Origin: Verrucomicrobiota bacterium
GTDB lineage: Bacteria > Verrucomicrobiota > Kiritimatiellia > RFP12 > UBA1067
Length of the DNA stretch: 36,974 nt
Assembly: GCA_016288465.1 (NCBI GenBank)
Contig: JAEEZC010000370.1
Coordinates: forward strand, 1 to 36,974
Direction of reading: 5' to 3'
Position numbers and translations under genes: made by a program. Below, piece by piece: positions 1-36,974 of the stretch. Position 1 is the stretch's first letter. Every line of letters starts with the position of its first letter. Under the pieces are notes generated by a model. That model was not told the origin of the DNA, made no database searches, and was given only the letters and a program-made list of their open reading frames with translations.

Positions 1-1578
1 TCGCACGAGACGACGTCGTTCGGCGTGGCTCGTCGCAAGTGGGTCCACATTTTGGTCCGAAGCCGTGGATCGTTTACCGTTTCGTTGGACGGACGGAGCG
101 TGATCGATTCGTCCTCCGGGCGAAAGGAGACGTTCCGTGAAGTGGAGCCCGGCGATCACTGCGTCGAAGTCGACGGCATCGCAGAGGGCGACGAGATCTG
201 CGTCCGCACCATACCCGAGTTGCTGAACTACGCGCCTAGGCCTAGCCGCATCGCCGAGATTGAACCGTTCGATTGGGAGTTTCAGAAGAGGTATGCGCTG
301 CCTGCCGTGACGACGATGAACGGCGGCGCCATGCCGTCCGAACCGGATGAGCTGTCCGCCTACCGCGCCAGCGGACGCAGGTGGCTTGACAATCTCATGA
401 CGACGAAGCCGAAATCGGCCGACGACATAGCCGCGCGGCTGGCGTCCGCAGCCGCGATGACGGCCCCGTGCTTTGACGGAGTTACGTGCGACGAGCAGTT
501 CTGCGGACGCGACGAAGTCAATGCGCTGTATATGCTGGGACTGCGCAAATACGACCTCGACGCGAGGCCCGAACGCTCTATATACACGTGGCTCGTCGGC
601 AAGCCGATGAGCGGCATATTCGACGCGGAGTTTCTCTCGGACTGCGCCAACGTCTCGCTAGGAAGGGGCATGGTGATCACCGAGACGTACTGCAGGTCGC
701 GCTCGACCGAGGAGGCTGCCAAGGTGTACATAGAGTCGTACATCTGCGAGAAGATGCGGAGGTACCTGGCCGCGTGGCCGTCGGCGGCGCCGTCCATGGG
801 CATGGTTCTCGGCAACTTCGTGCAGTCGCCGATCCTGTCCTTGCACCATCACTGCGAGATTGACTACAGATACTATCTGGACATGCAGCTCAACGCGCTT
901 GCGAACGACCCGGCCTTCGACGGACTCGGGCTAGCGGGCTACTGGGGCAGCTACTATCTCGACGAGGACGCTTTCCGCTGGTGCTTTCGCCTTCTGCGTC
1001 ATTACTGCGTCGAGGGGAACACGGACATGCTCAGCGAACGTCATGGGCTGAAGTGCCGTCCGGGCCATCTGAAGAACGCCGACTTCAGAAAGGGACTCGA
1101 AGGTTGGACGGCTTCCGGCGCCGTGTCGGTCGGCGTGGTCAAGGACTTCGGCGAGCGCAGCTTGGGACTGTACGGAGGCGCAGACGGCGTAGGCGACGAG
1201 TTCGCCGTCCTCGAGCGCGGAGACGTCCCTAATCGTCTTTCGCAGAAGATCGTTGGGCTAGTTCCGGGCGAGACGTATTCGCTGCAGTTCGTCTCCTTCG
1301 ACGCCGACGACGCGGCGGCGCACCGCTTTTCGCCGAAGAGGATCGCTGTCGACGCGACGTTGACCGGCGTGGACATCCAGAAAGAGCGTTCCTGGACGCA
1401 TGTTGACAGACGGGCGAAGACACGGCATGGCGTGAAGAGTGACGCCAGGGTGAATTTCAGCCGCATCGTGTTCACTGCGAACGCGCCTTCGGCCGAGCTT
1501 TCCTTCGCGGACGCTGCCGCCAAGCCGGGCGATCGAACCGGAGTCAACTGGATCCACGTCGTGAGGGTGCTGGAATGA
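1..1578 (+). CDS. GH-like / carbohydrate-binding protein, 5' partial (frame is open to the window edge; first in-window GTG at 25)
   Basis: Long ORF. Upstream codons (SHETTSFG) are in frame without a stop. The C-terminal ~150 aa (LKNADFRKGLEGWTASGAVSVG...LVPGETYSLQFVSFDA) resembles a CBM/DUF642-type jelly roll. ATGA overlap with the next gene. Confidence 0.7.
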   Translation, partial: SHETTSFGVARRKWVHILVRSRGSFTVSLDGRSVIDSSSGRKETFREVEPGDHCVEVDGIAEGDEICVRTIPELLNYAPRPSRIAEIEPFDWEFQKRYALPAVTTMNGGAMPSEPDELSAYRASGRRWLDNLMTTKPKSADDIAARLASAAAMTAPCFDGVTCDEQFCGRDEVNALYMLGLRKYDLDARPERSIYTWLVGKPMSGIFDAEFLSDCANVSLGRGMVITETYCRSRSTEEAAKVYIESYICEKMRRYLAAWPSAAPSMGMVLGNFVQSPILSLHHHCEIDYRYYLDMQLNALANDPAFDGLGLAGYWGSYYLDEDAFRWCFRLLRHYCVEGNTDMLSERHGLKCRPGHLKNADFRKGLEGWTASGAVSVGVVKDFGERSLGLYGGADGVGDEFAVLERGDVPNRLSQKIVGLVPGETYSLQFVSFDADDAAAHRFSPKRIAVDATLTGVDIQKERSWTHVDRRAKTRHGVKSDARVNFSRIVFTANAPSAELSFADAAAKPGDRTGVNWIHVVRVLE

Positions 1579-2834
1579 GCTCCGGAATTGGCAGAAGGGC
1601 GTTCATAGCGTCCGGCGCCGCCGCGCTGGCGCTCGGCCCTGCGGGATGTCAGTCGCGGTCCTGCGTCGGCCACAGTCTTCCCGATTGGCGCCAGGGCGAG
1701 CTGGACATTCACTTCATCCACACTGGCGTCGGCGAGCAGACGTTCTTCATCTTTCCCGATGGCACGACGATGCTGCTCGACTGCGGCGACACGCACCACG
1801 AGAAGTACATGAAGGACGTTCCGCCGCGTCCCGACGGATCGCGCTACGGAGGCGAGTGGGTCAGCCGCTACATCCGGCGCGTCGTTCCCTTCGGACGCCG
1901 CGAGATCGACTACGCGATGGTGTCGCACTGGCACGGCGACCACACAGGCGACCTCGCGTTCGGAGGCAGGAGGACTCCTGACGGGCGCGTCGTCTGCGGA
2001 ATCCCGCTTGTCGCCGAGGACTTCTTCTTTCGACACTACTTCGACCACCAGTATCCGAAGATCGGCGAATATGCGCTGGACCCCGACCCTGGCGCGCTGA
2101 GGCTGATGCGCGAGTGGATTCCCCACGCCGTCGCGCAGGGAATGAGGCCGCATCGCCTCGAAGTCGGCGCAAACGACCAGATACGCCTTCTGCACGACGC
2201 GTCGGCGTTCCCGCAGTTCGATGTGCGCAACATCGCGGCGAACGGCGTCGTGTGGGACGGAGCCGGTGGCGTGGTCGACGCGGCGGCAGCGCATGTTCGC
2301 CGGACTGGTAGGGACGCCATTCACGAAAACAGGCTTTCGTCGGCCATTCGGATACGGTACGGGCGCTTTTCCTTCTATTCGGGCGGCGACAACGAGCTTA
2401 CCATGGTCGGACCGGACGGACGGGAGATGGACTGGGAGGGAATGATCGGTCGTGCGACCGGGCCAGTCGATGTGTGCAAGACGAACCATCACGCAGGCGT
2501 CTTCGGAATGCGGCACGAGTTCGTTCGCGAGGTCCGCGCCCAGGTGTATCTTTCAAGCGTCTGGCAGGCGGGGATGGTGGACCAAAAGTCTCTCTCGTCC
2601 ATGTGCTCCCGCGAGCTGTACTCTGGCGACCGCATTGTGTGCTTCGGCGACATCGCCGACATCCGGCGCGGCGTGGCAGACGCATATGGCGACGATATCA
2701 TGCCGCCCGGGCACGTGGTCGTTCGGGCCGCGCCAGGCGGCGACACGTTCCGTGTGTTCTCGCTTTCCACGAAAGACGAGAACATGACAGTGCTTTCCGA
2801 TAGGCATTTCGTTTCCAGAACGCCGAAATCATGA
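1575..2834 (+). CDS. MBL-fold metallo-hydrolase (ComEC C-terminal-like), TAT/lipoprotein signal
   Basis: RRAFIASGAAALALGPAGC TAT plus lipobox; HWHGDHTGD metal-binding motif; LDCGDTHHEKY. Confidence 0.85.
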   Translation: MSSGIGRRAFIASGAAALALGPAGCQSRSCVGHSLPDWRQGELDIHFIHTGVGEQTFFIFPDGTTMLLDCGDTHHEKYMKDVPPRPDGSRYGGEWVSRYIRRVVPFGRREIDYAMVSHWHGDHTGDLAFGGRRTPDGRVVCGIPLVAEDFFFRHYFDHQYPKIGEYALDPDPGALRLMREWIPHAVAQGMRPHRLEVGANDQIRLLHDASAFPQFDVRNIAANGVVWDGAGGVVDAAAAHVRRTGRDAIHENRLSSAIRIRYGRFSFYSGGDNELTMVGPDGREMDWEGMIGRATGPVDVCKTNHHAGVFGMRHEFVREVRAQVYLSSVWQAGMVDQKSLSSMCSRELYSGDRIVCFGDIADIRRGVADAYGDDIMPPGHVVVRAAPGGDTFRVFSLSTKDENMTVLSDRHFVSRTPKS

Positions 2835-2950
2835 AAAGCACAGTCCGCCCTTATGGCCGTGAACGACTGAGCTGCCGCATATGCGGAACAGGTAACAGGA
2901 AAGAAGGTACAACTAGCTTGAGAAAAATGGCGCTAGGAGGGGCGTTTTAG

Positions 2951-3214
2951 CAATGTAACAGGCGTGTCTCGCCGCTTTCCTAGGCGTGTTTTGGACCTTT
3001 CCTACCCGTGTACGCAGCGTTTCCTATGCGTGTTCGGTAGAGTTTTGACGTCATTATACTATAGAAGTGACGTCACTTCAATGGTATATTGACGTCACTT
3101 CACCACAGAAGTGACGTCAAAACGCCTCCGTACACAGGCAGGGGATGCCGCGTACACAGTTAGGGAATGCCGCGTACATGCGCTGGGCAAGTTCCGTTCA
3201 CGCACGTCGGGACC
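2951..3214. repeat. 22-bp-phased, dyad-symmetric repeat array (copy A)
   Basis: TTTCCTA at 2976/2998/3020; TGACGTCA at 3046/3068/3090/3112; CGTACA/CGTTCA at 3129/3151/3173/3195. All spacings are 22 bp. Right-arm units are the reverse complement of left-arm units. 3040-3178 is 135/139 identical to 36836-36974. Confidence 0.93.
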
Positions 3215-3363
3215 GATTAAGGTGCGCGATTGCCGTGCCCTTCGTCCGCCAATTGGACGGAAATGCTGGTAGGGGAGAGCCGTGGTCAGGGAATCAATGG
3301 AAGCCAACAAGTGCAGTTGGTTCGCCATAGCGATGCGAAATATGCTACAAAATGCTGACAGCA

Positions 3364-3393
3364 TTGACAATCCGCCGGGCGATGGGGTATACT
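3364..3393 (+). promoter_or_regulatory. Sigma70-type promoter (TTGACA-18-TATACT) 10 nt before the kinase GTG; inverted repeat AATGCTgacAGCATT (3351-3365) overlaps the -35
   Basis: Direct reading of the sequence: near-consensus hexamers. Confidence 0.7.
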
Positions 3394-3403
3394 GTCCCTC
3401 GAA

Positions 3404-4519
3404 GTGGAGGCGGGAGAAAGTATAGACGGATACCGCGTGTTGCGTCGGCTTGGAGCCGGCGGCATGGGCGAGGTGTATGAAGCCGAAGACGGAGACGGCG
3501 CACACGTCGCCGTCAAGCTGTTCGCCGCCGAAGGCTCGAAGGCCGACTTCTACCGCCGTCGATTCCTTGCCGAAGCCCGGCTCCTCTCGCGTCTCTCGCA
3601 TCCACGCCTCGTCAAGGTCCGCGACTTCGGCGTTGACGACGGAACTCAGCGCCCATATCTCGTGATGAACCTCGTCCTCGACGCGTACGGGCGTGCTAGG
3701 ACGCTTGCCGAGGTCATGCCGGACGAGGCCGACGAGGAGCGGCTTGCCCTCTGGTTCCGCGACCTTGTCTCCGTCATCGACTACATCCACGCCGAAGGGG
3801 TCGTCCATCGTGACGTCAAGCTTAACAACATGCTCGTCGATTCCTCGGGACATGCCGTTCTGGCAGACTTCGGCATCTCCCGCGTCTGCGACGAGCGTCT
3901 TCGGCAGGAAATCGACGTCACCAAGACCATGCTCACGGGAACGACATCCGAACGGCATGTGCTTGGCACGCGCGGCTACATGGCTCCGGAAATCCTTTGC
4001 GGCGAGGCGGCCTCGGCCGCGTCTGACGCCTACGCGCTCGCAGCGAGCTTCTTCCGCCTTCTCACTGGGGTGTGGTACGACCCCAACCTTGGCGTCGGCG
4101 GTGCGCGGGAGTCTGGCCGGCACGTGCTCGGGCTCGCCGACATGCTGGATTCCTTCGAATACAACTGGACGGACGTACTCGGCGCGATGCTCGTCGCCGA
4201 TCCAGCCCGTCGTGCGTCCGCGCTCGCACCGCTTGCGAAGTCGCTTGGGCCGAAATCCGCGTCCGGGCGCAGAGCCTGGCGCCGGGTCGCCGCAGCCGTC
4301 GCAGCCGCGGCAGTTGCGGCGATTGCGCTTGCACTCGCGCTTGCGACGCGGATACCCCGCGCAGACGAGCCTTCCGGGTCCGTGACCGAGCCTCTGCCGC
4401 GCAAGGAGGAGATCGCTGCGCGGTCTCTTCCGAAGATACCGCCGAAGCCGTCCCCGAGGCGGCGTCCCGGACTTACGGACGGACTCTTCGCGACGCCGCG
4501 ATTCATGGAGAGTCTTTGA
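3404..4519 (+). CDS. Serine/threonine protein kinase with C-terminal TM segment
   Basis: GAGGMGEVYEA, VAVKLF, VHRDVKLNNMLVD, ADFGIS, GTRGYMAPE; TM stretch AAAVAAAAVAAIALALALA. Confidence 0.95.
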   Translation: MEAGESIDGYRVLRRLGAGGMGEVYEAEDGDGAHVAVKLFAAEGSKADFYRRRFLAEARLLSRLSHPRLVKVRDFGVDDGTQRPYLVMNLVLDAYGRARTLAEVMPDEADEERLALWFRDLVSVIDYIHAEGVVHRDVKLNNMLVDSSGHAVLADFGISRVCDERLRQEIDVTKTMLTGTTSERHVLGTRGYMAPEILCGEAASAASDAYALAASFFRLLTGVWYDPNLGVGGARESGRHVLGLADMLDSFEYNWTDVLGAMLVADPARRASALAPLAKSLGPKSASGRRAWRRVAAAVAAAAVAAIALALALATRIPRADEPSGSVTEPLPRKEEIAARSLPKIPPKPSPRRRPGLTDGLFATPRFMESL

Positions 4520-5127
4520 TGTCCGCGTTCCCCGAGACCCCATGCACGCTTCTCGTCAAGCTCGCAGCCGAGATGACCGAAAGGTCTGACGAGTTCGCCT
4601 GGCAGAGGTTCTTCGAACTGTACCAGCCGGCGATCGTCAAGTTCGCGGAGAGCCAGGGCGCGGCGGCGGACTCGGAGGACATCGCCCAGAAGATACTGCT
4701 GAAGCTCGTCGATGTGCTGCGCGCGGGGCGCTATTCTGGCGAGGCAGGCCATTTCAGGAGCTATCTCGCGACGCTCATACGGCGCGAGGTGATAGATTTC
4801 TGGCGTGCGGCGAAGGCTCGCGGCGGCGGGCGCATGGTGTCGCTGGACAACGATGACGCGGCGGTCGAGCCTGCGGTCGAGTCGGAGACAGTTGCGCTCA
4901 TCGACGCCAAGTGGCGACTGGCGCGGCACGAGGCGGCGGTGGAGCACGTGCTCACGCGCACGATGCTGCCTGCGAAGACCAAGGCGATATTCCGGGCCTA
5001 CGCGGTCGACGAGGAGCCGATGAAGTCCGTTGCCGCGCGCTTCGGGGTCTCCGAGGACGTCGTGTACCAGACAAAGAGCCGTGTCGCGCGCATGGTCGCC
5101 GCAATAGAGTCCGAGATGGACGGCTGA
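4519..5127 (+). CDS. ECF-type RNA polymerase sigma factor
   Basis: TGATG overlap with the kinase stop. DSEDIAQKILLKLVDVL (region 2), FRSYLATLIRREVIDFWR, and C-terminal HTH MKSVAARFGVSEDVVYQTKSRVARMV (region 4). The supplied ORF starting at 4072 is overextended. Confidence 0.9.
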   Translation: MSAFPETPCTLLVKLAAEMTERSDEFAWQRFFELYQPAIVKFAESQGAAADSEDIAQKILLKLVDVLRAGRYSGEAGHFRSYLATLIRREVIDFWRAAKARGGGRMVSLDNDDAAVEPAVESETVALIDAKWRLARHEAAVEHVLTRTMLPAKTKAIFRAYAVDEEPMKSVAARFGVSEDVVYQTKSRVARMVAAIESEMDG

Positions 5128-5212
5128 AAACTTTTTTGAAAAAACCTTGTCAGAGGCTTGCGCTGCGTCCGTTTCCTTGATTGCGGCGATAGCCGAGAAA
5201 GGAAAATACGAA

Positions 5213-6400
5213 ATGAAGAGTCTGATAGTTGTGGCGGCCATTTGCGCGGCGTTTTGCGCAGGGGCTTTGCCGACGAGGGATGCGCTGGAAGCGGCGCGGC
5301 CAAGGGTGGAGAAGCTGTCCATGGGAATCGTGGACAAGCTCAGGTCCGGGGGGCTGAAGCCGGGCGAAGGGGCGGATGCGCTCGTCGCGCTTGCGGACGC
5401 AGAGGCGGGGGAGGCCGAGAAGCTGCTCCTCCTGAACGCCGCGCTGCGCCTGCACATGCGCGGCGGCGACATCGCCGGCGCGAAGGTCGTGGCGGACAAG
5501 CTCAAGTCCGACGTGAAGGGCCTCACGGTCGCGCAGCTGAACGACATGATGCTGGAGGAGTCCGGCAACTTCTGCGCGGCACTGCTTGGCGAGGACGAGG
5601 ATGCTGCACCCGCCGTGAACGGAAAGGAATGGCATGTGGACAAGTCGCGTCTTGAGAAGGACGGACTGACCGTCACCTCGCTGGATGAGCTGAGGAGGTG
5701 CGATCGCTCCAAGGTCGTGCGGCTCTATCTGCGCGGGGCAAAGGGCGTGACGGCCAAGGACCTGAAGGGACTGACTGGGATCCGTGCGCTCGATCTCTCC
5801 GAGACGGGCATTGACGCAATTCCCCCGTCCGTCTTCAGTCTGAAGACGCTCCGGTGGCTCTGGCTTGCGCGGAACCCGATAAAAGAAGTGCCCCTCGAGA
5901 TCCGCAATCTTGCTTCCCTGACATATCTCAATCTGGACGGTACGCAGGTTGACCGGATCCCCGACGGACTGATCGGCCTTGGCTCATTCCGCTATCTGCG
6001 CATGAACGACACGCCTCTTGACGACGGCGTCTTCACGGACGCGGCAGGTGAGACTCGTAGCCGTTTCGTCGAAACGCTCAGCCAGTTGAAGCTAAGGCGG
6101 CTGTACGCAAGGAGCACCAAGATCACGAGGATGCCGTCGTCAGGCTCGTTCGGCGAGCTGACGGACTTGGACGTCGGCAGGACGAAGCTCGCGGAAATCT
6201 CCCCGGACTGGAAGTGGCTGGGCGGACTCCGGACGGTCTCGTTCGCCGGATGCCCGAAGCTCGTCCGGTTCCCCGAGGGGCTCGGCGGCTTGTCCAACGT
6301 GCAGGTCGTCGACATCTCGGGTACGCCGATGGCGAAGGACAAGGATGAGATAGCGCGCGTTCGCCGCGCGTTCGGAGAGAAGACGACGGTTATCTACTGA
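5213..6400 (+). CDS. Secreted leucine-rich-repeat protein
   Basis: Signal peptide MKSLIVVAAICAAFCAGA; repeated LRR units (LTGIRALDLSETGIDAIPPSVFSLKTLRWLWLARNPIKEVPLEI...). Confidence 0.85.
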   Translation: MKSLIVVAAICAAFCAGALPTRDALEAARPRVEKLSMGIVDKLRSGGLKPGEGADALVALADAEAGEAEKLLLLNAALRLHMRGGDIAGAKVVADKLKSDVKGLTVAQLNDMMLEESGNFCAALLGEDEDAAPAVNGKEWHVDKSRLEKDGLTVTSLDELRRCDRSKVVRLYLRGAKGVTAKDLKGLTGIRALDLSETGIDAIPPSVFSLKTLRWLWLARNPIKEVPLEIRNLASLTYLNLDGTQVDRIPDGLIGLGSFRYLRMNDTPLDDGVFTDAAGETRSRFVETLSQLKLRRLYARSTKITRMPSSGSFGELTDLDVGRTKLAEISPDWKWLGGLRTVSFAGCPKLVRFPEGLGGLSNVQVVDISGTPMAKDKDEIARVRRAFGEKTTVIY

Positions 6401-6426
6401 TGATTCAAACGGAAAAGGAGCTTAAA

Positions 6427-7548
6427 ATGAACTTCACCTTAAGGAATCTTTTTGCAGCGCTCGCCGCGGCAGGGACGCTTCTCGCATCGGCCGAAGACGA
6501 GAATGACCAGGACAACTGGAGCTCCGCCTCCAAATACAACCGCAACCCGTCGCTTATCGCGGCGCTCTGCCAGGATTTCGTCGACGATGCGGGCGAAAAG
6601 GCCGTGTCTGATTTCGGACTGGGCATACTCGAAGGGGCGGACGGACTCTTCGGTTTCGCGTCTGACGACTACTCGGAGGAGCCGCCGCCAAACCCGATGT
6701 ATCCTGAACCTCTGGAGAAGGACGCGCTGTATTTCGGTGGAACCGACTTGGGACGCTACATCCCAGAGACGCTCGTCCTGAACGACGGGGTGCGGCCAGA
6801 CGTCTCCGTTGTCACGCAAAACTGCCTTGCGGACGGCAACTACATGGCCGTGATTCGCGAGAGGTACGGCAAGAAGTGCGCCATCCCCTCCGAAGACGAA
6901 CACAGGGATGCGTTTCGCAAGTTCGTGGAGGGTGTGCAGTCCGGCAAGATTGATGCACGCGATGCCGTGACGATAGGCGACGGCAAAGCTACGATCACCG
7001 GTACTCTCGCCGTGATGAAGCTCAACGAAATTCTCGCGAAGCATGTCTTCGAGAAGAACAAGGGCAAGCACGCCATGTACGTCCAGGAGTCCTATCACGT
7101 TGAATGGATGTACGACTACATGACGCCGCACGGACTTGTGACGAAGCTCAACGCGGAGAAGTCCGGCGCCGTTTCGAAGGCGGAGGTGCGCGAAAGCGCC
7201 GAGTTCTGGGACTGGATGACGAAGCGTCTCCTTTCAAACAAGGAGTTTGCACAGCGCCGGGCCGAATCGTGGCGCAAGGGAGCGGACGGGAAGAGGGAGG
7301 ATTATCATCGCCTGGTGGTGCGGGGCTTTGCCAAGCTGCGCCTTACACACGCGAAATTGTACAGCCGAGCCAAGAACGGCGCGGCGTTTGCAGAGGCCAT
7401 CCGCCAGGCTGTCGCCATTGATCCGCTAGATCCTGAAACGGGTTGGTATTATTCCTGGCTCCTCAAGGCAAGCAAGCTCAACGCCGGAAGGGACGACTAT
7501 CGCGGCTACACAGAGAAATTCGGCGGCAGCACCGCTGGTTGGCGCTGA
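6427..7548 (+). CDS. Secreted protein of unknown function
   Basis: AAGGAG RBS before ATG at 6427; signal peptide MNFTLRNLFAALAAAGTLLASA; translationally close to the LRR gene. Confidence 0.75.
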   Translation: MNFTLRNLFAALAAAGTLLASAEDENDQDNWSSASKYNRNPSLIAALCQDFVDDAGEKAVSDFGLGILEGADGLFGFASDDYSEEPPPNPMYPEPLEKDALYFGGTDLGRYIPETLVLNDGVRPDVSVVTQNCLADGNYMAVIRERYGKKCAIPSEDEHRDAFRKFVEGVQSGKIDARDAVTIGDGKATITGTLAVMKLNEILAKHVFEKNKGKHAMYVQESYHVEWMYDYMTPHGLVTKLNAEKSGAVSKAEVRESAEFWDWMTKRLLSNKEFAQRRAESWRKGADGKREDYHRLVVRGFAKLRLTHAKLYSRAKNGAAFAEAIRQAVAIDPLDPETGWYYSWLLKASKLNAGRDDYRGYTEKFGGSTAGWR

Positions 7549-7708
7549 CTTTTGACGGGCAACGGGCCGTGCAGCCGCGCGTAACGCCGACGTACGGTCC
7601 CTGCCCATTATGGCGGTTGAGGCCCCTTTGTGTGTTTCAGCCGCCATGGCTATCCCGCGAAAGTGCGCAACCACTTTGGCCTAGAGACGACAATATGCTA
7701 TGAACTGA

Positions 7709-7771
7709 GGGGGGACTAGCCCCCGTCATGGCCTTTTGAGGCGTTGTGACTGCCTTTTCGCGAGATTCGGG
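7709..7771 (-). repeat. Dispersed ~72-nt repeat, diverged inverted copy
   Basis: Reverse complement (cccgaatctcgcgaaaaggcagtcacaacgcctcaaaaggccatgacgggggctagtcccccc) matches the two direct copies at 36478-36622. Confidence 0.9.
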
Positions 7772-7856
7772 TTAGACAAAACATACTTGCGGCCCCTACC
7801 GTCATTCCGCCCCGAACGTCACTTTGTACAGACACGCGCTTGGCGCGGGGGAAGGG

Positions 7857-9089
7857 CTATTTGATTGCCTCGGCTATGGCAGCGCAGATTTCCGGCGAGT
7901 AGTTGCCGTAGTCCACGCATTCCAGGACAACACCTCGCGCGCCGACGTCGCGGGCCATTCTCACGAGCCGCTTCGCAGCCTCCGCCTTGCTCACGCCGGC
8001 GAGCTTCGCGTATTCGTGGTAGCTGCATTTCTCGAAGTTGTAAGCAGCCAGCGGGAAGTACACCTCAGCCTTTCCTCGGTTCGCCATGACGTTGCGGTAG
8101 ATGCGCTCGGTGGAGCCGAACGGATCCTTCGGGTCGTACTTCACGCTGATCACGAAGATTGCGTCCAGCACGCCTTCCTTCGCGAGGTGGCGCCACGCTA
8201 GCCCTTTGTAGCGGCTGCGAAGGGCGGAGTCGTCCTTGCCGTCTATGCCGACGAATCCGCCGATGAACTCCACACCCGCCGCGCGGCACCTCGCGGAGAA
8301 CTTCCTTATGTAGTCGTCGAAATGCGCCAAGACCATCTTCTGCCATCGGGGATCCTCTGCCTCGGGCGCTGGTTCGTCGCCGTAGAGACGCTTCCACTCT
8401 TCAAGCGCAGGCGCCGAATATTCTCGGGCACAGGTCCACGCGCCATTGCGCCAGATGTCGAGCATGATCCTCTGCGGCCTGAGGGCGAGACGCTCGTCGA
8501 CCATTTCGAGCTTGTGCGCGACGACTTCGGGGTACATGATCGAGCAGGTCCCCATCCACGGATCGCCGTCCCGCTGGCAACTCCAGTATTCGGGATGCGC
8601 GAGAGTCCAGTTCGAGGAAAGAGGCGAATACCAGTGGTTCTCCTCAAGCGTGGTGTGGATTCCGAAGCCGAGTCCGCGCTTCGCGCACTCCCTGCGCACA
8701 AGCGGGAACTCGTTGCCGCGCGGCGATTCGAGCCTGAGCCAGCCGTAGATGTCTTCGCTGGGGAGGCGCCTTTTGTCGAACGGAGCCTCCGAGATCTGCC
8801 ACATCTCGCATTCGCTGGGATAGCGCATCCTGCCGCCGCCCTTGTCGCGCCACCAGATGTCGTCCGCGTGCGTGAGCAGCACGTGTTCGAGCACCTGCAC
8901 CGTTCCTGTCTTCGTCTCGATGTCGTAGGTCTTGGCGAAATCAAGCGAATCCACCAATGCGACGACGGAGAAGGGCTTGGGCGGCTGGACGGGGCGCGGG
9001 GACGACAGCGTGCAGAAAGGGGCCAAGCACGCCGCCGTCAGCAGCGCGGCCCTGAACACATTTCCCGTTTCGACTTCGCACTTCGTCAT
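7857..9089 (-). CDS. Glycoside hydrolase (GH10-like, GHL-type TIM barrel), secreted
   Basis: LRLESPRGNEFPLVRRECAKRGLGFGIHTTLEENHWYSP..., RIMLDIWRNGAWTC; N-terminal signal; ATGA overlap with the upstream gene. Confidence 0.65.
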   Translation of the reverse strand: MTKCEVETGNVFRAALLTAACLAPFCTLSSPRPVQPPKPFSVVALVDSLDFAKTYDIETKTGTVQVLEHVLLTHADDIWWRDKGGGRMRYPSECEMWQISEAPFDKRRLPSEDIYGWLRLESPRGNEFPLVRRECAKRGLGFGIHTTLEENHWYSPLSSNWTLAHPEYWSCQRDGDPWMGTCSIMYPEVVAHKLEMVDERLALRPQRIMLDIWRNGAWTCAREYSAPALEEWKRLYGDEPAPEAEDPRWQKMVLAHFDDYIRKFSARCRAAGVEFIGGFVGIDGKDDSALRSRYKGLAWRHLAKEGVLDAIFVISVKYDPKDPFGSTERIYRNVMANRGKAEVYFPLAAYNFEKCSYHEYAKLAGVSKAEAAKRLVRMARDVGARGVVLECVDYGNYSPEICAAIAEAIK

Positions 9090-10576
9090 TTGAACAGGTC
9101 TTCCCTCTTTCTGGACTTCGGAACGTCGCTGGGCCAGCCCGTTCCGACCTCCGCCTTCAGGACGGCTTCGCCCGCCTTCAGTCCGCGCCCGACGACGAAG
9201 CGCCTGATCTTGCCGAGCGAGATCACATTGCCTCGTGTCGTCGAGACCGTAGGCGGCGCTCCGTCAACAGAGAGGTACAGCGCGTCCGCAGTGCGGATTG
9301 CGGTGAACGTGTGCTCGCCGGGCCGATCGTTGCGGTCTTGCCTGATTGCGAGGTAGCGTCCTGCGGAATCGCGCGTCGAAAAGCACAGGGCGTAGCTCAC
9401 GAAAGTCTGGAGTGCGAGTTCGTGCTCCTCGTAGTCGCAGATCAGGAGCTGGCGGAGATCCTTCGAGCCGTCGAGCCGGGCCCTGACCCTCGTGAAGATC
9501 GTCCTGTCGGTTCCAAAGGCGAACTCAGTGCCGTTGGTGTTGAAGTTCGTCTCCCTGGCGACGTTCTCCGCCGACCAGAGCACTTTCTCCGGCTCCGCGT
9601 CGCAGCGAACGTCGGGGATGGTCTCGTCCGGCATGTCGTCTGCGCCGAACGCTCTGACGTAGATCGTGCCGCCGCGGTCGTAGGCGATGGACCGGCCGTC
9701 CGGAGAAAAGCACGGATTCTCGCCGGTCGCAAGGCGTCTGACCTTGCCGGACTTTACGCTCTCGACCCACACGCCCCAGCCCGGATCACCCTTCCTGAAT
9801 CCGCTGAAGCAGATGATGTCTCCGCCAGGATGCCAGCGCGGCGCGATTGCCGCGAGGCCGCGCGGAGTGACCGGGCACCACTCGCGCCTGTCTAACCGGT
9901 CGATGCGTGCGCCGAAGATGCGCCACTTGTCGAAGAAGTCCTCGAGATGCCCCCAGACGAGAAGCGAGCCATCCGGCGAGACGGCGGGCTGCACGAACCC
10001 TGAGTTGTTCCCGTTCGGAGAGTCCATGAGGATGCGCGGCTCGCCGCCTGCGGGAAGGTCGATCTCGGCTATGCGGGAGGACGCCGCCTTGGAGAACGAG
10101 GCGCTTTCGGATGCAACGCCGCGCGTGGTGACGAAATAGGCTTTCCGCCCGTCGGGAGAAACGGACGGCGTGTAGTCGCGGCAGCGGCCTGATGTCAGCC
10201 TGCGCTTCTTTCCGCCTTCCCAGAGCCAGAGCCCGTAGCCGTTCTTCGAATTGCCGCGCCATGCCTCGTAGGCCGTCTCCGTGTCGTGCCCCGCCATGTA
10301 CACAAGCCCGCCCGCAGGCGTCCACTCCGGATACGCCGCGTTCCCAGGACCTTCCTCTATCCATTCGACGTCGCCGCCCCTGGACGCGACGACGCCGATC
10401 TTGAAGACGCTCCCTTCAAGACGCTGGAAGGCGATGCGTCCGCCGTCAGGCGAGAACACCGGGCAGGAGCCCCGCGTGACAGCACGTTCAGGCGACTGCA
10501 CGGAAGCGTTAGCGCCGCCGCAGACCGCCGCAACCGCCGCCAAGGCCAGTGCGGTCGCTTTTACGTCGAGTCTCAT
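9086..10576 (-). CDS. PD40/TolB-like beta-propeller protein, secreted
   Basis: Repeats of the type VFSPDGGRIAF, SVSPDGRKAYFV, AVSPDGSLLVW, CFSPDGRSIAYDR; ATGA overlap with the SSS stop supports a start at 10576 (MRLDVKATALALAAVAAV). Confidence 0.85.
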   Translation of the reverse strand: MRLDVKATALALAAVAAVCGGANASVQSPERAVTRGSCPVFSPDGGRIAFQRLEGSVFKIGVVASRGGDVEWIEEGPGNAAYPEWTPAGGLVYMAGHDTETAYEAWRGNSKNGYGLWLWEGGKKRRLTSGRCRDYTPSVSPDGRKAYFVTTRGVASESASFSKAASSRIAEIDLPAGGEPRILMDSPNGNNSGFVQPAVSPDGSLLVWGHLEDFFDKWRIFGARIDRLDRREWCPVTPRGLAAIAPRWHPGGDIICFSGFRKGDPGWGVWVESVKSGKVRRLATGENPCFSPDGRSIAYDRGGTIYVRAFGADDMPDETIPDVRCDAEPEKVLWSAENVARETNFNTNGTEFAFGTDRTIFTRVRARLDGSKDLRQLLICDYEEHELALQTFVSYALCFSTRDSAGRYLAIRQDRNDRPGEHTFTAIRTADALYLSVDGAPPTVSTTRGNVISLGKIRRFVVGRGLKAGEAVLKAEVGTGWPSDVPKSRKREDLFK

Positions 10577-12408
10577 ATCGTACTGCATGTAGCCTTTCGG
10601 CTGGAGTCGTCCGGCAGGACAAACGAGAGCAGCCACGCCGTGGCGACGCAGACCGCGAACCCGATTCCGCCAACAAGGAAGACGTGCGGACGCTCGAAGG
10701 GGAGCGGCGCGTAGCGAAGCGCGAAGCAGGCGATGTAGTTGAAAAGGAGCCCCGCGACCGCGGCCCTGCCGCCGACGCGGCGCACGAACACGCCGAGGAA
10801 GAAGAGCCCGGCGAGTCCGGCGGCAAGCACCGAAATGAACTCCTTGAACTTGTCGAAGAGCGAGCGGGTGTCGGTGTGCGCGAGAAGAAGCGCCGCCGCT
10901 ATTCCGAGAACGCCTGCCGCGAAAGTGAATGCGCGCCCCCAGCGCATCTGTGCCTCGGGCGTGGTGGAGGGGCGGAACTTGAGGACGAAGTCCGCCGTAA
11001 GCGCGGTCGCCGCGCTGGAGAGGTTTGCCGAAAGCGTCGAGACGGTCGCGGCGAAGAGGGCGGCGGCGACAAGCCCAGCGAGCGCGGGCGGCAGGCCCGA
11101 GACTATGAAGAACGGCAGAATGCTGTCAGCCTTCGGCAGCGCGGGGTCGAGCATCTCCGGATGGCTGCGGTAGTACGTCCAGAGCGCGGTTCCGATGGCG
11201 CAGAAGAGCGCGCTCACGAGGACCGTAAAGACGCCGTTGAACCAGATAGACCGCGCGGCGGCCCGTTCGTCCTTAACCGACATGTAGCGCTGAATCACGC
11301 ACTGGTCGCTCGTGTACGAGGAGAGGTTCTCGATGAAGGCAAGGACCAGCACCACCCAGAGAACCGGCTCCGTCGCCATGAAGCGAAGGTCGAGGAACGT
11401 GGTTTTGCCGTAGGCGGAGGCCATTTCCCATGCGCCCGAGACGCCGCCGTCCGTGCCGCGCAGGAGCACGAAGAAGATTGCGAGCGCGCCAGTGACGAGC
11501 ACGATGCCCTGCACAAAGTCGCTCCACACAACCGCCTCGAACCCTCCAAATGCGCAGTACACGATCGTCGCCGCGCCGCAGATCAGGATGCATCCGTCGA
11601 TCGAGACGCCTGTCATCGCGTTGAGGGCGAGGGCCGGGAGAAGCGTCACGATTGCAACGCGCGAGATCATGAAGACGACGTACGCCCCGGACGCGAAGAG
11701 GCGCACGGCCGAGTTGAAGCGCTGCTCGAGGTAGGCGTAGGCGCTCGCCACTTTGAGGCGGCGGAACAAAGGCAGGTAGCAGTGGATCACGAGCGGAGCG
11801 AGCGCGAAGATGCCGATCGTCATCGGGAAGTATCGCCAGTCGGACATGTAGTACTGCGCCGGCGCGGCGAGGAACGTCACCGAAGAGAGCATCGTCGCGA
11901 ATATGCTCATCCCTGCGACGTACCAAGGAACCTTGCCGCCGCCCCTGAAATAGTCGTCAGCCGTCTTTTTCTTCCTGATGAAGTACCACGCCATCCCCGC
12001 CATGAGAAGGAAGTACAGGCCGAGAACTCCCCATGCCACAGGGCCGAATCCCTTCTTGAAGGACATCTCGCCGGCCCTCACCCAGCGGTCGGTGACAAGA
12101 TGGTAGTAGCAGAGCGGTCTGCCGGCGGCGTCCTTCAGCGCGACGTGCTGGTCGCCGACGGGCTCGAGCCGCGCACCCTCAGGCGGAACGACGGGCACCG
12201 GCTCGCAGCGCCGTCCGCGGCAGGGCGCGGACCCGGGAAGCTCCGCCATGCCGGCCTGCCGAGTCCAGCAGTTTGTGCCCTCGACGCATACGACGTACCT
12301 CCGCTTCTGGTCGCCGTTCTGCTCGGTCTCAAGCGGGGCTGCGGACGACGCCAGCGCAAGGCCGGCGAATGCGGACAAAGCGAAGAAGCGCGGAACGATA
12401 TGCATCAT
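10573..12408 (-). CDS. Sodium:solute symporter (SSS family) with N-terminal secreted/Cys-containing extension
   Basis: TADDYFRGGGKVPWYVAGMSIFATMLSSVTFLAAPA, multiple TM helices; N-terminal signal plus ~110-aa extension before TM1. Confidence 0.9.
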   Translation of the reverse strand: MMHIVPRFFALSAFAGLALASSAAPLETEQNGDQKRRYVVCVEGTNCWTRQAGMAELPGSAPCRGRRCEPVPVVPPEGARLEPVGDQHVALKDAAGRPLCYYHLVTDRWVRAGEMSFKKGFGPVAWGVLGLYFLLMAGMAWYFIRKKKTADDYFRGGGKVPWYVAGMSIFATMLSSVTFLAAPAQYYMSDWRYFPMTIGIFALAPLVIHCYLPLFRRLKVASAYAYLEQRFNSAVRLFASGAYVVFMISRVAIVTLLPALALNAMTGVSIDGCILICGAATIVYCAFGGFEAVVWSDFVQGIVLVTGALAIFFVLLRGTDGGVSGAWEMASAYGKTTFLDLRFMATEPVLWVVLVLAFIENLSSYTSDQCVIQRYMSVKDERAAARSIWFNGVFTVLVSALFCAIGTALWTYYRSHPEMLDPALPKADSILPFFIVSGLPPALAGLVAAALFAATVSTLSANLSSAATALTADFVLKFRPSTTPEAQMRWGRAFTFAAGVLGIAAALLLAHTDTRSLFDKFKEFISVLAAGLAGLFFLGVFVRRVGGRAAVAGLLFNYIACFALRYAPLPFERPHVFLVGGIGFAVCVATAWLLSFVLPDDSSRKATCSTI

Positions 12409-12427
12409 GATGACGAGACTCCCCGTT

Positions 12428-12919
12428 CTAGAAATTCGTCCTCACGAGGTCGTCGCCGCGCAGGGCTGCGACCTCCGCGCGCTTGGCCTCGGCCAGCGCC
12501 TTGTCGCGAAACACCCAGAACTCGCACCGCGGCGTTTCGCGGCCTACGATGTCATAGACCATGAAGTGGTTCGCCCTGGCGATTACGCGCCCCACCCATC
12601 CCGGGCAGTGGTCGCAGTAGCGCTTGCACGGCGCGGCGTCGTTGTCCAGCACCTTGGAGAGCGACGGGCACGTGTTCATGCGGCAGTGGTAGCACGTCTG
12701 GTCGTACTCGTGCGTCATGTCGCAGTTCTCCTCGATGCGGATGCGCTCCCAGTATTCGTACATTCCCTTCAGACCGTCGCGCCTGAACGCATCGAGAGTG
12801 AAGAAGGCCCGCCTGTCGGCGACGCGCGCGTAGTAGCGGTCAAGGGCGTCGCCTCCGCGCCGGTCGAGATACTTGAATATCTCGTTGTAGAACTTCACGA
12901 AATGGTCGCTGGGAATCAT
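12428..12919 (-). CDS. Cys-rich protein of unknown function
   Basis: Co-directional operon position; CYHCRMNTCPSL and CKRYCDHCPGW Cys motifs. Confidence 0.65.
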   Translation of the reverse strand: MIPSDHFVKFYNEIFKYLDRRGGDALDRYYARVADRRAFFTLDAFRRDGLKGMYEYWERIRIEENCDMTHEYDQTCYHCRMNTCPSLSKVLDNDAAPCKRYCDHCPGWVGRVIARANHFMVYDIVGRETPRCEFWVFRDKALAEAKRAEVAALRGDDLVRTNF

Positions 12920-12942
12920 AGTGAGTGGAGAGGTGTATGGGG

Positions 12943-13428
12943 TTAGGTGGCCTTAAGCCTGAGAGTCTGCTGACAGGACCGGCTGCCAGTCTCCTCCAGG
13001 ACGATTTCATACGGCGAACCTGAGCAGAACGCCTCGTTGAGCATGCGAGTCGCCGTGCAGAGTCCCTTGCCGCCTGGAATCCCCCTGCGCTCAAGATGCA
13101 TCATCGCCGGGCAATTGCGCACCGTCAGGACGGCGCCGGTCTCTGTTTCCTCAAGCGAATAGTCCGCGCCCTCGCGGTCCATGTAGTAGCGCCACCATGC
13201 GAGCAATTCCGACGGGTCGCCTGCGACAAGCTTCTCGTGCAGGGTCTTGTAGACTTTCGTGCCGGTTTCGAACAGCACTTCCCGCAACGCGTCTTCGCCA
13301 TAGTTGTCGCGCAGGTAGTTCGCGCCGTCGAGAATCGAGGCGTGGAAGTCGCGGTGCAGCTCCCCTTCGGACTTGTAGCGCAGCCCTTCGAATCGCGTGT
13401 CAGCATTCTGCTCCAGTGAATCTTGCAT
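12943..13428 (-). CDS. L-2-amino-thiazoline-4-carboxylic acid hydrolase-like protein
   Basis: Overall resemblance from memory (LVAGDPSELLAWWRYYMDREGADYSLEE...VRNCPAMMHLERRG), plus operon context. Confidence 0.5.
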   Translation of the reverse strand: MQDSLEQNADTRFEGLRYKSEGELHRDFHASILDGANYLRDNYGEDALREVLFETGTKVYKTLHEKLVAGDPSELLAWWRYYMDREGADYSLEETETGAVLTVRNCPAMMHLERRGIPGGKGLCTATRMLNEAFCSGSPYEIVLEETGSRSCQQTLRLKAT

Positions 13429-13828
13429 GCGATAATTATAGCAAAAGACAAAGGCATGGTTGTTTCAACTATTATTATTGCAATAAACCAAACCAAAACC
13501 GATTCGCAAGCTGAGACGGACGCAGATAATGTTGTCCCGCATTGGTATGGTAGTGGGTGCGCTTTGCGACGAGATCGCCAAGTCCCTCGAACAGTTTCGC
13601 AACGGTCTCGCCGATCCTAAGTGAGCGCTTGGATCGCCCAAGGCGCGACTGGCGGGAAGTAGAAGGGCGATCCTCAAGGCGGATCGCAGGCATATTGCAG
13701 TTTGCGTTCGCATAGGGCAGTCTGCGGCACAACCAATTCGCAGTGCTGCCCGAAGGGCCTGATTATGCCGGAAGAGCGATTGCATTCCGCGAAGTCGGGC
13801 AAGCGGGCGAGATTTGCGCTTCGGGAAT

Positions 13829-13865
13829 GCTGACATTTTCGGCGGCGAAAAATAACATCGTTTCG
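13829..13865 (+). promoter_or_regulatory. Shared upstream box, copy 1 (CTGACATTTTCGgcggcGAAAAATAACATcGTTTC)
   Basis: About 26/34 identical, ungapped, to 16672-16705; similar distance to the downstream CDS. Confidence 0.65.
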
Positions 13866-13936
13866 CGTGGATTGGCAATGGCGATTTTGCTAGACTAGTG
13901 CGGTAGGCGGAGGAGTCCCGTCGGAAAGGAAAGAAC

Positions 13937-15457
13937 ATGCGCAGTATTGGTTTCGCCGCGTCGTGCGCCGCAGGGCTGGCCGCCCTCTCGGCTTGTGCGG
14001 GAACGGATATCGTGCCGAGGCCGCTCGGAATCGTGGAGCGTGGCGGCGTGTACGAGTTCACCGGAAGGCTGGAGGATGCCGTCCGCTTCAGACGCGTTTC
14101 AGGGATTCCTGCGGAAGGCTACAGGATGTCCGTATCGAAGGACGGCGCCGAGGTCGTCTTCGGCGACGACGCCGGACGGCTCTACGCGCTGGAGACGCTC
14201 AGGCAGATGGTCGAGACCGTCGGCGACGGCGGCGTCGTTCCGTGCGTAGAGATAGAGGACGCTCCGCGATATGCCTGGCGCGGCGTCCATCTGGACGAAA
14301 GCCGCCACTTCTTCGGCAAGGCGGCGGTCAAGCGCATTCTCGACCTGATGGCGCGGCACAAGCTGAACCGGTTCCACTGGCACCTGACCGACGACCAGGG
14401 CTGGCGCATTGACGTGCCGGGATATCCGGAGCTGGTCAGATACGGCGCGGTGCGTCCGTCGAGCGTAAGGCCGCGCGAACGCGCCTACGGCGACGCGTCG
14501 GCAGACGCCGAAAAGTACGACGGCGTTGCCTACGGTCCGTACTTCTACACCGAGGCGGATCTGCGCGAGGTGATAGAATACGCGGCGAAGCTGAACATAC
14601 AGATCGTGCCCGAGATAGAGCTGCCCGGCCACGTATGCGCCGCTCTCGCGGCGTATCCGCAGTTCGCGTGCCATCCGGAAAGGCTTGCGTCGCGCAGGCC
14701 GCGCATTTCGTGGGGAATCGAGAAGGACGTGCTGTGCGCGGGAAACGACGAGGCGATCAAGTTCATGGAGGACGTGCTGGACTGGACATGCAGGGTGTTT
14801 CCGTGCGACGTCGTGCACATAGGCGGCGACGAGTGCCCTCAAGACGCATGGAAGACGTGCGCAAAGTGCCGCGCAAGGATCGAGGCCGAGGGAGTGGGTG
14901 ACGAGAAGGGGCTGCAGCCGTGGATAACGCGGCGCTTTGTGCGCTTTCTTGCGGAGAGGGGGAAGCGCGCGATCGGCTGGGACGAGTGTCTTGTGGGCGA
15001 CGTTCCTTCAAGCGCCATGGGCATGATCTGGCGGGAGTCTCGCATCGGCGCAGGCCACGAGCTGGTGTCCGGTGCGGCCGCTGCCATGAGAGGGCACGAC
15101 ATGGTGATGACGCCGTCGACCTACTGCTATCTCGACTATGCGCAGGGACTGGCGGACGATCCGCACTTCTACAACAGGCATGTGCTGAAGCTTGAGAGGT
15201 GCTATGCGTTCGATCCGTGCGCAGGCGTGCCGAACGAGGCGAAGAGACGCGTTCTCGGCGGGCAGGGCAACAACTGGACGGAGTTCACGCTCGACCAGCG
15301 CGAGCTGGAATGGAAGATGTGGCCGCGCATGATGGCGCTTGCGGAGGCGCTGTGGCTTGGCGAGTCGAAGCCGGGCTTCGAGGACTTCAGGCGGCGTGCG
15401 GCGCGGCAGAGGGAAAGACTTGTCGCGTCTGGCGTCAACTGCGCGCCGCTGGAATAG
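13937..15457 (+). CDS. Beta-N-acetylhexosaminidase, GH20
   Basis: YAWRGVHLDESRHFF, NRFHWHLTDDQGWRIDVPGYPELVRYGA, VVHIGGDECP catalytic D-E pair. Confidence 0.95.
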   Translation: MRSIGFAASCAAGLAALSACAGTDIVPRPLGIVERGGVYEFTGRLEDAVRFRRVSGIPAEGYRMSVSKDGAEVVFGDDAGRLYALETLRQMVETVGDGGVVPCVEIEDAPRYAWRGVHLDESRHFFGKAAVKRILDLMARHKLNRFHWHLTDDQGWRIDVPGYPELVRYGAVRPSSVRPRERAYGDASADAEKYDGVAYGPYFYTEADLREVIEYAAKLNIQIVPEIELPGHVCAALAAYPQFACHPERLASRRPRISWGIEKDVLCAGNDEAIKFMEDVLDWTCRVFPCDVVHIGGDECPQDAWKTCAKCRARIEAEGVGDEKGLQPWITRRFVRFLAERGKRAIGWDECLVGDVPSSAMGMIWRESRIGAGHELVSGAAAAMRGHDMVMTPSTYCYLDYAQGLADDPHFYNRHVLKLERCYAFDPCAGVPNEAKRRVLGGQGNNWTEFTLDQRELEWKMWPRMMALAEALWLGESKPGFEDFRRRAARQRERLVASGVNCAPLE

Positions 15458-16592
15458 AGCCTTTTTTCGCGGCAGACCGCCAGCGATGCGGAGAGACGCC
15501 TTCGGTCTCGCGGAAGGTCTTGCAGAAGTAGGAGGCGTTGCAGAATCCCGTCTCGTGGGCCACGGCTGAGAGCTTGAGGTCGGTGTCCGCCATAAGCCGC
15601 TTTGCCGCGCTCATGCGCTGTCGCGAAATCTCGTCAAGCATGGATCGCCCGAGCTCTCGGTTGGCTATCCTGTTGAGTCGGTCGAGCGAGACGCCGACCT
15701 TGTCGGCGACCTGCGCCGGGCCGAACGGCCTGGACATGTTGGTGCAGATGTACGACATCGCGGCGCGGAGGACCGGGTCTTCGGCGGCGACCGCGTCGGT
15801 CGAACGACGCACGGCGATGCCAAGAGGCGGAACCGCGACGGACGACGTGCGGGAGGCGCGTCCGTCCATCATCCGCTGCAGAAGGTTCACGGCCTTCGTG
15901 CAGATCGTCTCGGAGTCGTGGCGTATGGCCGAGATGGGCATGTCCTTGTGCGTGGTGTGGATCGGGTTCTCGAAGCCGGAGAGAATAGCCACCTCGTGCG
16001 GCACCGATATTCGGCGGTCGTTGCAGACTCTTGCGAGGAAGGACGCATTGTAGGCGTTGAAGGTGAGGACTGCGACAGGCTTGCGCGCGGCTGCGAGAGT
16101 GCGCGCGGTCCAGTCTGCAATCTCAAGCCGGTCGCTGGGCCGTCCACGCTCTGCGGGCCAGCGCCATTTCTCGGGACGAGGCTCGCCGAAGGCGTCGGCG
16201 AAGGCGCGGTAGCGCCTTTCGTGAAGGGAGGTCCACTCCGGCGCAAAGAACGCCGCATGAGTGAAGCTGCGCTCGCGGAAGTGCTCCGCCGCCATTCTGC
16301 CGAGAGCGGACTCGTCGGTGAAGACGTGGCCGAAGTCCTCGCGGTTGGAGACGCCGATGATGTTCACTACGGGAATGCCGCGCGAGAGCACGTCGTCGAG
16401 GAACCTGTTCATCACGGGCACGTCGAAGAGCATCGCGATGACGCCGTCGCCGCGCCAGCCGCGCGGAGGATTGTACCTCTCGTCCATCTCGAGATACCAG
16501 CCGCGCTCCATCGCAAGGGCCGTGATGCTCGAGTAGTAGTTCTGCATGTACGGCCCGCCGAGCAGAAGAACGTTTTTTGCACGCTTACCCAT
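15435..16592 (-). CDS. XylR-like AraC-family transcriptional regulator (PBP-like sensor plus HTH_18)
   Basis: KNVLLLGGPYMQNYYSS...; C-terminal AraC HTH (VADKVGVSLDRLNRIANRELGRSMLDEISRQRMSAAKRLMADTDLKLSAVAHETGFCNASYFCKTFRETEGVSPHRWR). Start set at 16592 (MGKRAKNV). Confidence 0.93.
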   Translation of the reverse strand: MGKRAKNVLLLGGPYMQNYYSSITALAMERGWYLEMDERYNPPRGWRGDGVIAMLFDVPVMNRFLDDVLSRGIPVVNIIGVSNREDFGHVFTDESALGRMAAEHFRERSFTHAAFFAPEWTSLHERRYRAFADAFGEPRPEKWRWPAERGRPSDRLEIADWTARTLAAARKPVAVLTFNAYNASFLARVCNDRRISVPHEVAILSGFENPIHTTHKDMPISAIRHDSETICTKAVNLLQRMMDGRASRTSSVAVPPLGIAVRRSTDAVAAEDPVLRAAMSYICTNMSRPFGPAQVADKVGVSLDRLNRIANRELGRSMLDEISRQRMSAAKRLMADTDLKLSAVAHETGFCNASYFCKTFRETEGVSPHRWRSAAKKGSIPAARS

Positions 16593-16601
16593 GACGCTGG
16601 G

Positions 16602-16630
16602 ATTATACCACATCCATGGGAAAATGTCAT
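16602..16630 (-). promoter_or_regulatory. Promoter ATGACA-17-TATAAT, 9 nt before the regulator ATG
   Basis: Direct reading on the minus strand; the -35 lies in an inverted TGACATTTTC motif. Confidence 0.65.
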
Positions 16631-16670
16631 TCCTGCCGCATAGGATGACACTTTTAACGATGCCTGGATA

Positions 16671-16706
16671 TTGACATTTTCGCACTGCAAAAATAACACT
16701 GTTTCC
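16671..16706 (+). promoter_or_regulatory. Shared upstream box, copy 2 (TTGACATTTTCGcactGCAAAAATAACACTGTTTC)
   Basis: Matches 13829-13865. Confidence 0.65.
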
Positions 16707-16782
16707 GATGGCGCGCGTGATTGGCGTGTGGTACAATATCTTCGGAATCTGGAACAACACTCATTTTCGGAGATGCCGTAGA

Positions 16783-18048
16783 ATGAACAGAAGGGAATTC
16801 ATGGTCGCGGCGGCCGGGGCGGCGGTGGCCGGAGCGGTGCGCGCGGAAGGCGCAGTCGGTGGCGAGGCCCGGTCCGTGCAGGGGCGCAACAGGCGTCCGT
16901 ACCAGGGTGTAGACTGGACCAGCGCCATCCAGATACGCGGCACGACGCACGTCCACTGCACTAAGCAGGCGGACCTCGACGCGGTGCTGAAGCACGTGGA
17001 GTTCCTCACGCTTTCCAACTACTATCCGAGCGCGCCGTGGTATCCTCTCTCGAAGATGACGGAGAACTACTGGCGCGTCCACCACGACTTCCCTGTCGTC
17101 GTGAACGGCAGGCGCAAGGACGGCCCGTTCGACTGGAACGCGATCGTCGGCAAGTGGATATCGGAGCTGCCTGCGGAGATGCAGCGGCAGTATCCGTTCA
17201 AGGAGGGCGGAAAGCTGTTCGGTCCGCTTCCTGAAGGCGTCCTTGAGGCGCCCAACGCCGAGCACCATGCGTTTCTGATGGAGAACGGCCGCAACCACGG
17301 GCATCTGCACATGAACTCTCCGGGCTCGCTCTTCGCGTCAGGCACGTTCGACCAGAACCAGAAGAACCGTTTCCAGACCGGCACGCGCGGAGGCTACCAC
17401 TTCGGCTCAGGAGAGTTCTGGAAGACTGCGGTGGACCGGATGATTGAGGGGCTGATCTATCCTGACGGCGGCGGCGTCACCATAAACCATCCGTCTTGGT
17501 CCGGGTACGAACGCGGTTTGCTGCTCAGGCTCCTGGACTACGATCCGCGTGTTCTCGGGATAGAGGTGCTTGAGGCTGGCGTAAACAGCGAGGCGTACTG
17601 GGACTGGATCTTGGCTACGGGGCGTCAGTGCTTTGGGTTCTTTGTGCCAGACCACAAGATAAGGCCGGCGAACGGAGCCTTCGGGGTGAACGTGCTCGTC
17701 ACGGAGGAGAGGACGGCGCACGCATGCCTCAAGGCCTATCGCGAGGGCAACTTCTACGGCGCGAAGCGCGGGCTGAACGAGCTGAGGTTCACGCGCATCG
17801 CCTTCGAGGGCACGACCGTCGAGGCGGAGACGGACAAGCCAGCCGACTTCAAAGTTATAACGGCGAACGGAGTAGTGAAGGAGGCGAAGGGCGCGACGTC
17901 CATAAAGTGGGAGATGGAGGGACGCAGCGGCTGGTGCGGTCCGAGAGAGAGCTTCCACGTGTTCGCGCGAGTCAAGGCGTCGGCGGTAGGCGGCAGCGGC
18001 GAGGAGCTGTTCTCCCAGCCGATGATGCTGGTTCCCGGCGTGTGCTGA
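16783..18048 (+). CDS. TAT-exported PHP-like protein (putative metal-dependent phosphoesterase fold)
   Basis: MNRREFMVAAAGAAVAGAVRA TAT signal; TTHVHCTKQADLDAVLKHVEFLTLSNYYPS resembles the PHP N-terminal motif. Start reset from 16708. Confidence 0.6.
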   Translation: MNRREFMVAAAGAAVAGAVRAEGAVGGEARSVQGRNRRPYQGVDWTSAIQIRGTTHVHCTKQADLDAVLKHVEFLTLSNYYPSAPWYPLSKMTENYWRVHHDFPVVVNGRRKDGPFDWNAIVGKWISELPAEMQRQYPFKEGGKLFGPLPEGVLEAPNAEHHAFLMENGRNHGHLHMNSPGSLFASGTFDQNQKNRFQTGTRGGYHFGSGEFWKTAVDRMIEGLIYPDGGGVTINHPSWSGYERGLLLRLLDYDPRVLGIEVLEAGVNSEAYWDWILATGRQCFGFFVPDHKIRPANGAFGVNVLVTEERTAHACLKAYREGNFYGAKRGLNELRFTRIAFEGTTVEAETDKPADFKVITANGVVKEAKGATSIKWEMEGRSGWCGPRESFHVFARVKASAVGGSGEELFSQPMMLVPGVC

Positions 18049-18078
18049 CGTTGCAGGCAATCAAGGAGGAAACGCAAG

Positions 18079-19626
18079 ATGATGAAGACAGGCAGGCGTG
18101 GTTTCATAACCGGTATGGCGGGGCTCGGGCTCTTCGGCGCGGGCGGCTGCATTACGGGCGGGGGCGTCTTTTCGATCGGCGGGAGGCATCCGGGCGAGAA
18201 GCTCAGGTTCGGCGTCATCGGAGCCGGTGGCAAGGGCTTCACCGACTGGACCATGGCGTTCAAGCACGGCGAGCTGCCGGTCGCGATCTGCGACGTCGAC
18301 CGCCGCGAGATCGACACGTCGCTCGAGTTCCTCCACAAGAGCGGCTTCGACACATCCTCCATATCGATATACACCGACTATCGCAGGATGCTCGACGACC
18401 AGTCAAAGCTGAAGCTCGACATGGTGAGCGTCTCGACGCCGGACCACATGCACGCCGCGCAGGCGATCTCGGCGATGAGGCAGGGGATAAGCTGCTACGT
18501 GCAGAAGCCGCTCGTCAGAACCCTTTGGGAGGCGCGGTATTTCGGCAAGGTCGCGAAGGAGAGCGGCTGCATCGTGCAGATGGGCAACCAGGGCTCTGCC
18601 GCGCACGGACACAGGAGGAACGTGGAGCTTCTGCAGCAAGGCGTCATCGGCGAAGTCACCGAAATCTACGTATGGACCGACCGCCCGATCTGGTTTCAGG
18701 GCGACATGGCCATGAAGTTCTCCCGCAACCGTCCCGTGCATGCGCCTGCCGCGCTCGACTGGGACTCGTGGCTCGGCACTGCGGCGTCGCGTGCGTATCC
18801 CGAGGATCGTCCAGCCGGAATGAAGCTGCCCTGCAGGAACCAGTGGGCGGCCAACATCCTCGGCGTCTACCACAAGTTCAACTGGAGAGCGTTCCACGAC
18901 TTCGGCACCGGAGCCTTCGGCGACATGGCGTGCCACACGCTCAACCTTCCGTTCAGAGGCGCGGAGCTCGGAGCTGCGGTCGGCGCCGAGTGTCAGGAGC
19001 AGGCCGAGGGCAATTGCGTGGCGTATCCGTCGCGGAGCCACGTAAAGGTTGTGTACGCGGCCCGCAAGTCGAAGGCGCGGCCAGGGAAGGAGCTCCCCGC
19101 CGTGACGATGCACTGGTACGACGGTGGGATGCGTCCGTCCGACGAGAAGCTCGCGCCGATTATGAAGGCGCTTGGCGACGATCCGCAGAACGGGTGCGTA
19201 ATAGTCGGTACGAAGGGCATGATGGCCTCGCTCGACGCATACGGAATCAACTGCGTCGTGCTGATGGACGGTGAGAAGTCGCCGCGCAGCACGAAGGAGC
19301 ACGAGGCCTGCGCCGAAAGCGTGGTCGCGCCGTACATCCCGCGTCGGAAGGGCACTACGGAGAACATCGGCAAGGACACGAACTACGAGCAGGTCTCCGA
19401 GCTCTGCGAGGCCATCAAAGGCGAGGGACCGGTATTCCGCGACACTGGGTCGAGATGCTTCTCGGATGTCGACTACGCAGTGCCGATCATGGAGGGCATG
19501 CTTGTCGGGTGCATAGCCCAACGCGTGCCCGGCGCACTCAGATGGGACAGCGAAAGGCAGTCGTTCGACAGCCGCGAGGCGAACGCGATGGTGAGGCCGT
19601 ACATACGCCGCGGCTGGGAATTCTGA
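18079..19626 (+). CDS. Gfo/Idh/MocA family oxidoreductase, TAT signal
   Basis: RRGFITGMAGLGLFGAGGC; LRFGVIGAGGKG Rossmann; MVSVSTPDHMHAAQAISAMRQGISCYVQKPL. Confidence 0.93.
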   Translation: MMKTGRRGFITGMAGLGLFGAGGCITGGGVFSIGGRHPGEKLRFGVIGAGGKGFTDWTMAFKHGELPVAICDVDRREIDTSLEFLHKSGFDTSSISIYTDYRRMLDDQSKLKLDMVSVSTPDHMHAAQAISAMRQGISCYVQKPLVRTLWEARYFGKVAKESGCIVQMGNQGSAAHGHRRNVELLQQGVIGEVTEIYVWTDRPIWFQGDMAMKFSRNRPVHAPAALDWDSWLGTAASRAYPEDRPAGMKLPCRNQWAANILGVYHKFNWRAFHDFGTGAFGDMACHTLNLPFRGAELGAAVGAECQEQAEGNCVAYPSRSHVKVVYAARKSKARPGKELPAVTMHWYDGGMRPSDEKLAPIMKALGDDPQNGCVIVGTKGMMASLDAYGINCVVLMDGEKSPRSTKEHEACAESVVAPYIPRRKGTTENIGKDTNYEQVSELCEAIKGEGPVFRDTGSRCFSDVDYAVPIMEGMLVGCIAQRVPGALRWDSERQSFDSREANAMVRPYIRRGWEF

Positions 19627-19648
19627 CATAGAGAAAGGGTAGAGTGAT

Positions 19649-21541
19649 ATGCTGATGACGCGCAGGGAGCATTTGAGACTGTTGGGGCTTGCGGCCGCAG
19701 GCGCGGCGGCGAGTCCTCTTCGCGGGCTGTGCGGGGCCGAAGGCGGTGCGCCGTTCTTCGCCGTGCAGCTCTACTCCATACACAAGATACTGTGGAACGA
19801 TCCGGCGCGCATCTTCGCGGCGCTCAAGGAGGCCGGATACGACGGCGTGGAGTTTGCGGGGTATGCGGGACGCAGCGCGAAGGATATAAAGGCGCTTCTC
19901 GCGGATGCCGGGCTCGTCGGCGCTGGCACTCACGTCAACGGCAACGTCGCGCTTGTCGGCGACGAGCTCTCGCGTACGCTTGACTTCTGCGCCGAGGCAG
20001 GACTGGAAAGCGTCACCACTCCGCATGCAAAGTGCGACGACGAGGACGCATACCGCAGGTTCGGACACAAGATGGGCCTTGCTGCGGAGGCGGCCGCCAA
20101 GTACGGCATAAAGGTCGGCATCCACACGACCTACCACCACTTCACGACGAAATACGGCGACAGGACAGCGTGGGACGCGATCTACTCCGACGCCTCTCCG
20201 CTTCTCCAGCAGCAGGTCGACACCGGCAACACGTTCAACACCGGAACCGACGTTGTGGCGCTGCTCAGAAAGTACCGCAACCGACACCACTCCATACATC
20301 TGAAGGAGAACGTGCCGACGGTCGACGGAGTCTTCGGAGTGCCGCCAACCGACGGAGGCTCGGTCGTGCCGTGGAAGGACGTCTTCGACTACATGGCGAC
20401 CGAGATCGGCCACAGATGGTACATCGTGGAGGCCGAGGGCAGACCGGATTCGCTTGAACCATGTCTTGAGAATCGCCGCTGGTTGCGCAGGTACTTCGCA
20501 CTTGGTTCGGTGGCTGCGGCGTCCGTTACGTCGAAGCAGACGACGTCGGCGGCATCGTCGCCGAAGCCTGAGTTCGCATGGTCCTTCCTCGCGCACTTCG
20601 GCATGAACATGTGGGGCGACATCGTGTCCAAGCCCGGGCGCGACGGCCTCATCAAGAAGAGGCTTACGGACGAGGAGTTCGCGCTCGTGTGCGGCGACGA
20701 CTACCTCAAGCTCGACCGCGTCAAGTTTGACGAGCGCCTTTGGCGTGATCTCTCCACCCAGTTGCAGAAGGACGGCTGCAACCAGATAGTCGTGGACGTC
20801 GGCGAGTTTCTCAGGTACCCAAGCCATCCGGAGCTCGCCGTGAAGGGCAGCTGGTCGCCCGAGCGTCTCTCCGCCGAGGTCAGGCGGCTCAACGGCATGG
20901 GCTTCGAGGTCGTGCCCAAGCTCAACTTCTCCTGCTGCCACCGCACATGGCTCGGCCCGTATTCGCGAATGATTTCGACGCCCAAGTACTATGAGGTCTG
21001 CTCGGACGTCATCCGCGACACGCTTGAGGTCTTCAAGGGCACGCGTTTCCTGCACATCGGCATGGACGAAGAGCACATGCCCGACTACCAGAAGTACAAC
21101 ACGATGCTCATCGTCCGGCAGGGCGATCTTTGGTGGCACGACGCGCTTTGGCTCGTGAAGGAGGTCGAAAAGCACGGCGTCCGCGCCTGGATGTGGCACG
21201 ACTATCTGCGCAAGGGCAAGATCGCCGATTTCGAGAGGCGCATGCCGAAGAGCGTCGTGCAAAGCCCGTGGACGTACCAGATCGAGAACACCACGCGCTA
21301 CGAGAACCTGCTCTGGACGTTCAAGGCGCTGGCCGACGCAGGCTACGACACGATTCCCTGCAGCTCGCACTGCTATGGCGGCGACGAAGGATTTGTCAAG
21401 ATTGCAGAATGGTGCCGCAAGAACATGAACCCCGAGCATTGGAAGGGATACATGATGGCGCCGTGGATGCAGACCGGCGAAGCGTACCGCAGGCTGCTCT
21501 TCCGCGGGTCAGAGCTCATCGCCGAGGCTCGAAAGGCCTGA
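19649..21541 (+). CDS. Fusion: sugar phosphate isomerase/epimerase-like TIM barrel plus C-terminal glycosidase-like TIM barrel, TAT signal
   Basis: TRREHLRLLGLAAAGAAAS; N-half AVQLYSIHKILWNDPARIFAALKEAGYDGVEFAGYAG...LRKYRNRHHSIHLKE; Ala/Ser/Thr linker; C-half LEVFKGTRFLHIGMDEEHMPDY. Confidence 0.75.
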   Translation: MLMTRREHLRLLGLAAAGAAASPLRGLCGAEGGAPFFAVQLYSIHKILWNDPARIFAALKEAGYDGVEFAGYAGRSAKDIKALLADAGLVGAGTHVNGNVALVGDELSRTLDFCAEAGLESVTTPHAKCDDEDAYRRFGHKMGLAAEAAAKYGIKVGIHTTYHHFTTKYGDRTAWDAIYSDASPLLQQQVDTGNTFNTGTDVVALLRKYRNRHHSIHLKENVPTVDGVFGVPPTDGGSVVPWKDVFDYMATEIGHRWYIVEAEGRPDSLEPCLENRRWLRRYFALGSVAAASVTSKQTTSAASSPKPEFAWSFLAHFGMNMWGDIVSKPGRDGLIKKRLTDEEFALVCGDDYLKLDRVKFDERLWRDLSTQLQKDGCNQIVVDVGEFLRYPSHPELAVKGSWSPERLSAEVRRLNGMGFEVVPKLNFSCCHRTWLGPYSRMISTPKYYEVCSDVIRDTLEVFKGTRFLHIGMDEEHMPDYQKYNTMLIVRQGDLWWHDALWLVKEVEKHGVRAWMWHDYLRKGKIADFERRMPKSVVQSPWTYQIENTTRYENLLWTFKALADAGYDTIPCSSHCYGGDEGFVKIAEWCRKNMNPEHWKGYMMAPWMQTGEAYRRLLFRGSELIAEARKA

Positions 21542-21581
21542 CGTCCGATTTCACAACCACAAACCAGAAAGAGGTAATGCC

Positions 21582-24452
21582 ATGACGAGTTCCACGATAA
21601 GGAAGAATGCGACCGCAGCTCTTGCCGTGATCTGCTGTGCAGGTGTGGCTTCGGCTGCGATAACCTCGCGTTCATACGTGCAGGAAGGGCTTGTCGCCCA
21701 GTACGACGGCATAAACAACGCCGGGCACGACGCCGCGCACAGCTCGAACGCCGCGACATGGGTCGATCTTACCGGCAACGGCAACGACGGCACCGTCAAT
21801 TCGGCGGTGACGTGGAGCGATAAGGGCTGGGTGAACTCGACGGCGAGCATCAAGCCCGTGACCGTCGGAACAGGTCTTGCCTCGGCGATTGCCGCCGCAG
21901 GAAAGTTCTCTGCCCAGATGACATTCACGCCGACAGACTACAACACTACCAAGACCTCGCTTTTCGGGCAAAACCCCAATACCCAGAACCAGTTCAACAT
22001 TGAGCGCAACGAATCCGGTTACATCGGCTTTTATGCGGGCAACCCCGTTTGGAGGCGCAAGTCCAGTTCTTCCAGGGTGCAAGGAAACAGCTGGGCGCCA
22101 ATCACGCTCAGCGTAGAGGGCGGGAGTACGCAGTATTCCTTCAACGTGTATAACGGGGTGAATCCGAATTCGCCTACCAAGTATACCGTGAACGTGACCG
22201 ATTCGACCAAGATCCTTGCGTTCAGCCAAAGCAGTCAGAGCGTGATCGGCGGCTATACGGGCTCCGATGACATGACCTTTCGCGGCACATACAACGCCTT
22301 CCGCCTCTACAACCGCGAGCTGACTGAAGACGAGATCAAGCTCAACGCGGCGATTGACGCCGTGCGCTTCAACAACGGCGATCCGTCAAGCTACGCGATA
22401 CTGGCGAGCGTTTCGTTCGACGATGCGGGCTATCGTCTCTACGACTTCGCCGCGAATGCGGGTGCTGGTGGCAAGGTGCAGGCGGGCGGTGCTGCCGCTG
22501 CGTCCGTTACGGCGCAGACGAGCGCGGGAACGTCTGCGACCTTCACCGCCGTGCCCGACGCCGGATATGTGTTCCAGGAGTGGACCGGCGACACGGCGGC
22601 CATCGTGTCTGGCTCCGTCATAACGCTGACCGTCTCCGTGAAAGGCGCGGCCGGAGGTTCGCTGCAAGCCGTGTTCCGCAGACGCGGCACCGCACTCGAC
22701 GGCTTGGCGTTCGACCTCGACATGCAGGACGTGAACGCGAACGGCGTTGTCGACGCGTCGGACAGGATCGGCAATGCGATTAAGTTCAGCGCGTCCGATG
22801 CGGCAGACGCCTACGACAAGGCGTGGAGTGCCGATTCGACATACGGCGCATACGTGCCGGGCTTTCGTACGCTCGACGTTGCGGCTCCGATGACGCCTTC
22901 CACGACGAATGCCCAGACGTGTCTTTACTTCCCGCAGCAGATTGTGGCGTCGGACACGGTCTTCAACTCCCGTGTGGATCTTGCCAACTGCGGAATCATG
23001 GGCAACGTCGCGACCTTCTTCGTCCGCTTCAAGTGGGAGGGCGCAGTGGCCGAGGCGAACAACTGCAACGTCGCGCTTCTGCTCAACGGCTGCACGGACG
23101 GATGGTGGAACAACTTCAGGGGATACGTGCTCACGATACGCACGTATGCCAACAAGCCGAACGAGGGATATCTCAACGTCGCCGGCAGTCAGAAGCGGAC
23201 GGGCAACTGGAGCAACCCGATCGGCACGAACGGCTGGGTGGACTGCTTCATGTCGGTCTATCCGAGCCCGACGACGCCGGGTCTCTCCAACGGAGACATC
23301 TACTTCTGCGCCACCCCCAATCTAACCAACGGATCGTTTGCCAACCCTGAGCTGAAGCACTACCACTTTGACGACAGCGCCGCTATGACGAACCTGCAGG
23401 CCACTGCCGCTACGAGCCCGGCCCTGCGCCTTGGCGGTGCGCGCAACGATGTCCACGCCGGAGCCGCATACAGGACGGAGTCTTTCCGCGGCGCCATAGC
23501 CGAGGTGAAGGGCTGGCGCAGGCTTCTGACCGAGGACGAAATGCTGTGCGTCATGGCAGGGCGCCACGGCGCGACTTTCAGCGTCGGCGTGCGGAACGGC
23601 TCTTCGGACGAGTTCGCGTCTTCGGGCGCGGCGGAAGTCTTCGACCCTGTGACGATGCCATGGCAGAGGATGAAAAAGGCTCTCACTGCGTCAGGCCGGA
23701 CGCTGACGATCTCGGCGACAATTCCCGCCGTGAGCGCGAACAGGGCGAGGGTGCTTGAAATAGCGCCGCTCTTCGATGGTACGGGCGACAGATGCGAAGT
23801 CACGATTTCCGCGAACGGCCGCAACGTCGGCTCGTATGATCTCAAGAACACGGCGCGTCGTTCGATTTACATGAACGGAGGATGCTTCGCGCCAGACGCA
23901 GGAGGCAAAGTCGTGATCTCGATAACGCGCCAGGCAGGCTGCGCCGGAACGCTGTCCTTCGACGCGATATCGCTTCTCGGAGCCAACCAGATCGGCATTG
24001 ACGACGGCAGCAAAGGCGAGATGACCGCCGAGGGCAAGGGCGTTATGCAGACTGTTGTCATAGGCGATCCCGAGCACAAACACGCGCAACGTGCGCTTAC
24101 AAGACAGTATCCCAGCCTGTCGCTGCTTTTCGACAGGGGCGAGGGCGTTGCGTACGGCCCGGGATTGCACACCGCTCCGCAGGGCTACGTTTATTCGACG
24201 CGTTTTCTCGAACCGCGAGAAGGGTTTGATCAGCCAGTGCATCTTGAACTTAACGGAGTCCAGGTGTGGTCTGACGCCAATGTCGCGATTGGAGAGGAGC
24301 TTAAGATTGAACTTCCCGCAGAGCGCATGCTGCCGGGACTGAACAAGCTCACGTGGTGCTACGATGCGCCGTCGGCAAACTGGATACAGTTCGATTTCCA
24401 TAGACTGCGGCTCGTTCCGTCTGCATCCGGCACGTTGATAATGATCAGGTAG
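21582..24452 (+). CDS. Secreted LamG-like (concanavalin-A-like) multidomain protein
   Basis: Signal peptide; GLVAQYDGINNAG...WVDLTGNGNDGTV; FNVYNG...TFRGTYNAFRLYNRELTEDEI; TAVPDAGYVFQEWTGD (InlB-type repeat); second LamG-like region. Confidence 0.8.
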   Translation: MTSSTIRKNATAALAVICCAGVASAAITSRSYVQEGLVAQYDGINNAGHDAAHSSNAATWVDLTGNGNDGTVNSAVTWSDKGWVNSTASIKPVTVGTGLASAIAAAGKFSAQMTFTPTDYNTTKTSLFGQNPNTQNQFNIERNESGYIGFYAGNPVWRRKSSSSRVQGNSWAPITLSVEGGSTQYSFNVYNGVNPNSPTKYTVNVTDSTKILAFSQSSQSVIGGYTGSDDMTFRGTYNAFRLYNRELTEDEIKLNAAIDAVRFNNGDPSSYAILASVSFDDAGYRLYDFAANAGAGGKVQAGGAAAASVTAQTSAGTSATFTAVPDAGYVFQEWTGDTAAIVSGSVITLTVSVKGAAGGSLQAVFRRRGTALDGLAFDLDMQDVNANGVVDASDRIGNAIKFSASDAADAYDKAWSADSTYGAYVPGFRTLDVAAPMTPSTTNAQTCLYFPQQIVASDTVFNSRVDLANCGIMGNVATFFVRFKWEGAVAEANNCNVALLLNGCTDGWWNNFRGYVLTIRTYANKPNEGYLNVAGSQKRTGNWSNPIGTNGWVDCFMSVYPSPTTPGLSNGDIYFCATPNLTNGSFANPELKHYHFDDSAAMTNLQATAATSPALRLGGARNDVHAGAAYRTESFRGAIAEVKGWRRLLTEDEMLCVMAGRHGATFSVGVRNGSSDEFASSGAAEVFDPVTMPWQRMKKALTASGRTLTISATIPAVSANRARVLEIAPLFDGTGDRCEVTISANGRNVGSYDLKNTARRSIYMNGGCFAPDAGGKVVISITRQAGCAGTLSFDAISLLGANQIGIDDGSKGEMTAEGKGVMQTVVIGDPEHKHAQRALTRQYPSLSLLFDRGEGVAYGPGLHTAPQGYVYSTRFLEPREGFDQPVHLELNGVQVWSDANVAIGEELKIELPAERMLPGLNKLTWCYDAPSANWIQFDFHRLRLVPSASGTLIMIR

Positions 24453-24469
24453 ACGGGAGGGTACGGGAA

Positions 24470-25558
24470 ATGGACAGAAGGGGTTTTCTTAAGTCAGGCT
24501 TTGGGGCGCTTTCACTCGCGGTGCTGGGCCGCGGCGCCTCCGCAGCCGGAACCGAGATGGAGGCGGGTTCGTCCGCGGACCTCGGCCCGGTAATAAGGGA
24601 CTGTGCGCTGCGCGCCGGCTCGGCTGTCGGCGGGCGCACAGCCGCGTTCTTCATCGACGACGCCATCTGGTTCCTGCGCGACATATCGCGCGGCAGGCCC
24701 AAGTCGCTCTTCGACCATCCGTTTCTCGGCGGACTGAAGGAGGCTCACGACAGATGGGGTCTGAAGGTGCAGCTGAACCTCTTCTACCGCACGGACTTCT
24801 TCTACGGCATGGACGAGTTCACTCTCGCCGACATGACCGACGCGTACAAGGGGGAATGGAAGGCCAACGCCGACTGGATAAAGCTCGGCATGCACTCGCT
24901 GCAGGAGTTCCCCGACTATCCGTTCGTGAACTCGTCCTACGATGACGTCCGCAAGGTGAGCGAGATGATCTTCGGCGAAGTGGCCAGGTTCGCGGACTCC
25001 GGCATGTGCGCGAAGGCGGTTGTTCCGCACTGGGGACCGGTGAGCAGGGACGGCTGCCGTGCGCTGGCCGACCTCGGCATGAAAGTGGTTTGGTGCTCTA
25101 ACGGACCGAGGTACGCATACACCGGCAACGCCTCGACGCTTCCTTACGGCCACAGCTTCAGGATTGAGCAGAGCCGAAAGCCCGAGACTGCGCTTTTCTG
25201 GCGCGGCGGCGGCAACGCCGCGATAAGCTCGTCGATATGCGCCTACAACCACCTGCCGACCGAGGAGACCGAAAAGACCGCCGGCACGTACCTTTCGGTC
25301 TACGACCGTGACACCAGGCTGCACTACAAGAAGTTCTGCGTCGGGCCATGCCTCAACCTCTTCGCCTGCGACGCGATCGTGCCGATCTTCGAGAAGGTGC
25401 GCGGCAGGGAATTCATTTGCTTCGCGGACCACGAGCAGTATTTCTTCAAGGACTATTTCGCCTACCAGCCAGACTATATGAAGAAGGTGCACGTCAGCGC
25501 GAAGTGGCTTCACGACGACGGCCGCCGCTTCGTCTTCGTCGAAGACACCGTTGACTGA
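24470..25558 (+). CDS. TAT-exported polysaccharide deacetylase-like protein
   Basis: DRRGFLKSGFGALSLAVLGRGASA; FFIDDAIWFLRD...IKLGMHSLQEFPDYPF...VVPHWG resembles a NodB-type layout. Confidence 0.5.
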   Translation: MDRRGFLKSGFGALSLAVLGRGASAAGTEMEAGSSADLGPVIRDCALRAGSAVGGRTAAFFIDDAIWFLRDISRGRPKSLFDHPFLGGLKEAHDRWGLKVQLNLFYRTDFFYGMDEFTLADMTDAYKGEWKANADWIKLGMHSLQEFPDYPFVNSSYDDVRKVSEMIFGEVARFADSGMCAKAVVPHWGPVSRDGCRALADLGMKVVWCSNGPRYAYTGNASTLPYGHSFRIEQSRKPETALFWRGGGNAAISSSICAYNHLPTEETEKTAGTYLSVYDRDTRLHYKKFCVGPCLNLFACDAIVPIFEKVRGREFICFADHEQYFFKDYFAYQPDYMKKVHVSAKWLHDDGRRFVFVEDTVD

Positions 25559-25577
25559 GGCGGCCCGCTCCGCTCGG

Positions 25578-26936
25578 CTATTTGCCGACGCAGAATCGCG
25601 AGAACAAGCTTTCCAGCAGATCCTCCGAATACGTCGCTCCGACTAGAGCTCCCAGCTTCTCGGCCGCGCCGCGCACCGCATTGGCCGCGAGGACCAGGTC
25701 GAGCTGTCCGCATGCGCCGCGCCATGCTTCCGCGAAGCGACGCAGAATGTCCCTTGCCTCGATGATAGCCGACAGGTCCCTTTCGCCTGGAGACGGCTGC
25801 GCCGCATCGCCCGAGGCGGCCATCCGCTCCAGTCTTGCGGCGATCTCGCACCTGAGTTCGTCAAGTCCGCTGCCAGTCTTCGCCGAGACCATCAGCCTTC
25901 CGCAGCGCCGTCTTTCGCCGTCGGCCAGCAGGTCGCACTTCGACACCACGTCGACGACTCCTCCAGGAGGTTCGCCGCACTCTATCGCAAGTCGCGTCCC
26001 GCAGTCCGAATGGTCGGCCGGCGTCAGAAGCAGCACGACATCGGCCTTCGAAACCAGAGCCGCGGTCCGCCTCACGCCCTCGGCCTCTATCTCGTCGCCT
26101 GACTCGCGGATGCCCGCTGTGTCCACGAGCCTTATCGGGTAGCCGCCCACGTCGAGCCATTCCTCTATTGAGTCGCGCGTCGTGCCCGGGCGCGCGGAGA
26201 CGATTGCGCGGCTCTCGCCGAGAAGGGCGTTCATAAGCGAGCTCTTGCCTGCGTTCGGCTGGCCGGCGAGAACGACTAGCGCCCCGTCTCGCAGAAGCTT
26301 CCCCTCGCGCGCACGCCTCGCCGCATCGCCGAGCCTTGCGTCAAGATCGGCTATCATGGACGAGACGGAATCGTGGAAGCCGTCCGGGAGCTCTTCTTCC
26401 GACACGTCGAGCGCATGTTCGATTGTCGCGGACACTCCGACCGCGGTGTCGTACAGCTCTCTCGCCTCTCGCCGTCTGCGTCCTCCAAGGCCTTCGACCG
26501 CCTCGTCCGCAGCTCGCTCCGTCTTTGCGTCTATCAGGTCGAGTACGCTTTCGGCCTGCCCGTAGTCGATTCTCCCGTTCAGGAAGGCGCGCTCTGTGAA
26601 TTCGCCGCGCCTTGCGAGGCGTGCGCCCGCCGCAAAGCAGGCCTCCAGCACGCGCCTTGGCGTCACGCTGCCTCCATGGCACTGTATCTCGACCACGTCC
26701 TCGCCTGTGTAGGATCGCGGATGCGCGAAGGAGAGCACGATCGCCTCGTCCACAGTCCTGCCGCCGCGGGCCATCGGGTCCTTTATCTTCGCGAATCTGA
26801 AGCGGCCGGGCTCGGGGACGAACCCCGCAAGCTTCTCGGCGACGGAGAATGCATCGGGTCCGGAGACCCTCACCACCGACACTCCTGCCCGTCCCGGCGC
26901 AGTGGCAATAGCGGCGATTGTGTCGTTTCTCTCCAT
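25578..26936 (-). CDS. mnmE: tRNA modification GTPase MnmE
   Basis: TIAAIATAPGRAGVSVVRVSGPDA, GQPNAGKSSLMNALLG, DTAGIRES, C-terminal FCVGK. Confidence 0.97.
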   Translation of the reverse strand: MERNDTIAAIATAPGRAGVSVVRVSGPDAFSVAEKLAGFVPEPGRFRFAKIKDPMARGGRTVDEAIVLSFAHPRSYTGEDVVEIQCHGGSVTPRRVLEACFAAGARLARRGEFTERAFLNGRIDYGQAESVLDLIDAKTERAADEAVEGLGGRRRREARELYDTAVGVSATIEHALDVSEEELPDGFHDSVSSMIADLDARLGDAARRAREGKLLRDGALVVLAGQPNAGKSSLMNALLGESRAIVSARPGTTRDSIEEWLDVGGYPIRLVDTAGIRESGDEIEAEGVRRTAALVSKADVVLLLTPADHSDCGTRLAIECGEPPGGVVDVVSKCDLLADGERRRCGRLMVSAKTGSGLDELRCEIAARLERMAASGDAAQPSPGERDLSAIIEARDILRRFAEAWRGACGQLDLVLAANAVRGAAEKLGALVGATYSEDLLESLFSRFCVGK

Positions 26937-26948
26937 GTCGGTCGCGGT

Positions 26949-27983
26949 TCAGATTTCGACGCCGAGCGATCTGAGGGGGTTCGTGACAAAAGCGCGTTCA
27001 CGGGCGCGCGGATGCGGCAGCGTAAGCTCCGGCTCTTCCATCCTGGCGCCTCCGAAGTCTACAAGGTCGATGTCAATCGTGCGCGGGCCGTTTCGCACCG
27101 TCCTGACGCGTCCCATGGCGTTCTCGATGCGGTGCATCTCGCGCGAAAACTCGTGCGCCGTCAGCGTCGTCTCGAAAAGGGCCGCCTGGTTGAGGAACTT
27201 GAGCTCGGCGAATTGTGCGGGGACGTCGACGCCTTCAGTCTCCTCTACTTCGCTTGCGTCCACAAGCCTCGTGTGCGGCAGCGCGGCCAGCGCCTTCAGC
27301 GCGCGGCGCAGACAGGCGGCTCTGTCGCCGAGGTTCGAGCCAAGGGACACCGCCGCCCTTGTGGCCTGCGGATTGCGCTCGACGTATATGAATGCGGGTC
27401 TGTCGCTCGCGACGGTGACGTTCTCCGACGACGCGCGGTTGAGCGTTGCGCAGTAGGCGTTGGCGAAACGCACGCCGTCCAGCTTCCATGCGAGCCCGCG
27501 GGAAGTCATCTTGGTCTTGGGGTCGGGCGCGAAGACTGACACTCCCGAACCGACCCATGTCTTCAGGAAGCGCCTTCCGTGCACGGGCAGGAATTCCCCG
27601 AAGTCCGTTGCGACGCGCACTTCGGCGTCCAGCGCGCGGTAGACGTTGCCGATGGTGTGGTCCTCGCGTCGGCCCGTCGCGCCGACGATGACGAGGTCGT
27701 GACTGCCGCGCTTGTCCATGAGCTCCCTTCTGCAGAAGGCAATGGCCTTTGCCAGGTCGTTGTCGTTCTGGTCTTCGACTCTCACGACTCTGCAATGGGG
27801 CGTCCGCCCGACGCTGTCCATGTCGCCCACGACCGCGTCAGGCCATCTGCGGAACGCTCGCCTGAACGACTCCGCCGCTGAGTCGCACGCCACGACGTGT
27901 TCCGCCGAGCGGAGCAGTCGCCAAGGTTCGCCATCCCTTTTCGGGAAGTCCCCTGCGGCCAGTATGACGACCCTCCCTCTCAT
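26949..27983 (-). CDS. Bifunctional thiamine pyrophosphokinase-like / HPPK (FolK) fusion
   Basis: N-half VVGDMDSVG, EDQNDNDLAKAI, GATGRREDHTIGN (TPK motifs); C-half SLGSNLGDRAACLRRALKAL, NQAALFETTLTAHEF, RNGPRTIDIDLVDFG, LPHPRARERAFV (FolK). Start reset from 28130. Confidence 0.9.
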   Translation of the reverse strand: MRGRVVILAAGDFPKRDGEPWRLLRSAEHVVACDSAAESFRRAFRRWPDAVVGDMDSVGRTPHCRVVRVEDQNDNDLAKAIAFCRRELMDKRGSHDLVIVGATGRREDHTIGNVYRALDAEVRVATDFGEFLPVHGRRFLKTWVGSGVSVFAPDPKTKMTSRGLAWKLDGVRFANAYCATLNRASSENVTVASDRPAFIYVERNPQATRAAVSLGSNLGDRAACLRRALKALAALPHTRLVDASEVEETEGVDVPAQFAELKFLNQAALFETTLTAHEFSREMHRIENAMGRVRTVRNGPRTIDIDLVDFGGARMEEPELTLPHPRARERAFVTNPLRSLGVEI

Positions 27984-28003
27984 CTGCGCCGACCTTTCCG
28001 CCT

Positions 28004-28834
28004 TCAGACCGCGGCGACGGTGAGCATCCCGAGCGCGTGCACGACGGCCTGCTCCCGCACTCGCGCGCGGTCGCCCTGGAAGAGCGCCTTCTCGGTTCTG
28101 GTGCCGTCGGCCGACGCGAGCGCGAACCATACGAGGCCTACGGGCTTCTCCGCGCTTCCGCCGCCGGGCCCGGCTATGCCGGTGATGGACACGGCAAGGT
28201 CCGTCCTAAGCAGCTTCCGCGCGCCTTCGGCCATTGCCGTCGCGACCTGCGGCGAGACTGCGCCGAAGTCTTCCAGGGACTTCTCGGGCACGCCGAGCAC
28301 GTCGCGTTTGACCTCGTTCGAATAGCTTGTCACTCCGCCTGCGAACACTTCGCTAGAGCCTGGTACGGCGGTTATCGCGGCGCCGACGCCGCCGCCCGTA
28401 CAGCTCTCCGCCGTAGCGCAGGTCATGCCCTGCGCGCGGAGCAGCGCGACGAGCCTTCCTGCGACCGTGTCCGCCTCGCGCCGTTCGCGGCGCTCGCAGG
28501 GAGACCAGACCGCCGTAGCCGACTCCATGTGCGGCACGGAACCCGCCTTTGTGACGGAGACCTTTGCGGCCGTCACTCTTCCGTCGGCGGTGCATGCGTC
28601 GCAGGCCACCTTTGCGGCGTGCTCGATCATCCTGCACTTCGCCGCCGCGAGCGCGGTGCGAATTGCGTCGGCGGTCGCCGCATAGTCGACCGTGTCGGCA
28701 AGCTCGTCCGTGTCGGCGGCCTTGTCGGGTATCTCAAGCTCCACGTCCAGGCGGAGCGTCTGCGTGCGGACGCGCTCGTCGGGGCGCTCCCCGATGATGC
28801 ATTCCGCCTCTATTCCGTTGAGTCTTAGCTTCAT
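28004..28834 (-). CDS. FolB (dihydroneopterin aldolase) / CinA C-terminal domain (PncC-like) fusion
   Basis: N-half [34 protein letters not shown] (FolB); C-half [44 protein letters not shown]...[21 protein letters not shown] (CinA-C). Confidence 0.92.
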
Positions 28835-28841
28835 TGCGCCC

Positions 28842-29951
28842 CTATCCGACGATTCCCCATTCCCTGAGAGGTCCGACGGGAAGTCCCATTATGTTTTCGT
28901 ATTCGCCTTCGTAGGATTCCACGATCATGTCGCCGCGTTCGTCGATGTCGTAGGCGCCCGCCCTGTCGGTCGGCCTGACGAGTTCCACGTACGCCGCTAT
29001 GTCCGCGTCCGAAAGCCTGCGGAACTTCACGTCGGACCTCGCGACCTTCGTCTTGCCGTCGTATGCCACGCCCGTGAAGACCGTGTGGATGCGCCCGTTG
29101 AGTTCCCGCAGAAACGCCGCGGCCTCGTCCAGGTCCCTCGGCTTGCCGTATATCCTGCCGTCAAGCCAGACGATCGTGTCGGCCGAGAGGACCCGCCTTC
29201 TGCCGCGCGCCAGAAGCGCCGCGCCCTTGGCCAGCGCGTTTTCGCGCACCGTGCGCTCGGGGTCTTCCGGATACGCCGCTTCCGCCGCGTCGCTCTTCTC
29301 GACGGTGAAGTCCACGCCCAGTCCATCGAGAATCTTGGCCCTGCGCGGGCTTGCGCTTGCGAGCGTCATGAACTCCACCGGACCTTCCCGCAGGACGCAT
29401 ATCCTCCCTCCGCAGACCTTGGCGACGGTAGACGCGGCGCCGCCGGGCGAGACGCCACCGTCCGCGACGATGTCCGCGCTCAGCCCGACCGACGCCAGCG
29501 CGGACGCCGCGTCCGTCGCCGCCATCGAGCCGGAGAGGTTCGCGCTTGTCACCCGAAGCGCTCCGCCGCAGGCCCTGATAAGACTCCTTGTCCATTCATG
29601 GTCTGGCACGCGCAGACCCTCGAACCGAGTCGCCTCGCCGTCGGCCGCGCCGGACCTGACGGGCAGGACCAGCGTCAGCGCGCCCGGCCAGTGGCGAGCC
29701 GCAAGCCGCTCGGCCTGGGCGTCCAGCCCGCCGAGGAACTTCGCCGCGCCTTCGGCGTCGCCTGCGAGAAGGGCGATGGGCTTCGCCGCGTCGCGCCGCT
29801 TGATCGAGGCCAGCCTCGAAACCGCTTCGGGGAACGACGGGTGCGCCGCCAGTCCGTAAACGGTGTCGGTCGGTATCACGGCGACGCCCCCGCCCAGCAG
29901 AACCCTTGCGGCCGCCTCTAGCCCGGCAGCATCTGTCTTTACGATTTCCAC
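28842..29951 (-). CDS. TsaC/Sua5/YrdC (threonylcarbamoyl-AMP synthase) / Maf nucleotide pyrophosphatase fusion
   Basis: N-half [18 protein letters not shown]...[14 protein letters not shown]...[11 protein letters not shown]-half [21 protein letters not shown]...[24 protein letters not shown]...[28 protein letters not shown] (Maf). Confidence 0.94.
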
Positions 29952-29959
29952 AGGCGCAT

Positions 29960-29965
29960 ATTATA
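29960..29965 (-). promoter_or_regulatory. -10 TATAAT 8 nt upstream of the tsaC-maf GTG
   Basis: Minus strand GGTATAATATGCGcctGTG. Confidence 0.6.
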
Positions 29966-30054
29966 CCATATTGAAGGCGCGTTCTCTTTCCGGCCGGAGG
30001 CGGCGCTCGCGACAAAACACCCGCAGTAGAGACCAAAGGGCCTCTTATTTGGTA

Positions 30055-30060
30055 TAATAT
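30055..30060 (+). promoter_or_regulatory. -10 TATAAT 6 nt upstream of the smc ATG
   Basis: GGTATAATATGCGgaaATG, the same 13-nt block as the divergent promoter. Confidence 0.6.
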
Positions 30061-30066
30061 GCGGAA

Positions 30067-32571
30067 ATGTACCTAAAGCATCTTGAGATTCTCGGCTTCA
30101 AGTCGTTCGCCGACAGGACGCGGCTGGATTTCGATCCAGGCCTAATCGCGATCGTCGGACCGAATGGCTGCGGCAAGTCCAACGTGTCGGACGCGATACG
30201 CTGGGTGCTGGGCGAGCAGAAGCCGACTGCGCTGCGATGCTCCAAGCTGTCCGACGTGGTCTTCAACGGCACCGACACGCGCAAGCCGCTTGGCGCGGCC
30301 GAAGTCTCCATCACGTTCGCCGACTGCGAGAAGGAGCTTGGCACAGACTATCACGAAGTCACGATAACGCGCCGAGTCTACCGCGACGGCACAGGCGAGT
30401 ATTTCATCAACAAGCAGCAGAGCCGCCTGAAGGACGTGCAGCACCTTTTCATGGGCACCGGCATAGGCACCTCGTCCTATTCCGTCATGGCCCAGGGTCA
30501 GATCGACGCGATTCTGTCGTCCAAGCCCGAGGACCGCCGCGCCGTCTTCGAAGAGGCCGCGGGCATAACCAAGTTCAAGTCCGACAGGAAGGACGCCCTG
30601 CGCAAGATAGAGCAGACCGAGCAGAACCTCCTGCGCGAGGCGGACGTCCTGCGCGAGATGAAGCGCCAGATCGCGACCCTTCAGCGTCAGGTCGGCAAGG
30701 CGAAGCGTCACAAGGAGCTTCGCGACCAGCTGCGCGGCCTCGACATCTACGTCTCGAAGCAGAAGATACACTCCTACGACCAGGACCTCGAGCAGAACGC
30801 CATCAACAGGCAGGAGATCGACAAGGCCATCGCCGAGGCGCAGGAGACCGTTTCCGCCGCCGAGCAGGCCGCTCAGGACCTACACGCCCGCGTGCACGAG
30901 GTCGAGGAGCGCCTCCAGACTCTGGCCGGCGAGCAGGCGGCGGCAGAGGGCGAGTACCGCCGCGCGCGCGAGGTCATAGGCGTCAACGCCACTCGCGTCG
31001 AGGAGTACAAGGGCTACATCGTGCGCGACAGGGCGGAGATCGAGGCTTCGCGGCGCCTAATGGAAGAGGTCGTCATGCAGGCCGAGTCGCTCAGCCAGAA
31101 GACGACTCTTCTCACCGACTCGCTGGCGGCGTCGAAGGAGGCCCTTGCCGCCGCCGAGACCGAGTTCGAAGACCTGCAGTCCGCCATTGACGCCAAGCGG
31201 GACGACGTCGCCGCGAAGCGCCGCGAGGTCGCGGACACTACGCGCACCGGCTCTCTCGTCAACGACAGCGAGGTTAGCCGCAACGGCGCAGTCGAGGTCT
31301 GGCGCGCCGGCACGTCGGTAACGACGATGATGAAGCGCGAAGACCTTATGGCGGTCGTCGCAAAGGCCGAGGACGAGCTCCGCGAGATGGAGCTCAGGCA
31401 CATCCCCGCGTCGCAGAAGCTCACCGAGTGCCGCATCGCCGCCAGCCAGATGGAGCAGGAGCTATCGTTCGTCGGCCAGCAGAAGGAGGCCGCGCAGCTT
31501 CGCCGGGACGAGATTGCGCGGGCGATCGAAGGCCGCGAGTCGACCATCGCCGGCTACGAGGACTCCATCGCGAGGCTGACCGAGGAGTCGGGCGGCCTTC
31601 TTGACGAGCTGGACGAGCTCAAGGAGCGAGCCTCCGGCTACGTCGACCTCATCAACGACGAGCGCGGCAAGCGCTCCGAGATGCTCGGCCGGATTTCCGA
31701 GGCAGACAGGCAGGTCGCCCAGCGCCGCGCCGCGCTTGACCAGGCGAAGGACTTCCGCGGCAAGCTCGAGGTGCAGGCGACTGAGGCCGGAATGCGCCGC
31801 CAGAACGTCTACGAGCACCTTCAGGACGAGTACGGGCTTTTCGCCGACGCGGTGATGCGGGAGCCCGATCCGCAGTGGAAGGACGGCGCGCCGCCTCCGC
31901 TCGACGAACTGGAGGGCTCCGTCCGCAGGCTTCAGGCCGAAATAGCCGCTCTTGGCGCGGTGAACATGGTCGCCATCGACGAGTGCCGCGAGCTTGAGGA
32001 GCGCTACGCCAAGGAGAAGGCGCAGGAGGAGGACCTCATCGCCGCGAAGGCCCAGCTGATGGAGCTCATCGGCAACCTCAACGACACCTCCGGCAACATG
32101 TTCCGAACGACGTTCGAGACCGCCAACAAGAACTTCCAGACAATGTTCACGAAGCTCTTCGGCGGCGGCGAGGCGAGGCTGGTCCTGCTTGAGAACGAGG
32201 AGGATCCACTAGAGTGCGGCATCGACATCATCGCCCGTCCGCCCGGAAAGCGCCCTCAGTCCGTGACGCTGCTTTCCGGCGGCGAGCGCACGATGACGGC
32301 CGTGGCGCTGCTCTTCTCGATCTTCATGATCAAGCCGGCGCCGTTCTGCATGCTTGACGAGCTGGACGCGGCGCTTGACGACGCGAACATCGGCAGATTC
32401 GTCTCGCAGCTGCAGGAGTTCCTGGCCCAGTCGCAGTTCCTCATCATCACGCACAACCAGCACACGATCGCCGGTTCGGACCTCGTCTACGGCGTTTCCC
32501 AGCAGGAAAAGGGCGTCTCCCGCGTGATATCGATGAAGCTCTCCGACCTCGGAGCCAAGGTGTCGAAGTAG
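30067..32571 (+). CDS. smc: Chromosome segregation protein SMC, short and apparently hinge-less
   Basis: MYLKHLEILGFKSFADRT, GPNGCGKSNVSDAIRWVLGEQ (Walker A), VMAQGQIDAILSSKPEDRR, TLLSGGERTMTAVALLFSIF (signature), FCMLDELDAALDDANI (Walker B). Both ATPase halves present. Confidence 0.95.
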   Translation: MYLKHLEILGFKSFADRTRLDFDPGLIAIVGPNGCGKSNVSDAIRWVLGEQKPTALRCSKLSDVVFNGTDTRKPLGAAEVSITFADCEKELGTDYHEVTITRRVYRDGTGEYFINKQQSRLKDVQHLFMGTGIGTSSYSVMAQGQIDAILSSKPEDRRAVFEEAAGITKFKSDRKDALRKIEQTEQNLLREADVLREMKRQIATLQRQVGKAKRHKELRDQLRGLDIYVSKQKIHSYDQDLEQNAINRQEIDKAIAEAQETVSAAEQAAQDLHARVHEVEERLQTLAGEQAAAEGEYRRAREVIGVNATRVEEYKGYIVRDRAEIEASRRLMEEVVMQAESLSQKTTLLTDSLAASKEALAAAETEFEDLQSAIDAKRDDVAAKRREVADTTRTGSLVNDSEVSRNGAVEVWRAGTSVTTMMKREDLMAVVAKAEDELREMELRHIPASQKLTECRIAASQMEQELSFVGQQKEAAQLRRDEIARAIEGRESTIAGYEDSIARLTEESGGLLDELDELKERASGYVDLINDERGKRSEMLGRISEADRQVAQRRAALDQAKDFRGKLEVQATEAGMRRQNVYEHLQDEYGLFADAVMREPDPQWKDGAPPPLDELEGSVRRLQAEIAALGAVNMVAIDECRELEERYAKEKAQEEDLIAAKAQLMELIGNLNDTSGNMFRTTFETANKNFQTMFTKLFGGGEARLVLLENEEDPLECGIDIIARPPGKRPQSVTLLSGGERTMTAVALLFSIFMIKPAPFCMLDELDAALDDANIGRFVSQLQEFLAQSQFLIITHNQHTIAGSDLVYGVSQQEKGVSRVISMKLSDLGAKVSK

Positions 32572-32582
32572 CGGCGCGGCGG

Positions 32583-33362
32583 TCAGAACGACATTCTGAC
32601 GCCTATGCCGCCGTGAGTCCAGTCGTTGTGCGCGCACCGGTAGGAGCTCGCGCCGTTGGCGCTTCTGGCGCTTGCGCCGGATATTTCGTACTGTTCGACG
32701 TACGCGAAGACTGACACCTCCTCGCTGAAGCGCCATGCAGCCTCCAGACGGAAGGAGACGGACGACACGCCGCTTTCCCACCGTCCTCCGTCCGGCTTGC
32801 GCCCCAGCACTCTCTTCTGGGCCCTGTAGCTTCCGCCCTCTGCGAAGACCGAGGGAGTTATCGAGAGCCCGCTCCACACGTTGAACTTCCTTCTCGTGCC
32901 GGCCTTGAAGTACAGGTAGTCGTTGCCACGGAACGTCCGGCGCATCCGGTAGAAGGGCACAATGTACGGGTTTTCAAGCGACTGGTCGATCTGCCAGAAC
33001 TGGTATGAGCGGTTTGACTCCCGGTCGTCGAATCCGCGGTACAGGGTCCAGGACCTCGTAAGGTCGCTCTTCAGCTTCCAGCGGTCGGCGATTGCAAGGT
33101 CGTACTGCCACGTCACGCCGAGTTCCGTGTGATAGAGGGCGTGCCTGTGGGCGTCGGCGCGCCTATCGGTGATTGAGCTTACGTCCCAGTTGCGCAGACC
33201 GAAGCGCCCGAACGAGCCGGTGTCGTATCCGGCGCGTATGTTCGTTATCTGCATCGGCCGGTCTTCCATCAGCTTGCCGAGCGAAACGTACGACGAGCGC
33301 ACTTCTGGCGTGACCTCCAGAAACAATGGCGCAAGGACGCTCGCTGCCAGAATGCCTGTCAT
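32583..33362 (-). CDS. Putative outer-membrane beta-barrel protein
   Basis: Alternating amphipathic strands with aromatic girdle residues; terminal strand GGIGVRMSF with C-terminal Phe. Confidence 0.6.
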   Translation of the reverse strand: MTGILAASVLAPLFLEVTPEVRSSYVSLGKLMEDRPMQITNIRAGYDTGSFGRFGLRNWDVSSITDRRADAHRHALYHTELGVTWQYDLAIADRWKLKSDLTRSWTLYRGFDDRESNRSYQFWQIDQSLENPYIVPFYRMRRTFRGNDYLYFKAGTRRKFNVWSGLSITPSVFAEGGSYRAQKRVLGRKPDGGRWESGVSSVSFRLEAAWRFSEEVSVFAYVEQYEISGASARSANGASSYRCAHNDWTHGGIGVRMSF

Positions 33363-33713
33363 TTTGCCGTTTCAGCTCTGTTGTAGCACATGCTCACAGT
33401 GAGCGTATTATCTCATAATCGGTTTGTCGCGGTCTTGTATGTTCTAGGCGAAAAAGTGTATCAAACGCGCATGTGGCTCGCCGTCCGCAGAAATGGAGCA
33501 ATGGGATGATGCCGGCTGCACTTGTCCTGCATGCGCCTTCGGATCGTTCTGGGCTTCCAACGGACATGCCATGTATGATATACTTACACAACAATCTAAG
33601 GTAAGGCAGGAGAACCGCTTCGAATCGGGCGTGCGGCGTTTCGCGACGGCGGAAGGCCGTCCGCTGACGGGGCGCATAATGGCAAAGCCGGGAAAGAGGA
33701 TAAAGACAAGAAG

Positions 33714-36146
33714 ATGAATACAGCAAAGATGACGTGCCTCTGGGCCGCCCTGTTCGCGATTTCCGCGACGGCGGCAACCTCGTTCGTGTCGCCGCAGGAC
33801 AAGCCCCCTGTAGTTGGCGCGGCGGCCTCGTTCGAGAAGCGCTTTGTGAACGGCGGCACAATCCGCCGCGCGACGTGGAACGTGACGGCGCAGGGCGTGT
33901 TCGAGGCCTTTGCGAACGGGAGGCGCGTCGGCGACGACTTCCTTAAGCCCGGCGCCACGGAAAGCGGCAAGTGCCGGCATGTGTACTCCTACGACGTCAC
34001 GGGTGTGCTCGACAGGCGGTCTGGTGCGACGAACGTCCTTTCAGCGACGGTGACGCCTGGCTGGTGGTGCGACCAGATGATGCGTCCGGCGCCCGGCGTG
34101 AAGACGTCGTGGCAGCTCGGCAAGGAGATCGCGTTCCGCGGCGAGCTGTGCATTGAGCTTGCGAACGGCGGGAGGCAGACGGTCGGCACTGACGAGAGCT
34201 GGCTTGCCGCGTACACGGGTCCGGTGGTCACGGCGGGCATATACGAGGGCGAGGTCTACGACGCGCGGCGGAAGGCCGAGGGGCTCAAGCCCGTGCGCGT
34301 CAACACGGAGTTCGCCGGAGAGCTGAGGCCGGCCGCGGCGAAGACGACTCTCCGCCGCGACCTCGCGATGCGTCCGCGGGAGGCGTACGTCGTGAGCGGC
34401 GCCGAGGGAGCGACGGAGTCCGCGTTCGGAGTCGCGAAGGTCGTAAGGCGCTATGCGGGCGGCGACGTCTTCAGGCTTGGGCCGGGCGAGATGCTGGTGG
34501 TCGACTTCGGGCAGAACTGCTCGGCGGTCCCGTATTTCGACGTCGAGGGCGAGGCCGGCGCGGAGCTCGTGATGCGCACGGCTGAGATGCTCAACGAGTC
34601 GAACGGGGAGAAGTCTCGCGGCAACGACGGCCCAGCCGGAACGCCCTACCTCGCCTCGCTTCGCGATGCGTACGCGGGAGTCCGCTACACGCTCAGGGAC
34701 GGACTGCAGTCCTACATGCCGCGCTACACGTATTTCGGCTACCGCTACCTGGGCGTGACGGCCACGAAGCCGGTCGCGATACGCCGCCTGGTCTCGACGC
34801 CCGTCTCGTCCGTCACGAAGGAGATGGAGGCCGGCAGAGTCGTGACGGGGAACGCGCGTGTGAACAGGCTTCTCGAGAACATACGCTGGGGGCTCCTCTC
34901 CAACTACATCTCCTCGCCGACGGACTGCCCGCAGCGCGACGAGCGCCTCGGCTGGACTGCCGACGCGCAAGTGTTCATGAACAGCGCGGCGTATCTTGCC
35001 GACACGCGCGAGTTTCTGGGGAAGTATCTGGCCGACCTGCGCGACGCGCAGCGCACGAACGGATGCTACGCGTGCTTCGTGCCGAACGTGCGCCACACCA
35101 TACATCGTCCCTGGGGAAGCGCCGGATGGACCGACGCGGGCGTGATCATTCCGTACCGTCTCTGGAAGTGGTACGGCGAGCGGCGCTTCGTGGACGAGTC
35201 GTGGGATTCGATGACGCGGTACATGAAGTTCCTCGAGTCGGACGCCGTGCCTTACCGCATCAACCACGGCGACTGGCTTGCGTTCGAGCACCACGTCAAG
35301 CTGGAGAAGGACCTTTCGGGCGACGCGATGGACCCGCGGCAGATCAAGCCGCTGAACGCGTACTTCCGCGTGTGGATGGCGATGCTGATGAAGGAGATGG
35401 CCGCGGCGACGGGGCGCGCCGACGACGAGCGCCACTATGCCGACGAGGAGGCCAGGCTGCGCCGCGCGTTCGCCGACGCGTATGTCGGGCCCGACGGCAC
35501 GATAAAGGACGAATACAAGGGCCAGTGCAACGACCTCTACATGATCAGGCTCGGCCTTTGCGGGAACGCCGCCGCGCTTGAGGCGACGAAGCGCGACCTC
35601 GTCGACAACATCAAGGCGCACGGCAACAGGCTGCAGACGGGCTTTCTCGGCACGGCCATCCTCATGCCGACGCTCACGTTCGAGGCGGGTGCTCCGGAGC
35701 TTGCCTATTCGCTTCTTCTTCAGGACGCGTTCCCGAGCTGGCTCTATTCGGTCGACCAGGGCGCGACGACGGTGTGGGAGCGCTGGAACGGCTACACTAA
35801 GGACGCGGGCTTCGGGCCCGTCGGCATGAACAGCTTCAACCACTACGCCTACGGCTGCGTGCTCGAGTGGGTGTTCTCCGCCGCCGCAGGCATAAGGCAG
35901 GGCGACGGCGCGGTCGGCTGGAGCCGCTTCACGCTTGCTCCGCTTCCCGACAGGCGCCTCGGCAGGCTGGAGGCGGAGTACCGTTCGCCCGCAGGCCTCA
36001 TAAAGAGCGCGTGGCGCTACGAGGGCGACAAGTGGATTTGGGACTTCACGGTGCCCGAGGGCGCCGAAGCCGATGTCACGCTTCCCGGCGCGGCAGAGGC
36101 AACGAAGTATTCCGCTGGCTCATACCACATTGAACGCCAGGATTAA
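33714..36146 (+). CDS. Alpha-L-rhamnosidase, GH78, secreted
   Basis: Signal peptide; TYFGYRYLGVTA; SPTDCPQRDERLGWTADAQVFMNSAAY; ATTVWERWNGYT; SFNHYAYGCVLEWVF. Confidence 0.95.
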   Translation: MNTAKMTCLWAALFAISATAATSFVSPQDKPPVVGAAASFEKRFVNGGTIRRATWNVTAQGVFEAFANGRRVGDDFLKPGATESGKCRHVYSYDVTGVLDRRSGATNVLSATVTPGWWCDQMMRPAPGVKTSWQLGKEIAFRGELCIELANGGRQTVGTDESWLAAYTGPVVTAGIYEGEVYDARRKAEGLKPVRVNTEFAGELRPAAAKTTLRRDLAMRPREAYVVSGAEGATESAFGVAKVVRRYAGGDVFRLGPGEMLVVDFGQNCSAVPYFDVEGEAGAELVMRTAEMLNESNGEKSRGNDGPAGTPYLASLRDAYAGVRYTLRDGLQSYMPRYTYFGYRYLGVTATKPVAIRRLVSTPVSSVTKEMEAGRVVTGNARVNRLLENIRWGLLSNYISSPTDCPQRDERLGWTADAQVFMNSAAYLADTREFLGKYLADLRDAQRTNGCYACFVPNVRHTIHRPWGSAGWTDAGVIIPYRLWKWYGERRFVDESWDSMTRYMKFLESDAVPYRINHGDWLAFEHHVKLEKDLSGDAMDPRQIKPLNAYFRVWMAMLMKEMAAATGRADDERHYADEEARLRRAFADAYVGPDGTIKDEYKGQCNDLYMIRLGLCGNAAALEATKRDLVDNIKAHGNRLQTGFLGTAILMPTLTFEAGAPELAYSLLLQDAFPSWLYSVDQGATTVWERWNGYTKDAGFGPVGMNSFNHYAYGCVLEWVFSAAAGIRQGDGAVGWSRFTLAPLPDRRLGRLEAEYRSPAGLIKSAWRYEGDKWIWDFTVPEGAEADVTLPGAAEATKYSAGSYHIERQD

Positions 36147-36273
36147 TAGCCGGTCAAGCCGGGCGGGGTGGCGTGCGCGCCTTCCTCGCTCGGGTTCCGT
36201 CCAGTGCGAACGCGTCGCCGCGGCAAATACACCGCCGCGGCATTACCACCGGATTTCGTGGATAGCGAGCGGA

Positions 36274-36388
36274 GGTCACGCTACCAACCAGTGAACGGTA
36301 GCGCTACCCATCGGCAAAAGGTAGCGCTACCTTTCCCCAAAAGGTCACGCTACCGACCGCCCAAAGGTAGCACTACCTTCTTGATGCG
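36274..36388. repeat. Five-unit 23-bp-period array: 12-bp palindromic GGTAGCGCTACC core plus 11-nt variable spacer
   Basis: Cores GGTCACGCTACC, GGTAGCGCTACC, GGTAGCGCTACC, GGTCACGCTACC, GGTAGCACTACC at 36274/36297/36320/36343/36366. Spacers aaccagtgaac, catcggcaaaa, tttccccaaaa, gaccgcccaaa, ttcttgatgcg. Confidence 0.92.
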
Positions 36389-36477
36389 ACAGGAAGCTCT
36401 GCCTAAAGGGACACGCTGCAAAGGCTCAAGGAACAGCCATCCGCCTTCGCTTTGCCGCGCCATCCGTATCGCATAAG

Positions 36478-36622
36478 TGCCTGAATCTCGCGAAAAGACA
36501 GTCATAACGCGTCAAAAGGCCATAACGGGGACAGTCCCCCCTGGTCTTACTGCCTGAATCTCGCGAAAAGACAGCCATAACGCATCAAAAGGCCATGACG
36601 GGGACAGTCCCCCTTGGTCTTA
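36478..36622 (+). repeat. Two tandem 72-nt copies of a dispersed repeat containing GGGGACAGTCCCC (period 73)
   Basis: tgcctgaatctcgcgaaaagacag(t/c)cataacgc(g/a)tcaaaaggccat(a/g)acggggacagtccccc(c/t)tggtctta, with 4 differences between copies. Confidence 0.95.
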
Positions 36623-36724
36623 TAACTCTGAGTGTGGAGACATCTACCACGGAATACAGAGAAACGCCTTTGGCGGCACGGAAAGCGCATGGACGAATTG
36701 TAAGCTCAAAATGGACGGCCCACA

Positions 36725-36974
36725 CGTTGCGTATTAACGCGTTTTCTCCCTTTCCTTCCGTGTTTCGAGCGTCTTCAGCCTGTGCACGTAGTGTTTGCTA
36801 ATGGTGTACGCGGTGTTTGCTAGGCGTGTACGTGGGAGTTTTGACGTCATTACACCATAGAAGTGACGTCACTTCAATGGTATATTGACGTCACTTCACC
36901 ACTGAAGTGACGTCAAAACTCCTCCGTACACAGGCAGGGGATGCCGCGTACACAGTTAGGGAATGCCGCGTACA
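36725..36974. repeat. 22-bp-phased, dyad-symmetric repeat array (copy B), truncated by the window end
   Basis: 36836-36974 matches 3040-3178 at 135/139 without gaps. Left-arm units at 36769, 36791 and 36813 keep the 22-bp phase. 15-bp perfect inverted repeat GGAGTTTTGACGTCA (36835-36849) / TGACGTCAAAACTCC (36908-36922). Confidence 0.93.

Follow-up and report, generated by a model that had tools for sequence, protein, structure and literature searches.

A dispersed 22-bp-phased DNA array in a Verrucomicrobiota genome and its putative origin as an operator of HU-family proteins

An intergenic array of 22-bp units in the window (here, the whole 36,974-nt stretch of DNA that was analyzed) is probably an orphan, dispersed operator array. 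In this interpretation, to which we assign a probability of about 0.7, a sequence-specific protein of the HU family would assemble along one face of the DNA, and the array would first have evolved for autoregulation of that protein's own gene. The preliminary description of this DNA had concluded that the array fits no nameable class of element. That is right for the sequence as such, and what it overlooked is that the array may derive, by dispersal, from the promoter-operator region of a gene. Below we describe the array (copy A) and its relatives within the source genome, the genes that lie behind arrays of the same step in other genomes, and the promoter that such arrays contain.

Anatomy of the array and its dispersed copies

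The existence of the phased array, as first described, is borne out. The lag-22 register is unbroken over 2960–3178 (the longest run), where it scores 33 compared with at most 9 for the other lags tested there. Taken over the whole of 2951–3214, the lag-22 match stands at z = 24.7 relative to shuffles, and lag 44 scores 21 and the neighboring lags 3–5. TRF, run on the window, reports three period-22 pieces for the array. When the entire 37-kb window was scanned across lags 15–33, phased runs appeared at lag 22 (copies A and B) and at lag 23 (one run), along with single hits at lags 18, 27, and 33.

The coordinates of the parts are given in Table 1. The four central palindromic units that had been noted are indeed present, with TGACGTCA starting at 3046, 3068, 3090, and 3112, and GAAGTGACGTCACTTC occupies 3064–3079. 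Units to the right of the palindromes read CGTACACnnnnAGGG, and those to the left read TTTCCTANNCGTGT. The right-arm units of the form CGTACAC...AGGG start at 3129 and 3151, and diverged ones start at 3173 and 3195. In the aligned copies, the left arm corresponds to the start-codon-proximal side of the gene-linked relative (see below). The proposed mirror symmetry about 3082.5 also holds: an inverted-repeat search pairs arms at 2998–3075 and 3090–3167 that are 71% complementary, with the axis at 3082.5. The earlier estimate of about 12 units is reasonable, with ends that are blurred by the divergence of the outer units. The array lies between the metallo-beta-lactamase-fold (MBL) gene and the promoter-like site of the kinase gene.

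Table 1. Arrays, their parts, and neighboring features in the window
Feature	Position	Strand	Basis
Copy A, dispersed 22-bp-phased operator array (putative)	2951..3214	- (strand of the embedded promoter)	sequence reading, lag scores
Left arm of copy A, 22-bp units (C/G)TTTCCTANNCGTGT, outermost diverged	2960..3045	.	sequence reading, aligned copies
Centre of copy A, four TGACGTCA palindromes in exact 22-bp steps	3046..3119	.	sequence reading
Right arm of copy A, 22-bp units CGTACACnnnnAGGGAATGC, outer two diverged	3129..3214	.	sequence reading, TRF, aligned copies
Embedded sigma-70-like promoter TTGAAG-17-TATAAT, palindrome in spacer	3053..3081	-	HU-Ig gene geometry
Metallo-beta-lactamase-fold gene, left neighbor of copy A, unrelated	1575..2834	+	
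Serine/threonine kinase gene, right neighbor of copy A	3404..4519	+	
Kinase gene's own promoter-like site TTGACA-18-TATACT	3364-3393	+	
Copy B of the same array, truncated at the contig end	36782..36974	-	
Leader end of copy B, GGAAAGGGAG + AAAACGCGTTAATACG	36730..36755	-	aligned copies
Second array family, core GGTAGCGCTACC, 23-bp step, adjoining copy B	36274..36377	.	TRF, aligned copies, lag scan

Two known kinds of repeat were considered for copy A and rejected. It is distinct from a CRISPR array, as had been claimed, given that its units are contiguous and diverging and have no spacers. A plasmid iteron origin was set aside because copy A neighbors MBL-fold and kinase genes and the element occurs at dozens of places in the assembly. 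A search of the window against Rfam at gathering thresholds returned no structured-RNA match.

With copy A as the query, BLAST found 70 matching pieces at ~40 places in the source assembly (393 contigs, 82.6% complete). Many contigs break off inside the element, and the count of ~40 is uncertain because two contig ends may be halves of one copy. The copies are intergenic as far as tested (0 of 39 lie inside a gene), and each site is an array of about 8–14 units. When the copies are aligned in 22-bp blocks, the register is kept and lengths differ by whole 22-bp units (L015 and L020 have extra arm units, L013 has one fewer, and L028 has two central units fewer). The sequence hardly varies in the centre, and conservation fades towards the outer units. 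Changes in the core are concerted within subfamilies (TTTGCCGCCATT...AATGGCGGCAAA in L084 and L087; GCAGTAGAAATGACG in L082 and L083). In 58 relatives, BLAST of the array gave a single diverged match, in G001 (locus L046), so a sequence search alone would have said that the array is species-specific. The refuting condition named in the preliminary description, that these are the only copies and that relatives do not conserve the phase, was examined and is false, as the phase is kept and the sequence is not.

Other repeats occur around these copies. The GGTAGCGCTACC family, or its relative GGTCASSTGACC, adjoins many dispersed copies of the main array, and the window holds two 73-bp direct repeats at 36478–36622 (TGCCTGAATCTCGCGAAAAGACAGCC...GGGGACAGTCCCCCCTGGTCTTAC, 94% alike). 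Past the leader end of the element (see below), there are two alternative dispersed modules, ...CTTCGTATTATGCCGAAGATCGGACTTGAAAGGCGACGCTC... or ...GACTGTCCGTTTGAGCTTACAATTCGCGCATGCGCTTTCCGTGCCGCC..., which lie downstream in L004, L005, L009, L017, and L087 and in L006, L018, L024, and L030, respectively. Downstream of the array, L028 and L030 contain further arrays that are also phased at 22 bp and have different cores (GTCTCTATCSATAGAGAGCNNN in about ten units, and GTTGCACAGCGCTACCCCTACA), and thus the source genome has several array families.

Dispersal of this kind raises the possibility of a non-autonomous mobile element (MITE or REPIN-like), with the units as transposase-binding sites and any link to HU genes incidental or derived from insertion. 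The ~40 intergenic places, the contig breaks within the element, its inverted arms, and the adjoining dispersed modules all fit such an element, and the contiguous 22-bp sites resemble those of TnsB and MuA. However, sharp common ends and target-site duplications were not seen: by eye, in the aligned copies, none were clean, and the copies fade into mosaic flanks on both sides. Moreover, the association with HU-type genes described below recurs in two bacterial groups with unrelated motifs, and the promoter of the HU gene lies inside the array. We consider the mobile-element explanation unlikely, although dispersal via some element is possible and compatible with the operator interpretation.

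HU-type genes behind phased arrays

A scan of public genomes for three phased TGACGTCA units led to a locus in a rumen MAG (L076), at which TGACGTCA palindromes with arms like those of copy A lie directly upstream of a gene that we term HU-Ig. The arrays of L046 and L076 are both directly upstream of a gene for a protein of 234–236 aa. In Pfam searches, both proteins match DUF4469 (Ig-like), with HU-DNA_bdg and HU-HIG below the curated cut-offs; across 13 HU-Ig members, DUF4469 is found in 11, HU-DNA_bdg in nine, and HU-HIG in five. A profile built from these 13 proteins matches PDB 4fmr at 1.8e-12 and also canonical HU (5eka at 2e-5 and 1b8z at 3.4e-5). The hhalign comparison of this profile with the genus's own canonical HU gave 0.12, which is not significant, and the alignments are narrow; a single-sequence structure model (pLDDT 40) was too poor for use. 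On the profile and domain matches, the gene products beside the arrays belong to the HU/IHF superfamily and, within it, to the HU-HIG / HU-DUF4469 clade, in which an HU domain is followed by the Ig-like DUF4469.

We scored a gene as array-positive if the best self-match at a lag of 21–23 within the 300 bp upstream had z > 6 relative to shuffles. By this measure, an array precedes 21 of the 26 HU-Ig genes that lead an operon and 5 of 222 ordinary genes, the latter taken from 20 control stretches within the genus (Fisher 2.5e-21). For some HU-Ig genes the start codon was assigned manually with the help of the alignment, and operon-leading status was judged by the order of HU genes at each locus. 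A preference-free scan of lags 10–60 placed the 21 positive HU-Ig genes at 21 bp (2), 22 bp (14), or 23 bp (5), and 21–23 was reached in 2 of 300 control genes. Second genes of HU pairs generally have no strong arrays. Among canonical HU (PF00216) genes, 1 of 23 is positive, and that one reflects a nearby dispersed array.

The letters of the upstream arrays are gene-specific within the genus (AACTGCCGTCAGTT, TTTCTACCTGTAGAAG, AACTGATACTGTATC, GCGACTGGAGTCGC, ACTCACAGGTGTGACT, and more), and protein identity and the sharing of array k-mers co-vary (Mantel r = 0.44, p = 0.0005). This bears on the suggestion that some regulator other than the HU-Ig product binds the arrays and controls HU-Ig/HU-HIG genes and others. 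HU proteins classically have weak sequence specificity, and the HU-Ig gene of the source genome has a different motif, both of which would suit such a regulator. Yet a single regulator cannot explain motifs that differ from gene to gene, and the motif follows the HU-Ig protein, so we regard this alternative as highly improbable.

In the source genome, the only intact HU-Ig gene found (C146:3018-3725) carries an array built on the same plan, in which the palindromes are GGCGCC/GGCGTC and the arms GGACA rather than TGACGTCA/GTACAC. A second HU-Ig gene (G000:C388:10233-10490, locus L111) is a fragment with an internal stop. Given the different motif at C146, the gene that exactly matches the TGACGTCA/GTACAC arrays may lie in the missing 17% of the 83%-complete assembly, or it may be gone. 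The HU-Ig protein was also searched for in viral contigs, and none was found there.

It should be noted that HU-Ig genes often occur as tandem pairs encoding two different HU-like proteins, mostly behind one array (L102, L103, L106, L107, L112, L120, L133, and L134). The longest gene-linked array, ten 23-bp units with a score of 166, precedes the pair at L134 (G064:C7). Elsewhere in relatives, an array of AAAAGGTCCAACCTTTTGCCCT units at ~1110–1260 of L165 (G016:C36) has no HU gene directly downstream, and at L295 (G002, near 18927–18982) a dispersed CTCCCTAGTACGGGGG array sits by a non-HU gene and resembles the operator of the L112 HU-Ig gene of the same genome.

Many gene-linked arrays are direct repeats with a weak or absent whole-array dyad, and they keep the 22-bp step. 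This matters for the alternative, raised in the preliminary description, that the array acts by folding, either as a cruciform or as an extended RNA or ssDNA hairpin. Copy A does show strong foldback (DNA fold z = -6.2), and stems are compensated between subfamilies (TTGACGTCA / TTTGCCGCCATT...AATGGCGGCAAA in the aligned copies). Nevertheless, a dimeric protein would also select compensated palindromes, a folded RNA would have no reason to hold two B-DNA turns over hundreds of bases, and folding is not the common denominator of the arrays, because so many of the gene-linked ones are direct repeats that have no whole-array dyad. As a general explanation, folding is very unlikely in our judgment, and a foldback role is possible for the subfamily of copy A.

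The association extends to Prevotella, in which 16 of 40 HU-HIG genes are array-positive compared with 9 of 233 controls (p = 1.9e-9), one of the nine control hits itself resembling an HU-HIG gene. The array of one Prevotella HU-HIG gene shares the TGACGTCA core with copy A. P. aurantiaca has an array of AAATATGACGTCATATTT immediately before an HU-HIG gene, and such arrays are scattered over several places in P. falsenii, P. dentasini, and the SUG325 MAG. A considerable share of HU-HIG genes in Prevotella have no array, and DUF4469 genes sampled in three other, distant families of the phylum and in Bacteroidaceae had none; thus, the array rule is not universal.

Several further observations were made in these searches. 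In L079 (Prevotella sp. SUG325), a AAACCCTCGACGGTTTT array is fused in exact register to a TGACGTCA array, giving two motif classes in one phase, like the array of the window. The number of HU-HIG gene copies per Prevotella genome ranges from a few to 30. Near-identical HU-HIG genes are present several times per genome in G135/G132 (L253-L256 and L265) and in G094 (L245-L247), and these are possibly mobile HU genes; the multi-copy genes (products MINYSIVM... and MANKPIQF...) have no strong array. Triples of TGACGTCA in Streptomyces and Nitratidesulfovibrio are near-identical tandem repeats, and in Prescottella and Plantactinospora an ORF follows the triples closely.

Promoter, leader, and proposed assembly

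The six closest HU-Ig genes each have a sigma-70-like promoter within the array, with a spacer of 17–18, over or beside a palindrome. In L046, L076, L097, and L098, the -35 lies at -117 to -119 relative to the start codon and the -10 at -94 to -96; the two boxes are shifted slightly, to -137/-114 in L096 and to -142/-118 in L110. As would be expected of an autoregulatory operator, the predicted binding site in all six overlaps the promoter of the gene for its putative binder. The dispersed copies retain this promoter in part. The TTGAAG -35 and 17-bp spacer are kept in all 23 scoreable copies, and the -10 box reads TGTAAT in 17, TATAAT in two (copy A included), TATATT in two, and otherwise in the remaining two. 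In copy A, the promoter-like site (3081-3053) faces away from the kinase gene.

In the aligned copies, the far end of most is GGAAAGGGAG-AAAACGC-RTKAATACGCAGCG, which lines up with the ribosome-binding site and the start codon in the L076 gene (ATGAAGACGAGG); the leader end of copy B is in the same register with that HU-Ig gene. The ATG is intact in 2 of 13 dispersed copies. The shared register suggests that the dispersed element is the promoter, operator, and leader of an HU-Ig gene, detached from the gene.

The proposed mechanism starts from the gene-linked array, which covers the promoter: the 17-bp spacer that separates the -35 and -10 boxes holds a palindrome, and arm units begin ahead of the promoter and continue as far as the ribosome-binding site. 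One HU-Ig dimer would occupy each 16–22 bp unit. Because 21–23 bp is two turns of B-DNA, the dimers would all lie on the same face, packed side by side and touching, and their bends would add in phase, winding the DNA into a compact coil and thereby silencing the promoter of the gene itself. Each HU-Ig or HU-HIG paralogue has its own motif and step. In the source genome, one such array would then have spread to ~40 intergenic places, mostly with an altered -10 (TGTAAT), where the dispersed arrays could serve as genome-wide docking sites at which the cognate HU-type protein forms ordered, bent nucleoprotein. Of the ideas originally advanced for copy A, a helically phased protein array at about two turns per unit is the best supported and can now be tied to the HU-HIG / HU-DUF4469 family, with binding itself predicted from sequence. 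What is observed comprises the phase, the dispersal, the location between genes, the association with HU-Ig/HU-HIG genes, the co-variation with the protein, and the overlap with the promoter; DNA binding, promoter repression, coiling, and a role for the dispersed copies are proposed.

Relation to known systems and implications

The protein clade is known (Pfam PF18291, PF14848, and PF14734; PDB 4fmr), and the genes adjoining the arrays are members of it. To our knowledge, gene-specific phased arrays have not been described for this clade, nor do we know of an established job for HU-HIG genes. Autoregulatory operators and phased arrays are also known as kinds, and it is the pairing of HU-type proteins with private arrays that is apparently undescribed. 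A literature search for gene-specific two-turn-phased arrays of HU-type proteins with genome-wide dispersal found none; we state the novelty with reservation because the likeliest source (Burroughs et al. 2017, in Cell Cycle) was outside the reach of that search.

Several known systems share parts of this picture. IHF has the same fold, prefers certain sequences, and bends DNA, as proposed for HU-Ig, but it uses single asymmetric sites rather than long arrays with a fixed two-turn step. In the RAYT/REPIN-REP system, too, a single-copy gene is flanked by a motif that recurs at many places between other genes, whereas here there is no nuclease or transposase, the units are tandem and phased, and the protein is of HU type. 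Plasmid iterons (22-bp) and parC/ParR have tandem protein-binding sites at whole helical turns; the arrays here differ in having no link to a replication or segregation gene, in occurring in dozens of copies per chromosome, and in changing motif along the array as the phase holds. Noc sites, parS, and other chromosome-organizing sites resemble the putative docking sites here in being many, intergenic, and served by one protein, but each of those is a single site rather than an array of about 8–14 units.

Taken across groups, the results suggest that histone-like proteins are widely paired with DNA arrays of their own, with a step of 21–23 bp. More tentatively, and with less confidence than we place in the origin of copy A, HU-HIG and HU-Ig proteins could be diversifying, sequence-specific histone-like proteins, each with private arrays of two-turn step, that in at least two lineages assemble into ordered, bent filaments at dozens of sites between genes. 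Such filaments might organize the chromosome in a programmable, nucleosome-like manner or guard it against invading DNA. If a private phased array accompanies many HU-HIG genes, the binding specificity of their products could be read from the genome, and if such arrays are common, a large family of obscure histone-like proteins would become testable at once. If the interpretation is true, bacteria would have a sequence-addressed, phased HU-type nucleoprotein, unlike HU, which is largely sequence-neutral, and IHF, which uses single sites. It would also account for a class of dispersed palindromic repeats that have been puzzling.
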